Of a stretch of 64,000 nucleotides of DNA, positions 1-64,000 are shown piece by piece; within the stretch, counting starts at the first letter, position 1; each line of letters opens with the position of its first letter. The notes beneath the pieces were generated by a model. The model saw nothing but the letters and a program-made list of their open reading frames with translations. It had not been told where the DNA came from and made no database searches. This stretch comes from Kushneria pakistanensis (GTDB taxonomy: Bacteria; Pseudomonadota; Gammaproteobacteria; Pseudomonadales; Halomonadaceae), in contig NZ_BMZM01000001.1 in NCBI RefSeq assembly GCF_014652795.1, positions 558,001 to 622,000 on the forward strand. Reading direction: 5' to 3'. The translations under genes and the position numbers were made by a program.

Positions 1-848
1 TCAGTGTTAAAAGCGTCGTCAAAACGTTTTTTCCAGTCCTGAAGAATCTCGTTGCTGCGCTTGCCGGCCTGACGCAGGGTCAGGCTCTGAGGCTCGGGCA
101 GGTGTGCAATGCCTTCCTCGCCGACAACCGTGCACTGGATGTCATAGCCGTACTGGCAGTTGACGAAAACTTCCACATCAATACGAGTGCCACGGGTGGT
201 TTCCAGCAGGACCAACTGTGGATCACGCACTTCACTATGGGCATGACGGGTCTTTTGCGAGAAGGCGACCTGGGCACTGGCGTATTCATCGTCGAGCAGC
301 CAGCGGAAGGTATCGAGCTCATGAATCAGCGTGTCATGAATCGCCATTGGTGTGACATAACGCTCGGGGACTGTAGGGTTGCGATGCGCAGCATGGATCA
401 TCAAAGCCTGTCCGAGGTTGCCGGCATCCATCGTGTCCTTGAGCAGGTTGTAGCCGTGATCGTAGCGGCGCATGAAGCCGACCTGGACCAGGCGCCGTCC
501 GGCAGCCATTTCGGCGTCCATAATGCGCTGGCAGCCCTCGGCAGTCGTTGCCAGCGGCTTTTCGCAAAACACGTACCTGCCGGCCTTGATGGCTGCCAGC
601 ACGTACTCTTCGTGCGTCTGGCCCCAGGACGTTACCAGGACGGCATCGACATTGTCGGCCTCGATCAATGCCTGACCGGTCTCGTACACCGTGGCATCAA
701 GGCCCAAACGATCGATCATGGCGTGAGCCTGGTCGAGATTGACATCGCTGACGGCCACGATCTCTGCGTCAGTCAGCGTTTTGGTGATGCGGCGGGAATG
801 CTCTTCGCCGATCATGCCTGTTCCAATAACACCAATACGGATCGTCAT
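1..848 (-). CDS. iolG: Inositol 2-dehydrogenase-like protein, Gfo/Idh/MocA family (partial, runs off left edge)
   Basis: Reading the minus strand from the ATG at 846-848 gives about 282 residues without a stop up to the window edge, so the C-terminus is missing. The start [17 protein letters not shown] is a Rossmann NAD(P)-binding loop, [10 protein letters not shown] is the conserved EKP segment of the Gfo/Idh/MocA fold, and [12 protein letters not shown] is very typical of myo-inositol 2-dehydrogenases. Such enzymes oxidise myo-inositol to 2-keto-myo-inositol (scyllo-inosose), the first step of inositol breakdown, in the cytoplasm. It lies 15 bp downstream of the IolH-like gene and is the third gene of a minus-strand operon that probably continues to the left. 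The family is certain; the exact substrate is inferred from motif and neighbours. Confidence 0.85.
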
Positions 849-863
849 GGGAGAGCTCCTCGA

Positions 864-1760
864 TTATTTAAAGTACTTGTCAACGTATCGCTGCATTTCT
901 TCACGCATGAAGCGCGACGACGCTTCGGCGCGATCTTCCCAGGCAAACACACAGCTCGACAGCACACCGTCAAAGCCGATATCAGCCAGGGTTTTAAAGA
1001 AGACGTCCCAGTCCAGCTCACCTTCGCCGATGTCCAGGTGCTGGTGAACGCGAACGTTGGCGCCGGGCGGGTTGACGATGTAGCGCAGATTGGAGGATTT
1101 GGTGTGGTCATAGGTGTCGGCGACACGCGCATGCACCAGAACATCCTTTGTGCTGCGCATGGAGGTTTCCAGGTCATTGCCGTAGAAATAGGTATGCGGC
1201 GCAATATAGGAAGCCCGCACGGCCTTGGAATCTATGGTCTTGATGATGTCGACCGCCGGCTCGATGGTTTCTATCCAGTCTTCCGGGTGGGGTTCCAGAC
1301 TCAGGGTGACGCCTTCGCGTTCCAGAATCGGCACCAGTACATCCATGCTGCGCCAGAAGGCATTTTCACAGGCTTCAGGCGTATGAATGCCCTGACGATC
1401 AACGTTTGAACGTTCGGGAGAACCGCCACGACCGAATTCGGAAACCAGCGTGTCGCACTCCATTTCGACGGCGATCTCGATGATGCGCTTCCAGTTGTCC
1501 ATGGCCATTTCCCATTCGTCCTTGTAGGGACTGGACCAGCGGTACATGGGCTGCATGGTGGCAAGCGAGACGCCATGATCCTTCATGGCCTTTTTAAACG
1601 AGCGTACGCGCTCCGGGTAAACCCGCGGGCGTGTCCACCAGTTCAAAAAATCGGGGCGCGGCGAGAGTTCAATGTACTCAAACCCTGACTCGGCGGTGAC
1701 GCGACAGGTCTCTTCAAGCGAGAGGTGTCGATGCATGTGCGGATCCAGCGCGATTTTCAT
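864..1760 (-). CDS. iolH: IolH-like sugar phosphate isomerase/epimerase (TIM barrel)
   Basis: A 298-residue protein starting MKIALDPHMHRHLSLEETCR. The start at 1760 is preceded by an AGGAGAG ribosome binding site; an upstream in-frame start at 1796 has none. The sequence has the AP-endonuclease-2/xylose-isomerase TIM-barrel pattern. It carries stretches characteristic of IolH, such as YIELSPRPDF near residue 30 and LRYIVNPPGANVRVHQHLDIG near residue 230, and ends FAWEDRAEASSRFMREEMQRY. IolH proteins belong to inositol operons, but their exact reaction is not well established. It sits between the IolI-like and IolG-like genes (gaps of 47 and 15 bp). Assignment comes from remembered family resemblance, so the orthologue name is probable rather than proven. 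Confidence 0.75.
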   Translation of the reverse strand: MKIALDPHMHRHLSLEETCRVTAESGFEYIELSPRPDFLNWWTRPRVYPERVRSFKKAMKDHGVSLATMQPMYRWSSPYKDEWEMAMDNWKRIIEIAVEMECDTLVSEFGRGGSPERSNVDRQGIHTPEACENAFWRSMDVLVPILEREGVTLSLEPHPEDWIETIEPAVDIIKTIDSKAVRASYIAPHTYFYGNDLETSMRSTKDVLVHARVADTYDHTKSSNLRYIVNPPGANVRVHQHLDIGEGELDWDVFFKTLADIGFDGVLSSCVFAWEDRAEASSRFMREEMQRYVDKYFK

Positions 1761-1807
1761 GGCAATGCTCTCCTGAAAAGTAACAAGATGCGGCAAAGGT
1801 GCGGTTT

Positions 1808-2635
1808 TTATTGATTGAGCGCCTGGCGAACGTATTCGATGCTCTCTCGTGTAGCGCCCAGTGGATCTTCAAGATCCCATACCGGCCTAGAAAAGGGTTC
1901 GACCGAAAAATAACCGGTATAGCCGCGCTCCAGCAGATCGTGAATCTGTTCGACATTACCCAGTCGATCCTCAGGGCCAATCAGGATGCGATGGTCATCC
2001 AGCATGTCCTTAAAGGAGATGGCCTTGTCTTCAACGCCTGAAATATGGACAAGTCCTGTCATGTCAGGGAAGTAGTTCTGTTCATCGGCGCCGCGGTGAT
2101 GAAAGGTGTCATGGACGACGCTGAAACGATGCTCGAGACCGAGCTCCCGAATGGCTTCGATGGCGGCCTGTTTGGTGCGCAGGCTGGAGATGGGAAAACC
2201 CAGCGGTTCGACAAGGCCGCGAATGTCATGATGTTCAAAAATGGGATCAAGACCCTTGAGCGCCTTGACGACATGGGCATGACTGTCCTGAGTGTTGAGA
2301 CCGTGATCGGCATCCACCAGAGGGCACAGAACCAGCGCTTCAGCACCGCAGGCCCGGGCCAGTTGCGCCAGCTTTTCTGCCTGTTCGGCACGTTCTTCAT
2401 TCCAGATGTTGAACGGGTAAAGTGCATTGATGCTTAGAATGCGGATGCCGCGTTCACGCGCCAGCTCACCGGCTGCCTGGGCCTGCTCCAGGGTCAAAAT
2501 GCTGTTCTCCTGTACATCGTTACGCAGCTCGACGGCATCCAGACCGAGGTCGACAGCACCATCCATCAGTTCGTGTACGCTGAGAGATGGGCAGATCATG
2601 TGATTGAGTGCAAAGCGTGGCGTCTGACCGGACAT
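1808..2635 (-). CDS. iolI: IolI-like 2-keto-myo-inositol isomerase / TIM-barrel epimerase
   Basis: 275 residues from the ATG at 2635 (MSGQTPRFALNHM), which follows an AAGGAAA site; the open frame extends further upstream without a better start. The protein is a xylose-isomerase-like TIM barrel: LGLDAVELRND near residue 30, ILSINALYPFN near residue 70, VEPLGFP and VVHDTFHHRGAD (metal-ligand His/Asp region), and a C-terminal GYFSVEPF. The pattern resembles IolI, which interconverts 2-keto-myo-inositol and 1-keto-D-chiro-inositol. It is the first gene of the minus-strand inositol operon and has a likely RpiR operator about 80 bp upstream (2713-2728). A hydroxypyruvate-isomerase-like role is the main alternative. 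Confidence 0.65.
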   Translation of the reverse strand: MSGQTPRFALNHMICPSLSVHELMDGAVDLGLDAVELRNDVQENSILTLEQAQAAGELARERGIRILSINALYPFNIWNEERAEQAEKLAQLARACGAEALVLCPLVDADHGLNTQDSHAHVVKALKGLDPIFEHHDIRGLVEPLGFPISSLRTKQAAIEAIRELGLEHRFSVVHDTFHHRGADEQNYFPDMTGLVHISGVEDKAISFKDMLDDHRILIGPEDRLGNVEQIHDLLERGYTGYFSVEPFSRPVWDLEDPLGATRESIEYVRQALNQ

Positions 2636-2712
2636 ATCGAATTTCCTTGGCTGTTGAAGGCGATTCCACCCGGACGTCAGACCGGGTGCGACCCTTGGGA
2701 ATGCGTCGAGAT

Positions 2713-2728
2713 TAGAATTTATATTCCA
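2713..2728. promoter_or_regulatory. Putative RpiR-type operator in front of the inositol operon
   Basis: TAGAA-TTTATA-TTCCA, one mismatch from a TGGAA-N6-TTCCA palindrome that recurs at 2999-3014 and 6925-6940. The six-base spacer reads TATAAA on the minus strand and could be the -10 element of the operon, so a bound repressor would mask it. The link to the neighbouring RpiR regulator is inferred. Confidence 0.55.
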
Positions 2729-2998
2729 TATGTTCAACGGCTGGAAAATGCGATCTATCGGCTTGCAGAGGAAAGTGCTTGTTTTGTCAATTTTCTTTAA
2801 ATACAAATACTTATTATATAAAAGAGGGGTTTTTGCACTTTGCGTCAGGCGTAGAATGTCTGTTTCATGAGACCAAAGATGTAGGCCCTGTCCTTAAATC
2901 AGACACATTTTTCTTGTCTGCCCGGGTATACGCCGGGGCAAGTCAAGGGGGATGTTTTCCCATCGACCAAAGTTGGCACATTCCATTTGTTTTAATCA

Positions 2999-3014
2999 TG
3001 GAATTTACATTTCA
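2999..3014. promoter_or_regulatory. Putative RpiR-type operator in front of the regulator gene
   Basis: TGGAA-TTTACA-TTTCA, one mismatch from TGGAA-N6-TTCCA, located 69 bp before the regulator start. It overlaps a longer inverted pair, ATTCCAT at about 2980 and ATGGAAT at 2998-3004. This fits autoregulation. The gap 2636-3082 holds the divergent promoters and no convincing gene. Confidence 0.5.
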
Positions 3015-3082
3015 TCGGTTTTAGACTGCGCGCCATACAGGTTCATCCAATGCAGGCGTCAGGAAACAATAGAGAGAACATC

Positions 3083-3937
3083 ATGAGCCAGTTACCGCAG
3101 AGCTTCGCCGAGCTGGAAGAGCGCATTACAGCCCAGTACGGCAGCCTCAGCCGGCGCCTGCAGCAGACCGCCCGCTTTTTGCTTGATCACCCCCAGGAAG
3201 TGGCTTTTGCCACTGTTGCACGGCTGGCGGAACAGGCAGGTGTGACGCCCTCGACCCTGATTCGCTTTGCCAACAGCTTTGGTTTCAAGGGATTTTCGGA
3301 AATGCAGCAGCTTTTTCGCTCACGACTGGTCGATGAGTTGCCCAACTATGCCGAACGCATTCGAGCCATTCGTACCGCGACGGGCGAAACGCCGGACAGT
3401 ACGCAGTTGCTGTGGGAATTTTCCGAGGCCAATCGGGAGGTGCTTGAAGCATTACCCGGACGTATTGATCCGGTCCAGCTCGAGCGTGCCCTGGACATTC
3501 TCGAGCAGGCCGAGATCGTACATGTACTGGGCGCCAGGCGAAGCTTCGTGGTCGCCAGCTACTTCACCTATGCGCTGCATCACATCGGTAAGCGGGCCTT
3601 TTTGATGGATGGGCTGGGGGGGATGCACTCAGAGCAGATGAAAGCGGTGGGCCCCAGGGATGCCATGTTGATTATCAGTTTTTCGCCCTATGCCCGGGAG
3701 ACCCATGACGCTGTGGCTGAAGCCTGTGAGCGCGGCATTCCTCATATCGTGATCACCGATTCGAGCCTGAGTCCGCTGGCGCCCACGGCTGACGTTTCAC
3801 TGATCGTGCATGAAGCAGAGGTCAAAAGTTTCCGCGGACTGACGGCATCTCTGTGTCTGAGTCAGACACTGGCCATTTCACTGGGGGTTCGTCAGGACCG
3901 AAAGAATGACGGTAGCCATCAGGAACAGGAGGGTTAA
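3083..3937 (+). CDS. RpiR/MurR-family transcriptional regulator of the inositol genes
   Basis: 284 residues from the ATG at 3083 (MSQLPQSFAELEERI); an upstream in-frame ATG at 3050 is possible but less usual for the family. Residues 1-80 form the RpiR helix-turn-helix (VARLAEQAGVTPSTLIRFANSFGFKGFSEMQQ), and residues about 125-270 form a SIS sugar-phosphate-binding domain (EIVHVLGARRSFVVASYFTYALH). RpiR proteins repress or activate sugar-phosphate genes in response to a phosphorylated ligand. Here the gene is divergent from iolI-iolH-iolG and 60 bp ahead of iolB, so it is the likely regulator of inositol use. The shared TGGAA-N6-TTCCA palindromes are candidate sites. Family assignment is firm; the ligand is unknown. 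Confidence 0.9.
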   Translation: MSQLPQSFAELEERITAQYGSLSRRLQQTARFLLDHPQEVAFATVARLAEQAGVTPSTLIRFANSFGFKGFSEMQQLFRSRLVDELPNYAERIRAIRTATGETPDSTQLLWEFSEANREVLEALPGRIDPVQLERALDILEQAEIVHVLGARRSFVVASYFTYALHHIGKRAFLMDGLGGMHSEQMKAVGPRDAMLIISFSPYARETHDAVAEACERGIPHIVITDSSLSPLAPTADVSLIVHEAEVKSFRGLTASLCLSQTLAISLGVRQDRKNDGSHQEQEG

Positions 3938-3997
3938 ACACCGGGTAAATAGTTTGTCTTCATTGTTATTCACGGCTTCATTCATGGAGGATTCAAT

Positions 3998-4801
3998 ATG
4001 AGTTCGCTTCTGGTTCGACCTCAAAACCCCGATGCCCAGGGGAAGATTCTCGAGGTCACTCCCGAGTCTGCTGGCTGGGAACATGTCGGCTTTCGCGTTC
4101 ACAAACTGCCCAAAGGCGAGAAGGTTTCCTGGCAGACCGGCGACAGGGAGGAGTGTCTTGTACTGCTGACCGGTTGTGCGACCATTGCCTGCGGGAATGA
4201 AGCGTGGGAAAACATCGGCGATCGCATGGATGTTTTCGAGAAAAAGCGTCCCTATGCTGTCTACTTTCCCAATGACACTTCCTATAGCGTTGAGGCAGTC
4301 ACTGATCTGGAAGTTGCTGTCTGCAGCGCACCGGGTAAAGGAAGTTACAAGGCACGACTGATTGCGCCGGAACAGATCAACAGTGCTACTCGAGGCGAAG
4401 GCAGTAATGTGCGTCATGTGCACGATATTCTGCCGGAAACCGAGGAGGCCGATGGTCTGCTGGTGGTCGAGGTCTATACGCCGGCAGGGAATTGGTCGAG
4501 CTATCCGCCGCACAAGCATGACCAGGATAACCTTCCGCACGAATCGCAGCTCGAAGAGACCTATTATCACCTCCTTAACCCCTCGCAGGGCTTTGCGCTG
4601 CACCGGGTTTACACTGACGACCGTTCTCTGGATGAGACCATGGCCGTGGAACACGGCAACTGTGTTCTGGTACCCAGGGGGTATCACCCGGTAGGCGCGC
4701 CACATGGCTATGAGCTGTACTATCTGAATGTGATGGCCGGGCCCAAAAGGGTGTGGAAGTTTCACAACGATCCGGATCACGAGTGGATGCTCAAACAATA
4801 A
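3998..4801 (+). CDS. iolB: 5-deoxy-glucuronate isomerase
   Basis: 267 residues, starting MSSLLVRPQNPDAQG after a GGAGG site. IolB converts 5-deoxy-D-glucuronate to 2-deoxy-5-keto-D-gluconate in inositol degradation. The protein has the duplicated cupin (KduI/IolB) layout. SSYPPHKHDQDNLPHESQLEETYYH at about residues 166-190 (shown here as family motif: YPPHKHD with a following E) supplies the His/Glu metal ligands. Length is normal for the family. It follows the RpiR regulator on the same strand and ends at a rho-independent terminator at 4828-4854. Very confident. Confidence 0.96.
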   Translation: MSSLLVRPQNPDAQGKILEVTPESAGWEHVGFRVHKLPKGEKVSWQTGDREECLVLLTGCATIACGNEAWENIGDRMDVFEKKRPYAVYFPNDTSYSVEAVTDLEVAVCSAPGKGSYKARLIAPEQINSATRGEGSNVRHVHDILPETEEADGLLVVEVYTPAGNWSSYPPHKHDQDNLPHESQLEETYYHLLNPSQGFALHRVYTDDRSLDETMAVEHGNCVLVPRGYHPVGAPHGYELYYLNVMAGPKRVWKFHNDPDHEWMLKQ

Positions 4802-4827
4802 GGGCGATAAGGCCTGGTCGATGATTG

Positions 4828-4854
4828 AAAAACCCCGCTATGGCGGGGTTTTTT
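4828..4854 (+). terminator. Rho-independent terminator after iolB
   Basis: A CCCCGC / GCGGGG stem with loop TAT is followed by TTTTTT and lies 27 bp after the iolB stop. Confidence 0.9.
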
Positions 4855-4983
4855 GTTGCCCGGAAAGGCCCCGAACAGCAGGCAAAAATGAATCGAGGTT
4901 TTGTACCGTTATCATGTTTTGTCTTCTACGCCACCGTGATTCGTAATGCCGGCGATCGTTGGATAATGGTTGGTACAGCAGCC

Positions 4984-5010
4984 AAAAAAAGGCGCCCGCA
5001 GGGCGCCCAA
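4984..5010 (-). terminator. Rho-independent terminator after the NCS1 permease gene
   Basis: On the minus strand a GGGCGCC-rich stem (GGCGCCC / GGGCGCC) is followed by seven T, just after the permease stop at 5027. Confidence 0.88.
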
Positions 5011-5026
5011 AAGATGTCGGCAATGA

Positions 5027-6781
5027 TTATCGGTGAGGCGTGTTGTCCGACGTAACTGCTGTTTTTTGCCACTGACGCTTGTATGAGGCGACGTCGCTTC
5101 GAACGCGTCGGCGGCCCTTCATCCACTGCGTGGCGGCAATAAAGTACACGACAGTGGGGGCGATGATGAGCCACCGGAAGGTTGAGAGGAAGCCGAGTGG
5201 TTTATGACTCATGTAGCTTGCTACAGCGATCGCCAAAATAACGACAAGGCAGGCCAGTGCCAGGTAGTACCAGGGGTTGCGGCGTTGTACCGGCACAGTG
5301 GCCGGCGGCTTATCGCCGGCAATTTCTTCAGGGGTCACCGGACCATAGGCGGCTAGATGAAGATCTCCCTTCGACTCGCGCCGCGCCCCCATCAAGACAC
5401 AGATCAGCGGATAGCCGACAAGGCTGGTCAGCCAGACGGGGATGAATAGGGTGAACAGATGAATGGCATCGAGAGACATCAGAATTACACCCACGGCCAC
5501 GCTCATCCCCCAGGTGACAAACGCAGGAACGTTATCGATGTTTTTCTGATGCTCACGCCAGAAGGGTCGGATGCCCTGACGCGGCAGAATGAAATGTTCC
5601 GCTGCAATGATGCCGCCGATAGGCGCAATCAGCATGATGAAATATGACAGCACATTCAGCCACTGATTGAACACAAAAGGCGAACACGCAATGACCGTGG
5701 TCAGTGAGCCGACAGCCAGCGTCACCTGCGTACGCGAATAGCGTGGGAAAATGGATTGGAAAGCGAGTCCCGCGCGGTAAAGACACGGAATGGACGTTGT
5801 CCAGCCGGCAATCACCACCGCCAGGAGCCCCATGATGCCCAGAATCCTGAAGGCGACGCCGCCCGGGTCCATATCGATCAGCTGCGACTGAGCCAGCATG
5901 GCTGCAGTGGCGCCCATCAGCCCGGAGCATAGCCAGGCCACGAAGTGACCGATGTACATGCCGGCGGCCGAAAAGTAGCCATAGGAGGTCTTGCGGGCAA
6001 AGCGCAGAGTGCTCATGTCGCTCATGCCCAGATGTTGTGGCATGTTTGCCCCCCAGGCCCAGGCCGCAATGATCCATACTGAAATACCGGGATCGCCGGC
6101 CGGAGTTGTGCCGGTCCAGACGAACTGATCGACCACGTTGGACAGACCGATCACACCCTGCTGCTCGCCCAGCTGCAGCAGTATCCCGATCGAAACAATA
6201 CCGCTGGCCACAAACATGACCGCCATCCAAGGAGCGCAGACCGTTGAGAAATTGGCGATCAGTTTGAAGCCCTTAAGAGTCAGCCAGACCGTGATGGCAC
6301 CTACAAAAAGGGCCAGGATCACAAAGCTGACGCTTTCTGGATACCAGCCGGTCTGGGTAGGAATGCCGGTCACGACTCGAAACGCTGAGGCGGAGACGGT
6401 GATCATGGCGCCAGAAATCACGGCAAAAATGAGCCCGTTAAGCAAATTGTACATCCAGGCAAAGCGCTTGCCGGCCAGCCGCTCGATGTACCAATAAAGA
6501 GTCATGCGCGAGCGGGTGGCAATGGGCGTGCATACCCACGCCCAGGAAAGGACCGCCATGAGATTGCCCAGCAGCAGTCCCAGTAGCAGGTCGCCGGTGC
6601 TGACGCCGAGTGCGACCAGTGACGCCCCGATCACAAATTCGGTACCGGCGACGTGTTCCCCGGCGAAAGAGCCCAGAAAATATTTGCCGCTCAGCTGTCG
6701 GCTGGGCGGGATGCGCGTACGCTCCAGCTCATCCGTATTACGGGTCTGGCCGGCGTGTCGAGATGAAGTCTTGCTGGTCAT
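5027..6781 (-). CDS. NCS1-type (purine-cytosine permease-like) transporter in the inositol cluster
   Basis: 584 residues, multi-spanning, start supported by GGGAG nine bases upstream. The N-terminal half resembles nucleobase:cation symporter-1 proteins: GASLVALGVSTGDLLLGLLLGNLMAVLS-like first helices, SRMTLYWYIERLAGKRFAW, a WIIAAWAWGANMPQHLGMSD segment, and a following GAGMYIGHF-like helix. The C-terminus is longer than in typical CodB/PucI proteins: after residue 490 there is a hydrophilic stretch, then two more membrane spans near 515 and 545. NCS1 carriers usually move nucleobases, allantoin or hydantoins. Here the gene is convergent with iolB and divergent from a Gfo/Idh/MocA dehydrogenase, and shares an RpiR-like operator with the inositol operon, so an inositol-related substrate is an inference. 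Own terminator at 4984-5010. Confidence 0.8.
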   Translation of the reverse strand: MTSKTSSRHAGQTRNTDELERTRIPPSRQLSGKYFLGSFAGEHVAGTEFVIGASLVALGVSTGDLLLGLLLGNLMAVLSWAWVCTPIATRSRMTLYWYIERLAGKRFAWMYNLLNGLIFAVISGAMITVSASAFRVVTGIPTQTGWYPESVSFVILALFVGAITVWLTLKGFKLIANFSTVCAPWMAVMFVASGIVSIGILLQLGEQQGVIGLSNVVDQFVWTGTTPAGDPGISVWIIAAWAWGANMPQHLGMSDMSTLRFARKTSYGYFSAAGMYIGHFVAWLCSGLMGATAAMLAQSQLIDMDPGGVAFRILGIMGLLAVVIAGWTTSIPCLYRAGLAFQSIFPRYSRTQVTLAVGSLTTVIACSPFVFNQWLNVLSYFIMLIAPIGGIIAAEHFILPRQGIRPFWREHQKNIDNVPAFVTWGMSVAVGVILMSLDAIHLFTLFIPVWLTSLVGYPLICVLMGARRESKGDLHLAAYGPVTPEEIAGDKPPATVPVQRRNPWYYLALACLVVILAIAVASYMSHKPLGFLSTFRWLIIAPTVVYFIAATQWMKGRRRVRSDVASYKRQWQKTAVTSDNTPHR

Positions 6782-6924
6782 TCGGTACTCCCGCGGCGTT
6801 TGGCTCAGGGCCGGTCCGCTTTTAGAGGTTCGGATCAGAGGACTTTCTGCTGATGAAATACGCGTTCGAATGTAAAGCGCTCTGGAACGGCTTTCAAACC
6901 GTTTGTTCTATAACTTTGGTTTCA

Positions 6925-6940
6925 TGGAACAAAGATTCCA
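6925..6940. promoter_or_regulatory. Putative RpiR-type operator between permease and dehydrogenase
   Basis: A perfect palindrome, TGGAA-CAAAGA-TTCCA, in the 351-bp divergent gap 6782-7132. It matches the near-palindromes at 2713-2728 and 2999-3014, placing the permease and the second dehydrogenase in the same probable regulon. The rest of the gap shows no gene. Confidence 0.6.
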
Positions 6941-7132
6941 ACAAGAGGATACTTCTTTTCGGTCGTCGGCTTTTGCCATCGGGTGTTGCCAAAACATTCC
7001 TGAATAACAAAGTCGTGTTTCTTCTACGCTCAACGGCATTTTTATGGGCGAGTGCCTGGCGATGAGGGCTTTTGTCTCTCTGATAGTCATTGAGTACCCA
7101 ATAACTGTCACCGGAATCAGGGGGAGGAAATC

Positions 7133-8146
7133 ATGGGAAAAATACGCGTTGGTATTCTGGGGGCGGGGGGAATTGCCGCGGTTCATGCGTCAATCCTGCA
7201 GCGTGATGAACGTGTTGAAATCGTGGCTGTCGCGGACATGGTTGAAGCCGCTGCCAAAAAACTGGCCACGACTATTGGTGAGCATGTGGTTTGTGGTGAC
7301 AGCGTGGTGTCGCTGATCGACGCAGGGGTGGATACTGTCTATGTCACCACACCAAACAGGACGCATCTGCAGCCGGTATTGACCTGCCTGAAAAACAGCA
7401 TCAACGTTTTTTGTGAAAAGCCGATGGCAACAAGTGTTGCGGAAGGGGAGCAAATTCTAAAAGCTGCCTGTGATTCAAAGGCAGTCTATAACCTCGGTAT
7501 GAGTAGACGTTTTGCCCACGCCCATCAATACATCAAGAAGTTGATCGATAGCGGTCGTCTCGAGCCCTTTTCGGCTCATGTTCGCCTTAACCGGGGTGAA
7601 CTGCTTAATCCTGCCTGGACAGCAGATCCCGATCAAACGGGTGGCTTTCTATATGAAACGACTATTCATCAGCTGGATTTGCTCGAGTACCTTTTTGGTC
7701 CGATCAAAACACTGAGATGTGAAGCCTGCCAAGCGATTTCTGACAGCGAGCTTGATAACTTTGCCATTCTCTTTACGTTCGAAAGCGGCATGGTTTGTAC
7801 CATGATGTCGAGCGCACATTCGGGATGGAGTTTTCCATTCGAGCGTGTCGAAATTTTCGGACGCTATGCCACACTCGAGACGCAGGAAATCGAGTCTGTA
7901 CGCTTCTCACCGGGTTTGAACCAGAAGATTGAAAGCGAGGAGTATCGGTTGCTTCCACACGACGAAAAGGGTGGCTATGTGCGAGAAAACCAGCTTTTTA
8001 TTGATGCACTGGTCAACGATAGCGAACCACCTGTTCCGGTTGAGCAGGCGCAGCGCTTGAATCTTCTTATTGCCTGTGTATATGAAAGTGCGCGTGAGCA
8101 GAAGGAAATCGATTTTTCGACGCGGACACGTGAGATGATTGGCTAA
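7133..8146 (+). CDS. Gfo/Idh/MocA-family oxidoreductase (second inositol-type dehydrogenase)
   Basis: 337 residues with a GGAGG ribosome binding site. Residues 1-120 are the NAD(P)-binding Rossmann domain (IRVGILGAGGIAAVHASIL; NVFCEKPMATS with the catalytic-site Lys of the EKP motif). The remainder is the GFO C-terminal beta-sheet domain, with FLYETTIHQLDLLEYLFG supplying the conserved Asp-x3-His-like segment. It is divergent from the NCS1 permease. Such paralogues in inositol clusters often act on scyllo-inositol, chiro-inositol or related polyols; which one cannot be told here. It is clearly different from the partial IolG at the left edge. Base composition looks slightly lower in GC than the flanking genes. 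Confidence 0.85.
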   Translation: MGKIRVGILGAGGIAAVHASILQRDERVEIVAVADMVEAAAKKLATTIGEHVVCGDSVVSLIDAGVDTVYVTTPNRTHLQPVLTCLKNSINVFCEKPMATSVAEGEQILKAACDSKAVYNLGMSRRFAHAHQYIKKLIDSGRLEPFSAHVRLNRGELLNPAWTADPDQTGGFLYETTIHQLDLLEYLFGPIKTLRCEACQAISDSELDNFAILFTFESGMVCTMMSSAHSGWSFPFERVEIFGRYATLETQEIESVRFSPGLNQKIESEEYRLLPHDEKGGYVRENQLFIDALVNDSEPPVPVEQAQRLNLLIACVYESAREQKEIDFSTRTREMIG

Positions 8147-8240
8147 CAATATTGGATCACCGCGTTGCTTTTTTTTAACGAATTCCAAGTAAAACTGGTT
8201 GCGGTTTGGGTGCTGACTGATCATAACCAGTGCTCATTAT

Positions 8241-8258
8241 GTAAATCATGGAATTTAC
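8241..8258. repeat. GTAAAT-N6-ATTTAC inverted repeat sharing a 15-mer with the regulator promoter
   Basis: The sequence GTAAATCATGGAATTTAC lies 95 bp after the dehydrogenase stop. Its last 15 bases, AATCATGGAATTTAC, also occur at 2994-3008 upstream of the RpiR gene. It may be another regulator site or a remnant of duplicated promoter DNA. Confidence 0.4.
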
Positions 8259-8326
8259 CAGGTTACTGAACCGAAAGGTGTAGTAAAGCGTATAACAGGC
8301 GTGGCCCGATTTTGCCTTTCGCTGCA

Positions 8327-8371
8327 CTCATGATCTCTTGGTCGCAGGTTCGAGTCCTGCTGGGCCCACCA
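8327..8371 (+). other. 3'-terminal fragment of a CAU-anticodon tRNA gene (possible attachment-site scar)
   Basis: The segment starts in an anticodon-loop-like CTCATGA. It then has the variable loop, a perfect T arm (GCAGG / TTCGAGT / CCTGC at 8344-8360), the 3' half of an acceptor stem (TGGGCCC, 8361-8367) and an encoded ACCA. The 5' half is absent: no GGGCCCA acceptor strand and no D arm precede it, and the bases before the anticodon loop cannot pair with the TCTCT that follows. Integrases of tRNA-targeting islands leave exactly such 3' ends behind, so an att site is the likely origin. No integrase lies in the window. The remaining gap 8372-8580 holds only a small CGTTGCCG/CGGCAACG hairpin at 8519-8536. 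Confidence 0.7.
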
Positions 8372-8580
8372 ATCCTTTCAATATCTCAGCCGATTTCTTT
8401 TCTGCCTTTACGTTTTCATCCTGCGATGCAGCCACATTGTATTGCTGCTTTCACTTGATACTCTGCTGACAAGGACACGTCACGTGGATCCAGCGGAACT
8501 CCTTGGCATTCAGCGATGCGTTGCCGTCCGGCAACGAGAGCGTCAGCGCTAGCCTGCGGACTTAGCGTTCGTCGTCTCTT

Positions 8581-8973
8581 TCAAATATGGTCATGGCAGA
8601 CACAGCACAGCTTGTTGCCATCGGGGTCACGCAGGTAGGCGCCATAAAAATAGTCGTGATACTGCGCGCGTAATGCGGGCGCGCCTTCATCTGTCGCGCC
8701 CAGCGTCATGCCGATGGCATGGAACTGATCAACGCTCTCATGGCTATGTGCTCTGAAGGCCACCAGCGTACCGTTACCATGCGTCGCAGCGTTTTGATCA
8801 AGAGGACTGCAGACGAGAAAAAGGGTCCGCTCCTGTGGGGCGGCATAACATAACCATTTGTGATCGTTGTCGTCATCGTCATGTCGATAAAGACCAATGC
8901 AGCCTAGCAATGGATCATAAAACTCTCTGGCGCGCGCCAGATCGTTACTTCCTACCATGACATGACTCAGCAT
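8581..8973 (-). CDS. VOC-family (glyoxalase/bleomycin-resistance fold) protein
   Basis: 130 residues, MLSHVMVGSNDLARAREFYDPLLGCIG, the standard start of a single-module VOC domain. The C-terminal YFYGAYLRDPDGNKLCCVCH contains the DPDGN turn followed by the last beta strand. A GGAG lies ten bases before the start. Members are metal-dependent lyases, isomerases, dioxygenases or antibiotic-binding proteins, and the exact role cannot be assigned. It stands alone, with no operon partner. An inverted repeat at 9102-9124 lies about 130 bp upstream. Confidence 0.85.
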   Translation of the reverse strand: MLSHVMVGSNDLARAREFYDPLLGCIGLYRHDDDDNDHKWLCYAAPQERTLFLVCSPLDQNAATHGNGTLVAFRAHSHESVDQFHAIGMTLGATDEGAPALRAQYHDYFYGAYLRDPDGNKLCCVCHDHI

Positions 8974-9101
8974 GATTTTTTGGCTCCGGCATCTGCTGTT
9001 CTGGCAGGTGTCTGTTTAATTGCAATGAATGGCATGCAGCCGTCGTGGCGGGCCATTGTGATTGAATGAGCAGACAATAACAGTGCCATTAAGGCCAGAT
9101 C

Positions 9102-9124
9102 ATCATGTCAGGTGTAGACATGAT
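9102..9124. repeat. Perfect inverted repeat ATCATGTC-N7-GACATGAT
   Basis: Eight-base arms with a seven-base spacer in the 640-bp gap between the VOC gene and the secreted-protein gene. No T-run follows on either strand, so an operator is more likely than a terminator. The cognate regulator is unknown. Confidence 0.4.
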
Positions 9125-9173
9125 TAAAAAAAGTATTATGTAAGCAGGGCGGGGCATCAGGGAGGAGGGAAGT

Positions 9174-9227
9174 CGCGGTTACCGCCCGAAGGCAGTAACC
9201 GCGGTCAGCTTCCATGCTTATGGAAGC
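9174..9227 (-). other. Two adjacent strong hairpins, one with a C(UUCG)G tetraloop on the minus strand
   Basis: The first stem has nine-base arms CGCGGTTAC (9174-9182) and GTAACCGCG (9195-9203), plus an inner GCC/GGC pair closing a tetraloop that reads UUCG on the minus strand. The second is GCTTCCAT (9208-9215) and ATGGAAGC (9220-9227) with a four-base loop. No U-tract follows. They could be the structured 3' part of a minus-strand RNA from the promoter at 9530-9559, or a separate small RNA. Confidence 0.4.
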
Positions 9228-9414
9228 GTTCCATGCTTCGGGCGATCCATGCACGGCGTGAATCCTTCCACCTGCTCAGCCTATGCGCATTGACAGGGCC
9301 GTGCTATAGCCCTCGCATGAAAAACAGCAGAATTCAGAACCGGCCATAAAATGATTCAGGTTATTGTTTAAGTTTATTAGCCGTGCTTCTCAAGGTGTTG
9401 CCCAATGAACGGTC

Positions 9415-9477
9415 TCAGGTGAAAAGTGACATGAGATCGCGCAGCAGTTGCAGGGTATTGCTGATGGCTTCTGCCAT
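9415..9477 (-). CDS. Candidate 20-residue small protein with its own RBS and promoter
   Basis: The minus strand reads MAEAISNTLQLLRDLMSLFT then stop. An AAGGAG ribosome binding site lies at the right distance before the ATG, and a sigma-70-like promoter lies about 50 bp upstream (9530-9559). The peptide is amphipathic: Ile, Leu and Met lie on one helical face. No family is recognised. Possibilities are a small membrane-active peptide of the type-I-toxin kind, or a leader peptide or dual-function RNA; none is demonstrated. Confidence 0.45.
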   Translation of the reverse strand: MAEAISNTLQLLRDLMSLFT

Positions 9478-9529
9478 AAGGGTTATCTCCTTGGTGAAGG
9501 GGCGATACCAGGGGAGCATTCAGTCAACG

Positions 9530-9559
9530 TTTATAACCGCAGCAAGCGGGCGCTGACAA
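9530..9559 (-). promoter_or_regulatory. Sigma-70-like promoter for the 20-residue ORF
   Basis: On the minus strand TTGTCA (9554-9559) and TATAAA (9530-9535) are separated by 18 bases, each one mismatch from consensus. Transcription would start near 9523 and give a leader of about 45 nt. Confidence 0.45.
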
Positions 9560-9612
9560 TGATCAAAAACCGTATGCCATGGTGTCTGGCATACAGTATG
9601 CCGGTCGTCGAC

Positions 9613-10035
9613 TCAACGGGTTGACTGATAGTCAAAGTCATCGCTTGCCCGCTGATAGCGACTTACGCCAAGCGCACCTGCCTCGGCGCGCTCACCCTTT
9701 TGCTGTATGGCCTGGCAGCTGATCTCGGTATGGCCGGTAAACGGCATCAGGCCTGTCCTGACCGCCGTACCCAGCAGGGCATAGCACACCCCATTGTTAA
9801 AGGGTGCCAGCTCTGCATCACTGTAGCGATGATCTCCCGAATATGTCAGCTTGACCGTAATATCGTCAGTGGTCAGCGAGCGAATATCATAGCTGACCAG
9901 CCGTTCATCCTTGAGCATATTATCGAGCGTTTCAGTAAAAGGCTCGGAAGGCAGCGCTTCAGCCCATGCCGTGGAAATACCGGCAAGAATGCAGGGGCCG
10001 GTCAGCAGGAGAATAGATAAAAATGTCCGATTCAT
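9613..10035 (-). CDS. Secreted/periplasmic protein of unknown function
   Basis: 140 residues from the ATG at 10035. MNRTFLSILLLTGPCILAGISTAWAEA is a clear Sec signal peptide with cleavage near AWA-EA (about residue 25); the longer frame starting at 10137 lacks one. The mature part holds two cysteines (NGVCYALL and EISCQAIQ) that may form a disulfide, and an ITVKLTYSGDHRYSD strand. No known family is recognised. It is divergent from the NlpE-like lipoprotein gene, with about 150 bp between the starts. A real gene by signal peptide and length; function unknown. Confidence 0.65.
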   Translation of the reverse strand: MNRTFLSILLLTGPCILAGISTAWAEALPSEPFTETLDNMLKDERLVSYDIRSLTTDDITVKLTYSGDHRYSDAELAPFNNGVCYALLGTAVRTGLMPFTGHTEISCQAIQQKGERAEAGALGVSRYQRASDDFDYQSTR

Positions 10036-10183
10036 GGCACGCTCGCTGTATGGATGTACTAGTATTCTGGCTGCCTGGGAACTAGATCGCTGTGCTGTAT
10101 AAAAGATGGCACATGTTAAGTTGGCGCCTGGCTGCATTATTGCCTAGGCTGCAAAGTGCCTGTTTTCGAAAAGGAGATTCGAA

Positions 10184-10621
10184 ATGACGTTCAAGGGTAT
10201 CGCTACTACCGCCGTACTTGCATCTGTTATCGGACTTGCCGGTTGTTCCGGTAACGATGTGCAAAATCAGTCACCCTATGCACAGGCTGATGGTCGTTAT
10301 CAGGGCACACTGCCCTGTGCTGATTGTGCCGGTATCAAGACCAATCTTGAAATCCGCAATCAGGACAATACTGGTGCAAGCTTCACACTGGACAGCACGC
10401 GTCTGGGTCAGTCAGAGAAGCCGCTAACCACTCAGGGGCAGGTGCTGATCAAGGAAAACGTTGGGCCCAACAGCTATCCGCTGGTCTACGAATTAAAAAA
10501 TGGTCAGGGCAACACCATTTATAACCTGCTGCCGGTAGGTAATGGTGACATGCGTCTGCTGGACCGTAATTATTCACGGATTGATTCCAGTGATAACCTG
10601 ACGCTCAAGCGCATCAAGTGA
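10184..10621 (+). CDS. NlpE-like outer-membrane lipoprotein (N-terminal NlpE domain)
   Basis: 145 residues. MTFKGIATTAVLASVIGLAGCSGN is a lipoprotein signal with lipobox LAGC; Cys21 would be lipidated. GRYQGTLPCADCAGIKTNLEI carries the CxxC motif typical of the NlpE N-terminal domain, which in E. coli senses copper and envelope stress and signals to CpxA. Only the N-terminal domain is present, without the C-terminal OB domain of E. coli NlpE. An AAGGAG site precedes the start, and a hairpin terminator follows at 10641-10664. A copper or surface-sensing role is inferred from the family. Confidence 0.88.
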   Translation: MTFKGIATTAVLASVIGLAGCSGNDVQNQSPYAQADGRYQGTLPCADCAGIKTNLEIRNQDNTGASFTLDSTRLGQSEKPLTTQGQVLIKENVGPNSYPLVYELKNGQGNTIYNLLPVGNGDMRLLDRNYSRIDSSDNLTLKRIK

Positions 10622-10640
10622 TGCTCGCCTGAGTCTGGAT

Positions 10641-10664
10641 AACCCGGTCCTTGTGGCCGGGTTT
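10641..10664 (+). terminator. Terminator after the NlpE-like gene
   Basis: AACCCGG / CCGGGTT stem with a short T-containing tail, 20 bp after the stop codon. Confidence 0.7.
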
Positions 10665-10700
10665 ATTGTAGGTATCAATGATCTGGTACAGGAGATCGAC

Positions 10701-10946
10701 ATGGGTGATCTGTCCGAAGAACTGAGAATGCCAACTGCGTGTCCTGAATGTGGCAGCCATAGTGTGCGCCTGTCGGAAACGCGCAACCCTGATGACAAGG
10801 TGTTCTGTTCCTCGTGCAATACGTTGCGCGGTCAGTATGCCGATCTGCAAAAAGAGCTGGAAACCGAGCCCAAAAGCAAGGCCGAGCAGCTTCTGGAAAA
10901 GGTGGTCAATACGAAGGGAAGAGACAATTCCTCTGACCCGTCGTAG
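10701..10946 (+). CDS. Small zinc-ribbon protein
   Basis: 81 residues from ATG 10701 (MGDLSEELRMPTACPECGS), chosen because GGAG lies seven bases before it. Two CxxC pairs, CPECG near residue 14 and CSSCN near residue 38, form a likely zinc ribbon. The C-terminal half, LQKELETEPKSKAEQLLEKVV, is charged and helical. No specific family is recognised; such proteins are often small nucleic-acid- or protein-binding factors. It stands between the NlpE-like gene and the metallothionein gene, and shares a bidirectional terminator with the latter. Confidence 0.7.
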   Translation: MGDLSEELRMPTACPECGSHSVRLSETRNPDDKVFCSSCNTLRGQYADLQKELETEPKSKAEQLLEKVVNTKGRDNSSDPS

Positions 10947-10981
10947 CGCAAAAGGCGCTTTTGCTGTTCATACCGTATTAA

Positions 10982-11011
10982 AAAGGCCCGCTTCCATGGA
11001 AGCGGGCCTTT
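10982..11011. terminator. Bidirectional terminator between zinc-ribbon and metallothionein genes
   Basis: A perfect 30-base palindrome running from AAAGGCCCGC to GCGGGCCTTT, with A- and T-tracts at the ends, placed between two convergent genes. A weaker AGCGC/GCGCT hairpin with TTTT lies at 10945-10962. Confidence 0.8.
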
Positions 11012-11036
11012 GCGTTGCTTGATCAAGCGGCGGGTA

Positions 11037-11216
11037 TCAGCTTTTGATGCCGCCCCAGTTGCGGCGATGGCAGTCACACTTGCTGTCCTGGCAGGGCTGA
11101 TTGTCCGGATGGGATGCAGCGCAGGCTTCACAGCAATAGGATTTACCATTGACCTCGGGGGCTGTATCGGGAACGACGCATTCACAGTAAGTGCAGTCAC
11201 AGATGCGTTGGGTCAT
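11037..11216 (-). CDS. Bacterial metallothionein (SmtA/BmtA type)
   Basis: A 59-residue cysteine-rich protein read on the minus strand. It starts MTQRICDCTYCECVVP, continues with NGKSYCCEACAA in the middle and ends with PCQDSKCDCHRRNWGG. Ten cysteines (6, 8, 11, 13, 28, 29, 32, 42, 47, 49) and histidines at 36 and 50 match the spacing of cyanobacterial and pseudomonad metallothioneins, including the KxYCCxxCA zinc-finger-like core. It binds Zn, Cd or Cu in the cytoplasm. An AAGGAG site precedes the ATG. It is monocistronic and ends toward the shared palindrome at 10982-11011. Very good family match despite the short length. Confidence 0.9.
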   Translation of the reverse strand: MTQRICDCTYCECVVPDTAPEVNGKSYCCEACAASHPDNQPCQDSKCDCHRRNWGGIKS

Positions 11217-11296
11217 GAAGGACTCTCCTTTTCAGGGGTAGTGGCATATCCTGTCTCAAGCATAGGTCATCATGCGCAAAAGGCGCCTTAAGCGCG

Positions 11297-12694
11297 CTAT
11301 CCCATGAAGGCATTGGCAACAAAAAGCCCCGCAAGCGCTGTCGCCCAGCCCAACGTGGTCGGTACCGACACCACCAGAAGCTGGTGTTTGGCGTTTTTGA
11401 CCCCCAGCATCCGATTGACCACCCAGAAATAGCTGTCATTGAAGTAGCTGAAAAAGAGCGCTCCCAGGCATGCCGCCTGGGCGGCCAGCACCATGTTGAC
11501 CTCCGGCATGGCAGCGAGGATGGGTGCTGATATGGAGGCTCCGGTGATCATCGACACTGTGCCGCTGCCCTGAGCAAAGCGCACCAGCGTGGCGATGATA
11601 AACGGAATCAGAAAGGCGGGCAGGGCCAGCGAGGCGATCTGCGTGCCGATATAGTCTCCTGCACCGCTGGCACGCAAGACTGCCCCCAGCGCGCCCCCGG
11701 CACCGGTCACCAGCAAAATGATGCCGGCGCTTTCCACGCCCTTTTCCAGATGCCGAAGGACATCCTCACGCGGCATCTTTGGCACCAGCCCGTAGACGGC
11801 GACCAGCACACCAATGCCCACGGCAATCACCGGATTACCGAAAAAGGTGATCAGCTGTCCGATCATGGAGCTTTCGATGCTCACACTGTCATCAAGGCTT
11901 GCCAGGGCACTGAACAGCGTGTTGAAGAAGATCAGGCCAATCGGCAGCGCGATGGGCAGTATGGAGCGCGTCAGCGAGGGCAGTTCATGTTCGCCGAGCT
12001 GCGGTGTTTCTGTATTGTCTGCGGCAAGGCTCAGGGTCTGGCCGGTATCGCGCTCGATCATCGCTTCGATACGCGGTCCCATGACGCGGGCATAGAGTAC
12101 CATCACGATCAGCGCTGGTGCCGTAAAGACCACGCCCCAGGCGATCATCAGGCCGATATCGATACCGAAAATGCCGGCCACGCCCAGTGGGCCCGGCGTG
12201 GGCGGCACGGCACTGTGGGTCACGATCAGGCCGGAGCCCAGCGCGATCCCTAGCGTCAGAACCGAGCGTCCGCTGTTGCGCGCCAGCGCCCGGACCAGCG
12301 GATTGAGAATGACGTAGGCGGAATCGCAAAAGATCGGGATCGAGACGATATAGCCGGTCAGCGCCATTGCCCAGTCTTCGCGCTCCTTGCCCAGCAGGCG
12401 CAGGATAGTGCGGGCCAGACGCTGTCCGGCACCTGACACCTCCAGAATGCGCCCCATCATCACGCCAAATCCGATGACCAGACCAATGGTGGCCAGCGTT
12501 GCTCCAAACCCGGTGGTAATGGCGCTAATAACCTCGTTGGCGGGCATGCCGCCGATCAGACCGGCGAGCGAAGCGGCAGCGACCAGCGCCAGCAGCGCAT
12601 GAACGCGGGTTTTCAATACCAGAAAGATCATCACAAAGATGGCAATACCCAGTCCGATAATGACCTGGGGACCCGCAGCGGTGGCATCCGTCAT
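11297..12694 (-). CDS. GntP-family permease, probable four-carbon acid sugar transporter
   Basis: 465 residues with the typical GntP pattern of about 12-14 hydrophobic spans: VIIGLGIAIFVMIFLVLKTRVHALLALVAAA at the start, ISAITTGFGATLATIGLVIGFGVMMGRILEVSG, and VTHSAVPPTPGPLGVAGIFG near residue 160. Known members import gluconate and related aldonates with protons. It lies 58 bp downstream of denD on the same strand, in a threonate/erythronate cluster, so the substrate is likely a tetronate. The start lies at 12694; the family length is normal. Confidence 0.92.
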   Translation of the reverse strand: MTDATAAGPQVIIGLGIAIFVMIFLVLKTRVHALLALVAAASLAGLIGGMPANEVISAITTGFGATLATIGLVIGFGVMMGRILEVSGAGQRLARTILRLLGKEREDWAMALTGYIVSIPIFCDSAYVILNPLVRALARNSGRSVLTLGIALGSGLIVTHSAVPPTPGPLGVAGIFGIDIGLMIAWGVVFTAPALIVMVLYARVMGPRIEAMIERDTGQTLSLAADNTETPQLGEHELPSLTRSILPIALPIGLIFFNTLFSALASLDDSVSIESSMIGQLITFFGNPVIAVGIGVLVAVYGLVPKMPREDVLRHLEKGVESAGIILLVTGAGGALGAVLRASGAGDYIGTQIASLALPAFLIPFIIATLVRFAQGSGTVSMITGASISAPILAAMPEVNMVLAAQAACLGALFFSYFNDSYFWVVNRMLGVKNAKHQLLVVSVPTTLGWATALAGLFVANAFMG

Positions 12695-12752
12695 GACAAT
12701 TCACTCCCGTAAAAGGCGGGTAATCGCCCGGCGCACCGGGCGATGTGAGACA

Positions 12753-13715
12753 TCAATGGGTCTGATCGGCGAGATAGCGCTGATGCGCACGCACGATGTC
12801 ATCAAAGTTTTCGTCCACCTCAAAGCCCAGCGACAGGGCATGGCGGTTATCAAACAGCGGCGCCCAGCTGTACACGATCGCCTCGATCTGCGGATCACGC
12901 TCGTAGCGGACAAGCGCCCCGGCATCCTTTCCGGCTACCCGCTCAAGACCCTCGATCATCTCTTTCACCTGAATCGACATGCCCGGCAGGTTGACGGTGC
13001 GACAGGTGTCCATGCGATCGCCATCCAGTGACAGCGCATGGGCGAGATTGTTGATGATGGTCTCGGGCGAACAGATCCAGATGGCAAATTCCGGATCGAT
13101 CGGGCAGATCGCCTCTTCACCGCTGAGCGGCTCGCGAATGATGGAGCTGGCAAAGGAAGAGGCCGCCCGATTGGGGCGTCCGGGGCGCACCACAATGGTG
13201 GGTAGACGACACACCCGGCCATCGACAAAGCCGCGGCGGCTGTAGTCATTGACCAGCAGCTCGCCCATCGCCTTTTGCGTGCCGTAGGAAGACAGCGGCT
13301 GCGGCGCGGTCTGTTCGGTGAGCGGTTCGGGCATGCCGGGCCCGAAAACGGCCAGCGAGCTGCTGAACAGAAAGCGGATATGACCGCCGCGCTGGCGACA
13401 CGCCTCCAGCAGCGCACGAGTGGCATCGAAATTGATCGCCATGCCCTCATCGAATTCCGCCTCGGCATGCGAGCTGACAATCGCTGCCAGATGGCACACG
13501 GCCATCGTATCGTCACGAAAGGCGCGCTCGATGACATCAGGATCACTGATATCACCAACGACTGATTCGATGCGCGAGTCCTCTACCGGGCAGGGGGCCA
13601 GGTCAAGGCTGGTGATATGGCTGATGGGCTGGCCATCGAGCGTGCCCTGCTCAAGCAGTCTGGCGGCCAGCCGTGATCCCAGAAATCCCGCCGCACCCGT
13701 GATGATGATGTGCAT
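12753..13715 (-). CDS. denD: D-erythronate dehydrogenase
   Basis: 320 residues, an extended short-chain dehydrogenase/NAD-epimerase fold. GAAGFLGSRLAARLL is the NAD-binding loop. FLFSSSLAVFG and SSYGTQKAMGELLVNDYSRRGFVDGRVCRLPTIVVRPG contain the catalytic Ser, Tyr-x3-Lys and the R(L)PTIVVRPGxPN signature of DenD. DenD oxidises D-erythronate to 2-oxo-tetronate, which OtnI and OtnK process further. It forms a minus-strand unit with the GntP permease and is divergent from the GntR regulator. A TTGTCTGACAT site lies 21 bp before its start codon. Confidence 0.9.
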   Translation of the reverse strand: MHIIITGAAGFLGSRLAARLLEQGTLDGQPISHITSLDLAPCPVEDSRIESVVGDISDPDVIERAFRDDTMAVCHLAAIVSSHAEAEFDEGMAINFDATRALLEACRQRGGHIRFLFSSSLAVFGPGMPEPLTEQTAPQPLSSYGTQKAMGELLVNDYSRRGFVDGRVCRLPTIVVRPGRPNRAASSFASSIIREPLSGEEAICPIDPEFAIWICSPETIINNLAHALSLDGDRMDTCRTVNLPGMSIQVKEMIEGLERVAGKDAGALVRYERDPQIEAIVYSWAPLFDNRHALSLGFEVDENFDDIVRAHQRYLADQTH

Positions 13716-13735
13716 GGTTCGCTTCCTTTCGCTGG

Positions 13736-13746
13736 TTGTCTGACAT
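13736..13746. promoter_or_regulatory. GntR/FadR-type operator, denD-proximal
   Basis: TTGTCTGACAT, one mismatch from the TTGTCTGACAA site at 13864-13874. It lies immediately upstream of denD, where a bound repressor would block the minus-strand promoter. Confidence 0.6.
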
Positions 13747-13863
13747 TTATTTCAGGATCCATGTGACCCTGATGGGTTGTTAAAGGCCGTGACAAGGGCG
13801 CTTCTGGCGCTCACTCGATATCATTCAAAGGACGTATTGAGTATTGGTTTCTTTTTTGTAATG

Positions 13864-13874
13864 TTGTCTGACAA
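13864..13874. promoter_or_regulatory. GntR/FadR-type operator, regulator-proximal
   Basis: TTGTCTGACAA, symmetric as GTTGT-CTG-ACAAC over 13863-13875. It has the TNGTNNNACNA shape usual for FCD-type GntR regulators and lies 94 bp before the regulator start. Confidence 0.68.
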
Positions 13875-13967
13875 CTATTGAGCGGAGCAATATGATCATT
13901 GGTCGAACAACCGGCGTCGTGTTGAAGGTTTTTGCAAGTGGTAGAGGCGGGCGAGAAGAGGGGCGTC

Positions 13968-14714
13968 ATGACTGAATCGCTATCGGAGCGTTCGCCCGGG
14001 TTTGCCGAACAGATCGCGGGCAACCTGACGCGTGCCATTCATACCGGAGAGCTGCGTGCCGGTGCGCGCCTGCCCACCGAGGCAGCGCTGTGCGAGCGCT
14101 ACGGTGTCAGCCGCTCGGTGGTGCGCGAGGCAATCTCGATGCTGCGCAGTGCAGGGCTGGTCGTTTCAAGACGTGGCAGCGGCAGTTTTGTCGCCGATGA
14201 GCCGCAGGTCTCGCTGGTGCAGGCACTGCCCGGCGGCTCGCTTGCCTCCGTTTTGCACCTGCTGGAACTGCGTCGTGCGCTGGAGGGTGAAGCAGCCTGT
14301 CTCGCCGCGACACGCTGTTCCCGCTCGCAGCTGCGCCGGCTGCGCAACGCCGTGGTCGAGATCGATGAGGCGGTGGAGGCCGGCGAGTCCGGGGTGGATC
14401 AGGACCTGGCCTTTCATCGCGCCATCGCCGAGGCCTCGCACAACGAGTACTTCATCACGGTGCTGGATTTCTACAACCGCTTCCTGCATCAGGCGATCAG
14501 CCTGACCCGGCGCAATGAAGCGCGGCGGGAAACCTTCGTGGCCGAGGTCATCAGCGAGCACGAGGCGATCATCGAGGCCATCGCCTCCGGTGATGGGGAG
14601 CGCGCCCGGCAGGCGGCCTGGTGGCACGTGGATCAGGCGCGCCGCAGGCTCAATGATATCCCGGCGTCGTTGATCAGAATTTTCGAACACGCCCGCAACG
14701 ACACCCATACGTGA
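13968..14714 (+). CDS. FadR/FCD-type GntR regulator of the tetronate genes
   Basis: 248 residues from ATG 13968; an upstream TTG at 13932 is possible. The N-terminal winged helix-turn-helix spans residues about 10-75 (GARLPTEAALCERYGVSRSVVREAISMLRSAGLV). An FCD ligand domain follows, with Asp/His metal-ligand positions in DQDLAFHRAIAEASHNEYF and the late ISEHEAIIEAIASGD. It precedes ltnD; its TGA overlaps a GTG that could be an alternative ltnD start. Two TTGTCTGACA-type sites in the denD-regulator gap are likely targets. It most likely represses until a tetronate or its oxo form binds. Confidence 0.9.
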   Translation: MTESLSERSPGFAEQIAGNLTRAIHTGELRAGARLPTEAALCERYGVSRSVVREAISMLRSAGLVVSRRGSGSFVADEPQVSLVQALPGGSLASVLHLLELRRALEGEAACLAATRCSRSQLRRLRNAVVEIDEAVEAGESGVDQDLAFHRAIAEASHNEYFITVLDFYNRFLHQAISLTRRNEARRETFVAEVISEHEAIIEAIASGDGERARQAAWWHVDQARRRLNDIPASLIRIFEHARNDTHT

Positions 14715-14734
14715 CAACACGAGGCAATACCGAC

Positions 14735-15640
14735 ATGGCAGACAGGCTCAGAACAGGGGTTATCGGACTGGGATCAATGGGGCTGGGCATGGCCACCTCA
14801 CTGGTGCGAGAAGGCTTTGACACCCTGGGGTGTGATATCAATCCCGCCGCGCTGGAGAAGCTGGCACTGGCCGGCGGCACGCCAGTACAGGATCCCGCCG
14901 AGATGGGTCGTCAGGCCGATGTCGTTTTTCTGGTGGTGGTCAACGCCGAGCAGATGCGCCAGGTGCTCTTTGGCGATAACGGCCTCGCCGCTACACTCGC
15001 CCCCGGCAGCATCGTGGTGGGCTGTGCCACTGCCGCGCCGGACGCCGTGATCGCGCTGGCCGCCGAGCTTGCCGAGAAGGGCATCGACTATCTCGATATT
15101 CCCATCTCCGGCGGGGCGGTCAAATCCGCGGCCGGTGAGCTGACGCTGATGGCTTCCGGCCCCTCCGAGGTGTTCAAGCGTGCCCAGCCAGCGCTGGACG
15201 CCATTGCGGCGACCATCTTTCGACTCGGCGAGGCGGCGGGTCAGGGCTCGCAGGTCAAGCTGGTCAATCAATTGCTGGCGGGCGTACACATTGCCGCCGC
15301 GGCCGAGGCGATGGCCTACGGCATCAAAAGCGGCTGTGATCCTCGGACGCTGTATGAGGTGATCACCAAGAGTGCCGGCAACTCCTGGATGTTTGAAAAC
15401 CGCGTGCCGCACATTCTCGATGGTGACTATACCCCACGCTCGGCAGTGGACATCTTCGTCAAGGACCTGGGGCTGGTGCACGACACTGCGCGCGCCGGGC
15501 GTTTCCCGCTGCCGATGACTGCCCAGGCGCTGACCATGTTCAGCCAGGCCTCTTCCATGGGATTTGGTCGCGAGGATGACGCCGGGGTGGTGCGCATCTT
15601 CCCGGGCATTGACCTGCCCACGCGTGCGGCCAACGACTGA
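14735..15640 (+). CDS. ltnD: L-threonate dehydrogenase
   Basis: 301 residues of the beta-hydroxyacid dehydrogenase family. GVIGLGSMGLGMATSLV is the Rossmann loop, DIPISGGAVKSAAGELTLMASG is the substrate-binding signature, and KLVNQLLAG holds the catalytic Lys. LtnD oxidises L-threonate to 2-oxo-tetronate with NAD. The ATG at 14735 follows GAGG; a GTG at 14711 overlapping the regulator stop would add eight residues and cannot be excluded. It is the first catabolic gene of the plus-strand otn operon. Confidence 0.92.
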   Translation: MADRLRTGVIGLGSMGLGMATSLVREGFDTLGCDINPAALEKLALAGGTPVQDPAEMGRQADVVFLVVVNAEQMRQVLFGDNGLAATLAPGSIVVGCATAAPDAVIALAAELAEKGIDYLDIPISGGAVKSAAGELTLMASGPSEVFKRAQPALDAIAATIFRLGEAAGQGSQVKLVNQLLAGVHIAAAAEAMAYGIKSGCDPRTLYEVITKSAGNSWMFENRVPHILDGDYTPRSAVDIFVKDLGLVHDTARAGRFPLPMTAQALTMFSQASSMGFGREDDAGVVRIFPGIDLPTRAAND

Positions 15641-15663
15641 TCCTTTACGTCAGGGGGACTCCC

Positions 15664-16935
15664 ATGCCATTGCTGGGCTGTATTGCAGATGACTTTACCG
15701 GTGCCACCGACCTGGCCAGCCAGCTGGTCAGTATCGGCATGCGCACCGTCCAGACCATCGGCATTCCCGATGAGGGGCTGGCCGATGAACTTCAAAACGT
15801 CGATGCCGTGGTGGTCGCGCTTAAAAGCCGTACCATTCCCGCCGAGGAGGCGATCTCGCAGTCGCTGGCGGCACTTGAATGGCTCCAGGCACGCGGCTGC
15901 AAGCAGTTCTATTTCAAGTACTGCTCCACCTTTGACTCCACGAGTGAGGGCAATATCGGTCCGGTGACCGATGCGCTGATGGATGCACTCGATGTGCCCT
16001 TTACCGTCGCCTGTCCGGCGCTGCCGGCCAATCGTCGCACCGTCTACAACGGCTATCTGTTCGCGGGTGGCGTGCCGCTCAATGAAAGCGGCATGCAGGA
16101 CCATCCGCTCACGCCCATGACCGATGCCAATCTGGTGCGCGTCATGGGCAGTCAGAGCCGCCATCGGATCGGGCTGGTCGACTTCGATTGCGTGCGTCAG
16201 GGCAGCGAAGCCGTGCGAAGCCGCTTTGACGCGCTGCAGGCCGACGGCGTTGGCGTGGCGATTCTTGATGCCATCGAGCAGCGCGATCTGGAAACGCTGG
16301 GTGAGGCGTGTCGTGATCTAAAGCTTGTGACCGCCGGCTCCGGCCTGGCGCTGGGCCTTGGCGCGCGCTGGTCCGATCAGCTGACCGGCGAGCGTGCCGC
16401 CGAGCTGCCCACCACGCCCGGTCGTGAGGCTATTCTGAGCGGCAGCTGCTCAAGGGCGACGCTGGCCCAGATCGAGCATGCCCGCTCGCACTATCCCCAT
16501 TACCGCCTCGATGCCCTGGCACTGGCGGACGACTATCAACGCCAGCTCGACGAGGCGCTGACAATGGCACGTGATCATCTCGATCAGTCTCCTGTGCTCA
16601 TCTATGCCAGCGCCTCCCCCGAGAATGTGAAAAAGGCGCAGCAGGCGCTGGGTGTACAGGCAGCCGGCGAGATCGTCGAGCGTGCGCTGGGTGACATTGC
16701 CGCAACGCTGGTCAACGAGCTTGACGTACGACGACTGCTGGTGGCCGGGGGCGAAAGCTCGGGCGCGGTGGTCAGTGCGCTCAATGTGAAAGGTCTTCAG
16801 ATCGGGCCGAGCATCGATCCGGGCGTGCCCTGGACCGTCACACTGGGCACCGGCCATTCGCTGGCGCTGGCACTCAAGTCGGGCAATTTTGGAAGCGAGG
16901 ATTTCATGACCAAGGCCTGGGAGCGCATGCCATGA
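15664..16935 (+). CDS. otnK: 3-oxo-tetronate kinase
   Basis: 423 residues of the DUF1537 / four-carbon acid sugar kinase family. The N-terminal LLGCIADDFTGATDLASQLV carries the conserved ADDFTGA substrate-binding motif. KYCSTFDSTSEGNIGPV follows, and the C-terminal half ends with VAGGESSGAVVSAL and GTGHSLALALKSGNFG, the nucleotide-binding region. OtnK phosphorylates 3-oxo-tetronate to 3-oxo-tetronate 4-phosphate. Its last four bases overlap the otnC start (ATGA), indicating translational coupling. Confidence 0.95.
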   Translation: MPLLGCIADDFTGATDLASQLVSIGMRTVQTIGIPDEGLADELQNVDAVVVALKSRTIPAEEAISQSLAALEWLQARGCKQFYFKYCSTFDSTSEGNIGPVTDALMDALDVPFTVACPALPANRRTVYNGYLFAGGVPLNESGMQDHPLTPMTDANLVRVMGSQSRHRIGLVDFDCVRQGSEAVRSRFDALQADGVGVAILDAIEQRDLETLGEACRDLKLVTAGSGLALGLGARWSDQLTGERAAELPTTPGREAILSGSCSRATLAQIEHARSHYPHYRLDALALADDYQRQLDEALTMARDHLDQSPVLIYASASPENVKKAQQALGVQAAGEIVERALGDIAATLVNELDVRRLLVAGGESSGAVVSALNVKGLQIGPSIDPGVPWTVTLGTGHSLALALKSGNFGSEDFMTKAWERMP

Positions 16936-17591
16936 GCCATATCAATACCCACTCGGAAGAGAACCGCCTGCGCGAGGAGATCAGCGAGATCGGCCGCGCC
17001 TTTCGCCAGCTGGGCATGGCGCCCGGCACCTCCGGCAATATCAGCGCCAAATGCGAGGGCGGCTGGCTGATGACGCCGACCAATGCCAGCCTGGGGGCGC
17101 TGGATCCGGCCGAAATTTCAAAGCTCGACTGGGAGGGCAATCTGATCTCCGGCAAGCCACCGACCAAGGAGTCCTTCCTGCATCGCGCCTTTTATGAAAC
17201 GCGTGAAGAAGCCGGTGGCGTCATCCATCTGCACTCCACCTACGCCTCGGCGGTCTCCTGCCTCAAGGGGCTGGATGCGCGCTCCTGCCTGCCACCGATC
17301 ACGCCCTATTTCGTGATGCGCGTGGGCCGCCTGCCGCTGTTGCCCTATTTCCAGCCCGGTGATCCGGCGATGGGCGAGGCGGTGCGTGAGTACGCCCCCG
17401 AGTACAGCGCCGTGCTGCTGGCCAATCACGGCCCGGTGGTGGCCGGCAAGAGTCTGGAAGCGGCGCGCAACGCTATCGAGGAGCTCGAAGAAACCGCGCG
17501 TCTGTTTCTGCTGCTGCAGGGTCAGCAGATCAATACCCTGAATGATGAGCAGATTGACGGCCTGCGCCAGCAGTTCGGTGCGCGCTGGTAG
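16932..17591 (+). CDS. otnC: 3-oxo-tetronate 4-phosphate decarboxylase (class II aldolase fold)
   Basis: 219 residues. GMAPGTSGNISAKCEGGWLMTPTNASLG matches the phosphate-binding part of class II aldolase/adducin proteins. VIHLHSTYASAVSCL supplies two zinc-ligand histidines, and LLANHGPVVAGK supplies the third. OtnC decarboxylates 3-oxo-tetronate 4-phosphate to dihydroxyacetone phosphate, which enters glycolysis. It overlaps otnK by four bases. A strong hairpin (17622-17649) without a T-run separates it from otnI and may adjust mRNA stability. Confidence 0.93.
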   Translation: MSHINTHSEENRLREEISEIGRAFRQLGMAPGTSGNISAKCEGGWLMTPTNASLGALDPAEISKLDWEGNLISGKPPTKESFLHRAFYETREEAGGVIHLHSTYASAVSCLKGLDARSCLPPITPYFVMRVGRLPLLPYFQPGDPAMGEAVREYAPEYSAVLLANHGPVVAGKSLEAARNAIEELEETARLFLLLQGQQINTLNDEQIDGLRQQFGARW

Positions 17592-17621
17592 TCCTTTTAA
17601 TAGTCCCTCTGATAATGACGG

Positions 17622-17649
17622 TGCCCCGGTGCCTGCAGGCGCCGGGGCA
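17622..17649 (+). other. Strong intercistronic hairpin between otnC and otnI
   Basis: TGCCCCGG and CCGGGGCA arms enclose a further GCCTGCAGGC palindrome. No T-tract follows, so it is more likely an mRNA-processing or stability element than a terminator. Confidence 0.5.
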
Positions 17650-17685
17650 TGACGTCTGTTGTCCATTTCTCTTCAAGGAGCCCGC

Positions 17686-18468
17686 ATGCCGCGATTTGCT
17701 GCCAACCTCACCATGATGTTCAACGAAGTCCCCTTCATGCAGCGCTTTGAACAGGCCGCAGGGCAGGGTTTTGAGGCGGTGGAATATCTTTTTCCCTACG
17801 CCTTTGACACCGAGGAAGTCGCCCGTGAGCTCAAGCGGCATGATCTCAAGCAGGTGCTTTTTAACCTGCCGGCAGGCGACTGGGAGGCGGGTGAGCGCGG
17901 TCTTGCCGCGCTGCCCGGACGCGAGCGCGAGTTTCGTGACAGCGTCGAGACGGCGATCCGTTACGCCCGCGCGCTGAACTGCCCCCGGGTGCACGCCATG
18001 GCCGGTGTGGCCGGCGAAGGCGCCGATATTCAGACCATGCAGGACACCTACCTGGACAACATTCGCTTCGCTGCCCGACGACTTCAGGAAGAGGGGATTA
18101 CGCTGCTGCTCGAGCCGATCAATAGCCGCGACATGCCCGGCTACTTCCTCAATTATCAGCATGAGGCGCACGAGATCATTGAGACGCTGGGTGAGCCCAA
18201 CGTGCAGGTGCAGATGGACTTCTATCACACCCAGATCATGGAGGGAGACATCTGGAAAACCTTTGAGGAGTACCGCGAAGGCGTCGGCCATATCCAGATT
18301 GCCGGCGTGCCCGAGCGTCACGAACCCGATACCGGCGAGGTCAATTACGCCTGGCTGTTCGAGCAGCTCGACCGCGCAGGCTTTGAGGGCTGGCTGGGCT
18401 GTGAGTACAAACCCCGCAGCGATACGGCCGCGGGGCTTGGGTGGTTTGCGTCCTGGCGTCGGGGTTGA
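17686..18468 (+). CDS. otnI: 2-oxo-tetronate isomerase (hydroxypyruvate isomerase family)
   Basis: 260 residues from the ATG at 17686 (MPRFAANLTMMFNEVPF), preceded by AAGGAG. The TIM barrel has the Hyi/OtnI signatures: LFNLPAGDWEAGERGLAALPGRE near residue 60, LLLEPINSRDMPGYFL near residue 150 and QMDFYHTQIMEGD near residue 185, with Glu and His metal ligands. It interconverts 2-oxo- and 3-oxo-tetronate, linking LtnD and DenD to OtnK. Last gene of the plus-strand operon, convergent with the acetyl-CoA hydrolase gene 26 bp away. Confidence 0.94.
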   Translation: MPRFAANLTMMFNEVPFMQRFEQAAGQGFEAVEYLFPYAFDTEEVARELKRHDLKQVLFNLPAGDWEAGERGLAALPGREREFRDSVETAIRYARALNCPRVHAMAGVAGEGADIQTMQDTYLDNIRFAARRLQEEGITLLLEPINSRDMPGYFLNYQHEAHEIIETLGEPNVQVQMDFYHTQIMEGDIWKTFEEYREGVGHIQIAGVPERHEPDTGEVNYAWLFEQLDRAGFEGWLGCEYKPRSDTAAGLGWFASWRRG

Positions 18469-18494
18469 TGCCAGGGGGTTGGTAGACCAGGGGC

Positions 18495-20009
18495 TCAGGC
18501 GCTCCCGGTCAGACTGAGCATCGAACCCTCCTTTTCGGCGGCAATATGCCAGGCCAGCGCCTTTTCCAGACAGTGCGGCGTATGGCCGCCGCGCTGGCAC
18601 GCCTCATCAAAATAATCCCGCAGTGCCGTGCGGTAGAGCGGGTCGGCGCACTGTTCGATGATGATCCTGGCGCGTTCGCGCGGCGCCAGCCCGCGCAGGT
18701 CGGCCAGGCCATGCTCGGTCACCAGAATGTCGACGTCATGCTCGTTGTGATCCACGTGGCTTGCAAAGGGCACAACACTTGAAAGCGCGCCGTTTTTGGC
18801 CGTTGACTTGGTGATAAAGATCGACAGATGGCCATTGCGGGCAAAATCTCCTGATCCGCCAATGCCGTTCATCATCCTAGTGGCGTTGACGTGGGTCGAG
18901 TTGACGTTGCCGTAGATGTCGGCCTCAAGGGCGGTATTGATGGCAATGATGCCCAGGCGCCGCACGATGCCGGGATGGTTCGACATCTCCTGCGGGCGCA
19001 GCACGATACGGTCGCGATAGTCGGCCAGCCGCGGCCATACACGCTCCCCGCACTCCTCGGACAGTGTGATCGAGCTGCCCGAGGCAAAGGTCATCTTGCC
19101 GCTGTCGAGCAGGTTGAAGGTGCTGTCCTGAAGCACCTCCGAGTACATGGTGAGATCTTCAAACGGCCCCTCCATCAGACCATTGAGCACGGCATTGGCC
19201 ATGGTGCCGATACCGGCCTGCAGCGGCATCAGTGAGGGCGGCAGGCGACCCACTTCCACTTCATGTGTGAAAAAGTCGATCAGATGCCGGGCAATGCGCT
19301 GGGTGTCCTCGTTGGGAATGCCCACGGTGGAGGGGCTGTCCTGCCCCTCGGTCAGGACGATGGCAGCAATTTTGGCCGGATCGATGGCAATGTGATCCAC
19401 GCCGATGCGGGTGCTGGCATCCACCACCGGAATGGGCTGGCGGGCCGGGCGCATCTGGGGAATGTAGATATCATGCAGGCCGATCAGCGCCTCGGGTGTG
19501 GAGAGATTGAGCTCCACGATCACCTTGTCGGCGAGTATCGCAAAGCTTGCCGAGTTGCCGACTGACGCGGTAGGCACGATGCCGCCATCCTCGGTAATCG
19601 CACAGGCCTCGATCACGGCCACATCGATATGGCCCAGCTGCTTGTTGCGCAGCTGCTCGACCGTCTCGGAGAGATGCTGATCAATAAACATCACTTCGCC
19701 GCGGTTGATGGCCCCGCGAAGGGTGGCATCGACCTGAAAGGGCATGCGGCGGGCCAGTACGCCGGCTTCGGTCAAGTGCCGGTCGATATCGTTGCCCAAT
19801 GATGCCCCGGTCATCAGGCTGATTTTCAACGGCTCCTTTTGCGCCCGGCGTGCCAGTGCCAGCGGCACGTCCTTGGCTTCCCCGGCGCGGGTAAAGCCGC
19901 TCATGCCGACAATCATGCCATCCTGAATCAGTTCAGCGGCCTCATCGGCGCTCATGAGGCGTGATTCCCATCCCTTCAACTGACAGCGTTCGCTGGCGGT
20001 TGCTTTCAT
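18495..20009 (-). CDS. Acetyl-CoA hydrolase / CoA-transferase family (SucC/Ach1 type)
   Basis: 504 residues from the ATG at 20009, which follows AAAGGGAG. The N-terminal part has DGMIVGMSGFTRAGEAKDVPLALA and SLMTGASLGNDID. The C-terminal part has ARMMNGIGGSGDFARNG, SIFITKSTAKNGALSSVVPFASHVDHNEHDVDILVTEHGLADLRGLAPRERA, the hallmark of class-I-like succinyl-CoA:acetate CoA-transferases and acetyl-CoA hydrolases. It would move CoA between acetate, propionate and succinate or hydrolyse acyl-CoA. It stands alone. Hydrolase versus transferase cannot be decided from sequence alone. Confidence 0.9.
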   Translation of the reverse strand: MKATASERCQLKGWESRLMSADEAAELIQDGMIVGMSGFTRAGEAKDVPLALARRAQKEPLKISLMTGASLGNDIDRHLTEAGVLARRMPFQVDATLRGAINRGEVMFIDQHLSETVEQLRNKQLGHIDVAVIEACAITEDGGIVPTASVGNSASFAILADKVIVELNLSTPEALIGLHDIYIPQMRPARQPIPVVDASTRIGVDHIAIDPAKIAAIVLTEGQDSPSTVGIPNEDTQRIARHLIDFFTHEVEVGRLPPSLMPLQAGIGTMANAVLNGLMEGPFEDLTMYSEVLQDSTFNLLDSGKMTFASGSSITLSEECGERVWPRLADYRDRIVLRPQEMSNHPGIVRRLGIIAINTALEADIYGNVNSTHVNATRMMNGIGGSGDFARNGHLSIFITKSTAKNGALSSVVPFASHVDHNEHDVDILVTEHGLADLRGLAPRERARIIIEQCADPLYRTALRDYFDEACQRGGHTPHCLEKALAWHIAAEKEGSMLSLTGSA

Positions 20010-20144
20010 GCAGGCACTCCCTTTCAGGTCATTGCGATCAATGGCGCTGCTCGCGCATCCATTCAATGTACAGCTCTGATATCACACACTAAACGCTCAA
20101 GGAGAAAGGATATGTGTCGCAGGTCAAAAAGCAGGCGTGTGGCA

Positions 20145-20169
20145 TAAAAAAGGCCCCCGCAGGGGGCCT
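20145..20169 (-). terminator. Terminator after nirC (end of the nir operon)
   Basis: On the minus strand AGGCCCCC / GGGGGCCT is followed by TTTTTT, 17 bp beyond the nirC stop. Confidence 0.9.
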
Positions 20170-20186
20170 GGCAAGCCGTATGTGGC

Positions 20187-20999
20187 TTACAGCATCTCTC
20201 TTTTGGGGCCGGTTCTGACATGGGTGGTGTAGAGCGTCAGTCCCGTGAAGGCCAGTCCACCGGCCAGATTGCCCAGCACGGTGGGGATCTCGTTCCACCA
20301 CATGTAGTCCCATATCGAAAAATCACCGCCCATGATCAGCGCCGAGGGAAAGAGAAACATGTTGACGATCGAATGCTCAAAGCCCATGTAGAAAAAGAGC
20401 ATGATCGGCATCCACATGGCGATCACCTTGCCGCTGACCGAGGTGGAGATCATCGCGCCCACCACGCCCATCGACACCATCCAGTTGCACAGCATGCCGC
20501 GCATGAAAATGGTGATCCAGCCGGCCAGCCCGTGTTCGGCGTAGCCCAGGGTGCGCGCCTTGCCGATGCTGGCAATCCGGTCGCCAATGTCGCCCGGGGC
20601 AATGGAAAATCCGTAGGTGAGGATAAAGGCCATCATGAAGGCGACCGTCAATGCGCCGCCAAGATTGCCCAGAAAGACCCAGCCCCAGTTGCGCAGAATG
20701 CCTCTGGGCGTGACGCCGGGGCGGCGGTCCAGCAGTGCCAGCGGGGTGAGCATGAACACGCCGGTCAGCAGATCAAAGCCCATCAGATAGAGCATGACAA
20801 AGCCGACCGGAAAGAGCATCGCGCCGACCAGCGGCTGACCGGTCTGTACCGTAATGGTGACGGCAAAGGCCGCAGCCAGCGACAGGATGGCGCCTGCCAT
20901 GAAGGCGCGAATCAGCGTGTCGCGGGTGGACATCGAAATCTTTGACGCGCCGGAATCCACCATTTTGGTGGCGAACTCCGCAGGGGTCAGATAGGACAT
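20187..20999 (-). CDS. nirC: Formate/nitrite transporter, probable nitrite channel
   Basis: 270 residues from ATG 20999 (MSYLTPAEFATKMVDSG), with GAGG upstream; the in-frame extension to 21080 is not needed. It is a six-helix FNT-family pore protein: FMAGAILSLAAAFAVTITVQTGQPLVGAMLFPVGFVMLYLMG near residues 30-75, NWGWVFLGNLGGALTVAFMMA near 110, and GMLCNWMVSMGVVGAMISTSVSGKVIAMWMPIMLFFYMGFEHSIVNMFLFPSALI with the conserved pore His. Position directly after nirB-nirD makes nitrite the likely ion. Last gene of the minus-strand operon. Confidence 0.92.
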   Translation of the reverse strand: MSYLTPAEFATKMVDSGASKISMSTRDTLIRAFMAGAILSLAAAFAVTITVQTGQPLVGAMLFPVGFVMLYLMGFDLLTGVFMLTPLALLDRRPGVTPRGILRNWGWVFLGNLGGALTVAFMMAFILTYGFSIAPGDIGDRIASIGKARTLGYAEHGLAGWITIFMRGMLCNWMVSMGVVGAMISTSVSGKVIAMWMPIMLFFYMGFEHSIVNMFLFPSALIMGGDFSIWDYMWWNEIPTVLGNLAGGLAFTGLTLYTTHVRTGPKREML

Positions 21000-21101
21000 G
21001 GTATGGCCTCGGGTGGTGTTGTTATGCCATGTGTCGGGTACTGGCGTGCCTGACCCCGCAGGCGCTGCGGGGTCAGGCACGCCGAAAAGAGCGTTGCGGT
21101 C

Positions 21102-21464
21102 TCAAGCAATGACGACGCGATCGGCCTCGAGTCGTACCTCAAAGGTGTCAAGGCGCACCTGGTCGTCTTCCAGACAGACGCCATCGGCAAGCCGGAAGTG
21201 CTGCTTGTAGAGAGGGGAGGCGACCACCAGTTCGCCGTTCTTGTCGCCGATGATGCCGCGACCGATCACGTTGGCCTTCGAGAAGGGATCATGATTGTCG
21301 ATGCCGAACACTTCCGGAGCGCTGTGGCGGTCGCGCCCATGGGGCAGATAAAAAAGGGCAATCTGGCGGCCTTCGTGCAGGGCGACCACACCCGAGTAGT
21401 CGACCAGGTCGCGGACACCACACAGGACCTGTGTCGCGTTTTTAACAGCAGTTGCAGTGCTCAT
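21102..21464 (-). CDS. nirD: Assimilatory nitrite reductase small subunit
   Basis: 120 residues of the NirD family: a Rieske-like fold without the [2Fe-2S] Cys-His ligands. VCGVRDLVDYSGVVALHEGRQIALFYLP, VFGIDNHDPFSKANVIGRGIIGDKNGELVVASPLYKQHFRLADGVC is the expected arrangement. It pairs with NirB as the NADH-nitrite reductase. Its ATG overlaps the nirB stop by one base (TGATG), so the two are translationally coupled. Normal length. Confidence 0.95.
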   Translation of the reverse strand: MSTATAVKNATQVLCGVRDLVDYSGVVALHEGRQIALFYLPHGRDRHSAPEVFGIDNHDPFSKANVIGRGIIGDKNGELVVASPLYKQHFRLADGVCLEDDQVRLDTFEVRLEADRVVIA

Positions 21465-24031
21465 CAGCGGATCTCCACGGCAAGGGACTGAATTTCATTG
21501 TCACGGGCAGGGCGGGGCTGATCGCGCTCGGTGACATTGACGATATCCGGGTCGCCACAACGGTTGTTCACAAACGTACGAAAGCGCTTGAGCTTTTCCG
21601 GGTCCTTCAGCGCGTTGGCCCACTCACACTCGTAGGTCGAGACCACGTGCTGCATCTGGCGCTCGAGCTCCTCCCCCAGCCCCAGGCTGTCGTCGATGAT
21701 CACCTCCTTCAGAAAGTCGAGCCCGCCTTCCAGGCTTTCCCGCCAGACCGAGGTGCGCTGGAGCTTGTCGGCGGTGCGCACGTAGAACATCAGGAAACGA
21801 TCGATGTAGCGAATCAGCGTGTCGCTGTCGATATCGGTGGCAAAAAGCTCGGCATGACGCGGACGCATGCCGCCGTTGCCGCAGACGTACAGGTTCCAGC
21901 CGGCCTCGGTGGCGATCACGCCGATATCCTTGCCCTGGGCTTCGGCGCACTCACGCGTACAGCCCGACACCCCCATCTTGACCTTGTGCGGGGTGCGCAG
22001 GCCCTTGTAGCGATGCTCCAGTTCCAGCGCCATGGCGACACTGTCCTGCACGCCGTAGCGACACCAGGTATTGCCCACGCAGGACTTCACCGTACGCAGG
22101 GACTTGCCGTAGGCGTGGCCGGTTTCAAAGCCGGCATTGATCAGTTCTTCCCAGATATCCGGCAGCTCATGCAGCTCGGCGCCGAAGAGATCAATGCGCT
22201 GACCGCCGGTAATCTTGGTGTAGAGGTCATATTTTTTGGCCACCTGGCCCAGCGCGACCAGCTTGTCGGGGGTGATCTCGCCACCGGCGACCCTGGGCAT
22301 GACCGAGTAGGTGCCGTTTTTCTGCATGTTGGCCATGAAGGTGTCGTTGGTGTCCTGCAGGGCCACGTTCTGCGGATCCATGATCGGCTGGTTCCAGCAG
22401 GTGGCGAGAATCGAGCCGATGGTCGGCTTGCAGATATCACACCCCAGCCCGTGGCCGTGCTTCTCCAGCAGCTCGTCAAAGGAATGGAGGCCTTCAACGC
22501 GCACCATGGCGTAGAGCTCCTGGCGGGTGTAGTGAAAGTGCTCGCAGAGGCTTTTATCCACTTCCATGCCGCGGGACTCGAGCTCGTGCTCGAACACCTG
22601 CTTGAGCAGTCCGGCGCAGCCACCACAGCCGGTGCTGGCCTTTGTCTCGATCTTGAGGGCGGCGATATCGGCGCAGCCCTCATCAATGGCCCGGCAGATC
22701 GCGCCCTTGGTAACGTTGTGACACGAGCAGACCATGGCGGTATCGGGCAGGGCGTCAGCGCCCAGCGTTGGGGCGCCGCCTTCGCCTTGCGGCAGAATCA
22801 GCACGGCGGGGTTGTCGGGCAGGGGGATACCGTTCTGGACGTACTGCAACAGCGTGTCGTAGTAGCTGTTGTCACCCACCAGGATCGCGCCCAGCGCCTT
22901 TTTACCATCGCTTGAGACCACCAGCCGACGGTAGCCGCTGCCGGCCTCATCGATCCAGCGATAGCTTTTCGCCCCTTCGGTGGTAGCGAAGGCATCTCCG
23001 ATCGAGCCGACATCCACGCCCAGCAGCTTGAGTTTGGTCGACATGTCCGCGCCGCTGAAGGGCTCGCAGACATCGGTCAGACAGCCCGCCACGGTGCGCG
23101 CCATGGTGTAGCCCGGCGCCACCAGACCAAAGGTCTGCCCGTTCCACAGCGCGCACTCGCCGATGGCAAGAATCTCCGGATCAGAGGTGTGGCAGGTGTC
23201 ATCGATCACGATGCCACCGCGCTCGCCGACCTCCAGTCCGCAGTCGCGGGCAAGCTGATCCTGTGGCCGGATGCCGGCGGAAAAAAGCACCAGATCGGTA
23301 TCGAGAAACTCACCATTCTGGAAGTTCATGCGATAGGCGTAGTCATTATCAGGTGTAGCGACGATCTCTTTGGTCGCCCGTCCGGTATGCACGCCAACAC
23401 CGAGTGCCTCGATGCGTTCGCGAAGGGCCGTACCGCCCTGATCATCCAGCTGGACCGGCATCAGGCGCGGTGCGAACTCCACCACGTGGGCTTCAAGGCC
23501 GAGAGACTTGAGCGCGTTGGCCGCTTCAAGCCCCAGCAGGCCGCCACCGATCACCACGCCGCGGCGGGCATTCACGGCGTGCTCACGGATGGCGTCAAGA
23601 TCGTCCAGGGTACGATAGACCAGCCGCGCCTGCGGGTGTTCGTTCTCGCTCGGACCCGGAATCGGTGGCACGAAGGGGTATGAGCCGGTCGCGATGATCA
23701 GGCTGTCGTAGGGCAGGCGCCCCTCGGGGGTGATGATGTCGCCTTTGTCGCGATCGATGCCGGTGACCGGCACGCCCAGATGCAGCGAGACGCCATGCGT
23801 GGCGTGCAGGTTGGCTTCGCCGAGGGCAAGCGCGTCGGCATCCTTGCCGGAGAAATACTCCGACAGATGCACACGGTCATAGGCGCGGTGGCGCTCGTCC
23901 CCGAAGACATGAATCTGATAGTGCCGTGTGGCGCCACGCTCGATCAGCTGTTCGACGCAGTGGTGGCCCACCATGCCGTTGCCGATGATGACGAGCTGTT
24001 TCTTTTCGGGTTGGATCGTCGAATCCTGCAT
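21464..24031 (-). CDS. nirB: NADH-dependent nitrite reductase large subunit
   Basis: 855 residues. N-terminal FAD/NAD(P) domains come first (VIIGNGMVGHHCVEQL near residue 15; VVIGGGLLGLEAANALKSLGLEA near 150). A BFD-like [2Fe-2S] domain follows (MVCSCHNVTKGAICRAI with the STGCGGC pair, about residues 430-490), then the ferredoxin-like half domain and the siroheme/[4Fe-4S] site: CVGNTWC (C-x5-C) and GVSGCTREC (C-x3-C) followed by NLYVCGNGG. It reduces nitrite to ammonium with NADH in the cytoplasm. It lies two bases downstream of the preceding flavoprotein gene and overlaps nirD. Confidence 0.96.
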   Translation of the reverse strand: MQDSTIQPEKKQLVIIGNGMVGHHCVEQLIERGATRHYQIHVFGDERHRAYDRVHLSEYFSGKDADALALGEANLHATHGVSLHLGVPVTGIDRDKGDIITPEGRLPYDSLIIATGSYPFVPPIPGPSENEHPQARLVYRTLDDLDAIREHAVNARRGVVIGGGLLGLEAANALKSLGLEAHVVEFAPRLMPVQLDDQGGTALRERIEALGVGVHTGRATKEIVATPDNDYAYRMNFQNGEFLDTDLVLFSAGIRPQDQLARDCGLEVGERGGIVIDDTCHTSDPEILAIGECALWNGQTFGLVAPGYTMARTVAGCLTDVCEPFSGADMSTKLKLLGVDVGSIGDAFATTEGAKSYRWIDEAGSGYRRLVVSSDGKKALGAILVGDNSYYDTLLQYVQNGIPLPDNPAVLILPQGEGGAPTLGADALPDTAMVCSCHNVTKGAICRAIDEGCADIAALKIETKASTGCGGCAGLLKQVFEHELESRGMEVDKSLCEHFHYTRQELYAMVRVEGLHSFDELLEKHGHGLGCDICKPTIGSILATCWNQPIMDPQNVALQDTNDTFMANMQKNGTYSVMPRVAGGEITPDKLVALGQVAKKYDLYTKITGGQRIDLFGAELHELPDIWEELINAGFETGHAYGKSLRTVKSCVGNTWCRYGVQDSVAMALELEHRYKGLRTPHKVKMGVSGCTRECAEAQGKDIGVIATEAGWNLYVCGNGGMRPRHAELFATDIDSDTLIRYIDRFLMFYVRTADKLQRTSVWRESLEGGLDFLKEVIIDDSLGLGEELERQMQHVVSTYECEWANALKDPEKLKRFRTFVNNRCGDPDIVNVTERDQPRPARDNEIQSLAVEIR

Positions 24032-24033
24032 GA

Positions 24034-25311
24034 TCAGGCAGCCTCCTCAAGCTGTTGGATGGCATCCATGGCGCCAAAAAGCACGGTGTCGCGACAGGGC
24101 GTGAGATCGTTTTGATCCAGGCTCTGGCGAAAATACCAGGGGCCATCGCGGGTATCGCCGTAAAGCACGGCGCCGACAAGTCGGTTGTTGCGCAGAATCA
24201 GGCGGCGGTAGTCGCCATGATCGGCGTCGAGGTATTGCAGCACCTCGTCACCGGGTTCGGGGGTCAGCGCGCCGAAGGCGTAAAGCTCGATGCCGCTGAC
24301 CTTGAGCCGGGTCGCGCTGGGTGTCAGAGCGTAGTGCCGATCACCGCCGCAGAGCCGATCGGCCAGCACTTCCACCTGCGCCCAGATGGGATCGACCAGG
24401 CCAAAGGTAGTGCGCTCGAACTCGCAGCATTCCCCCAGCGCCATGATGCGCTCATCACTGGTGGTCAGGGTGTCGTCCACGCGGATCGCCCGATCCCCGG
24501 CGAGCCCCGCCTCAAACCCGAGTTCCGCGTTGGGCACGATGCCGGCGGCGACCACGACCAGCCCAGCGGCAAGGTGCTCGCCGTCGTCCAGCGTCACGCC
24601 GGCGACATGGGTGCCATCAGCGCTGTCATAAGCGACAGGGCAGCGCCCCAGCCGCAGCGTCAGGCCGCGCTGTTCAAGCGCCTCGGCCAAAAGCCCAGCG
24701 GCCCGGGCATCGAGCTGGCGGTTCATCAGGTGCGCGGCGCGATGCACCACGGTGACCTCAAGGCCGCGCTTTCGAAGCCCCTCGGCCGCCTCGAGCCCCA
24801 GCAGCCCGCCGCCGATCACCACGGCGCGGCGTGTGTAATCTTCGGCTGCCATCAGCGCGGCCACATCCTCGGTGGTGCGAAAGCCATGGATGCCTCGAAG
24901 TTCAGCGCCGGGTAGATCAAACAGCCGTGCACGCGAGCCGGTGGCGATGATCAGGCGGTCATAGCCATGACGCGTGTCCTGATCATCGATGATCTGCTGC
25001 GTTGCCCGGTCAATGGCGTGAATGCGCCGGTCGCAGTGCAGCGTAATGTTGTGGGTCTCGAACCAGTCGCAGCCGTGCAGGCGAATCGCCGCCTCATCAA
25101 CTTCGCCGGCCAGCAGCGAGGAAAGCAGGATGCGGTTGTAGGCCGGGGTGCTTTCATCACCGAACACATGAATGTCCTGCGGTCGCTCGTCCCGGCTGAC
25201 AAGCTGCTCCAGCAGGCGCTGGGTAGCCATGCCGTTGCCAATAATGAGCACACGCTCCTGGGGTGTGGCCTGTGCGATGGCATTGTCAGTGTTCATGGTC
25301 GCAGTTGTCAT
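24034..25311 (-). CDS. NirB-like FAD/NAD(P)H oxidoreductase, probable nitrate-reductase electron-transfer subunit
   Basis: 425 residues from ATG 25311 (MTTATMNTDNAIAQ), preceded by GGGAGG; the open frame extends much further upstream but without coding character. It is a NirB N-terminal-type flavoprotein: VLIIGNGMATQRLLEQL, HVFGDESTPAYNRILLSSLL, a second Rossmann fold VVIGGGLLGLEAAEGL, and IMALGECCEF. It lacks the NirB iron-sulfur and siroheme part. In other bacteria such proteins (NasC or NasB) feed NADH electrons to assimilatory nitrate reductase. It is the first gene of the nir operon, behind a sigma-54-type promoter. Its partner NasA carries the BFD-like [2Fe-2S] domain that this protein lacks. 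Confidence 0.85.
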   Translation of the reverse strand: MTTATMNTDNAIAQATPQERVLIIGNGMATQRLLEQLVSRDERPQDIHVFGDESTPAYNRILLSSLLAGEVDEAAIRLHGCDWFETHNITLHCDRRIHAIDRATQQIIDDQDTRHGYDRLIIATGSRARLFDLPGAELRGIHGFRTTEDVAALMAAEDYTRRAVVIGGGLLGLEAAEGLRKRGLEVTVVHRAAHLMNRQLDARAAGLLAEALEQRGLTLRLGRCPVAYDSADGTHVAGVTLDDGEHLAAGLVVVAAGIVPNAELGFEAGLAGDRAIRVDDTLTTSDERIMALGECCEFERTTFGLVDPIWAQVEVLADRLCGGDRHYALTPSATRLKVSGIELYAFGALTPEPGDEVLQYLDADHGDYRRLILRNNRLVGAVLYGDTRDGPWYFRQSLDQNDLTPCRDTVLFGAMDAIQQLEEAA

Positions 25312-25415
25312 GGTCGACCTCCCGGCGTGATGGATTGTCGATGGTGCAGGTGGTGCCTCTTCCGCAAGGCGAGTCGTATGGTCTGTCGCGTCGACCATGC
25401 TGGCTGCCATCAAAA

Positions 25416-25431
25416 AGCGAACGCCGTGCCA
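25416..25431 (-). promoter_or_regulatory. Sigma-54 type -24/-12 promoter of the nir operon
   Basis: The minus strand reads TGGCACGGCGTTCGCT. It fits TGGCACGRNNNTTGCW with one mismatch and has exactly ten bases between the GG and GC elements. Transcription would begin near 25405, about 95 nt before the first start codon. Nitrogen control through NtrC is the expected logic; no clear NtrC sites were proven. Confidence 0.65.
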
Positions 25432-25643
25432 GAAGCGGGAGAGCCCTTTAATTTCAATCCTTTTCGCCATCACGTGCGTCACAGGAAGGCATGAGTCGGC
25501 TGCGAGCTCATCACCAGGGCGACATCGAGGCGTCATCACAGTGCAGCGCCGTCTCCGGAAAGCCATCTTTTGGTGCACCAGACACCGAAGCGTCAGAGCC
25601 AGTCGGCGTCAGCGTCCTGCTGTTACGGCAAAACCATGCCTCA

Positions 25644-25659
25644 TGGCCCGAATATTGCT
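25644..25659 (+). promoter_or_regulatory. Sigma-54 type -24/-12 promoter of nasA
   Basis: TGGCCCGAATATTGCT fits TGGCACGRNNNTTGCW with one mismatch and GG-N10-GC spacing. It would start transcription near 25670, leaving a leader of about 145 nt before nasA. TGGTGCACCA at 25571-25580, between the two promoters, resembles overlapping NtrC half-sites. Confidence 0.65.
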
Positions 25660-25738
25660 CATTCAGGCTATCAACAGCGGTCACGCCCTTTTTTGACGGA
25701 TGTCAGATTTTTCCGCATTGATGTAGACCAATGTCGAT

Positions 25739-25798
25739 GACAGGCGTGGCATGGAAGGGTTGACAGACGTGCCTAGGTAGAGAGGGGCGTCGCCTGTC
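25739..25798 (+). other. Long-range inverted repeat in the nasA leader
   Basis: GACAGGCG (25739-25746) can pair with CGCCTGTC (25791-25798), ending just before the GGAGGAG ribosome binding site of nasA. It could take part in leader control of translation or termination, as known for some nitrate operons. No protein partner such as NasR is in the window. Confidence 0.35.
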
Positions 25799-25813
25799 GT
25801 GGAGGAGAGCCTG

Positions 25814-28540
25814 ATGGAAACGAAGACCACCTGTCCCTACTGCGGGGTTGGCTGCGGCGTTGTGGCGCAACATGATCCAAGGCGCTGCGACACGCTCGCG
25901 GGCGTGTCGGGCGACAGCACGCATCCGGCCAACGAGGGCCGGCTCTGTGTCAAGGGCTCGGCGCTGGCACAAACGCTGGGGCACGAGGGGCGTCTGATGC
26001 ATCCTCGAATCGATGGCTGCGATGTCAGCTGGGAGACGGCGCTGTCAGAAGTCGCCTCACGCCTGGCGGGCATTCGAAAGCGTCATGGCGGTGGTGCCAT
26101 TGCGGGCTATCTCTCGGGGCAACTGCTGACCGAGGACTATTACATTGCCAACAAGTTCTTCAAGGGCTTTGTCGGTACGCCGCACGTGGATACCAATTCG
26201 CGGCTATGCATGGCCTCAGCGGTGGCAGGCTACAAGCGTGCCCTGGGTGCAGACGCCGTACCCTGCTGCTATGAGGACCTTGAAGAGGCGGAGCTGGTGG
26301 TGCTGACCGGCAGCAATCTGGCCTGGAACCATCCGGTGCTCTATCAGCGCCTGCGCGCCGCCAAACGCCGTAACCCCCTGATGCAGATCGTGGTGATCGA
26401 CCCGCGGGTCACCGATACCTGCGAACTGGCCGATCTCTATCTGCAGATTGCGCCGGGCAGTGATATCGCGCTCTTTAACGGCCTTTTGAGCTATATGGCT
26501 GACAAGGGAAGGCTCGACCGTAACTTTATCCAGCACCATGCCGAAGGCTTCGATGAGGCGCTGGCCGCGGCACAGCAGGAGGTACCGGACATCGAGGCTG
26601 TCGCTGAGCGGTGCGGCGTTGATGCCGAGCGGCTGGAGACCTTCTACTACTGGTTTGCCACTCGGCTGCATGTGGTGACGCTTTATTCGCAGGGTATCAA
26701 CCAGTCGAGCAGCGGCACCGATCGGGTCAATGCGATCATCAACTGCCATCTGGCCGGAGGCAGTATCGGCCTGCCGGGCGCCGGTCCCTTTTCGATTACC
26801 GGCCAGCCCAACGCCATGGGCGGGCGCGAAGTCGGCGGGCTGGCCAATCAACTGGCGGCACACATGGATTACCACACCCCTGGCGCGCTGGATCGGGTCA
26901 CACGCTTCTGGACCACGCCAGGCCTTGTGCCGACGCTACCCGATGGACCCGGTCACAAGGCGCTGGCGCTGATTGAAGCCATCGAGCGCGGCGAGATCCA
27001 GGCGCTATGGATCATGGCCACCAATCCGCTGGTTAGCCTGCCGGATGCCAACCGGGTACGTGCTGCCATTAAACGGTGCCCGCTGGTGATCGTCTCCGAT
27101 GGCGTGGCGCGCAACGACACGCTTGAGTATGCCGATATCGTGCTGCCGGCCAGCGGCTGGGCCGAAAAGGACGGCACCGTGACCAACTCCGAGCGGCGTA
27201 TCTCGCGCCAGCGCGGAATATTGCCGCCGCCTGGCGAAGCGCGCCACGACTGGTGGATCCTCTGCGAGGTGGCCCGTCGCATGGGCTTTGGCGAGGCTTT
27301 CAATTATCGCGGCGTGCACGAGATCTTTGATGAACACGCTCGCCTCTCGGGGTTTGAAAATGATCCGCAGGCCACCCCGGAGAACGGCTATCGCCTGTTT
27401 GATATCTCGGGGCTCGCCGGGTTGGATCGCAACGCGTATGACGCGCTGGCGCCAATCCAGTGGCCGGTCAATGCCGGGGCGCCGCACGGTACGGCGCGGC
27501 TTTTCAATAATGCTCGCTTCATGACGCCCAATGGCCGGGCAAGGCTGATCGCGGTCACCTCCAGTCCCGCGATTCAGCAACCGAGTCATGAAGCGAGACT
27601 GATGCTCAATACCGGGCGTATTCGCGATCAGTGGCACACCATGACCCGTACTGCGCGGGCATCGCGTCTGATGCATCACCGCAGCGAGCCCTTTATCGAG
27701 GTGCACCCGGCCACGGCGCGCGCTGCCGGCGTGACCGATGGGCAGGTGGCCCGGCTGCACAATGCACTGGGGGAATATTTTGGTCGCGTGCGGGTCACTA
27801 CTGCTCAGCGCCCTGGCGAGCTTTTTATCCCCATCCACTGGAACAATCAGTTTGCCCATCAGGCGCGGGCGTCCGCGCTGATAAAGGCCGTGTGTGACCC
27901 GGTGTCCGGGCAGCCCGAGTCCAAGCAGGGGCGCGTGGCGATGTCACCGATCACCGCGCAGTGGGAGGCCTGTCTGTTGCTGGGCCGTGACGCACCGGCG
28001 CCGCTGGAGGAGAGCGACTGGTGGGCGCGTATCCCGCAGGTGCACTGTCAGCGCTGGCAGATGGCAGGCGAAACGTCGTTTGACTGGCAGGCGTGGTGCG
28101 AACACACCCTGGGACAGGCACCCACGCTCTGGAGCGAGGATGGCAGGCGTGGTCATTTTCGTGCGGCCTGCCTTCAGGGCGGCCGGCTGCGCTGGTGGCT
28201 GGCGGTGGCGCCTGCCGGCACGCTTAATCCGATGCTGGGGGAGATCGGTTGGCTGGATGACTGCTTTGCGTATGAAACGCTTGAGAGTTCGCAGCGGCGA
28301 CGACTGTTGGCCGGCCGGGCAGCCAGCAGTGAGGATGCCGGATCGACGGTGTGCAGCTGTCACCAGGTCGGGCAAAAAAGTATCGAGCGCGCCATCGCCA
28401 ATGGCTGCAACAGCGTCGAGGCGCTGGGGGAGCGGCTGGCCTGCGGGACCCAGTGTGGCTCCTGTATCCCGGAGCTCAAGAAACTCATCGCGGCGCAGGC
28501 CGAGCACCGCGATGAGCCGGTCGAGCAGGTATCGGTGTGA
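25814..28540 (+). CDS. nasA: Assimilatory nitrate reductase catalytic subunit with C-terminal BFD-like domain
   Basis: 908 residues from the ATG at 25814, directly after GGAGGAGAG. METKTTCPYCGVGCGV gives the N-terminal [4Fe-4S] ligands (Cys7, Cys10, Cys14 and a later Cys in EGRLCVKG). The long molybdopterin-guanine-dinucleotide domain follows (NSRLCMASAVAGYKRALGAD with a Cys near residue 137, GSIGLPGAGPFSITGQPNAMGGREVGG, and the C-terminal MopB dinucleotide-binding region). The last about 60 residues (VCSCHQVGQKSIERAI, ACGTQCGSCIPEL) are a BFD-like [2Fe-2S] module. It reduces nitrate to nitrite in the cytoplasm. Divergent from the nir operon. Confidence 0.95.
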   Translation: METKTTCPYCGVGCGVVAQHDPRRCDTLAGVSGDSTHPANEGRLCVKGSALAQTLGHEGRLMHPRIDGCDVSWETALSEVASRLAGIRKRHGGGAIAGYLSGQLLTEDYYIANKFFKGFVGTPHVDTNSRLCMASAVAGYKRALGADAVPCCYEDLEEAELVVLTGSNLAWNHPVLYQRLRAAKRRNPLMQIVVIDPRVTDTCELADLYLQIAPGSDIALFNGLLSYMADKGRLDRNFIQHHAEGFDEALAAAQQEVPDIEAVAERCGVDAERLETFYYWFATRLHVVTLYSQGINQSSSGTDRVNAIINCHLAGGSIGLPGAGPFSITGQPNAMGGREVGGLANQLAAHMDYHTPGALDRVTRFWTTPGLVPTLPDGPGHKALALIEAIERGEIQALWIMATNPLVSLPDANRVRAAIKRCPLVIVSDGVARNDTLEYADIVLPASGWAEKDGTVTNSERRISRQRGILPPPGEARHDWWILCEVARRMGFGEAFNYRGVHEIFDEHARLSGFENDPQATPENGYRLFDISGLAGLDRNAYDALAPIQWPVNAGAPHGTARLFNNARFMTPNGRARLIAVTSSPAIQQPSHEARLMLNTGRIRDQWHTMTRTARASRLMHHRSEPFIEVHPATARAAGVTDGQVARLHNALGEYFGRVRVTTAQRPGELFIPIHWNNQFAHQARASALIKAVCDPVSGQPESKQGRVAMSPITAQWEACLLLGRDAPAPLEESDWWARIPQVHCQRWQMAGETSFDWQAWCEHTLGQAPTLWSEDGRRGHFRAACLQGGRLRWWLAVAPAGTLNPMLGEIGWLDDCFAYETLESSQRRRLLAGRAASSEDAGSTVCSCHQVGQKSIERAIANGCNSVEALGERLACGTQCGSCIPELKKLIAAQAEHRDEPVEQVSV

Positions 28541-28543
28541 GAC

Positions 28544-30031
28544 TCAGCCGGCGTCGAGGCGGAAGTCGCGCAGTTGTACGCTGCCGCTTTGCACCGCCAG
28601 ACTAATGGGGTAGCGGTGTGGTGACAGGAAGCTTGCCAGCGTAATGGAAAGCTGGCGCTGCCCACCCTGGATCAGCATCTCGACGCTGCCATGATCGACC
28701 CACCACTGGATATGCACCTGCCGGCCATTCAGCTCGCCGGCGCGCCGCTCGCCGGGAAAGTGCTGGTCAAAGCGTGCCACGCCGCTGTATCCCTCGCGCC
28801 GATAGGTGACCTCGGTGGCGTCATCACCGGCACGCAGGATCAATTGCTGCTGTGTGCCCTGCTGTAGCGAAAGCGCCAGTCTGCTGCCGGCGGCCAGTTC
28901 CAGCGTCAGCTCTCCGCGCACCAGATCCGCCTCGGGCGTGGCCAGCAGATGCTGACCTTCCTTCAGCGGTGCCTCCAACAGGGCCACCTCAAGCGGTGAG
29001 ACCGAGTGCTCAAGCTCTGTCGCAAAACGCTGGTGCAGACGCACGCCCCGGTCGGTAGCAGCCAGAGTCAGCGCGCGGGGCAGGGTCATGGCGCCGCGCC
29101 ATCCCGCCTGGGGCGCGTGGCCGGCGTACTGCCAGTTGTTGAGCCAGGCGATCGCCAGTCGGCGGTCGGGCACATTGGAAAAGCTCTGTACGGCGTAGAA
29201 ATCGCGCCCCTGATCCACCAGCAACAACGGCTCGTCGGGGTAGTCGTTGTGAAAGCACTCGCCGTCGAAGTGGCCGATAAAATACTGGGTGAAGGAGCCC
29301 ATGGTGTCCTGCGGGCCTTCGTGGTCGATGCCCACGCCCACGATCAGCACCCAGCGGCTGGCGGATGCCTCGCTGCCTTCAACGGGCAGCTCGAACAGAT
29401 CGGGGCACTCCCAGGGACCGTCGGTGTGGCATCCCTGGCCGTGGCCGAACTCGCTCGCCAGCTGCCAGTCGAGCAGATTGGCAGAAACGTAGAAGCGGAT
29501 ATGCTGGCCGCAGGCCAGCGCCATGACCCACCGGCGGCTTTGTTCGTGGTAGATCACCTTCGGGTCGCGAAAGTCGCGAAACCCCGGCGCTGCGATGATG
29601 GGGTTGCCGGCATACTTGTGCCAGCTGCGACCGCCGTCCCGGCTCCAGGCGAGATGCTGCTCCTGCTCGTAGTGTTCCTGGTCAGCATCAAGAAAGCGAT
29701 GGGCCGTATAGAAGGCCACCAGGCCCTCGCCGCCGTCGAACAGACCGCTGACGTCATAGCGGTCGACCACGGCGCTGCCCGAAAAGCACATGCCGTCATC
29801 GTCTGGGGTCAGCGCCACCGGCAGGTGCTGCCAGTCACAGAGATCGCGGCTGACCGCGTGCCCCCAGTGCATTGGCCCCCAGACCAGGCTGTCGGGATGG
29901 TACTGATAGAACAGATGGTACTCGCCGTCGTGGTAGACCAGGCCGTTGGGGTCGTTCATCCAGCCCTGCGGCGGGGTGAAGTGACGCAGCGGTCGCTCGT
30001 TGGGGGCTGCCATGGTGTCGGAGCCGCTCAT
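28544..30031 (-). CDS. cscA: Sucrose hydrolase (GH32 beta-fructofuranosidase)
   Basis: 495 residues from ATG 30031, preceded by AGGA. GWMNDPNGLVYHDGEYHLFYQY near residue 24 contains the GH32 nucleophile Asp (WMNDPNG). FRDFRDPKVIY holds the RDP stabiliser, and PWECPDLFEL holds the acid/base Glu (ECPD). A C-terminal beta-sandwich follows. No signal peptide, so it is cytoplasmic and cleaves sucrose or sucrose 6-phosphate. With a LacY-type permease next door and no PTS genes, free sucrose is the likely substrate. Third gene of the csc operon, convergent with nasA three bases away. Confidence 0.92.
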   Translation of the reverse strand: MSGSDTMAAPNERPLRHFTPPQGWMNDPNGLVYHDGEYHLFYQYHPDSLVWGPMHWGHAVSRDLCDWQHLPVALTPDDDGMCFSGSAVVDRYDVSGLFDGGEGLVAFYTAHRFLDADQEHYEQEQHLAWSRDGGRSWHKYAGNPIIAAPGFRDFRDPKVIYHEQSRRWVMALACGQHIRFYVSANLLDWQLASEFGHGQGCHTDGPWECPDLFELPVEGSEASASRWVLIVGVGIDHEGPQDTMGSFTQYFIGHFDGECFHNDYPDEPLLLVDQGRDFYAVQSFSNVPDRRLAIAWLNNWQYAGHAPQAGWRGAMTLPRALTLAATDRGVRLHQRFATELEHSVSPLEVALLEAPLKEGQHLLATPEADLVRGELTLELAAGSRLALSLQQGTQQQLILRAGDDATEVTYRREGYSGVARFDQHFPGERRAGELNGRQVHIQWWVDHGSVEMLIQGGQRQLSITLASFLSPHRYPISLAVQSGSVQLRDFRLDAG

Positions 30032-30091
30032 GTCGTCATCCTGTCGATGGGTTGATAAATCCGGTGGCTGCACTCGCTTGCCACGGCGCGT

Positions 30092-31105
30092 TCAAACGCG
30101 TCGATGCGAGCACCCCAGCGTCGTTGAAAAGGGAATGGTCAGCGTCCCGGGCGGCGGGTCGCCCTCGAGCAGCAACGTCATGGCCTGACGCCCCATCTCG
30201 AGATGAGGCAGCGCCATGGTGGTCAGCGATGGCGTCAGCGCCCCTGAAATGGGCTGTTGATCATCAAAGCTGACCACCGCCAGATCCCGCCCGGGCGTTA
30301 GCCCGCGTCGTGCCAGTGCCAGATAAAGCTGCAGGGCAATACGGTCCTGACCGCAGAGAATCGCCGTGGGCGGGGTGGCCGCACTCATCAGCTGGGCCAG
30401 CGCCGACTCGACCCGGTATTCCTCCTCGCCACCCGGGGTCCCCACGCAGGCGGTAATGATCGCCTGTGATGACGGCTCGAGGCCGGCCTCGATCAGGGCA
30501 TCATGAAAACCCGCTGTGCGCAGCGGTGTGGCCACCGAGCGAGGATTGGGGGCCAGAAAGGCGATATGGCGATGTCCTTCGGCCAGCAGCAGGCGGGTGG
30601 CCTGCTGCGCGGCGAGGCGTTCATCGGGCACCAGCGCGGGCAGCGCCGTGGTGGTGCTGAAGCCGTTGACCAGTACTGCGGGCAGCTGCTGCATTTCCGG
30701 GGGAAGCTCGACGTCACGATGGTAGTCACAGGCGTAGAGCAGGCCGTCAACGCGCTGCTCCATCAAAAGCTCAAAGGCGCGTCGGCGATGCTCATCACCG
30801 GCCTCGGCATCGATGTTGAACAACAGCAGCAGACGGCCATGGGCATCCGCCATCTGCTGGGCGCCGCGCAGGATATCCCCCGAGTGGGGCTGGGTGGTCA
30901 CGCGATCGGAGAGAAAGCCGATGATGTTGGACCGGGCGCTGCGCATCATGCGAGCGCCGCTGTGAGGCCGATACCCCAGCGCCTGGATTGCCTCGTTGAC
31001 CCGCTCGCGGGTCGCCGGGCGCACGCGTGTGTCACCGTTGATGACCCGCGAGACGGTCTTGAAAGAGGTCTCGGCGTGGCGTGCCACGTCCTTGATCGAC
31101 ACCAT
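30092..31105 (-). CDS. cscR: LacI-family repressor of the sucrose genes
   Basis: 337 residues. MVSIKDVARHAETSFKTVSRVINGDTRVRPATRERVNEAIQALGY is the LacI headpiece with helix-turn-helix and hinge helix. The periplasmic-binding-protein-like core follows (NIIGFLSDRV, AILCGQDRIALQLYLALARRG, VVSFDDQQP). It lies between cscB and cscA on the same strand. A perfect 16-bp palindrome upstream of cscB (32468-32483) is the likely operator. The sugar ligand is inferred. Confidence 0.9.
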   Translation of the reverse strand: MVSIKDVARHAETSFKTVSRVINGDTRVRPATRERVNEAIQALGYRPHSGARMMRSARSNIIGFLSDRVTTQPHSGDILRGAQQMADAHGRLLLLFNIDAEAGDEHRRRAFELLMEQRVDGLLYACDYHRDVELPPEMQQLPAVLVNGFSTTTALPALVPDERLAAQQATRLLLAEGHRHIAFLAPNPRSVATPLRTAGFHDALIEAGLEPSSQAIITACVGTPGGEEEYRVESALAQLMSAATPPTAILCGQDRIALQLYLALARRGLTPGRDLAVVSFDDQQPISGALTPSLTTMALPHLEMGRQAMTLLLEGDPPPGTLTIPFSTTLGCSHRRV

Positions 31106-31139
31106 GATATTGTCCCTGCGCTCTGCGTCTCTCCCACCA

Positions 31140-32420
31140 TCAGGCCGGCTGCGCTGTCGCAGTGTCGCTCACGAAGGGCTCACCGTAGACATCCTCGTTA
31201 TCTCTTTTAAGCACGAAAAACGCATAGAGGCCGGCGATGAACACGATCGCGCTGATGATGGAGAAGGTGGTCTGATATCCGACGCTGTCGCGTAGCATGC
31301 CCAGAAGCGGTGATAAAACGATGTTGCCGCCCTGCGCCGAGATCTGAAAGCCCACCAGATAGAGCGTGGCCGACAGTGCCGGATTGAAGTGCAGGGTAAA
31401 GTAGCGAAAGATCGCCAGCACGAACAGGGGCACCTCAATGGCGTGAAACATCTTGACCAGCGAGATGAGCATGGGGTCTTCGAACACTGCACTGCCCAGA
31501 ATGCGCAGAAACATCACCAGTGCCCCCAGCAGGATGGTATTGCGCACTCCGATACGGTGCATGAGCAGTGGTACCAGACCCATCATGGCGGCTTCGAGAA
31601 ACACCTGAGCCGAGTTGAGCATGCCGTAGTACTGCTGGCCGCGCGCGGGAGAGTCGAACAGGCGGGTATAAAACTCGGGGAACATCTGCTGGTCGTAGAC
31701 GGTATAGAAGGTCCAGGAGAAGAATACGAAAATGATCAGCTTCCACAGCGCGCCGATTTTAAATACGGCGAGCATGTCGCTCAGCGAGGGCACCTGCTGC
31801 TCATGCTCGGTGGGCGATTGCGCCTCGACCGGCGCCTTCCAGACAATCAGCATCAAAAGCAGCGCCACGCCGAACAGTGAACCCATCCAGAAGATCAGGC
31901 GCGCATCGAGGGTAAACAGAAAGCCTGCCAGCAGCGCTACCACGGCGTAGCCTGCCGAGCCCCACATGCGTGCCTGACCGTATTCAAAGCCGCTGCGACG
32001 GCTGATGCGCTCGGCGATCGCCTCAAACAGTGCAAAGGCGGCCAGAAACCCTGCTGACAGAAAAATCGCACCCACGGTCACGCCCAGTGCAAAGCTGTTC
32101 TCCAGCAGCGGACGATAGATCCAGATCATGAACGGCCCCACCAGCGAGGCGGCGCCGGCGGCCAGAATCGCCAGATGGCGCCGGGCCCCCAGGCGGTCCT
32201 GCAGGGTGCCGTAAAAAATCATGAAAAATAGCGTTGCCAGCGAGTTGGCGGCGTAGACGATGCCCACCGAGGTGCCGCCAAGGCCGAGTCCGTTCTCCTC
32301 GCTGGTCAGCCAGATCTGGAAAAAGGACCACCAGATGCCCCAGGAGGCAAAAAAGAGCAGCAGACTAAAGGAGCTCTGAAGATAAGAGCGCGTCAGTGAA
32401 ATACCGAGAAAATGTGTCAA
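31140..32420 (-). CDS. cscB: LacY-family sucrose:proton symporter
   Basis: 426 residues with the LacY/CscB layout of 12 membrane spans: YLQSSFSLLLFFASWGIWWSFFQIWLTSE in helix 1, YGTLQDRLGARRHLA in the helix 2-3 loop, FEYGQARMWGSAGYAVVALLAGFLF near residue 145, and FPEFYTRLF in the central region. The start is a TTG (32418-32420) behind GGAGAG. Substrate is inferred from the adjacent GH32 enzyme and LacI regulator. It is the first gene of the csc operon, downstream of the palindromic operator. Confidence 0.88.
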   Translation of the reverse strand: MTHFLGISLTRSYLQSSFSLLLFFASWGIWWSFFQIWLTSEENGLGLGGTSVGIVYAANSLATLFFMIFYGTLQDRLGARRHLAILAAGAASLVGPFMIWIYRPLLENSFALGVTVGAIFLSAGFLAAFALFEAIAERISRRSGFEYGQARMWGSAGYAVVALLAGFLFTLDARLIFWMGSLFGVALLLMLIVWKAPVEAQSPTEHEQQVPSLSDMLAVFKIGALWKLIIFVFFSWTFYTVYDQQMFPEFYTRLFDSPARGQQYYGMLNSAQVFLEAAMMGLVPLLMHRIGVRNTILLGALVMFLRILGSAVFEDPMLISLVKMFHAIEVPLFVLAIFRYFTLHFNPALSATLYLVGFQISAQGGNIVLSPLLGMLRDSVGYQTTFSIISAIVFIAGLYAFFVLKRDNEDVYGEPFVSDTATAQPA

Positions 32421-32467
32421 GCCAGTCTCTCCGGGCAGCGAGCAAAACGATCAGCCTTCCATCGGCT

Positions 32468-32483
32468 GTGACAACGTTGTCAC
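32468..32483. promoter_or_regulatory. LacI-type operator in front of cscB
   Basis: GTGACAACGTTGTCAC is a perfect 16-bp palindrome with the central AACGTT-like core usual for LacI/GalR operators, 48 bp upstream of the cscB start. Confidence 0.8.
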
Positions 32484-32559
32484 GCTACTCTAGGGAGCGG
32501 CTTTCGGTCTGTCTTTACGACTTTTGCCCAGGGAGGGTCAGGCAGGGCGGGAAGGGAGG

Positions 32560-34407
32560 CTAGCGATAGCCCGCCGCCTGCAGCTCGAACAGCTCGGCAT
32601 AGCGCCCGCGGGTGGCCATCAGCGCATCGTGGCTGCCCTGCTCGATAATGCGCCCATGATCCATGACCACAATCATGTCGGCATTTCTTACGGTCGAGAA
32701 GCGATGGGAGATGAGAATCGAGGTGCGATCACGGCTGTGTTCACGAAAGCGATTGAATACTGCAGCTTCGGCGGCGGCATCCATCGCGGCGGTAGGCTCA
32801 TCCAGCACCAGAATATCGGCGTCTTCACGCATCCAGGCTCTTGAGAGCGCGATCTTCTGCCACTGACCGCCGGAAAGCTCTTGGCCATTCTTGAACCAGC
32901 GCCCCAGCTGCGTGTGATAGCCCGACGGCAGGCGCTCGATGAAGCCATCGGCCAGCCCTCGACGCGCGGCGTGCTGCCAGCGGCTTTCATCCTCGAAGGC
33001 GCGGGTGTCGCCCACGCCCAGGTTCTCGCCTACGGAAAACTGATAGCGTACAAAGTCCTGAAAAATGACCCCGACCCGCTGGCGCAGCACCCGGGTATCC
33101 CAGTCGCGCAGGTCGCTGCCATCCAGCAGGATACGGCCATGGCTCGGCTGGTAGAGACGGGTCAGCAGCTTGATCAGGGTCGTCTTGCCGGAGCCGTTCT
33201 CGCCGACCAGCGCCAGACTCTGACCGGGTGCCAGATGCAGCGAAATATCCTCGAGGACCTGTTCGCCACCGGGGTAGGCAAAGCTTATGTGTTCAAAGCG
33301 CAGGCCATCGCCGGGCGTTTTACCTTCGGTCAATGTGCCTGTCTCCCGCTCGGTGGGCTGCTCGAGAAATTCATACAGGTTGGAAAGATAAAGATTGTCA
33401 TCGATCATGCCGCTGACCGCAGCAAGGCTTGCCGATAGCGCCCCCTGACTCTGCTTGAATACCAGCAGGTACATGGTCATCTGGCCCAGTGTCAGGGCAC
33501 CGATAATGGTTTCGAACACTACCCAGCCGTAGGCGGCATAAAAGGTGAGCGTGCCCAGCAGCCCCAGCACAAAACCCCACAGCGTGCGCCGGAGTGTCAG
33601 GCGGCGCTCTTCACCGTAGAGCGTGTCGAAAATGGCGCGATAGCGGGTCAGAAAAATCGGCTCCAGTGCATAGAGCTTGACCTCCTTGATACTGTCCTCT
33701 CGTGCCAGCAGGGTTTCGAGATAGCGCTGTTCGCGCATCTGCGGCGAGCGCCAGCGGAAAAGACGAAAGGCGTCGCCGGAGAATCTGGCCTCGGAGGCAA
33801 ATACGGGCAGGGCGCCAATCACGATGATCAACAGTGCCCAGGGGGAAAACTGCACCAGCAGTACGCTGAAACCTGTCAGCGAAATGGCGTTTTGCAACAG
33901 CGCAAAGGTTCTGGTGACCAGCGACAGCGGGCGCGTCGAGGCTTCGCGCCGCGCGCGGGTGAGCTGGTCATAGATCTCCGAGTCCTCAAACTGCGACAGT
34001 GACAGCTCACCTGCCTTCTCGAGCAGCATGACGTTGACCTTCTGCCCGAGTTGCGCGCGCAGTAGTGACTGCTGTGCATCCAGTATCCGCTGGGCCAGCG
34101 CCATCAGGGCAATCAGCGCGCCTTCTGCAACGACCAGTGACAGGACCGGCGAGAGCACTGTTGGCAGCGTTGCAGGGTCACCGTCGTAGGCCGCCATCGC
34201 TTCTACCACGCCATCCACGATCAGTTGTCCGACCCAGGCCACCACGGCCGGCAGCACACCGGCAACGAGGGTGGCCAGCGCCAGACCCAGCATCATGACG
34301 CGTGACGTTTGCCAGACCAGCGTCAGAGCCCGATGGGTATAGCGAAAGACACTAATGACATCGCCCGGCGCGGTGGCCAGGCGATGTCTGAAGCGGGGGC
34401 GTTGCAT
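32560..34407 (-). CDS. ABC transporter, fused permease and ATPase (exporter type)
   Basis: 615 residues from the ATG at 34407; the open frame continues upstream into the preceding small gene, so the N-terminus is not certain. Residues about 30-330 hold the transmembrane domain (MMLGLALATLVAGVLPAVVAWVGQLIVDGVVEAM; TLWGFVLGLLGTLTFYAAYGWVVFETIIGAL). The C-terminal ATPase has Walker A (GENGSGKTTLIKLL), the signature LSGGQWQ and Walker B (ADILVLDEPTAAMD), with a later His switch (LISHRFS). Half-size exporters work as dimers to export lipids, peptides or drugs. The substrate is not identifiable. It follows the small membrane protein by 13 bp. Confidence 0.9.
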   Translation of the reverse strand: MQRPRFRHRLATAPGDVISVFRYTHRALTLVWQTSRVMMLGLALATLVAGVLPAVVAWVGQLIVDGVVEAMAAYDGDPATLPTVLSPVLSLVVAEGALIALMALAQRILDAQQSLLRAQLGQKVNVMLLEKAGELSLSQFEDSEIYDQLTRARREASTRPLSLVTRTFALLQNAISLTGFSVLLVQFSPWALLIIVIGALPVFASEARFSGDAFRLFRWRSPQMREQRYLETLLAREDSIKEVKLYALEPIFLTRYRAIFDTLYGEERRLTLRRTLWGFVLGLLGTLTFYAAYGWVVFETIIGALTLGQMTMYLLVFKQSQGALSASLAAVSGMIDDNLYLSNLYEFLEQPTERETGTLTEGKTPGDGLRFEHISFAYPGGEQVLEDISLHLAPGQSLALVGENGSGKTTLIKLLTRLYQPSHGRILLDGSDLRDWDTRVLRQRVGVIFQDFVRYQFSVGENLGVGDTRAFEDESRWQHAARRGLADGFIERLPSGYHTQLGRWFKNGQELSGGQWQKIALSRAWMREDADILVLDEPTAAMDAAAEAAVFNRFREHSRDRTSILISHRFSTVRNADMIVVMDHGRIIEQGSHDALMATRGRYAELFELQAAGYR

Positions 34408-34420
34408 GGTCAAAAGCGTA

Positions 34421-34789
34421 TCACTGGGGCTGGCGCGCACGTTTCCGGGGAGTAGCACCCTGACGCGGCGCTCGGCGCGCCCGAATATTGCCCTGCCACA
34501 AGGCGGCAAGCGCCGCCGTGGGCTGATGGGAGCGGGGGCGTTTTGCCCGACCCTGGCGGGAAGAGGGGATCTGGCGCTGTCCCTCGCGCAGACACACACC
34601 CAGACTGACAATGACCACGACACCCGCCACGACAAGACTCGCCACACTGCTGATGATGATCAGTGCCGCAGCCGCCACGCCCAGCGCAATCAACATCACC
34701 GATAGGCAGATGTCGCGTGAAAATCCTCGCCATAACCCATAGCCACCCAGGGCGGTGGCAAAAAATGCTATCCATAGCAGACTGATCAT
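34421..34789 (-). CDS. Small membrane protein with basic C-terminus, unknown function
   Basis: 122 residues from ATG 34789 (MISLLWIAFFATALGGYG), with GGAG nine bases upstream. Two or three hydrophobic segments fill residues 1-70 (LLWIAFFATALGGYGLW, VMLIALGVAAAALIIISSVASLVVAGVVVIVSLGV). An Arg-rich tail follows, probably cytoplasmic. No family is recognised. It is directly upstream of the ABC exporter gene on the same strand and may be co-transcribed. Start and reality are reasonably supported; the function is unknown. Confidence 0.55.
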   Translation of the reverse strand: MISLLWIAFFATALGGYGLWRGFSRDICLSVMLIALGVAAAALIIISSVASLVVAGVVVIVSLGVCLREGQRQIPSSRQGRAKRPRSHQPTAALAALWQGNIRARRAPRQGATPRKRARQPQ

Positions 34790-35066
34790 GGGTACTCCGA
34801 TATTGCGCGTTCGGTACAGGATCGATAACAACAATTCTAGTCCAGACTGACATAAAAAAATGCACTGACTGACAACTTTTGATGCGGCAGCCTTCATACC
34901 CTGTAGCCTGACGCCATGGGCGTGATGGTGCGGCCCTGCCGGTCCACGCTATCTACAGCAAAAGGCGCAAGGGGTACACGTGCTATCCTCTCATCGCCCG
35001 GACCGGAAAGTGCATCGGGCAGTCCTGCGGGACAGGGAATATTTCAACGACACGGGAGCAGATCAT

Positions 35067-36803
35067 TTGGCTGTGAAACATCGAAATCGCTGGGTGATTG
35101 GCGCAGGTGTCGTGGTCGTACTGGGGTTTCTGCTCGCGACCTGGGGGCTGGCGTCCTACGCCAGCCAGAAGATCAGCAGCAGCACCGGCCAGCCGGCGAG
35201 CATTGAGCGCCTGATTTTCAATCCCCTCACGGCGACGCTGTCGTTGCGTGGCCTTGCGCTGGGGGATCCGGCCGAGCCCATCGCGACCATCGAGCAGGGC
35301 AGTGTGACCCTTCGCTGGTCATCGCTATGGGAGCCGGGTCTTCATATCAGCGACATCGTCCTGGATGGTGCGCATCTGCATATGGTCACTGATGCCTCGG
35401 GTGAGCTCAATCTGGAAACGCTCGGTGAAGGCACCAGCCCTGATGAGGACAGCGCCATGAGGGTCGTGATCGACCACATCGCGGTGTCCAGGGGGCAGCT
35501 GGACTGGATCGACAGGCAGGCATCGCCGCAGGGTCAGCTCTCGTTGCGCGATATGACACTGTCTCTTTCTGACTATGATAGTGAGCAGCCTGACCCCATG
35601 CACGGCAGCGCCAGTGCCCGACTGGGTGATGGCCGCCTTGAAGCCCGAGGTGATTTCAGTCCTGTGCCTCTCACCGGTGACCTGCAGCTCAAGGGCGAAC
35701 AACTGGCGCTGACACAGCTCAATCCCTGGCTTGTCAGAATGCAGCACATGCAGATTGAAAGCGGCGTATTACAGGGCCAGGGGCGGCTTGCCTTTGGTCG
35801 TGCCGTCAGCGATGACGTGCTGTGGCAGGGCGATATCGATCTGGAAGCGCTGCGCATACTGGATCAACAGGGTCAGGATGTTCTTGGGCTTGAAAAGGCC
35901 GCCCTCAAGGAACTGGACATTCAGGGCAGTGACCATCTGCGTGCCGAGAGCATCATCCTTGATGCGCCCAATATTCTGGTGCTCCTTGATGAACAGGGCG
36001 GGCTTAACCTGACCTCTCAGCCCGATAGTGACAAGGAACAAGCGTCGTCATCAGCATCACAGGGTGCGCCCTCCGATGATGGCGATAGTGGTCAGGGGGT
36101 AAACATGGCTCTGGGCAGTCTGCGCATCAACAATGGCACCTTCAGATTTGAGGACCATCAGATGTCGCCTGTGGTGCAGCTTGATATTCGTGGCGTTGAA
36201 GGCCATATGAATGCCTTCGATACCCGAACCTCGGTCCCGGCAGAATTCACCCTGAAGGGGCTTGAAAGCGATGATACACCGGTGGCCATCGAGGGCAGTT
36301 TCAGCGCCGGATCATCGCTGAAAGGCGAGATGTCCCTGACCAGCGAGCGTCTGCCGCTGAAGCGCTTTGCACCCTATGTGCGACGCTTTGGCGGTTATCG
36401 CATTGAAAGCGGAACGGCCGATCTGGATCTGCACTATCAGCTCGATGATGGCCGGGTGACGGCGAGCAATCATGTCGTGTTGAGGCGTCTGGCCCTTGAT
36501 GAAGAGGCCGTGGACAACGATGCTTCCCTGCCATTGCGACGACTGGTAGGCATGCTGCAGGGCGATGACGGCGTCATCAATCTGGATATTCCCATCCAGG
36601 CCACGGTAGATGGCGGTGAGGTCGATATCGGCGGCGTTGTCATGCAGGTGCTGGGAGAGGTGCTCAAGAATCTGGCCACATCTCCCATCGATACGCTCGA
36701 TGCCATGATCAACGGTGATGACAATGACGCCGCAGATGAAAATTCCGAGGGCTATACCGAAGGACCCCTGTCGCAGGTGGCGACCGAGCCCGGCGATGAA
36801 TGA
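35067..36803 (+). CDS. DUF748 / AsmA-like protein with N-terminal membrane anchor
   Basis: About 578 residues if translation starts at the TTG at 35067 (GGGAG eight bases before it); a GTG at 35073 or 34980 is possible. One membrane span near the N-terminus (WVIGAGVVVVLGFLLATWGLASY) is followed by repeated beta-rich stretches of the DUF748 type (RLIFNPLTATLSLRGLALGDP; ISDIVLDGAHLHMVTDASGELNLETL; LGSLRINNGTFRFEDHQMSPVVQLDIRGVEG). These are distant relatives of AsmA lipid-transfer proteins in the periplasm. An acidic, disordered tail closes it. The gene overlaps, or nearly overlaps, the downstream efflux factor (ATGA at 36800). The direct function is unknown. Confidence 0.78.
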   Translation: MAVKHRNRWVIGAGVVVVLGFLLATWGLASYASQKISSSTGQPASIERLIFNPLTATLSLRGLALGDPAEPIATIEQGSVTLRWSSLWEPGLHISDIVLDGAHLHMVTDASGELNLETLGEGTSPDEDSAMRVVIDHIAVSRGQLDWIDRQASPQGQLSLRDMTLSLSDYDSEQPDPMHGSASARLGDGRLEARGDFSPVPLTGDLQLKGEQLALTQLNPWLVRMQHMQIESGVLQGQGRLAFGRAVSDDVLWQGDIDLEALRILDQQGQDVLGLEKAALKELDIQGSDHLRAESIILDAPNILVLLDEQGGLNLTSQPDSDKEQASSSASQGAPSDDGDSGQGVNMALGSLRINNGTFRFEDHQMSPVVQLDIRGVEGHMNAFDTRTSVPAEFTLKGLESDDTPVAIEGSFSAGSSLKGEMSLTSERLPLKRFAPYVRRFGGYRIESGTADLDLHYQLDDGRVTASNHVVLRRLALDEEAVDNDASLPLRRLVGMLQGDDGVINLDIPIQATVDGGEVDIGGVVMQVLGEVLKNLATSPIDTLDAMINGDDNDAADENSEGYTEGPLSQVATEPGDE

Positions 36804-36829
36804 GCATCGGACAAGGATATGTAGGTGGC

Positions 36830-38368
36830 ATGAAAACGGATAACGGGTCGCAGGCCCGCCGGGGGCGGAGGGCACGTCCCTGTGCAGCAGGACTTTTACT
36901 GGCAGCACTGATCAGTGGCTGCGCGAGTTATGAAGGCATTGAGCCGCAGGGCGAAATGATCCCGCTCAATCGACTCTCGGCCCTTCAGGCGGTCGAAGAT
37001 GTCACCATCTCCGCGGCCAACTGGCCCGATCGCCAGTGGTGGAATGCGATGGGTGACCCGCATCTCGAGGCCCTGATTCAGGAGGCGCTGGCGGATTCTC
37101 CCGATATGGATATTGCACTGGCGCGTCTTCGTTCGGCCAACGCTGCTGTCGGCCAGGCACGGGCCGAGCGTCTGCCAACAATTGATGGCTCTGCCACGCT
37201 GTCACGTGCTCGAGTCTCGGAGGTCGATGATCCTCAGGGGCAGGGCAATCTTTACAGTACGAGCCGTGGTTTCTCGTCGAGCCTTGATTACGATGTGGAT
37301 CTCTGGGGCGGGCGTCGTGCTGCCTGGTCGGCGGCGCTGGGCGAGGCGCGCGCCACTGAAATCGATCTGCATGAGGCCGCACTGACCCTGTCGGTCAATG
37401 TGGCGCGTGCCTATGTACAGCTGGCAGGGGATTATGCGCTGCTGGATATTGCACGGCAGGAACTCGAGCGTGCTCAGGTCATTGATACGACCAACCAGCA
37501 GCTTCAACAGGCGGGGCTGAGTGATCAGTCGGTGCTGCTGCAATCGCGCTCCAGCGTTTCTACTGCCCGCCAGACACTGGAGGCGGCAGAGCAGGCCGTT
37601 CGCAGTGACAGAATCTCGCTGGGTATGCTGCTGGGCAAGGGGCCTGACCGTGGTTTTGAGGTTGAACGCCCACAGCCGCTCTCGCCGGCACTGCTTTCCC
37701 TGCCTTCGGTGGTATCTGCCGAACTGATTGGGCGGCGTCCGGATGTCATCGCGGCACGCTGGCGGGTAGAGTCTTTGACGCAGCAGATCAAGGCCGACAA
37801 GGCCCGGTTCTATCCCAACCTCAACCTGAGTGCGATGGCCGGTTTTGGCTCACGTCTGGGCAGCTATTTCTTCTCGGAGTCGGCCAAAAGCTGGAGCGTG
37901 TCGCCAGCGCTATCGTTGCCCATCTTCGAGGGCGGGCGCCTGCGTGCCAACCTGGACAGTACCGAGGCCGACTATGATCTGGCGGTAGCGCGGTATAACC
38001 AGACGGTCATCTCGGCGCTGGGTACGGTGGCTGACACCATTACCACCGTGCAGTCGCTGGATCGCCAGCGACAGGCGCTTGAAAAGGCACGAGACAATGC
38101 GCAGCAGGCCTTTGACCTGGCAATCGAGCGGTTTCAGGCGGGCATTACCAACTATCTGCAGGTGCTCAGTGCCCAGCAACAATTGTTCAGTGCCCAGCAG
38201 TCGCTGGTGAGCCTGAACAGCCAGCTTCTGGATACCTCGATTCAACTGGTACAGGCCCTGGGAGGCGGCTTCGATGATCGCCTGAATGTGCCGCATACGC
38301 CAGGCGGTTATCCGCAGGCGCCAAACCCTCAGACCACCGGGCCAGGCCCCGATCAGACCAGTGTCTGA
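36830..38368 (+). CDS. RND efflux outer-membrane lipoprotein (OprM/NodT family)
   Basis: 512 residues from ATG 36830 behind AGGTGG; ATG 36800, overlapping the previous stop as ATGA, would add ten residues. The signal ends in LISGCASY, a lipobox with acylated Cys. Two outer-membrane-efflux repeats follow: LADSPDMDIALARLRSANAAVGQARAERLPTIDGSATLSRAR and AELIGRRPDVIAARWRVESLTQQIKADKARFYPNLNLSAMAG are classical NodT/OprM segments. It forms trimeric channels across the outer membrane with RND or ABC pumps. No inner-membrane pump or adaptor is adjacent, which is unusual. A terminator lies at 38381-38408. Confidence 0.9.
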   Translation: MKTDNGSQARRGRRARPCAAGLLLAALISGCASYEGIEPQGEMIPLNRLSALQAVEDVTISAANWPDRQWWNAMGDPHLEALIQEALADSPDMDIALARLRSANAAVGQARAERLPTIDGSATLSRARVSEVDDPQGQGNLYSTSRGFSSSLDYDVDLWGGRRAAWSAALGEARATEIDLHEAALTLSVNVARAYVQLAGDYALLDIARQELERAQVIDTTNQQLQQAGLSDQSVLLQSRSSVSTARQTLEAAEQAVRSDRISLGMLLGKGPDRGFEVERPQPLSPALLSLPSVVSAELIGRRPDVIAARWRVESLTQQIKADKARFYPNLNLSAMAGFGSRLGSYFFSESAKSWSVSPALSLPIFEGGRLRANLDSTEADYDLAVARYNQTVISALGTVADTITTVQSLDRQRQALEKARDNAQQAFDLAIERFQAGITNYLQVLSAQQQLFSAQQSLVSLNSQLLDTSIQLVQALGGGFDDRLNVPHTPGGYPQAPNPQTTGPGPDQTSV

Positions 38369-38380
38369 AAATGGAACATA

Positions 38381-38408
38381 AAAAACGCCCCTTCCGGGGC
38401 GTTTTTTT
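38381..38408. terminator. Bidirectional terminator between efflux factor and peptidase genes
   Basis: AACGCCCC / GGGGCGTT with loop TTCC, T-run on the plus strand and A-run (T on minus) on the other side. Confidence 0.9.
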
Positions 38409-38442
38409 ATGGACGATCAATGTGTTGCCATTGGTGATGGCA

Positions 38443-40125
38443 TCAGGATTCGTCGTCCTTGTCATTGTTGGCGCCGTGATGGACCTGCGCCACGGCGCGG
38501 GTGTTGTCGGCACTATCAAGCTTGGCAAGAAGTTCTCTCGATTCAGTCTTGAAGCTTGCCAGTTCCTTGCCGGTCAGCGAGCGTCCGCCTGGCAGTTTGA
38601 CACGCATGGCGTTGACCTGAGAGCCGTTGGCAATGATTTCGTAATGCAGGTGCGCGCCGGTGCTGCGACCGGTATTGCCGGACTTGGCAATTTCCTGACC
38701 CATCTTCACGCGCTGTCCGGGTTTGACCTCGGGACGCGATAGATGCAGATAGCGGGTCTGATAGCCGTTGTCGTGAGTGATCACGATATATTTGCCGGCG
38801 AGCGGATGACTGACCACCTTGGTGACACGGCCATCAGCAGGGGCGCGCACCGAGGAGCCGACCGGCATTGCGAAGTCAGTTCCCTTGTGAGGAGAGATGC
38901 GCCCTGTGACCGGATGACGCCGCTTGAGGTTGAACGGCGAACTGATGCGGTACTGACCCTTGAAAGGGTAGCGATTGAAGGCAGGATCAAGGCCCTGACC
39001 GTCAGGCGTATAGTAATCGCCGTCATGTCGCACGATCGTCAGATCGTCCTTGCCTTCGTAATGGGCTGCCAGAATGCGCGAATCATAGGGCTTGCCATCG
39101 ATGACATCCGACTCGACCAGTACCTGGAATTTGTCACCATCACGTGCCGAGCGATTGAAGTTGAGCTTCTTTCCCAGCACCGAAATCAACTCGGCTACCT
39201 CACCGCTGGAAAGGCCGGTAGCACGCGCCGAGGAGCCAAAGCTCCCATTGACCGTACCGGCGAAGAGACGCTGCGTGGCCTCGCCGGTACGCTCAATGTC
39301 ATTGACGCTAAATCGCTCGTCGGTATTGTCGCGCTCGAAGAGATAGCCGCTGCGGGTGTTTTTCATGACGCGAAGCGCCAGCAGATGCCCCTGCTGATCG
39401 ACCTTGTAATCCAGCTCGTTGCCAACGCGCAGATTGGTCAGCGCCTTCTTGTCGGGCGCATCGTCCATCAGCTTGAGCACTTCACTGTAACCCAGCCCCA
39501 GACTGTGTTCGGCCAGCTCTGCAAAGGTATCGCCTGCCTGTACCTTGTAGGTCTGCCATTCAGGGGTGTAGGGCTCACGGGTTTCGATCTGACTGCTCAG
39601 CGAAAACTGTCCGCTCAGACTGCCATCGTCGGAACCTGCAAAATCATCGGTATCATCGTCGTTGAAGTTGTCGACATAGGACGTGTGTCCGCCCAGGCCG
39701 TCGCCCATGCCCGTAAGATGGTCGGCGCGGGCAATGGCTTTCTCCGGGCTGCCGGCAGCATCGCCGTGGTTCAATGCTGCACCTGCATTCATGGCCGTCA
39801 GGTTGGACGCTACGGCCAGTGCCTGTTCAACATTGATCTGGTTGCCATGGGCTATCCCGTTTGCGGCCGGACCGGCAAGTGCCAGTGCACTGGCAATGTC
39901 GAGATGCGTCGGCTGGCCGAAGGCACGTGCCTGCTCCTGTGGCGCGGCAAGTGCGATGCCCATGGGCTGTGTGACCTGCTGCAGTTCTGCCACCGTGGCA
40001 TCGGTTGCAGGTGATGTGTTCGTGTTCTGATAAAGCTGATGCGCGCCCAACACGCCAACCATGGCGGTAACCGGTAATAACATTAGCCTGTGCGTGCGGG
40101 GTAGCGAACTGAAAATTCGCAACAT
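38443..40125 (-). CDS. mepM: MepM-type M23 murein endopeptidase with LysM-like domain
   Basis: 560 residues. An N-terminal anchor is MLRIFSSLPRTHRLMLLPVTAMVGVLGAHQLY. A low-complexity region and an OapA/LysM-like segment (WQTYKVQAGDTFAELAEHSLGLGYSEVLKLMD, about residue 190) follow. The M23 peptidase domain has SPHKGTDFAMPVGSSVRAPADGRV (zinc His/Asp) and GAHLHYEIIANG (HxH). Such enzymes cut peptidoglycan cross-links for cell-wall expansion. Length is longer than E. coli MepM because of the Ser/Asp-rich linker. Its promoter lies in the AT-rich gap. Convergent with the efflux factor. Confidence 0.88.
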   Translation of the reverse strand: MLRIFSSLPRTHRLMLLPVTAMVGVLGAHQLYQNTNTSPATDATVAELQQVTQPMGIALAAPQEQARAFGQPTHLDIASALALAGPAANGIAHGNQINVEQALAVASNLTAMNAGAALNHGDAAGSPEKAIARADHLTGMGDGLGGHTSYVDNFNDDDTDDFAGSDDGSLSGQFSLSSQIETREPYTPEWQTYKVQAGDTFAELAEHSLGLGYSEVLKLMDDAPDKKALTNLRVGNELDYKVDQQGHLLALRVMKNTRSGYLFERDNTDERFSVNDIERTGEATQRLFAGTVNGSFGSSARATGLSSGEVAELISVLGKKLNFNRSARDGDKFQVLVESDVIDGKPYDSRILAAHYEGKDDLTIVRHDGDYYTPDGQGLDPAFNRYPFKGQYRISSPFNLKRRHPVTGRISPHKGTDFAMPVGSSVRAPADGRVTKVVSHPLAGKYIVITHDNGYQTRYLHLSRPEVKPGQRVKMGQEIAKSGNTGRSTGAHLHYEIIANGSQVNAMRVKLPGGRSLTGKELASFKTESRELLAKLDSADNTRAVAQVHHGANNDKDDES

Positions 40126-40579
40126 GATTATTGGCGCCGTATACAGATAGATAAAGGGGATAAAGGCCGGATTACCTTACCTCAAGGTCAGGAAGATGCC
40201 TAGTGTGAATATCAATAATTGGGCACCTTTATTGAAGGTTAAAATGCGTTATGAGTAGCAATGATTGATATACGGTCATTGTGAAGCCCTTGTACAAGGT
40301 TGATTCCTTGAAAGTGGCCGCTCGAGGGGTTCGCCAAACCTGCTTTTCCGGGGTTGCGCCGCACAGCTATCACATCGGCGTGACAACAAAAGGGTATTCA
40401 GTATCTGTATCAGGAAAGAAGCTTTCAGCATTTTTTAACTGTATGTTTGAACAGCTATAGAGGTGGCGTGCGTGTTGAAATACATTTTTTATCCTTGATT
40501 TTGATACTAATAAGAAAGGTATTTATTAAACGTATGATGACAGTAATTCAGGCGCCATTTATTTTAAATGATGACCGAA

Positions 40580-40662
40580 AAAATGCTGCATTCTGCATTT
40601 TTTGCACATCGATAAAATGTTGTTTGTAGTTTTTTGTTAAGCATGAAAATTATTTTTCATGC
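40580..40662. repeat. Two AT-rich hairpins in the 700-bp gap before the LysR gene
   Basis: AAAAAATGC pairs with GCATTTTT-type bases at about 40580-40605, and GCATGAAAA pairs with TTTTCATGC at 40641-40662. The gap 40126-40826 is much poorer in GC than its surroundings. It holds the mepM promoter and possibly a small ORF at 40659-40772, but no other gene. Confidence 0.4.
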
Positions 40663-40772
40663 AATTTTTCGTGACAGGATTAAACATTGCCTACCTGGCT
40701 GGCATGATACTGATTGTGCCGATCGGCGCATTTAATGCGCTGATTGAAAAGATATTTTCAGTGCAGAATTGA
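40659..40772 (+). CDS. Candidate 37-residue hydrophobic small protein
   Basis: The plus strand reads MQFFVTGLNIAYLAGMILIV followed by a short PIG turn and the tail ALIEKIFSVQN. It would be a one- or two-span membrane peptide. No good ribosome binding site precedes the ATG, which itself lies in the 3' arm of the GCATGAAAA hairpin. Composition looks protein-like, but there is no family match or other support. It ends 55 bp before the LysR gene. Could easily be a chance frame. Confidence 0.25.
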   Translation: MQFFVTGLNIAYLAGMILIVPIGAFNALIEKIFSVQN

Positions 40773-40826
40773 TCATGATGGCAGGGTAAATGCTGGTGAT
40801 GCTTCCAAAAGTTGACAGGATGTAAC

Positions 40827-41708
40827 ATGTCTCGAGTAACGCTGGTCCAATGGCAAATGTTGGCAGCCGTGGTGGATCATGGTGGTTTTGCGCGCGCTGC
40901 AGAAGTGATCCACAAGAGCCCCTCCAGCATCAATCATGCGGTTCATAAACTCGAGGCCCAGCTGGGCGTTCAACTGCTCGAGACCCGTGGGCGCCAGCTG
41001 CGTCTTACCGAGGCGGGGGAGATGCTGCTGCGTCGGGCGCGACAACTGCTGGAAAGTGCCGATACCATCGAGGCGGTGGCCGATAGCCTCTCCGGCGGTC
41101 TGGAAGCCGAGATCACCATCGCGATCGATCAGATTCTCGCACCTGAAACCTTGTGCCATGCCCTTGATCGCTTTTCGCAGCAGTACCCACACACGCGTGT
41201 TCAACTTCATGAAGAAGTACTCAATGGCGGTGTAGAGATGCTGGTGGATAATCGCGCAGATCTTCTGATCTGCGGATTGCCGGTGCCGGGCTATCTGGGA
41301 GAGCTGCTGGGTGCGATTCGCTTTATTGCCGTGGCGCATCCCGACCATGCGCTTCATCAGCTGGGTCGATCGCTGGATTTGCGTGATCTTCGTCAGCATC
41401 GCCAGATCGTGACCCGTGATTCTGCGCTGCGTGAGCAAAACGATAGCGGCTGGCTCAAGGCCGAGCAGCGCTGGACCGTTTCTCATGTGGCGACCTGCCT
41501 GGATATTCTGGCCCGTGGGCTGGGGTTTGCCTGGGTGTCACAGGCCCGCGTACAGCCACTGCTGGACAGTGGGCAGCTCAAGGCATTACCACTTCAGGCC
41601 GGCGGTATTCGTGAGGTGCCGCTTTCCCTGTACATCAATGATGTAGAAGGGGCCGGGCCTGCCGTGCAGGCCATGGCCGAAGCGCTGCGTCTTGAGTTTC
41701 GTACCTGA
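40827..41708 (+). CDS. LysR-family transcriptional regulator
   Basis: 293 residues from ATG 40827 (AGGATG upstream). VTLVQWQMLAAVVDHGGFARAAEVIHKSPSSINHAVHKLEAQLGVQLLETRGRQLRLTEAGEMLLRRAR is the winged helix-turn-helix of LysR. The C-terminal effector domain runs from about residue 90. Its target may be the downstream glutathionyl-hydroquinone reductase gene, 120 bp away on the same strand, but the usual divergent arrangement is absent, so the regulon is unknown. Confidence 0.9.
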   Translation: MSRVTLVQWQMLAAVVDHGGFARAAEVIHKSPSSINHAVHKLEAQLGVQLLETRGRQLRLTEAGEMLLRRARQLLESADTIEAVADSLSGGLEAEITIAIDQILAPETLCHALDRFSQQYPHTRVQLHEEVLNGGVEMLVDNRADLLICGLPVPGYLGELLGAIRFIAVAHPDHALHQLGRSLDLRDLRQHRQIVTRDSALREQNDSGWLKAEQRWTVSHVATCLDILARGLGFAWVSQARVQPLLDSGQLKALPLQAGGIREVPLSLYINDVEGAGPAVQAMAEALRLEFRT

Positions 41709-41829
41709 TATCTGAAGCACCAGATGCGTGTGCTGACCGGTTTTTGTGTCAACCGTATTTGAAGCAACTATTCTCACGGCCCGAACATGTATTTCCCGGG
41801 CATGGATTTAACCGGACAAGGAGACTGTC

Positions 41830-42840
41830 ATGGGGTTACTGGTCGATGGGCAGTGGGTGGACCGCTGGTACGACACCAGGGGTAATGATGGCGAATTTGT
41901 TCGTGAATCCGCACAGCTGCGTGACTGGGTTACGCCTGATGGCGAACCGGGTCCTGAAGGGCAGGCCGGCGTCAGTGCGGGTAGCAACCGCTTTCATCTT
42001 TATGTGTCGCTGGCCTGTCCGTGGGCGCATCGGGCGCTGATCATGCGTCGCCTCAAGGGGCTTTCCGATCTGGTGGGCGTCTCGGTGACCAGCCCGTACA
42101 TGCTGGATGAGGGCTGGACCTATGAGCTGGAGGAAGGCTCAAGCGGCGATCCGGTCAACGGCGTGCGTCGCCACTATCAGCTTTATACGCTGACGGATGC
42201 GCATTACACGGGGCGCGTGACCGTGCCTGTGCTGTGGGACAAGAAAAAATCACGCATCGTCAACAATGAATCTGCCGATCTGATGCGTATTTTCAACACG
42301 GCCTTTGATGAGCTGACCGGCAACACGCTTGATCTTTACCCGGCGCCGCTGCGTGAAGAGATTGATCGCATCAATAATGAGGTCTATGACCGGGTCAACA
42401 ATGGGGTGTACAAGGCCGGATTTGCCACCGAGCAGAAAGTGTACGAAAAACATGTCACTGCCCTGTTCGAAACACTTGATCGGCTGGAGGCTCTGCTCGG
42501 CGAGCGACGCTATTTGGTGGGCGAGTATCTGACCGAGGCCGATATTCGTCTATTCACCACGCTGGTGCGCTTTGACAGCGTCTATTACGGTCATTTCAAG
42601 TGCAATCTTCAAAGGATCGAGGATTATCCTGCACTGTCAAACTATCTACGCGAGCTTTATCAATGGCCGGAGATAGCCGAGACCGTCAACATGACGCATA
42701 TCAAGCGTCACTACCATGGCAGTCATCCGAGCATCAATCCCAATGGCATCATCCCTCTGGGGCCGGTGCTGGATCTTGATCGGCCGCACGATCGTGAGCG
42801 TCTACCGGGCAGAGGCATCCGGCAACGCACTCATCAATAA
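41830..42840 (+). CDS. Glutathionyl-hydroquinone reductase (Xi-class GST)
   Basis: 336 residues. The N-terminal thioredoxin-like domain contains LACPWAHRALIMRRLKGL with catalytic Cys63. TVPVLWDKKKSRIVNNESADLMRI gives the glutathione-binding region. The C-terminal helical domain contains YLTEADIRLFTTLVRFDSVYYGHFKCN, which is typical of the YqjG/PcpF class. These enzymes reduce glutathionyl-hydroquinones back to hydroquinones and help against quinone stress. The gene is downstream of the LysR regulator. A nine-base hairpin (GGAGCCATC/GATGGCTCC, 42870-42892) follows. Confidence 0.93.
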   Translation: MGLLVDGQWVDRWYDTRGNDGEFVRESAQLRDWVTPDGEPGPEGQAGVSAGSNRFHLYVSLACPWAHRALIMRRLKGLSDLVGVSVTSPYMLDEGWTYELEEGSSGDPVNGVRRHYQLYTLTDAHYTGRVTVPVLWDKKKSRIVNNESADLMRIFNTAFDELTGNTLDLYPAPLREEIDRINNEVYDRVNNGVYKAGFATEQKVYEKHVTALFETLDRLEALLGERRYLVGEYLTEADIRLFTTLVRFDSVYYGHFKCNLQRIEDYPALSNYLRELYQWPEIAETVNMTHIKRHYHGSHPSINPNGIIPLGPVLDLDRPHDRERLPGRGIRQRTHQ

Positions 42841-42869
42841 CGGATGTATCAAGAAGAGGTCATAGGCAG

Positions 42870-42892
42870 GAGCCATCGATGCGATGGCTCCT
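42870..42892 (+). terminator. Hairpin after the glutathionyl-hydroquinone reductase gene
   Basis: GGAGCCATC and GATGGCTCC with a five-base loop; no clean T-run follows, so it is only a possible terminator. The rest of the 470-bp gap to the helicase gene shows no ORF of note. Confidence 0.45.
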
Positions 42893-43279
42893 GCCACCTG
42901 TTGTCTCTTCGACTTTCGGCGTGCACAACCAGCCGCACTGTGATAGATTATGTCCACCTCGCTTGTGAAGACCCTGCCATCTCTGCTGATTCGCCCCCAT
43001 TGAGACTGCCGTTGCGTAGGGGACGATTCTCCAAGGCGCCAAAGCGCCCACGCATCGATGGAGCATTGGGCACCATACGACGGCAGTGACTGCCACGACC
43101 TGTCGGTCGCCGCGTATGACGTGTTGCCCAGATGCAATAACGGTCGCCACATGCCACGGATATCGCCGTTTGTTCGCCTGTAGTGCGAACCGATCGTGAC
43201 GATACGAGTGCGACCGGTCCGGGAACCATCCGATATGTCTATCGTCCGATGAGTGTCTCCCGACCAGACATTTTCCCCC

Positions 43280-43296
43280 GCCGGTTTGATACCGGC
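43280..43296 (+). promoter_or_regulatory. Hairpin next to the helicase ribosome binding site
   Basis: GCCGGT / ACCGGC with loop TTGAT sits four bases before AAGGTG and 15 bases before the ATG. It may help cold- or helicase-dependent translation control. Confidence 0.35.
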
Positions 43297-43310
43297 TTAT
43301 AAGGTGTGAC

Positions 43311-45038
43311 ATGACTTCTACTTCCGTTGCCTCGCCGAATTTCGGTGACATGGCGCTGCTGCCTGCTGTTCTTGAATCTCTTGAATCCCTGGGCTACGAA
43401 ACGCCGTCTCCCATTCAGGCACAGACCATTCCATCGCTTCTGGAAGGCGCTGACCTTTTGGGTCAGGCGCAAACCGGTACCGGCAAGACAGCCGCTTTTG
43501 CCTTGCCGCTGCTCTCCAAGCTGGACCTTGATCGTCGCGAAGCGCAGGTGCTGGTACTGGCCCCGACGCGTGAGCTCGCCCAGCAGGTTGCCGTGGCCTT
43601 CAGCCGCTACGGTCAGAATATCAAGGGCCTTGAGGTCGTGACACTGTGCGGTGGTCAGGACTACCGTGAACAGATGCGCGGTCTGAAAAGTGGTGGCCAG
43701 ATCGTCGTGGGTACACCGGGTCGTGTCATCGACCACCTGGACCGCGGCTCACTGAGCCTGACCGGCCTGAATGCGCTGGTACTCGACGAAGCCGACGAGA
43801 TGCTGCGCATGGGCTTCATTGATGACGTCAAGCGCGTCCTCAAGGATACCCCGACCGACGCACAGCGCGTATTCTTCTCGGCGACCCTGCCGCCGGAAAT
43901 CTCGCGCATCGTCAGCCGCTACCTGGTTGACCCGATTACCGTACAGATCGAATCGCGTGCGGCCACGACCACCATCCAGCAGCGTCTGTGTCGCGTTGAT
44001 GGCCCGGCCAAGATTGAAGCGCTGGCACGTATTGTCGAAGTCGAGCCGGTGGATGCCGCCATCGTCTTTGTCCGTACCCGTGCGTCATGCACCACGCTGG
44101 TGGATCAGCTGGTCGCCCGTGGTATCGCTGCGGCACCGCTGTCCGGTGATCTGGATCAGAGCCTGCGTGAGCGTACCGTACAGCGTCTGAAAAAGGGCAA
44201 GGTCGACGTGCTGGTAGCGACCGACGTTGCCGCTCGTGGCCTTGACGTACCGCGTATTACGCATGTCATCAACTTTGACATGCCCCACGATACCGAAGCC
44301 TACATTCACCGTATCGGCCGTACCGGCCGTGCCGGTCGTGAAGGTACGGCAATCACCTTTGCCGGTGGCCGTGAAGTGCGCAAGATTCGCTGGCTCGAGC
44401 AGGCGACCGGTCAGAAAATCGAGATCATGGAGCTTCCTGACGAGAAGACCATGCGTGCGCATCGCGACGAGAAGTTCAAGGCGCGTGCCGAAGCCATGCT
44501 CGAGCGCGGTCATGAGCACCAGCGTGCCATGGTCGAATCGCTGCTGGAAGAAGGGATCGATCCGATCGATCTGGCCTGTGTCTTTGCAAGCCTTGCCCGT
44601 GCCGGTGAGCCGCCGATTCGCTCACTGCCGAAGTCCAATCCGCGCAGCGAGCGTCCGGAACGTGGTGAACGCTCCGAGCGTGGCGGTGAGCGTCGTCCCC
44701 CGCGTCGTCGCGAAAGCGGCCCGACCGAAGGCATGACCCGTTACCGCCTGGCCGTGGGCCATCGTGACAACATCAAGCCGGGTCAGCTGGTTGGTGCACT
44801 GGCCAATGAGGGTGGTATCGAAGGCGCTCGTATCGGCCGCATCGACATCCGCCAGACCCATAGCCTGGTCGAGCTGCCCACCAGCCTGCCCGAGACCGTA
44901 CTGGCCAAGATGGCGCGTGCCCGTGTTGGCGGTCGCCAGCTCGAGATCAGCAAGGACAGCGGTCGTCCGGAAGGTGGTCAGAGCGAAGGTCGTGAGCAGC
45001 GTCCGCGTCGTGATGATCGTCGCCAGCAGGCCTCCTGA
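43311..45038 (+). CDS. deaD: DEAD-box RNA helicase with DbpA-type RNA-binding tail
   Basis: 575 residues. The Q motif (ETPSPIQAQTIP), motif I (AQTGTGKT at residues 53-60), motif II (VLDEADEM) and motif III (FFSATLP) are all present. Helicase C motifs follow (ATDVAARGLDVPRI, HRIGRTGRAGREG). The tail has an Arg-rich linker and a DbpA RNA-binding domain (TRYRLAVGHRDNIKPGQLVGALANEGGIEGARIGRIDI). It unwinds structured RNA in ribosome assembly and mRNA decay, often at low temperature. A long leader (over 400 bp gap) with a hairpin next to the RBS suggests post-transcriptional control. DeaD/CsdA is the best name. Confidence 0.93.
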   Translation: MTSTSVASPNFGDMALLPAVLESLESLGYETPSPIQAQTIPSLLEGADLLGQAQTGTGKTAAFALPLLSKLDLDRREAQVLVLAPTRELAQQVAVAFSRYGQNIKGLEVVTLCGGQDYREQMRGLKSGGQIVVGTPGRVIDHLDRGSLSLTGLNALVLDEADEMLRMGFIDDVKRVLKDTPTDAQRVFFSATLPPEISRIVSRYLVDPITVQIESRAATTTIQQRLCRVDGPAKIEALARIVEVEPVDAAIVFVRTRASCTTLVDQLVARGIAAAPLSGDLDQSLRERTVQRLKKGKVDVLVATDVAARGLDVPRITHVINFDMPHDTEAYIHRIGRTGRAGREGTAITFAGGREVRKIRWLEQATGQKIEIMELPDEKTMRAHRDEKFKARAEAMLERGHEHQRAMVESLLEEGIDPIDLACVFASLARAGEPPIRSLPKSNPRSERPERGERSERGGERRPPRRRESGPTEGMTRYRLAVGHRDNIKPGQLVGALANEGGIEGARIGRIDIRQTHSLVELPTSLPETVLAKMARARVGGRQLEISKDSGRPEGGQSEGREQRPRRDDRRQQAS

Positions 45039-45088
45039 GGCCATGATGCTGATGCGCTGAAAGGCGCATCGGCATGAAAGCTATCATG

Positions 45089-45124
45089 AAAGGCCCTCTG
45101 CCCAATCGGCAGGGGGCCTTTTTC
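45089..45124 (+). terminator. Terminator after the DEAD-box helicase
   Basis: AAAGGCCC, CTGCC / GGCAG and GGGCCTTT arms with TTTTT following. A smaller GATGCG/CGCATC stem lies at 45055-45070. Confidence 0.85.
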
Positions 45125-45208
45125 ATGTGTAACGAAAAGCACCGCGCCAAGGCGCTGGCATTCATTGAGCAGCGTTGTCTACGCTCAGACAACATCCAGG
45201 GAGGGCAT

Positions 45209-45937
45209 ATGACATCAACACGGCAGCCATTACATGAGTGGACCGTCGATCCCGACACCGCCATTGCGCTACAGAAATCACTGGCGCCTCGCATCGTGCG
45301 CAGCGATCAGATCGGAGAGGTCAACCATATTGCCGGGGTGGATATCGGCTTTGAGGATGATGGCAACATCACGCGTGCCGTGATCGTGATCATGCGCTGG
45401 CCTTCTCTTGAGATCGTGGAGCGCGTACTGCACCGCACGCCCACGAAGATGCCTTACATCCCCGGGCTCTTGAGCTTTCGCGAGCTGCCGGCCGCTTTGG
45501 AGGCCTTTGAGCAGCTGAGCGTCATGCCCGATCTTTTGATGGTGGATGGCATGGGCATTGCCCATCCGCGTCGACTGGGGATTGCGGCGCATCTGGGGCT
45601 CTGGCTGGACATGCCGGCCATCGGCGTGGGCAAAAGCCGCCTGTGCGGCCAGCATGACGACGTGCCTGAAGCGCGCGGCAGCTGGGTGCCGCTGATACAC
45701 CGCAACGAGACCATCGGCGCCGTGCTGCGCACCCGTGAACGCGTCAAGCCGCTTTATATTTCGACCGGTCATCGAATCTCTCTGGAGAACTCGATCAGCT
45801 GGGTCATGCAGTGCCTGACCCGCTACAAGCTGCCGGAACCTACCCGACAGGCCGATCGCCTCGCATCTCGACGCACTGCCGAGACACGACGCCCTGAAGG
45901 CGACGCCGCACCTCGCCAGGATGACCTGTCGCTCTAA
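45209..45937 (+). CDS. nfi: Endonuclease V (deoxyinosine 3'-endonuclease)
   Basis: 242 residues from ATG 45209, behind CAGGGAGGG; the frame open from 45074 crosses the terminator and is not used. NHIAGVDIGFED holds the catalytic Asp of the RNase-H-like fold. YIPGLLSFRELPAALEAF gives the PYIPGLLSFRE motif (Tyr wedge and Glu), and LLMVDGMGIAHPRRLGIAAHLGL gives the (V)DG-G-HPR motif. It nicks DNA near hypoxanthine and other damaged bases. Very recognisable family. Confidence 0.95.
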   Translation: MTSTRQPLHEWTVDPDTAIALQKSLAPRIVRSDQIGEVNHIAGVDIGFEDDGNITRAVIVIMRWPSLEIVERVLHRTPTKMPYIPGLLSFRELPAALEAFEQLSVMPDLLMVDGMGIAHPRRLGIAAHLGLWLDMPAIGVGKSRLCGQHDDVPEARGSWVPLIHRNETIGAVLRTRERVKPLYISTGHRISLENSISWVMQCLTRYKLPEPTRQADRLASRRTAETRRPEGDAAPRQDDLSL

Positions 45938-45964
45938 GATATACCGTTATTCTGGTATCATGAC

Positions 45965-46984
45965 TCAGTGATTCTGGCCGAGCCATTCAAGCAGCGATTC
46001 ATGAAAGCGCTCGGGGGCCTGTACCTGAGGTGAGTGCCCCAGGTCCTCGAAGTGCACGTAGGTCGACTCGGGGATGCGCTCGGCAATCTCCGGACCCAGT
46101 TCGGCGTAGTGGCCCAGCGTTTTCTGAACCTCTTCCGGGGCCAGGCCCTTGCCGACGGCAGTGTTGTCCTGATCACCGACGATCAGCAGGGTCGGGATCT
46201 CAAGGTCCTTGAATTCATACACGACCGGCTGGGTAAGAATCATGTCGTAGGTCAGTGCCTGGCTCCAGGCATTGATGTCGCGGCCTTCACCGCGATACAT
46301 GCCGGCCTGCATTTCTACCCAGCGATCATATTCGCCCTTCCAGTGCCCAGCGTAGTAGGTGCTCTGTTGATACTCGCGCATCTTATCGGCGCTGGCCTGT
46401 TTCTCACTCTCATACCAGTCATCGATTGATTGCCATGGCACGCCCTTCGCCTTCCAGTCCTCCAGTCCGATGGGGTTAACCAGTACCAGCCGCTGAGTAG
46501 CGTCGGGATACATCAGCGCATAGCGTGTGGCCAGCATGCCACCCATCGAATGGCCCAGTACGGTCGCGTTCTCGATCCCGAGATGTTCCAGCAGGGCATG
46601 GGTATTGCTGGCCAGCTGCTGGAAACTGTACTGATAATGCTGCGGCTTGCTGGACTTGCAAAAGCCGATCTGGTCCGGCGCGATCACGCGATAACCCTGC
46701 TGTGTCAGCGCCTTGATAGTTGCTTCCCATGTGGCGCCGCAAAAATTCTTGCCATGCATCAAAACGACCGTTTCACCGTTGGCATCGCCCTGTGGGGCCA
46801 CGTCCATGTACATCATTTCAAGCGATTGCTGCTGGGAGTTCAGTTCAAAACGATGCAGTGCCCACGGGTAGTCGAAACCTTCCAGTCGGGGGCCATAGAC
46901 CGGTGCATCATCAGCAGTGTCATTGGCAGCCATGGCGGACAGTGCCAGAGAAGCAAGCAGAGGGGCCAGCAGGAGAACGCGCAT
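45965..46984 (-). CDS. Secreted alpha/beta hydrolase
   Basis: 339 residues from ATG 46984 (MRVLLLAPLLASLALSAMAAND), with AAGGAAT upstream; cleavage after AMA. A hydrolase core follows. VVLMHGKNFCGATWEATIKALTQQGYRVIAPDQIGFCKSSKP is the HG oxyanion region, ATVLGHSMGGMLATRYALMYP contains the nucleophile Ser, LLIVGDQDNTAVG is the acid Asp region and FEDLGHSPQ supplies the catalytic His. The substrate is unknown; family members include esterases and epoxide or haloalkane hydrolases. Divergent from a membrane-protein gene. Confidence 0.9.
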   Translation of the reverse strand: MRVLLLAPLLASLALSAMAANDTADDAPVYGPRLEGFDYPWALHRFELNSQQQSLEMMYMDVAPQGDANGETVVLMHGKNFCGATWEATIKALTQQGYRVIAPDQIGFCKSSKPQHYQYSFQQLASNTHALLEHLGIENATVLGHSMGGMLATRYALMYPDATQRLVLVNPIGLEDWKAKGVPWQSIDDWYESEKQASADKMREYQQSTYYAGHWKGEYDRWVEMQAGMYRGEGRDINAWSQALTYDMILTQPVVYEFKDLEIPTLLIVGDQDNTAVGKGLAPEEVQKTLGHYAELGPEIAERIPESTYVHFEDLGHSPQVQAPERFHESLLEWLGQNH

Positions 46985-47308
46985 GAAATATTCCTTACCA
47001 GACATCGTGGGTCGATGTTGTTGTCGTGGAGGTGTCAGATATCCATCGTTTGACGGCTCTTGAGTCTGGCAAAAAATGACAGGGCATAATGAGGCCGGTG
47101 TGGCTTTTTAAGTTCTCCTAAAGACCAGCAGGCGCACGGTCGGGCACGACGTTGAATGATTCGATCTGTCATGATCTTTCGCCACAGGCGACACGCAGGC
47201 CCTGTATCCCGCCATGGGCGGCACACAGTGCTGTCGAAGTGGTCGTTTGTTTGCCATGATATGACGCCTGAACCCACTATGCCCATCGCAATCAAAGGAC
47301 CCCCGGCC

Positions 47309-47887
47309 ATGCAGAAAAAAGGTATTGGCGATTTCTTTTTCACCATCGTTCTCTGGATTCTGATCGGTGGTCTGGCCCAGTGGCTGATGCAGCATCAGCT
47401 CAATGGCGACGGGAGCAGTGCGGCGGTGACCGGAATGTCCACCGGCAGCAACATGGCCGAAGGCGTCGGCTTTTCCTCCTACTGGAGCGCGCTGGGGCTG
47501 GTATCGCTGTTTTTTGCTGTCATTGCCTTTATGGCGCGTGATTTGATGCGCGACAATCCGGTGACACGTTCGCTGAAGGTGATTGGCACACGTCTTTTGA
47601 GCACGACCTTTGATATCGGCCTTTTTGCGCTGGGCGGTACGCTCTTTTTGATGCTCAGCCCGACGGCCGTGAATACGGTGCCACAGTGGCAGGCGCTTTT
47701 CATCGGCATCAGCCTGCCGTTTTTTGTCGTCATCCTGATCGTACTGGGCATTATCTGGTGTCTGCTGAGATTTTCGCGCCTCTCGCTGGTGAGCATCCCG
47801 GCGCTTGAGTTCAAGCCGATGGTGCGGGTAGCGCTCTATCTGGGTCTTCTGGCGATTCTGGTGCTGGCGGCCTGGCTGGCGATATAA
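47309..47887 (+). CDS. Inner-membrane protein of unknown function
   Basis: 192 residues from ATG 47309 (MQKKGIGDFFFTIVLWILIGG), with AAAGGA upstream; an ATG at 47279 adds ten residues. Hydrophobic segments lie near residues 8-27, 52-73, 97-115, 120-145 and 170-192 (LFALGGTLFLML, LFIGISLPFFVVILIVLGIIWCLLRF, VRVALYLGLLAILVLAAWLAI). No family is recognised. It stands alone with a terminator behind it. Confidence 0.65.
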   Translation: MQKKGIGDFFFTIVLWILIGGLAQWLMQHQLNGDGSSAAVTGMSTGSNMAEGVGFSSYWSALGLVSLFFAVIAFMARDLMRDNPVTRSLKVIGTRLLSTTFDIGLFALGGTLFLMLSPTAVNTVPQWQALFIGISLPFFVVILIVLGIIWCLLRFSRLSLVSIPALEFKPMVRVALYLGLLAILVLAAWLAI

Positions 47888-47898
47888 GCTGCTCCCGA

Positions 47899-47929
47899 TA
47901 AAAAAGGCCTCTCTGGAGGCCTTTTTTTA
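47899..47929 (+). terminator. Terminator between the membrane protein and sbcC
   Basis: AAAAAGGCCTC / GAGGCCTTTTTTT, likely bidirectional between convergent genes. Confidence 0.88.
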
Positions 47930-47954
47930 TGGTTAAAGGATGGGTCTTAGAGGC

Positions 47955-50900
47955 TCAGCTCAGGCTGATATCGCTCTGGCCATTGCCGCGCGGTGCCACC
48001 CGGATCTGCACCGGTATACGTTCATGCATGTCCTGCACGTGGGAAATGACACCCACCCGGCGACCCTGAGACTGCAGCGCATCGAGGGCATCCATGGCCT
48101 GTGACAGCGACTGCGGATCGAGGCTGCCAAATCCTTCATCGATGAACAGGGTTTCAATGCGTAGCTGATGGGACGCCATCGAGGCCAGCGCCAGCGCCAG
48201 CGCCAGCGATACCAGAAAGGTTTCTCCGCCCGAGAGCGAATGGACGGAACGGCGCTCATCGCCCATCTGCGTATCGATGACCAGAAGCCCCAGTTCACTG
48301 CCGCCACGCGCCAGTCGGTAGCGCCGCGCCAGGCTTTCAAGATGAATGTTGGCATGCTTGATCAGCCGCTCCAAGTTCCAGGCCTGAGCAATACGGCGAA
48401 ACTTCTTGCCATCGGCGGCGCCGATCAAACCGGAAATGCGTCCCCAGCGTGTCACTTCACGGCGGTGCTGTTCCAGAGTCTTCTCGATCTCGCGGGCCTG
48501 GGTGCGGCAGTGATCATCGTGACGAAGCGCATGGTCAGCCTCATCGCGCGCGCTTTGAGCCTCCGGCAGGCGCGTTGCCAGGCTCGCCTGATGTTGGTCA
48601 AGCGCGGCAAAACGCGCATCGCGCCACGCCTTCAGAGTACGTGACTCATCCTGTGGGGGCATGGTGGCATCAGGCTGCCCGGCATGTTCACCGTAATGGT
48701 GGCGATGACGTAGAAGCACCTCCAGCCGCTCCTGACTCAGCAGATACGCCTCGTTGAGACGCTGGTCCGTGGCCGCCATGTCGCGCGAAAGCTGTTGATG
48801 CTGCTCGGGCGTAAAGGACAGCAGTGTTGCCAGCGTGTCATCGTCGATGTCGGGATGCGTTTCACGCCACTGTGCCATGTCCCGTGACAGGTTATCGCGG
48901 GCAAGTGCCTGATCCTTTCGTTGCTGTTGAAGCTGCCACACCTCCTGCTCAAGCGTTCGGCACTGCTCGTGGCAGGCTTCCAGACGCTTGTGTGTCACGG
49001 TGAGCTGTTGCTCGGCTGTTTCGAGTCCGCGATCAAGGGTGTCACGCCAGGCGCTGACATCCGGGTGGTCGCCAAGTTGCGCTTTCAACGTCTGGATCAG
49101 CGTATCTCGCTCGTCAGCGAGCGGGGCAAGCGTGGCCTCAAGTGTCTGGATCTGTTCCCGTGCATGTGTCACTCCGGCCTCCAGCCGTACGGTTTCTACT
49201 TCCAGTCCGTGCAGTTGTTCCTGAAGCGGTGTCCTGATCTTCTGGTCCCGATCAAACTGCGCCAGACGTTCGGCCTGCTGGCCATGACGGGCATGGATGT
49301 CGGCCTGCTGCGTCTCAAGCCATGCGCTGCGGGCATCCAGAGTAATGGCAAGCAGCGCCTCGCTTTCGTGACAGGCGTCAAGGCGGTGTCGGGCCTCATG
49401 ACGCTGCGTGCCGAGCGTCTCAAGCGCCTCGCTTCGTTGCGCCATCTGACTGCTGAGTTCGCTGTAGCGCCCTCGCAGCGCCGCGCAGCTTTGGTCCAGT
49501 GCATCGCGGGCCTGTCTGGCCTCTTCAAGCTGGCGCTGCTCTTCGCGCTCGGTGGCCAGGAGCATGGCATGAGCAGGCTGAGACGGTGGCTGGCGGGTAT
49601 AGGGGTGATCATGGCTGCCGCATACCGGGCAGGGGCTGTCCGTTTCAAGGCCTTCGCGCATGGCGGGCACGCTATCGCTGCGGGCGGCACGCAGACTTGC
49701 GATGCTTTTTTCAAGCTGTTCAAGCGTGGCCTTTTGCTGATCAAGGGCCGTGCGTGCGCTGGTGCCTTCTTCTCGCAGCGCTGCAAGCGTCCCTTGATCC
49801 GTGGCCTGCTGCATCTCCAGTGCCTGGTAACGCTGATCCAGCTGATGCCAGTGCTCGTAAGCGTGTTTCAGATCGTCCAGCTGCTGGCGCTGCCGGCGGT
49901 GTTGATCCAGCTGATGCTGGGTGGTTTCCCGCCACTGGGTGAAGGACTCGGTGCCCTCGGTCAGCTGTTGAAGTCGCGCATCAACATCTGCCAGTGATTG
50001 TCGCTGCTGGTGTTCCTTCTGTCGGCAGGTCGCAAGTTTTTGCTGCTGATCTGCCAGTATCTGTCGCTGGCTCCCGAGCTGCGCCTGGGTGTGCAAGGCG
50101 CGCTGGTTCAGATCCTGGTAGCGCTGCTCGTCAAGGGCGCACTGTGCCAACAGCGGTTGCTGTTGTCGGTGATGCTGGCGCCGCGTCTCCAGATGCATCT
50201 GGTGAGCCTTGTGCTGTTGAGCGACGTCATCACGCTGGCGGCTGGCACTGGTCAGGTGTTCACGCACGATGTCGTGACGGTCATCCAGCGCCTTGAGCGA
50301 AGCGGTGAGAGTCTCGTGCTGCACAAAAAGATGGCGTGAGGGGGCAAGGGCATCGAGCTGCGAGAGTCGCTGACGCTGGGCAGCCTGCGCGCTGCGCTCG
50401 TGCAGGGCCTCGTCATGCGCCTGACAGGCGCGCTGCCAGTAGGTTTCAAGCTGCTCATCGGTGGCAAGCCAGGCCTGTTCGCGTTCAAGTGAGTGCTGCT
50501 GCGCCTTGAGCTGCTGCAACTGTGCCAGGGTATCGGCAGCGTGTGCTTCCAGCGTGGCGCGGGCCTCGGGGTCGGCCGGTGTCTGCTGGCCCAGCTGGGC
50601 CTCCAGTGCGGCAACCTCCTTTTCACAGGCCCGGGTGCGCTGAAAGGCGGCAATGGAAAAACGTGAATAGATATCGGTGTCGGTCAGCTTTTCCAGCAGT
50701 TCGCTGCGCTGGTTGTCATCGGCTTTCAAAAAGGCGCTGAACTCGCTTTGCGCCAACAGCACAGCACGGGTGAACTGTTCAAAGCTCAGGCCGAGATGCT
50801 GTGGCAACAAGCGATCAAACTCGCGCTTTTGCGAGGTGATGACCTTTTGATCCGGCAACGACATCAGGCTCTGTTCGATGCCCTGCAGCTTGCCGTCTGC

Positions 50901-51263
50901 CTTGTGGCGCGCGCGTCGCACGCGCCAGCAGGCCCGATAATGCGCGCCGTCGCGGCCGCGAAAATCGACCTCGGCATAGCCGCTGCTTTCGCCTCGACGC
51001 AGCAGGGTGCGTGGGTCGGCGGTGATTAGGGTTTCTTCACCGACATCGGGGGAGAAGGAATCGCGTCCCGGCGCGGTACGAAGGCGCGGGGTGCTGCCAT
51101 AAAGCGCCAGGCACAGCGCGTCCAGCAGCGTGCTCTTGCCGGCGCCGGTGGGGCCGGTAATGGCAAAAAGCCCGGCGCTGTCGAGCGGCGTGGCGGTGAA
51201 GTCGATGGTATGCGGGCCGCTCAGCGAGGCAATGTTGTGAAGGCGAAGGGCCAGAATTCTCAT
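47955..51263 (-). CDS. sbcC: Exonuclease subunit SbcC
   Basis: 1102 residues, SMC/Rad50-like. FAITGPTGAGKSTLLDALCLALYG is Walker A near residue 37. Two long coiled coils flank the zinc hook CPVCGSHDHP near residue 540. The C-terminal ATPase has LSGGETFLVSLALALALAS and LFIDEGFGSLDPQSL. With SbcD it cleaves DNA hairpins and palindromes and processes double-strand ends. Its ATG overlaps the sbcD stop (ATGA at 51260-51263). The normal size and all motifs are intact. Confidence 0.96.
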   Translation of the reverse strand: MRILALRLHNIASLSGPHTIDFTATPLDSAGLFAITGPTGAGKSTLLDALCLALYGSTPRLRTAPGRDSFSPDVGEETLITADPRTLLRRGESSGYAEVDFRGRDGAHYRACWRVRRARHKADGKLQGIEQSLMSLPDQKVITSQKREFDRLLPQHLGLSFEQFTRAVLLAQSEFSAFLKADDNQRSELLEKLTDTDIYSRFSIAAFQRTRACEKEVAALEAQLGQQTPADPEARATLEAHAADTLAQLQQLKAQQHSLEREQAWLATDEQLETYWQRACQAHDEALHERSAQAAQRQRLSQLDALAPSRHLFVQHETLTASLKALDDRHDIVREHLTSASRQRDDVAQQHKAHQMHLETRRQHHRQQQPLLAQCALDEQRYQDLNQRALHTQAQLGSQRQILADQQQKLATCRQKEHQQRQSLADVDARLQQLTEGTESFTQWRETTQHQLDQHRRQRQQLDDLKHAYEHWHQLDQRYQALEMQQATDQGTLAALREEGTSARTALDQQKATLEQLEKSIASLRAARSDSVPAMREGLETDSPCPVCGSHDHPYTRQPPSQPAHAMLLATEREEQRQLEEARQARDALDQSCAALRGRYSELSSQMAQRSEALETLGTQRHEARHRLDACHESEALLAITLDARSAWLETQQADIHARHGQQAERLAQFDRDQKIRTPLQEQLHGLEVETVRLEAGVTHAREQIQTLEATLAPLADERDTLIQTLKAQLGDHPDVSAWRDTLDRGLETAEQQLTVTHKRLEACHEQCRTLEQEVWQLQQQRKDQALARDNLSRDMAQWRETHPDIDDDTLATLLSFTPEQHQQLSRDMAATDQRLNEAYLLSQERLEVLLRHRHHYGEHAGQPDATMPPQDESRTLKAWRDARFAALDQHQASLATRLPEAQSARDEADHALRHDDHCRTQAREIEKTLEQHRREVTRWGRISGLIGAADGKKFRRIAQAWNLERLIKHANIHLESLARRYRLARGGSELGLLVIDTQMGDERRSVHSLSGGETFLVSLALALALASMASHQLRIETLFIDEGFGSLDPQSLSQAMDALDALQSQGRRVGVISHVQDMHERIPVQIRVAPRGNGQSDISLS

Positions 51264-52546
51264 GGATTTTCCTCGGGCGGCTCGTCATCAAGAAGCGTCT
51301 GCAGCAGCGTCTGGACGTCGTGCATGACCTCTTCGGGCGGCAGGTCGCCATATTCCCTGGCCCAGGTGCGGCTGAAAAGGTCCGCTGGGCCCAGCGCGTC
51401 CAGCGACTCATGGTCCTCATGTGGCGCCTGTACCCGCGAGACCTGGGTGGTAATGCTGACCAGGCGCACGGCCTTGTTCGTCAGTGCACGCTCGATCAGC
51501 GGGCGTAGATCCACCCGAGGGGCATCCAGTACCACGCGCACGTCAAGCCAGGGCCACTGTTCACGCGGCAGTTCGGTTGGCGTGTCGTCCAGAAGGTCGG
51601 GGCCTGCCAGGGTATCGAGAACGTCATCAAGCGTCAGCGGGCCCACGCGGTGCATGGCCACGGCACGAGGGATGGGCAGCGCCGTGACCTCCTTGAGGTG
51701 CTCGCCCTCCAGCGTGATGTCCAGCACCTGATGCGGGTAACGGTTCTCGGAGAAATCCATCGCCAACGGCGAACCGCTATAGCGAATATGATCGCTGCCC
51801 ACCCGTTGTGGCTTGTGCAGATGACCCAGCGCGACATAGGCAATCTCTGCCGGGAACAGCGAGGCAGACAATGACTCTTCACCGCCAATCACGATGGGGC
51901 GCTCACTGTGCTCGGAGACGCTGGCGCCATGAAGGTGGGCATGGCTCATGGCGATCAGTGCCTGGCCCGGGCGGCGTTTTTTGATGCCGGCCTCAAACAG
52001 TGCCTCATGAACGCGGACCATGCCGTGCACGTAGCTGTCGCCGGCCGTCTCGGGGGCTTCTTCATTGTCCTGCGAAGACGCGTCGCATGTCCTGCCGGTG
52101 ACCTCGGCCGGGCGCAGAAAGGGCAGCGCCAGACACCAGGCACGAATGGTGCCGTGCCTGTCCGGAAGGGGCACGATCAGACGGTCTACGTCGGGCTCAC
52201 CGCTGTCATGCCAGATGATGCGTCCAAGGGCATGGGTATTGAGACGGCGCAGCAGCGGGGCGGGCAGCTCGATGCGCGTCCCGCTGTCATGGTTGCCGGC
52301 GATCATGACAATGGTCAGTTGCGGCAGGCGTTCATGTGCGCCGATGAGAAAATCGTACAGCAGTGACTGCGCAGCCATGGAAGGGTTGATGACATCAAAG
52401 ATGTCACCGGCAATCAGCAGCGCATCCGGTTCACGCGCGCTGAGTGTCTCCAGCAGCCAGTCAAGAAAGTGGCGGTGTTCATTATGGCGCGACTGGCCGT
52501 GAAAACGCTGGCCGAGGTGCCAGTCAGCGGTATGGATCAGTTTCAT
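51260..52546 (-). CDS. sbcD: Exonuclease subunit SbcD (Mre11-like nuclease)
   Basis: 428 residues. MKLIHTADWHLGQRFHGQSR, DALLIAGDIFDVINPS, IMIAGNHDS and ALGHLHKPQRV are the calcineurin-like metallophosphatase motifs I-V with Asp/His ligands (HTADWHLG, GDIFD, GNHD, GHLH). The C-terminal part is the SbcD capping region. It is the nuclease subunit of SbcCD and is translationally coupled to sbcC. The gap 52547-53009 upstream shows no gene; it carries the opgD promoter region. Confidence 0.96.
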   Translation of the reverse strand: MKLIHTADWHLGQRFHGQSRHNEHRHFLDWLLETLSAREPDALLIAGDIFDVINPSMAAQSLLYDFLIGAHERLPQLTIVMIAGNHDSGTRIELPAPLLRRLNTHALGRIIWHDSGEPDVDRLIVPLPDRHGTIRAWCLALPFLRPAEVTGRTCDASSQDNEEAPETAGDSYVHGMVRVHEALFEAGIKKRRPGQALIAMSHAHLHGASVSEHSERPIVIGGEESLSASLFPAEIAYVALGHLHKPQRVGSDHIRYSGSPLAMDFSENRYPHQVLDITLEGEHLKEVTALPIPRAVAMHRVGPLTLDDVLDTLAGPDLLDDTPTELPREQWPWLDVRVVLDAPRVDLRPLIERALTNKAVRLVSITTQVSRVQAPHEDHESLDALGPADLFSRTWAREYGDLPPEEVMHDVQTLLQTLLDDEPPEENP

Positions 52547-53009
52547 CAGGCGCTACCGTCATGAAGGATGGGGCAAAGGGTATCGGGGCATCCGGGCGTT
52601 ATCGAGCGATGTCAGAAATCATGAGGGCATTTCGGATGTAATGACAGGGCCATCTTCCGTGTGATTGTGAAAACGACGTGTCGCAGGTGAGCATCTCAAG
52701 GTCGGCATAATAGGAACGTCCCATTAATACAGGTATATTCCTGACCCGTCGCAGGCAGGCATTGGTGTGCATGGCTTTTCAGGAAGCCGGGCATGCGTAA
52801 AGGTGAACAATATCAGCACCCGGGCGTCAGACCAGTGACACAGCGTCACCAGGTTTTACGCAAGGGCAAAGGAACCGCCAATGCATGCGATGGTCGATTC
52901 TGGTTAACCTTGGGTCAATCAAAGCCCTGTGATCGGCTGACCCTGTATCAATTCACTCTGGATGGCGGCTCGGGCAGGGTCGTATCGTCTTAAAAGGAAA
53001 GTCTTGTCC

Positions 53010-54686
53010 ATGGATCGAAGAACTCTACTCAAGGCGTCTGCAGCGCTGTCAGCTCTTGGGATGTCGACCAAATCCCTGTTGGCACGTGCCAGTGGCAACA
53101 ACAACCGTGGTCCCGGTGAGGGGATCGAGGTGGCGCTGGATGACAAGGGCACCGACTTCGATTTTGACTGGCTCAAGTCACACGCCCGCGAGATGGCCAA
53201 ATCCGAGTATCAGGACACCACCGAGACGCTGCCCGATACCCTGACGCTCGACAATCTCGATCCGCATGAATATCAGGCCATTGAATACGATCAGAAACAC
53301 GCCATGTGGTCCGATCGCGCCAATTCTGCCGTTCAGGCCCAGTTCTTTCACGTTGGCATGCAGTTCAACCAGCCGGTGCGCATGCATAGCGTGGTGGATG
53401 GCAAGGCCTACGAGATCCATTTCCGCCCCGAGCTTTTCACCTATGAAGGCACGGGTATCGATGTCGACCAGCTCAAGGGCCACGATCTGGGCTTTGCCGG
53501 CTGGCGGGTGTCACGAAACCCTGACTTTTCGGCACTGGCCAACGTGGTCTCCTTTCTGGGCGCCAGCTATTTCCGCGCCATCGACAAGAACAATCAGTTT
53601 GGTCTGTCGGCGCGTGGTCTGGCCATCGATACCGCCATGCCGGCGGACAAGGGGCAGGAAGAATTTCCGGTCTTCACCCATTTCTGGTTCGACGAGCCGC
53701 CGGCCAACCGTGCCCGCTTTACCGTCTACGCCCTGCTGGACTCTCCCAGCGTTACCGGGGCCTACAGGTTCGATATCGACTGTCAGTCCGAGCGGGTGGT
53801 GATGGGCGTTGATGCCAATATCTATCCGCGCAAGAACATCGAACGTCTGGGGATTTCGCCCATGACCAGCATGTTCCTGACCGGTACGAGCCAGCGCATG
53901 CGTCGCGACACCATCGTGCCGCTGGTGCATGACTCCGACCGTTTGTCGATCTGGAGCGGAGACGGCGAGTGGATCTGCCGCCCGCTCTATAACCCCGATG
54001 TTTTGCAGTACAACACCTTCGAGGATGAAAATCCGCGCGGTTTCGGGCTGGTTCAGGACGACCACAACTTCGAGCACTATCGCGACGTGGTCAATTACTA
54101 CCATGCCCGCCCGAGTCTGTGGTGTGAGCCGACCAGCGATTGGGGCAAGGGGTCAATCACGCTGATCGAGCTGCAGACCATGGGGGAGACGGTCGATAAC
54201 ATCGCCGCCTTCTGGCAGCCTGAAGCGCCGGTCGAGGCGGGGCAGGAGCTGAACTACAGCTACAACCTGTACTGGAGCCCGCATCCCCCGGTCAAGCCCT
54301 CGGTCGGTCAGGTCGACAAGACCTGGAGCGGCATTGGCGCCGTGCGTGACGGCTGGATTCCGGGTGAGCACTCGCCCGAGACCTGGGCACGTCGCTTCGC
54401 CGTCGATTTCCGCGGCGCGCCCATCAATGACATGCCGCATGATGCCGAAATGGAAGCGGTCATCTCGGCCTCTACCGGCGAGGCGCAGATTGTTTCGGTC
54501 ACCAAGCTGGGCGGTCCACTTCAAATGTGGCGCGCGCAGTTTGACTGGTATCCCAAAAGCGAGCAGACCGACCCGGTCACGCTGCGGGTTTATCTGCGCC
54601 AGGGGAATCAGACGCTGAGCGAAACCTGGCTTTATCAGTTTGTGCCGCCGGCGCCGGCGGATCGCAACTGGGATCGTCACGGCTGA
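53010..54686 (+). CDS. opgD: Glucan biosynthesis protein D (Tat-exported)
   Basis: 558 residues from ATG 53010, preceded by AAAAGGAAA. MDRRTLLKASAALSALGMS is a twin-arginine (Tat) signal. The MdoG/OpgD family domain follows (YQAIEYDQKHAMWSDRANSAVQAQFFHVGMQFNQPVRMHSVVDG, GASYFRAIDKNNQFGLSARGLAIDTA, EDENPRGFGLVQDDHNFEHYRDVVNYYHARPSLWCEP). It helps build osmoregulated periplasmic glucans and sets their size in the periplasm. Consistent with a bacterium adapted to varying salinity. A hairpin (54707-54730) follows. Confidence 0.94.
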   Translation: MDRRTLLKASAALSALGMSTKSLLARASGNNNRGPGEGIEVALDDKGTDFDFDWLKSHAREMAKSEYQDTTETLPDTLTLDNLDPHEYQAIEYDQKHAMWSDRANSAVQAQFFHVGMQFNQPVRMHSVVDGKAYEIHFRPELFTYEGTGIDVDQLKGHDLGFAGWRVSRNPDFSALANVVSFLGASYFRAIDKNNQFGLSARGLAIDTAMPADKGQEEFPVFTHFWFDEPPANRARFTVYALLDSPSVTGAYRFDIDCQSERVVMGVDANIYPRKNIERLGISPMTSMFLTGTSQRMRRDTIVPLVHDSDRLSIWSGDGEWICRPLYNPDVLQYNTFEDENPRGFGLVQDDHNFEHYRDVVNYYHARPSLWCEPTSDWGKGSITLIELQTMGETVDNIAAFWQPEAPVEAGQELNYSYNLYWSPHPPVKPSVGQVDKTWSGIGAVRDGWIPGEHSPETWARRFAVDFRGAPINDMPHDAEMEAVISASTGEAQIVSVTKLGGPLQMWRAQFDWYPKSEQTDPVTLRVYLRQGNQTLSETWLYQFVPPAPADRNWDRHG

Positions 54687-54706
54687 GACAAAAAAGGCAG
54701 TATGGC

Positions 54707-54730
54707 AACGGACCCGTCAGGGTCCGTTGT
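54707..54730 (+). terminator. Hairpin after opgD
   Basis: CAACGGACCC and GGGTCCGTTG arms with a four-base GTCA loop. The following bases are not T-rich, so termination is plausible but not certain. Confidence 0.55.
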
Positions 54731-54819
54731 GCCTTGTGGCGCATGAAGGGTAACGCCTGACGGTTGTGAGGGGTACACTAAAGACGTTATCCGCTGACCG
54801 ATAAGTGCCGGAATTGTCA

Positions 54820-55371
54820 ATGACCGAGCTATTGCCGCGTCCCTTTGTATTTCTTCGCCATGGCGAAACCTTCTACAACCGTGCCTATCTGATTGCCGGC
54901 AGCCCGAATGTGCCGCTGACCCCGCGTGGCGAGAGTCAGGCGCGCGACGTCGGGGTCATGCTCAGACGTCAGGCCTGGTCTCATGTGGCCGTCAGCACGA
55001 TGTTTCGCGCTCAAAAGACCGCGCGGCTGGCCCTGCCCGAGAGTGAGCTTCATTTCTACGCAGGGCTTCGAGAGCGTCACTGGGGAGCGCTGGAAAAGAC
55101 CCCCATCCAGGACCCGATGCCCTATTTCGAAACCCCGGAAGGCGGTGAATCCTGGGCGGATTTTCAGCGGCGGGTGGTCGATAGCCTCAACACACTGCTT
55201 TCACGCTTTGATTGTCCGCTGGTAGTGGCCCACTCCGGCGTTTTTCGGGTGATCTGCAATGTGACGCAGGGCCATCCGTATGGCGCACGCATTGGCAACG
55301 TGGCCCCTATCCTGTGCCAGCCGCCGGCAAAGGATCAGGAGGTCTGGCAGCTCACGCCCTGGCAGGGATAG
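54820..55371 (+). CDS. Histidine phosphatase family protein (phosphoglycerate-mutase fold)
   Basis: 183 residues from ATG 54820 (GGA eight bases before). FLRHGETFYN supplies the phospho-accepting His (residue 14) in the RHG motif. GLRERHWGALE carries the catalytic-acid Glu region, and VVAHSGVFRVICNV carries the second His. Family members dephosphorylate sugar phosphates, cobalamin precursors (CobC) or phosphoproteins. No cobalamin genes lie nearby, so the substrate is unknown. It is followed by the tpx gene on the same strand. Confidence 0.9.
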   Translation: MTELLPRPFVFLRHGETFYNRAYLIAGSPNVPLTPRGESQARDVGVMLRRQAWSHVAVSTMFRAQKTARLALPESELHFYAGLRERHWGALEKTPIQDPMPYFETPEGGESWADFQRRVVDSLNTLLSRFDCPLVVAHSGVFRVICNVTQGHPYGARIGNVAPILCQPPAKDQEVWQLTPWQG

Positions 55372-55451
55372 GTGAGCGAACAATATCCATCTACGCTTCA
55401 GGTCGCCTGTATTGAAGGGTGATTCATGTGGGCTATCAGGAGAGATTTTGC

Positions 55452-55952
55452 ATGACGACAGTAGGCTATGGTGATGACCGTGTAGACGTTGGCGGACACT
55501 TCCCCGCGCCAGGTGACAGGGCGCCCGCGTTTGTGCTGACGGGACGAGAAATGAACGATGTTTCTCTTGAGGAGTTTGCCGGACAGCGCAAGGTGCTCTC
55601 GATCGTGCCCAGCATTGACACCGGGACCTGTGCCACATCAACGCGCAAGTTCAACGAGCAGGCATCACGGCTTGAAAACACGGTCGTGCTGGTGATTTCG
55701 GCAGATCTTCCCTTCGCGGCCGGACGCTTTTGCGGCGCCGAAGGGCTGGACAACGTGCTGATGCTTTCTACCTTTCGCGACCACGCCGGTTTTGCGCAGG
55801 CCTATGGGGTGGATATTCAGAGCGGTCGCCCGCGCGGGCTCTGCGCACGGGCGGTCATTGTCCTGGATGAAAACGATCAGGTGTTGCACAGCGAACTAGT
55901 CGATCAGATCAAGAACGAGCCTGATTACGAGACAGCACTATCGGTTTTATAA
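55452..55952 (+). CDS. tpx: Thiol peroxidase
   Basis: 166 residues from ATG 55452, with AGGAG upstream. A 2-Cys atypical peroxiredoxin of the Tpx family: [20 protein letters not shown] with peroxidatic Cys60 and [12 protein letters not shown] with resolving Cys94. It reduces hydrogen peroxide and alkyl hydroperoxides with thioredoxin. It stands between the histidine phosphatase and an OsmC-type peroxidase gene, forming a small oxidative-stress group. Confidence 0.95.
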
Positions 55953-56071
55953 ACAGCGTATCCTGGATTAAGTTGTCACTGCGACAGGAGTGACTATCCT
56001 GTAACCAGTGCACTGTCATGCTGGCAGGGCACAGGGACTTGTAAACATTATTGGCATCAGGGAGGCATGTA

Positions 56072-56503
56072 ATGGCCATTCAGAAGAAAGGTTCTGCCGA
56101 ATGGGAAGGAAGCCTGAAGCGAGGAAAGGGTGTTGTTTCCACTGAAAGTGGCGCGCTCAAGGAAAATCCCTACGGCTTTAATACCCGCTTTGAAGGCCAG
56201 CCGGGTACCAATCCGGAAGAGCTGATCGGCGCGGCGCATGCCAGCTGTTACTCCATGGCGCTGTCCATGATTCTGGGACAGTCGGATCTTGAGCCTGAAA
56301 GCATCAAGACAGAAGCCACGGTAACGCTTGATCAGGACGACAGTGGCTTTTATATCAGCAAGGTTGATCTGAAAACTGTCGCGCGCGTCCCGGGTGCCGA
56401 TCAGGAAGCCTTCGAGAAGGCAGCCAACGCTGCGAAGGAAGGCTGCCCGGTATCGCGTCTGTTCAATGCCGATATTACGCTGGATGCACGCCTTGAAGGT
56501 TGA
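56072..56503 (+). CDS. osmC: OsmC-family peroxiredoxin
   Basis: 143 residues from ATG 56072, behind GGGAGG. MAIQKKGSAEWEGSLKRGKGVVSTESGAL is the OsmC N-terminus. IGAAHASCYSMALSMIL contains the first redox Cys and AAKEGCPVSRLFN the second. OsmC proteins detoxify organic hydroperoxides and are induced by osmotic stress. It ends at a good terminator (56531-56561). Confidence 0.94.
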   Translation: MAIQKKGSAEWEGSLKRGKGVVSTESGALKENPYGFNTRFEGQPGTNPEELIGAAHASCYSMALSMILGQSDLEPESIKTEATVTLDQDDSGFYISKVDLKTVARVPGADQEAFEKAANAAKEGCPVSRLFNADITLDARLEG

Positions 56504-56530
56504 GCCCGGCGCTGTTGGTTGACAGGCGAT

Positions 56531-56561
56531 AAAAAAGACCCCGCTTCAGGCGGGGTCTTTT
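56531..56561. terminator. Bidirectional terminator after osmC
   Basis: AAAGACCCCGC / GCGGGGTCTTT with loop TTCAG between convergent genes, A-run in front and T-run behind. Confidence 0.9.
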
Positions 56562-56589
56562 ATGTCCGGATGTGAGGGGTTCAAACCGG

Positions 56590-57018
56590 CTAGGGCGTCT
56601 CGGGCGCTTGTAGTACGCCCGGGAAAATATCGTAAAAGGTATCGGAAGCAATGCCGATCAGGACAATATCGTTGCCGATTCGACGCCAGGCGTAGCCCTC
56701 GTAGCGGGGCAGTGCCTGTTTGACGCTGTCCGGTAACTGCTCGCTGTCGACATTGTCCGGCAAGCGGTCACCTACCTTCAGCGAAGGATCAACAGCGTTG
56801 AAGCTTCGACGCTTGAAGTCTTCCCGGTGGGCGGCAAGAGTCCTGATGACCATGGCGCGATCCACACGGGGGCCGCTTTTGGATTCACGAACGCTACCGG
56901 CGCCCGGCGAAGCCTCATAGCCCTGCTGACTCTGCGAAGCTGCCTGTACATGCCCCAGGGGCATCAGTAGCAGCCCAAGGCTCAGGGGAATTACCATAAA
57001 CGCTGGATACATACGCAT
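56590..57018 (-). CDS. RcnB-type periplasmic protein
   Basis: 142 residues from ATG 57018 (MRMYPAFMVIPLSLGLLLMPLGHVQAASQ), with AAGGAAA upstream. The signal peptide ends at VQA. The mature part, VGDRLPDNVDSEQLPDSVKQALPRYEGYAWRRIGNDIVLIGIASDTFYDIF, matches the RcnB domain (G-Y-W-R-VGND-LI-IA pattern). In E. coli RcnB modulates nickel/cobalt homeostasis; many homologues have no known role. No RcnA exporter is nearby, so metal function is only a family hint. Confidence 0.8.
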   Translation of the reverse strand: MRMYPAFMVIPLSLGLLLMPLGHVQAASQSQQGYEASPGAGSVRESKSGPRVDRAMVIRTLAAHREDFKRRSFNAVDPSLKVGDRLPDNVDSEQLPDSVKQALPRYEGYAWRRIGNDIVLIGIASDTFYDIFPGVLQAPETP

Positions 57019-57135
57019 TCCAGTTTCCTTCCGGCCAAATAATGAAGCCGGATTACACATCTTCGACGCAATGAAAGCGCTGGTGTAATCCTGTGATGAT
57101 TGTTGGGTTAGTACTTTTTATGGGTACATACGCAA

Positions 57136-57161
57136 GGGGCCGCTTTCATGAAAGCGGCCCC
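57136..57161. terminator. Perfect palindromic hairpin between two small minus-strand genes
   Basis: GGGGCCGCTTTCATGAAAGCGGCCCC-type palindrome of 26 bases (arms GGGGCCGCTTTC and GAAAGCGGCCCC). It lies downstream of the 84-residue gene on the minus strand, but no T-run follows. Confidence 0.6.
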
Positions 57162-57200
57162 GTCAGACGGACGAGCATACCCTGGTGGTGCAACAGGCCT

Positions 57201-57455
57201 TCAATGTACCAGCCAGTCCTTCCCCGGACGAATAATACTGGGTGCCGGTGCTGAACCATACTTTTCATAGTACGCCTGACGCTGGCGCCATTCGGCGCGC
57301 TGGAGGCGATGCTTTAGCTGAACAAACCCTTCCTTGCGATCGTACTCACTATCATCGATCAACATGGCGGACGACTGACAGAAGGCCGAGGAGAGCTCTG
57401 CGCACCCCTTTCCCGCTGTTTCAACAGACGTTGAGCTGCGTTTGAAAAATTTCAT
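57201..57455 (-). CDS. Small protein of unknown function
   Basis: 84 residues from ATG 57455 (MKFFKRSSTSVETAGKGC), preceded by GGGAGG; the frame extends upstream to 57584 without an equally good site. No signal peptide and no membrane span. It has a Cys pair (KGCAELSSAFC) and a basic, Tyr/Gln-rich helical segment (KHRLQRAEWRQRQAYYEKYG). No family is recognised. The good RBS and the hairpin behind it argue for a real gene. The 295-bp gap before argE holds nothing else evident. Confidence 0.55.
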   Translation of the reverse strand: MKFFKRSSTSVETAGKGCAELSSAFCQSSAMLIDDSEYDRKEGFVQLKHRLQRAEWRQRQAYYEKYGSAPAPSIIRPGKDWLVH

Positions 57456-57750
57456 GAGGTTCCCTCCCTTGTACTGTAACCACAATGTTGCTTTTATCAT
57501 GGCGACAGTATCGACAATGGCCTTATCCGTGGCTGTGCCGTTACGTTGTGTGACAGTGTAGATGATTACATCAGCAAAATTCACCCTCCTGCATCAATAC
57601 TCTTGCACAGCGCTGCCACACTTGCTGTCATCAATTCGGTTCATATCAACGGCACACTGCCCGGCGGTGCCGGTCCACCGGTAACATCCTGTCATGATAG
57701 ATCCGATTTGATCCGGCAGCGCAGGGTGGCACAACATGAATCTTAAGGTT

Positions 57751-58926
57751 CTACTCTGCCATGATCTCGCCCAGCGTTTGCATGAAGTGCGCTCCACGGT
57801 CGAGTTGCTCAAGAGAGATGAACTCATCTGCACGGTGCGCCTGCTCGATACTGCCCGGGCCGCAGATAATGGCCTGCAGGCCGGCCTGCTGAAACTGCCC
57901 CGCTTCAGTGGCATAGGCCACCGCCTGGCCATCCTCATGCACGCCCAGCCTTTCAAGCAGGGCCAGTGCCTGGTCATTGTTGCGGTGTTCAAGCCCCGGC
58001 ACGGTATCGGTCAGTGCCCTGGTTTCAATGGCAAAGCCTTCATCGACGGTCCTGAGCGTCTCTTCGAGCTCATCGCTGTATTCGCGAAAGCGGGCATACA
58101 CGGCCTCAAATCCTTCCTCGGGCAGATGACGAATCTCCCACTCAAACGCACAGCGCTGCGCCATGATATTGATGGCATTGCCGCCTTCAATGGTGCCGAC
58201 GTGCAGACTGGAATGGGGCACGTTGAAGGCATCATTGAGATGCCCCTCTTCGGCCAGCTCGCTCATGATGTCTTCGATGCGGCTGATCAGGCGCGCCGCT
58301 ACATGAATGGCCGAGATGCCCTGATTGACCTGACTTGAATGGGCCGGCACGCCATGTACCGTTGTTCTGAGCGTCGTGATGCCCTTTTGCAGGATGACCG
58401 GCGCCATCAGGGTCGGTTCTCCCACAATAACGGCGTCGGGTCTGGGGTGATGCGCGACCAGGTGCTCGATCATGCGGGGTGCCCCCAGACAGCCAATCTC
58501 CTCATCGTAGGAAAATGCCAGCCAGATGGGGCGTTTGAGATCCTGCTGACACCAGTCAGGCACACCTGCCAGGGCGCAGGCCAGAAAGCCCTTCATGTCA
58601 CAGCTGCCGCGACCGTAAAGTCGGCCGTCCCGTTCGGTCAGCGTAAACGGATCGCTTTGCCAGGCCTGGCCTTCCACCGGTACGACATCGGTATGGCCGG
58701 ACAGCACCACGCCGCCGGCCACATTGGGACCGATACGGGCCAGCAGGTTAAAGCGCTCGCCGTCATCGCTGGCGATGCGCTCATGGGTGACGCCATAAGC
58801 GTCAAGAAACTGCTCGATCCATTCGATCAGGGCCAGATTGGACTGGCGGGACAGCACATTGAAGCTGACCAGCGTGGCCAGAATGTCCCGGGTGGTAGCC
58901 GGGTGTGAAGCAGGGGTGGTCGTCAT
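57751..58926 (-). CDS. argE: Acetylornithine deacetylase (M20 family)
   Basis: 391 residues from ATG 58926 (GAGAG upstream). It is an M20 metallopeptidase fold: VVLSGHTDVVPVEGQAWQSDPF (zinc His/Asp), YGRGSCDMKGFLACALA (bridging Asp), FSYDEEIGCLGAPRMIE (catalytic Glu-Glu) and a dimerisation domain with TVHGVPAHSSQVNQGISAI. It removes acetate from N-acetylornithine in arginine biosynthesis. Normal length. It stands alone; the direct upstream region 58927-59209 also holds the promoter of the divergent transporter. Confidence 0.92.
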   Translation of the reverse strand: MTTTPASHPATTRDILATLVSFNVLSRQSNLALIEWIEQFLDAYGVTHERIASDDGERFNLLARIGPNVAGGVVLSGHTDVVPVEGQAWQSDPFTLTERDGRLYGRGSCDMKGFLACALAGVPDWCQQDLKRPIWLAFSYDEEIGCLGAPRMIEHLVAHHPRPDAVIVGEPTLMAPVILQKGITTLRTTVHGVPAHSSQVNQGISAIHVAARLISRIEDIMSELAEEGHLNDAFNVPHSSLHVGTIEGGNAINIMAQRCAFEWEIRHLPEEGFEAVYARFREYSDELEETLRTVDEGFAIETRALTDTVPGLEHRNNDQALALLERLGVHEDGQAVAYATEAGQFQQAGLQAIICGPGSIEQAHRADEFISLEQLDRGAHFMQTLGEIMAE

Positions 58927-59110
58927 GGCGCTCTCGGACTCCGAACAGGCTGGAAGAGATGACCCGCCAGCATTGAGAGGGCAGGTACTGACCATGAGTG
59001 TAACGTAGCCATGGCATCACGAAATATCGCGCCGCCACGGGAACTTTTGTCAACTTTCGTGAGTGAGGTTTTCTGTTATGATCAGGCTCGGCTCAGCCGG
59101 CACCCATGTT

Positions 59111-59154
59111 GCGTGATCCGCGAATGCCGGCAGCTCACGTCGCGTGATCCGCGA
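59111..59154. repeat. Two 13-bp direct repeats (GCGTGATCCGCGA) upstream of the MHS transporter
   Basis: GCGTGATCCGCGA occurs at 59111-59123 and 59142-59154, 31 bp apart (about three helical turns). The second copy overlaps a TGATC-CGC-GATCA palindrome at 59145-59157. They are candidates for a regulator site in the argE-transporter gap. Confidence 0.45.
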
Positions 59155-59209
59155 TCAGATTGACTTCGTATCTGCCACGTCAACTGCTTTTTAGATAGCG
59201 ACATTCCCC

Positions 59210-60529
59210 ATGAACAATGCCAATTTCAACGGACCATCGACGTCCGTGACGCGCCCGTTGGGCGCCCGCGATATCAAGACCCTGGGGCTTTCCGCACTGG
59301 GTGGTGCGCTTGAGTTCTACGATTTCGTTATCTTCGTTTTCTTTGCAAGTGTGGTTGGCCTGCTTTTCTTCCCGCCCGATATGCCTGAATGGCTGCGCCT
59401 GGTGCAGACCTTTGGCATCTTTGCCGCAGGCTATATTGCTCGCCCCATTGGCGGCATCATCATGGCGCACTTCGGCGACCGGCTGGGCCGCAAGAAGATG
59501 TTCATGCTCTCCATCATGCTCATGGCGCTGCCGACGCTGATCATGGGTCTTTTGCCCACCTATGCCACCATCGGCTATCTGGCCCCGATTCTGCTGTTGG
59601 CCATGCGCATGCTGCAGGGCGCCGCCATCGGTGGGGAAGCGCCGGGGGCCTGGGTATTCGTGACCGAGCACGTACCGGCCCGCCACACAGCCTTTGCCAC
59701 CAGTACCCTGTCGGCGGGCCTGGTGGCCGGCATTTTACTGGGCTCGCTGATGGCGACCGGTCTGAATTACGTCATGAGTGATGAAACCCTGTACAGCTGG
59801 GGCTGGCGCGTACCGTTTCTGGTCGGCGGTGTACTGGGCTTTGTGACGCTCTACCTGCGTCGCTATCTGCATGAAACGCCCGTGTTCACCGAGATGCAGG
59901 AAAGCAAGTCCCTTTCCGAGGAACTGCCCATTCGCACCATCCTGCGTGACTACCTGCCGGGCGTGGCCATTTCCATGCTGGCGACCTGGCTTTTGACCGC
60001 GGCTGTAGTGGTCACGATCTTGATGACGCCCACGCTGCTGCAAAGCTTTGCCGGTATCGATCGCGGTCTGACGCTGCAGGCCAACTGTGTGGCGATCGTC
60101 TGTTTGATCATCGGTTGTCTGGTGGCCGGCGCGCTGGCGGATCGCATCGGCGATGGCATCGTACTGATCCTGTTCTGCGCAGGGCTTGGCATCACGTACT
60201 TCTATTTCTTCTGGCTGATGCATATTGATGTCTCGATGCTGTTCCCGCTTTACGCCCTGGTAGGCTTTTTTGGCGGGCTGACCGGGATCGTACCGGCGAT
60301 TGCGGTCAAGTCGTTTCCGGCCGCCATTCGTTTTACGGGGCTTTCGTTTTCCTACAACGTGGCCTATGCCATTGCCGGTGGTCTGACGCCCATGATCGTG
60401 ACGACTTCGATCAAAAGCCTGCCGATGTCACCTGCCTGGTATGTCGGAGGGGTCATGATTGTGGGGGTGATCATGGGAAGCCTGCTGGCCCGACGCCATT
60501 ATCACTATCGCGCGCAGCCTGCGCACTGA
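59210..60529 (+). CDS. MHS-family major facilitator transporter
   Basis: 439 residues. The metabolite:H+ symporter family pattern is clear. GALEFYDFVIFVFFASVVGLLFFPPD starts helix 1. FGIFAAGYIARPIGGIIMAHFGDRLGRKKMFMLSIMLMALPTLIMGLLPTYATIGYLAPILLLAMRMLQGAAIGGEAPGAWVFVTEHV is the hallmark loop and helix 2-4 block, and PAIAVKSFPAAIRFTGLSFSYNVAYAIAGGLTP lies near residue 360. Relatives import proline, betaine, citrate, shikimate or ketoglutarate. The substrate cannot be told. The gene is divergent from argE and ends at the terminator at 60557. Confidence 0.9.
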   Translation: MNNANFNGPSTSVTRPLGARDIKTLGLSALGGALEFYDFVIFVFFASVVGLLFFPPDMPEWLRLVQTFGIFAAGYIARPIGGIIMAHFGDRLGRKKMFMLSIMLMALPTLIMGLLPTYATIGYLAPILLLAMRMLQGAAIGGEAPGAWVFVTEHVPARHTAFATSTLSAGLVAGILLGSLMATGLNYVMSDETLYSWGWRVPFLVGGVLGFVTLYLRRYLHETPVFTEMQESKSLSEELPIRTILRDYLPGVAISMLATWLLTAAVVVTILMTPTLLQSFAGIDRGLTLQANCVAIVCLIIGCLVAGALADRIGDGIVLILFCAGLGITYFYFFWLMHIDVSMLFPLYALVGFFGGLTGIVPAIAVKSFPAAIRFTGLSFSYNVAYAIAGGLTPMIVTTSIKSLPMSPAWYVGGVMIVGVIMGSLLARRHYHYRAQPAH

Positions 60530-60556
60530 GACAAACTTTCCTGTCAGACGCTTATC

Positions 60557-60586
60557 AGCCAGGCTCATGTGAGCCTGGCTTTTTTA
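60557..60586 (+). terminator. Terminator after the MHS transporter
   Basis: AGCCAGGCTCA / TGAGCCTGGCT with loop TG, followed by TTTTT. Confidence 0.92.
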
Positions 60587-60628
60587 TGGCCATCCATTTA
60601 TGGACAATCATCTCAGGGAGAGAAGCAG

Positions 60629-61432
60629 ATGGAGATCACGCTCAAGGGCAAGACAGCACTGGTGACCGGTGCCAACCGCGGTATCGGCGCACATATGGCC
60701 GAATCGCTCGCCCGTGCCGGCGCCAACGTGGCCTTTCATACGCGCAAACCTCGTGATGAGGTCAACGAGACTGCCGAGCGGCTGGCAAGGGAGTGCGGTA
60801 TTACAACCGGTGTGGTGGTCGCGGATCTGGGCGACCCGAACGCCGTGGATGACATGTTCCTGCAGTTTGACGATCAGTTCGAGCAGATCGATATCCTGAT
60901 CAACAACGCAGGGTTTGAAAACGCCCATGCGCTGGAAGACATGCCTCGTGAGGACTGGCAGTCCCTGATGAACGTCAATCTCAATGCGCCGTTTTACTGC
61001 TCGCAGCACGCCGCCCGACGCATGAAACAACAGGGACAGGGTGGCGTCATCATCAACGTCCAGTCCATTCATGATGAGGTAGTCAGAAAGGGTGTGGCGC
61101 ACTACAGCGTTGCCAAGGCCGGTCTCAAGACCCTGACCCGTGCCGCCGCCGTGGAGTGGGGCGAATACGGCATTCGCGTGGTAGGGCTTTCGCCGGGCGC
61201 CATCAGCACCGATATCAACCAGGAAGATAACGAACGCCTGGGCATCGACAACATGAACAGCTGGATTCCGCTGGGCTTTATCGGCGAGACGAAGGATGTC
61301 GCTGGTGTCACGGTCTTTCTGTGCTCGGAGCAGGCGCGCTATATCACCGGCACCACCCTCTATGTCGATGGCGCCTTCATGCATAACGTCATGCGTTATG
61401 ACATGCGCCCGGACCATGATCTTGGCGTCTAG
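60629..61432 (+). CDS. Short-chain dehydrogenase/reductase (SDR)
   Basis: 267 residues from ATG 60629, behind AGGGAGAG. ALVTGANRGIGAHMAESLARAGANVAFHTR is the TGxxxGIG cofactor motif (Arg after it suggests NADP). ILINNAGFE is the NNAG motif, VIINVQSIHDE gives the catalytic Ser, and HYSVAKAGLKTLTRAAAVEWG gives Tyr-x3-Lys. GAISTDIN and GTTLYVDGAFMH complete the classical SDR fold. The substrate is unknown; glucose dehydrogenase and 3-oxoacyl reductase types are both possible. It stands alone between the transporter and recC. Confidence 0.9.
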   Translation: MEITLKGKTALVTGANRGIGAHMAESLARAGANVAFHTRKPRDEVNETAERLARECGITTGVVVADLGDPNAVDDMFLQFDDQFEQIDILINNAGFENAHALEDMPREDWQSLMNVNLNAPFYCSQHAARRMKQQGQGGVIINVQSIHDEVVRKGVAHYSVAKAGLKTLTRAAAVEWGEYGIRVVGLSPGAISTDINQEDNERLGIDNMNSWIPLGFIGETKDVAGVTVFLCSEQARYITGTTLYVDGAFMHNVMRYDMRPDHDLGV

Positions 61433-61454
61433 TCCCTGATGAACGCCTGCAAGG

Positions 61455-61477
61455 CGCGGGGGAGTAGTACTCCCGCG
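61455..61477. repeat. Hairpin between the SDR gene and recC
   Basis: CGCGGGGGAGTA and TACTCCCGCG nearly mirror each other (CGCGGG...CCCGCG ends). No T-run follows; 76 bp before the recC start. Confidence 0.35.
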
Positions 61478-61552
61478 TCGTGAAGGCTTCGCAGCTCCCG
61501 GCGCGACAGGTAGGATAGGCGGCCCCACCGTCTGCTGTGCTCCGGGAGCGCG

Positions 61553-64000
61553 ATGTTTACCGTTTTGCATGCCAACCATCTCGAGGATCTGCGTGATCTG
61601 GCCATGGCGCTTTCCGAGCGCGACCCGCTGGCGCCGCTTGAAAGTGAAACCTTCCTGGTGCAATCCAACGGCATGGCGCAGTGGCTGCAGCTGTGTCTGG
61701 CACAGCATCATGGCGTGGCGGCCTCGCTTGATTTCCCCCTGCCTTCGAGCTTTGTCTGGCGCGCCTATCGTGCCGTGCTCGGCGATGACATTCCCAGGCG
61801 CTCTCCCTTTGACAAGGGGCCGATGACCTGGCGGCTGATGCGACTGTTGCCGCGCCTTTTGCGTCAGAGCGAATTTGCCCCACTGGCCCACTATCTTGAT
61901 GACGAGATGCCCGTCGGAGAACAGGTCTCCGATATGCCGCCCTGCGGTGAGCGCAAGAGCTATCAGCTGGCCTCCAGGCTGGCGGATCTGTTTGACCAGT
62001 ATCTGGTCTACCGACCCGACTGGATGGCCGCCTGGGCACGGGGAGAGACCGCGCCTGGTGATATTGCTCCGGTGGACCACTGGCAGCCGATGCTCTGGCG
62101 TGCGCTTCTGGAAGACGCCTCGGAAGAGGCACAGCGCCATCATCGTGCGGCGCTGCATGACCGTTTTCTGGTACAGGCCCGTGCGCTTGAATCCGTGCCG
62201 AAGGGACTGCCGCGCCGGCTGTTTGTCTTTGGCATTTCGGCGCTGCCGTTTCAGCTGCTTGAGGCCCTGCATGCCCTGTCCGGCGTGATGGATGTGATAC
62301 TGATGGTGGCCAACCCGTGTCGTTTTTACTGGGGCGATATCGTGGCCGATCGCGACGTGCTGCGGGCCAAGCTCCGGCGGGAAAGCCACCGCCAGCGCCA
62401 CCAGGATGCCCCGTCGCTTGAAGGGCTGGATAGTGAAACGCTGCACTTGAGTGCCAATCCGCTGCTGGCCGGCTGGGGCGCGCAGGGGCGTGATTTCATC
62501 GAGGCGCTGTATGACTTCGAGGCCGACAACGCCTTTGACATGGAGCACGATATCTTTCGTGATCCACAGCAGGCAGAGGCGCAAAGCCTGCTGCATCAGC
62601 TTCAGCAGGAGGTGCTGGATCTGGTGCATCCGGCGCGACGCGCTGAAGAGGAAGGCGGCAAACGACTGATTGACGACCATGACCGTTCGCTTGCCTTTAC
62701 CCGCGCTCATTCACCGCTGCGCGAGGTAGAGATCCTTCATGACCAGATGCTGGACGCCTTTACTCGCCATCCCGGGCTGCGCCCGAGGGACATGGTCGTG
62801 CTGGTGCCGGATATCGAGCGTTACGCCCCGCTGATTGACGCCGTGTTCGGGCAGATTCCCCGCGATGATGCCCGCTACATTCCCTATACGGTGTCCGATC
62901 GCATCGCCTCGGGGGCAAGCCCGCTGATGAGTGCGGCGCTGTCGCTTCTGGAGCTTCCCGAGCGACGTCTGGGCGTCAGTGAGGTGCTCGACTGGCTGGA
63001 AGTCCCGGCCTTTCGGCGGCGCTTTGATATCGAGGAGGATGAACTCGAAAAGCTGTCACAGTGGCTGGCCGGCAGCGGCGTACGCTGGGGGCTGGACGGC
63101 GAGCATCGCGACACGCTGGATCTGCCGGGACTTTCGGAAAATACCTGGCAGTTCGGTCTGGATCGCATGTTGCTGGGGTTTGCCATCGGAGAGGGCAGTT
63201 TTGACGGCATTCAGGCGTATGATGAAATTGGCGGTCTGGAGGCCGATCTTGCCGGCCGGCTGGCTGAGTTGATGACCCGCCTGCGGCACTGGTGTCAGCA
63301 TCTGACAACGCCTGTGAGCATTGATGACTGGGTCGCACGTCTGGAGGAGATGCTCGGTGCGCTGTTTGAACCTGTCGAGCAGAATGACTTCGACATTCTT
63401 GAGCGCCTGTCCCGCGCTGCCCGAACGCTGGCCGAGGAAGGCGATTGTGCCCATTTTGATGAAGTGCTGCCGCTGACGGTCTTTCGCGAGGCGCTGACCG
63501 ATCGACTCGATGAGGGCGGCCTGGCCCAGCGCTTTCTGGCCGGGCGGGTCAACTTTGCAACGCTGATGCCGATGCGCGCCATCCCGTTTCGCCATACCTG
63601 GCTTTTAGGCATGAATGACGGCGACTACCCGCGGGTGCGCCTGCCGCAGGACTTTGACCTGATGGCCACACGCCATCGCAGCGGTGACCGCTCGCGCCGT
63701 GATGATGACCGCTACCTGATGCTCGAGGCGATGCTGGCCAGCCGTGATGCACTGACCATCTCATGGGTCGGACGTGATCAGCGCGACAACACCGAGCGCG
63801 CGCCCTCGATTCTGGTCAGCGAACTGCTCGATACCCTGTCGATGGGCTGGCGGGCGCGGGAGGATGATACCGAGGCCGCACTGTTTGCGCGGCTGGTGAC
63901 CACCCACCCGCTACAGCCCTTTGCACGTGGCTATTTCGCCAGCGATGAAGCCGCAGATACGCCCGAACGCCTGTTTACCTTTGAGAGCAGCTGGGAAAGT
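61553..64000 (+). CDS. recC: RecBCD enzyme subunit RecC (partial, runs off right edge)
   Basis: 816 codons without a stop up to the window end, so the C-terminus is cut. The ATG at 61553 follows GGGAG. MFTVLHANHLEDLRDLAMALSERDPLAPLESETFLVQSNGMAQWLQL is the RecC N-terminus, and SYQLASRLADLFDQYLVYRPDWMAAW, FGISALPFQLLEALHAL, REVEILHDQMLDAFTRHPGLRPRDMVVLVPDIERYAPLI and RFLAGRVNFATLMPMRAIPFRHTWLLGMNDGDYPRV are hallmark regions. RecC recognises Chi and holds RecB and RecD during double-strand-break repair. recB and recD are expected just to the right. Confidence 0.95.
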   Translation, partial: MFTVLHANHLEDLRDLAMALSERDPLAPLESETFLVQSNGMAQWLQLCLAQHHGVAASLDFPLPSSFVWRAYRAVLGDDIPRRSPFDKGPMTWRLMRLLPRLLRQSEFAPLAHYLDDEMPVGEQVSDMPPCGERKSYQLASRLADLFDQYLVYRPDWMAAWARGETAPGDIAPVDHWQPMLWRALLEDASEEAQRHHRAALHDRFLVQARALESVPKGLPRRLFVFGISALPFQLLEALHALSGVMDVILMVANPCRFYWGDIVADRDVLRAKLRRESHRQRHQDAPSLEGLDSETLHLSANPLLAGWGAQGRDFIEALYDFEADNAFDMEHDIFRDPQQAEAQSLLHQLQQEVLDLVHPARRAEEEGGKRLIDDHDRSLAFTRAHSPLREVEILHDQMLDAFTRHPGLRPRDMVVLVPDIERYAPLIDAVFGQIPRDDARYIPYTVSDRIASGASPLMSAALSLLELPERRLGVSEVLDWLEVPAFRRRFDIEEDELEKLSQWLAGSGVRWGLDGEHRDTLDLPGLSENTWQFGLDRMLLGFAIGEGSFDGIQAYDEIGGLEADLAGRLAELMTRLRHWCQHLTTPVSIDDWVARLEEMLGALFEPVEQNDFDILERLSRAARTLAEEGDCAHFDEVLPLTVFREALTDRLDEGGLAQRFLAGRVNFATLMPMRAIPFRHTWLLGMNDGDYPRVRLPQDFDLMATRHRSGDRSRRDDDRYLMLEAMLASRDALTISWVGRDQRDNTERAPSILVSELLDTLSMGWRAREDDTEAALFARLVTTHPLQPFARGYFASDEAADTPERLFTFESSWES

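Follow-up and report, generated by a model that had tools for sequence, protein, structure and literature searches.

Gene content and palindromes of the inositol locus

The window, i.e. the whole 64-kb stretch analysed here, contains iolR (3083-3937, plus strand), a gene for an RpiR-family regulator that is adjoined by iolA-E-D-C, iolG and iolB. Both Pfam domains of IolR score above their cut-offs, an N-terminal HTH (HTH_6, PF01418; 46.2 bits, cut-off 28.3) and a C-terminal SIS domain (PF01380; 73.1 bits, cut-off 25). The protein is 48% identical to Salmonella IolR (plasmid record NZ_OM317741), 47% to the Azospirillum and 43% to the Asticcacaulis regulator. iolB follows (3998-4801, plus strand; 5-deoxy-glucuronate isomerase, TIGR04378, 359.9 bits, cut-off 205), and the family scores of iolE, iolD, iolC and iolA likewise exceed their cut-offs. 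The minus strand carries two xylose-isomerase-like TIM barrels matching PF01261, TIM2 (1808-2635; iolI in the original prediction), with no NCBIfam match at 0.001, and TIM1 (864-1760), whose NCBIfam matches are all below cut-off, as well as the 5' part of iolG (1-848), which ends left of the window at genome position C1:557838 and scores just below the NF052679 cut-off (531.7 bits, cut-off 540).

Further right lie an NCS1-fold permease (5027-6781, minus strand), recognized by fold and profile comparison and proposed to import inositol or a related polyol, and a second, inositol-dehydrogenase-like member of the Gfo/Idh/MocA family (7133-8146, plus strand; TIGR04380, 142 bits, below the cut-off of 355). 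At E 1e-60 this second dehydrogenase is found in one of 151 family genomes, the present one, and the best 8 of 1,196 plasmid relatives, ~28% identical, are uninformative on its substrate. The inositol module is flanked by tRNA-Met remnants. The right edge of this island segment is a 3' remnant with its flank (8296-8383, plus strand), 92% identical over 88 bp to C1:546681-546768; its stretch 8326-8371 matches the intact tRNA-Met at the 3' end (C1:520462-520507) with 96% identity.

Three palindromes of the form TGGAA-N6-TTCCA occur at this locus, with positions and letters exactly as originally predicted. TAGAATTTATATTCCA (2713-2728; one mismatch) lies ~78 bp ahead of the TIM2 ATG (genes TIM2-TIM1-iolG), and its TTCTA arm recurs ahead of the TIM2 gene in relatives, e.g. 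at loci L021, L022, L024 and L026. TGGAATTTACATTTCA (2999-3014; one mismatch) starts 84 bp ahead of the iolR ATG and probably mediates iolR autoregulation. Both are imperfect palindromes. The perfect copy, TGGAACAAAGATTCCA (6925-6940), is located in the gap that separates the second dehydrogenase from the permease, ~193 bp ahead of the ATG of the former and 143 bp ahead of that of the latter.

If the genes start at their likely ATG codons (2635 and 6781 on the minus strand, 3083 and 7133 on the plus strand), the boxes at 2713, 2999 and 6925 and the weaker one at 2852 described below are all intergenic, in agreement with the earlier claim that the palindromes sit in promoter gaps and never inside a gene. 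Two of the boxes fall under mechanical reading frames, box 2713 if the 1808-2635 gene is extended to a TTG start and box 6925 within a 92-aa frame (6908-7186, minus strand). Neither was taken as a gene. Consensus promoter scans gave one site per box gap, about as in shuffles and no more than chance.

Two weaker boxes had escaped the original prediction, namely TAGAATGTCTGTTTCA (2852-2867), in the same divergent gap as 2713 and 2999, and a box ahead of iolC at C1:557695, left of the window. Since their scores with the weight matrix described below (15.0 bits, rank 4 in the window, and 15.2 bits, respectively) barely exceed that of the best unrelated place scored (14.8 bits), both are regarded as tentative operator candidates. 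GGAA-N6-TTCC-type boxes are found at the iolR and iol promoters, the one ahead of iolC being weak.

Specificity and conservation of the boxes

The consensus TGGAA-N6-TTCCA by itself is too loose to be specific. With ≤1 mismatch allowed, the window contains it at 2713, 2999 and 6925 alone; allowing ≤2 raises the count to 27, not significantly above the expected 21.4 ± 4.2. Genome-wide, ≤1 mismatch yields 99 places, four of them perfect, which is less than twice the 55 of the reversed control, and the other three perfect copies lie inside ORFs (longest 435, 678 and 2,151 bases). Therefore, the loose scan was discarded as proof. The degenerate pattern TRGAAY-N4-RTTYYA, whose letters were picked with knowledge of these sites, matches four distinct places in 3.52 Mb, 2713, 2852, 2999 and 6925. 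Since the reversed control is equally frequent (3 forward and 6 reverse matches), the count is no excess and was discarded as an enrichment test; the location information, i.e. that all four fall at one locus, was kept.

A cleaner test is a weight matrix built from 122 sites of relatives, none of them from the present genome. It places 2713, 6925 and 2999 at ranks 1, 2 and 3 of the 63,985 window positions (25.9, 23.8 and 23.7 bits, respectively). The check proposed with the original prediction, whether many unrelated hits turn up, thus tells against the loose consensus but not against the relatives' matrix. A specific matrix now takes the place of the loose consensus.

Comparison across the Halomonadaceae demonstrates that the box is conserved. 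Within 300 bp ahead of iolR, a box (≤1 mismatch) is present in 56 of 61 loci with this RpiR gene, compared with 0/61 for the reversed control and at most 11 for other spacers (2-5 and 7-12 bp). In the same loci, the 95 kb not covered by mechanical reading frames contain 103 boxes (≤1 mismatch) and the 1,109 kb that such frames cover contain 73, the reversed control giving 2 and 6, respectively. The 300 bp ahead of iolC hold a box (≤1 mismatch) in just 13 of 60 relatives. Perfect boxes of the form TGGAAY-N4-RTTCCA also co-occur with iolR, with kinship of the genomes uncorrected: the mean is 1.90 in genomes with iolR (at least one box in 43/48) and 0.43 in those lacking it (at least one in 36/103), the reversed control being alike in both groups (0.63 and 0.60 per genome). 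The iol genes lie near iolR in most, not all, of 79 relatives' loci. The Azospirillum plasmid iol locus, which encodes the 47% identical regulator, contains no box at 1 mismatch, and this speaks against universality.

Box pairs 58-60 bp apart occur in 50 of the 79 relatives' loci, and the Caulobacter iolC boxes are 59 bp apart according to the available part of PMC2597717. The iol gaps of the present genome, in contrast, hold no such pair: neighbouring boxes of the divergent gap are separated by 139 and 147 bp, and those ahead of iolC by 29 bp. The recurrence of such pairs in relatives hints at RpiR tetramers bridging two operators, which can be tested.

The NCS1-fold permease

Pfam returned nothing relevant on the permease (one irrelevant DUF at E 9.1), and a PF02133 scan at E 1e-20 found one other gene of the present genome, not this one. 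Its match to NCBIfam CytX is weak (31.6 bits, cut-off 309.85), and a search against solved structures gave nothing relevant with either the single sequence or a profile. The structure model (pLDDT 79) has CodB and Mhp1 at Foldseek ranks 1-5 (TMt 0.81 for CodB and 0.71 for Mhp1), and hhalign aligns the permease with the Transp_cyt_pur set over 366 columns (prob 99.1, E 4e-19).

As in the NCS1 carriers CodB and Mhp1 (available part of PMC9379551), the TM8 threonines of the Na2 sodium site, T328 and T329, are present in 23/23 permease members (alignment confidence 9). The aromatic base-stacking pair of CodB was not recovered: the stacking Trp108 of TM3 is replaced by I, V or L in 23/23 members (alignment confidence 7), compared with W in 25/26 of the Transp_cyt_pur set, and around Phe204 of TM6 the members keep aromatics nearby (W/F at 241, W243) in an uncertain alignment (confidence 2-6). 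Asn280 of CodB is S or A in 23/23 members and N in 22/26 of the set. The permease is also longer, at 584 aa with further C-terminal helices, than the 419 aa of E. coli CodB.

An upstream box (≤1 mismatch) is found at -107 to -141 in five of the six iol-linked permease orthologues outside the present genome, the remaining one (L135) having just a two-mismatch box of 10.3 bits. No box occurs in the 400 bp upstream of 19 permease paralogues, where the matrix never exceeds 5.1. Permeases of at least 65% identity are encoded in seven family genomes, in all seven close to the iol genes: no more than ~6.2 kb separates them from iolA, or they adjoin iolB, as in the present genome. Judged by these comparisons, the assignment of the permease to the IolR regulon, which is a new point, is supported.

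Among the 48 iolR genomes, searched at E 1e-60, the ABC-1 binding protein is found in 34 and the permease (≥65% identity) in 7, with both in none (Fisher p 4.7e-5, kinship uncorrected). The two ABC importers known at relatives' iol clusters were not found in the present genome at this threshold. Five of the 48 have none of the three importers (the two ABC importers and the permease), and the notion of a clean swap of ABC importer for permease is weakened.

Several permease relatives adjoin rhamnose, mannitol or glycoside genes. From this setting and from an NCS1 fold without the base-stacking tryptophan, we infer a sodium-coupled inositol/sugar carrier. We lean slightly towards a wider reading, in which the permease belongs to an NCS1-fold branch that moved from nucleobases to sugars and polyols, with the sodium site kept and the stacking tryptophan lost, and with members beside inositol, L-rhamnose, mannitol/arabinitol-type and polysaccharide genes; it would have joined the IolR regulon and would serve in place of the ABC importer in some genomes, including the present one. 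By titles or abstract openings, no NCS1 carrier of inositol or sugars appeared among the matches listed from the open-licence literature.

The predicted IolR circuit and its alternatives

GGAA-N6-TTCC is the published motif of IolR, the RpiR-type inositol repressor of Caulobacter, in which deletion of iolR derepresses and mutation of iolC box 1 raises expression, while mutation of the second iolC box has no effect (available part of PMC2597717). The original suggestion that the neighbouring RpiR protein binds the palindromes therefore has a precedent. As far as that text goes, Caulobacter crescentus and further alphaproteobacteria have a regulon with the box, the regulator family and the catabolic genes of the present one. 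The differences are that the present genome belongs to another bacterial class, that one of its boxes would also serve an NCS1-fold permease, and that the two ABC importers of relatives' iol clusters were not found, as described above. On the Salmonella record, one box with one mismatch, TGGAATTTTTCTTCTA, lies between iolT1 and iolT2, and the annotated importers IolT1 and IolT2 are MFS carriers, unlike the NCS1-fold permease proposed here. In the accessible part of PMC8877191, 2-deoxy-5-keto-gluconic acid 6-phosphate is the proposed effector in Sinorhizobium, and iolC expression of Ensifer aridi is not raised by iolR mutation. Halomonas is named as a potential inositol user in PMC9430895, the available part of which contains no regulation of the present kind. 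The inositol regulon is thus of an already known kind; the new elements are the permease membership, the carrier reading, the 58-60 bp pairs and the tRNA-Met setting.

We consider it likely, with a probability of roughly 0.86, that the palindromes are operators of IolR in the following circuit. An IolR dimer would most likely bind each box via its two HTH domains, repressing the two divergent promoters (TIM2-TIM1-iolG and iolR-iolB), iolC-D-E-A, and the permease together with the divergent second dehydrogenase. Upon inositol breakdown, a phosphorylated intermediate would occupy the SIS domain and release repression, with the permease importing the substrate. The circuit between the tRNA-Met remnants was probably acquired as a single cassette. 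The original view that the inositol genes, the regulator and the permease form one regulon gains support from the comparison, i.e. from the iolR loci, the co-occurrence with iolR and the permease orthologues. Weighing against the circuit are the weak and seldom conserved iolC box, the two-mismatch box of L135, the second Caulobacter iolC box and the Ensifer aridi mutant without effect on iolC, the box-free Azospirillum locus, the chance-level promoter scans and the imperfect palindromes at 2713 and 2999.

A different regulator of the genome (another RpiR, a LacI-type protein or a global one, for instance) might own the boxes while IolR binds elsewhere, because the TGGAA half-site is simple and the perfect box also stands in 36 of 103 iolR-less genomes. 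However, the box excess follows iolR (1.90 versus 0.43 per genome, with an equal control), the published IolR box is identical, and the box precedes iolR itself in 56/61 loci, so that such an owner appears improbable. It is hardly credible that the boxes are a chance likeness among AT-rich promoter gaps: the window is not enriched at ≤2 mismatches (27 versus 21.4 expected) and the degenerate pattern does not outnumber its reversed control genome-wide, but a matrix from other genomes puts exactly these sites at ranks 1-3, and the box recurs ahead of iolR in those 56 loci chiefly with the 6-bp spacer.

As box 6925 lies between both genes and the permease has the fold of nucleobase carriers, the box could serve the second dehydrogenase alone, with the permease as a passenger importing a nucleobase or an inositol-unrelated compound. 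We regard this as unlikely, since none of the 150 other family genomes holds a match to the dehydrogenase at E 1e-60, and yet 5/6 permease orthologues there have the box. The base-stacking tryptophan is, moreover, absent in 23/23 aligned members, and several permease relatives stand beside sugar and polyol genes.

With the boxes read as IolR operators, a switch described in alphaproteobacteria also reaches the Halomonadaceae, with strong comparative support, and an uncharacterised transporter family gains a pathway setting from which its substrate can be predicted. Should the carrier reading hold, a fold known for nucleobase/hydantoin carriers would also serve sugars, and the 'nucleoside transporter' annotations on permease relatives would need correction.

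Palindromic boxes of the inositol locus

Re-reading of the sequence confirms the exact coordinates of the three palindromes TGGAA-N6-TTCCA, at 2713-2728 before TIM2 (a xylose-isomerase-like TIM-barrel gene), at 2999-3014 before iolR (the RpiR-family regulator gene, 3083..3937, +) and at 6925-6940 between the permease and second dehydrogenase genes, and all three lie outside likely genes, as the original prediction claimed. For the distribution of the motif across the genome, which it had also raised, the outcome is divided: the loose consensus is weak, but a weight matrix from relatives picks the same three sites. With at most one mismatch, the consensus occurs at 99 places in the 3.52-Mb genome versus 55 for the reversed motif, and with at most two it shows no excess in the window (27 versus 21.4 ± 4.2 in shuffles). 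The genome's three further perfect copies all fall within open reading frames that are candidate genes. Taken alone, the loose consensus would make a weak case.

The matrix was built from 122 sites of relatives, with zero from the K. pakistanensis genome and zero from permease promoters. It ranks the three sites first to third in the window, with scores of 23.7-25.9, well above the best unrelated place (14.8 among the 46 other places scored of the 99 loose matches). The fourth-ranked site, 2852-2867 (15.0), and the weak box TGGAAAATTCATTCCT of the iolC promoter (15.2), which is accompanied by a poorer one (10.1 bits) at a distance of 29 bp, are not well clear of this background. The pattern TRGAAY-N4-RTTYYA has four distinct places in the genome, every one at the iol locus, but its reversed control has three forward and six reverse matches. 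Three weaker matrix matches (12.9, 13.4 and 8.1 bits) cluster at 40476, 40644 and 40745.

As for the genes concerned, iolA, iolE, iolD and iolC (a kinase/aldolase fusion) lie directly left of the window and score above the NCBIfam cut-offs, and iolG is slightly below one cut-off. By these assignments the inositol pathway looks complete when iolB is counted in.

Relatives were sampled as 79 loci around RpiR homologues, comprising 61 Halomonadaceae loci by organism name, whose genera we take to belong to this family, and 18 others from Pseudomonas, Azotobacter, Rhizobacter and two distant organisms. In 56/61 Halomonadaceae loci, a box with no more than one mismatch lies within 300 bp upstream of the RpiR gene (perfect in 37; reversed control 0), and other spacers between 2 and 12 bp gave counts of at most 11. 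Boxes also precede TIM2 (9/14), iolC (13/60) and iolB (1/60) in these loci, with zero before iolA (50 loci), iolE (59), iolD (59), iolG (12) and TIM1 (13); the reversed control occurs before iolE alone (2/59). Outside mechanical reading frames, the 61 loci hold 103 boxes in 95 kb (control 2), and inside them 73 in 1,109 kb (control 6). In the 18 other loci, the box is found before iolR in 9/16 and before iolC in 9 of the 12 testable.

The box also tends to accompany the regulator across the family, in which this RpiR protein is found at E 1e-60 in 48/151 genomes. Perfect TGGAAY-N4-RTTCCA averages 1.90 per genome with iolR and 0.43 in the 103 without it, at least one copy being present in 43/48 and 36/103, respectively, with relatedness uncorrected; for the reversed motif the corresponding averages are 0.63 and 0.60. 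A GC-rich palindrome, TGGAACGGCTGTTCCA, is common to genomes G020, G021, G035, G040 and G097 whether iolR is present or absent, and is probably an unrelated sequence that is conserved. The core of the finding, an IolR regulon of the published type, is ordinary and well supported, with binding predicted; Sinorhizobium IolR is the subject of Kohler et al. 2011, as cited in PMC8877191. Its variant parts, an operator spacing rule and an NCS1-fold permease apparently wired into the regulon, are worth follow-up.

Spacing of paired boxes

Pairs were defined as two boxes at most 200 bp apart, each scoring 14 or more with the matrix. Among 59 pairs in the 79 loci, 50 are spaced by 58-60 bp, a single pair in each of 50 loci; the rest are at 29 bp (six, the spacing of the K. 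pakistanensis iolC boxes) and at 25, 33 and 88 bp (one each). In 12 loci inspected, five pairs lie between iolR and the binding-protein gene of ABC-1, five others have a second ABC operon on one side and iolB or iolR on the other, and the last two lie between iolR and iolB. The matrix scan finds no 58-60 bp pair in the iol gaps of K. pakistanensis. In relatives, the second importer, ABC-2 (L161:1437-2450, L165:17175-18092 and L163:17252-18001), comes after iolB or iolR and has IolR-type boxes upstream; it differs from ABC-1, which elsewhere lies between iolC and iolR.

The relatives' spacing is like that of Caulobacter, whose iolC boxes at -119 to -104 and -60 to -45 (PMC2597717) are 59 bp apart. 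RpiR regulators are tetrameric in crystals, and a MurR tetramer was proposed to bridge two sites (PMC12713135). In our own reading, one IolR tetramer could likewise bridge two operators.

The NCS1-fold permease

The permease (5027..6781, -) has no relevant Pfam match. Its structural model (pLDDT 79) is nearest to CodB and Mhp1, and its profile matches 26 Transp_cyt_pur sequences (25 from family genomes plus E. coli CodB) with a probability of 99.1. The box at 6925-6940 might serve only the divergent second dehydrogenase, a Gfo/Idh/MocA gene (7133..8146, +), for which a search of the other 150 family genomes at E 1e-60 gave no match. The permease occurs at 65% identity or more in 7/151 family genomes, K. 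pakistanensis counted, with an iol neighbourhood in 7/7. Outside K. pakistanensis, 5/6 orthologues carry an upstream box with at most one mismatch and the sixth a two-mismatch version. In 19 paralogues (at most 44% identity), the matrix never exceeds 5.1 within 400 bp upstream; L146 has a one-mismatch place about 1.3 kb upstream. Because most orthologues are boxed, the paralogues lack a box within 400 bp and the dehydrogenase is unmatched elsewhere in the family at E 1e-60, the box is predicted not to serve the dehydrogenase only, and the permease is a predicted member of the inositol regulon, in agreement with the original prediction.

Regarding its substrate, Trp108 of CodB is the stacking tryptophan of TM3 (PMC9379551), and E. 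coli CodB has the same residues at that paper's residue numbers. This position is W in 25/26 Transp_cyt_pur sequences and I, V or L in 23/23 permease-group sequences, all 23 retaining the sodium-site threonines. Among plasmid relatives (7 of 10 records examined), two have L-rhamnose genes as neighbours and two a carbohydrate kinase plus a gene of the mannitol-dehydrogenase family; a fifth has sulfatase, sugar kinase and kduD, a sixth glycosyl hydrolases, and the seventh record is unannotated. Seven paralogue neighbourhoods were taken from family genomes and five analysed. The K. pakistanensis paralogue (L197, C2:726000-744000) sits in an L-rhamnose cluster, together with an L-rhamnose 1-dehydrogenase (above cut-off) and an alpha-L-rhamnosidase; one other is upstream of a fructuronate reductase/arabinitol dehydrogenase-like gene (below cut-off), two are upstream of ABC genes of sugar-importer type, and one is near a fuconolactonase-like gene (far below cut-off). 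We take the permease group to be a predicted sugar/polyol branch of the NCS1 fold. Neither ABC-1 nor ABC-2 was found in the K. pakistanensis genome at E 1e-60, in a search restricted to these two importers.

A probable island between tRNA-Met remnants

The gene that comes after an intact tRNA-Met (C1:520431-520507) lacks an NCBIfam match at 1e-30 and was read as a tyrosine recombinase; copies of the 3' half of the tRNA recur at C1:546681 and at window 8296-8383, with the iol cluster between these two. The tandem 3'-end repeats and the recombinase-like gene point to two stacked island segments in C1:520431-566383. Since the cluster is tRNA-bounded and iolR is absent at E 1e-60 from 9/9 other genomes of the genus examined, the regulon was probably acquired as a unit.

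The iol segment also has two reading frames without a PADLOC match at 1e-20, which were taken as McrBC-like. In the preceding segment (C1:540001-546583, L016:1-6583), itself tRNA-bounded and adjoining the inositol segment, homologues of PglZ and BrxL are encoded, as is a protein that matches PADLOC Orf5; together they are predicted to form part of a defence system of BREX type. An identical run of 15 bases, AATCATGGAATTTAC, stands at 2993-3007 before iolR and at 8247-8261, past the second dehydrogenase and near the tRNA remnant; by eye, the latter copy holds half a box only.
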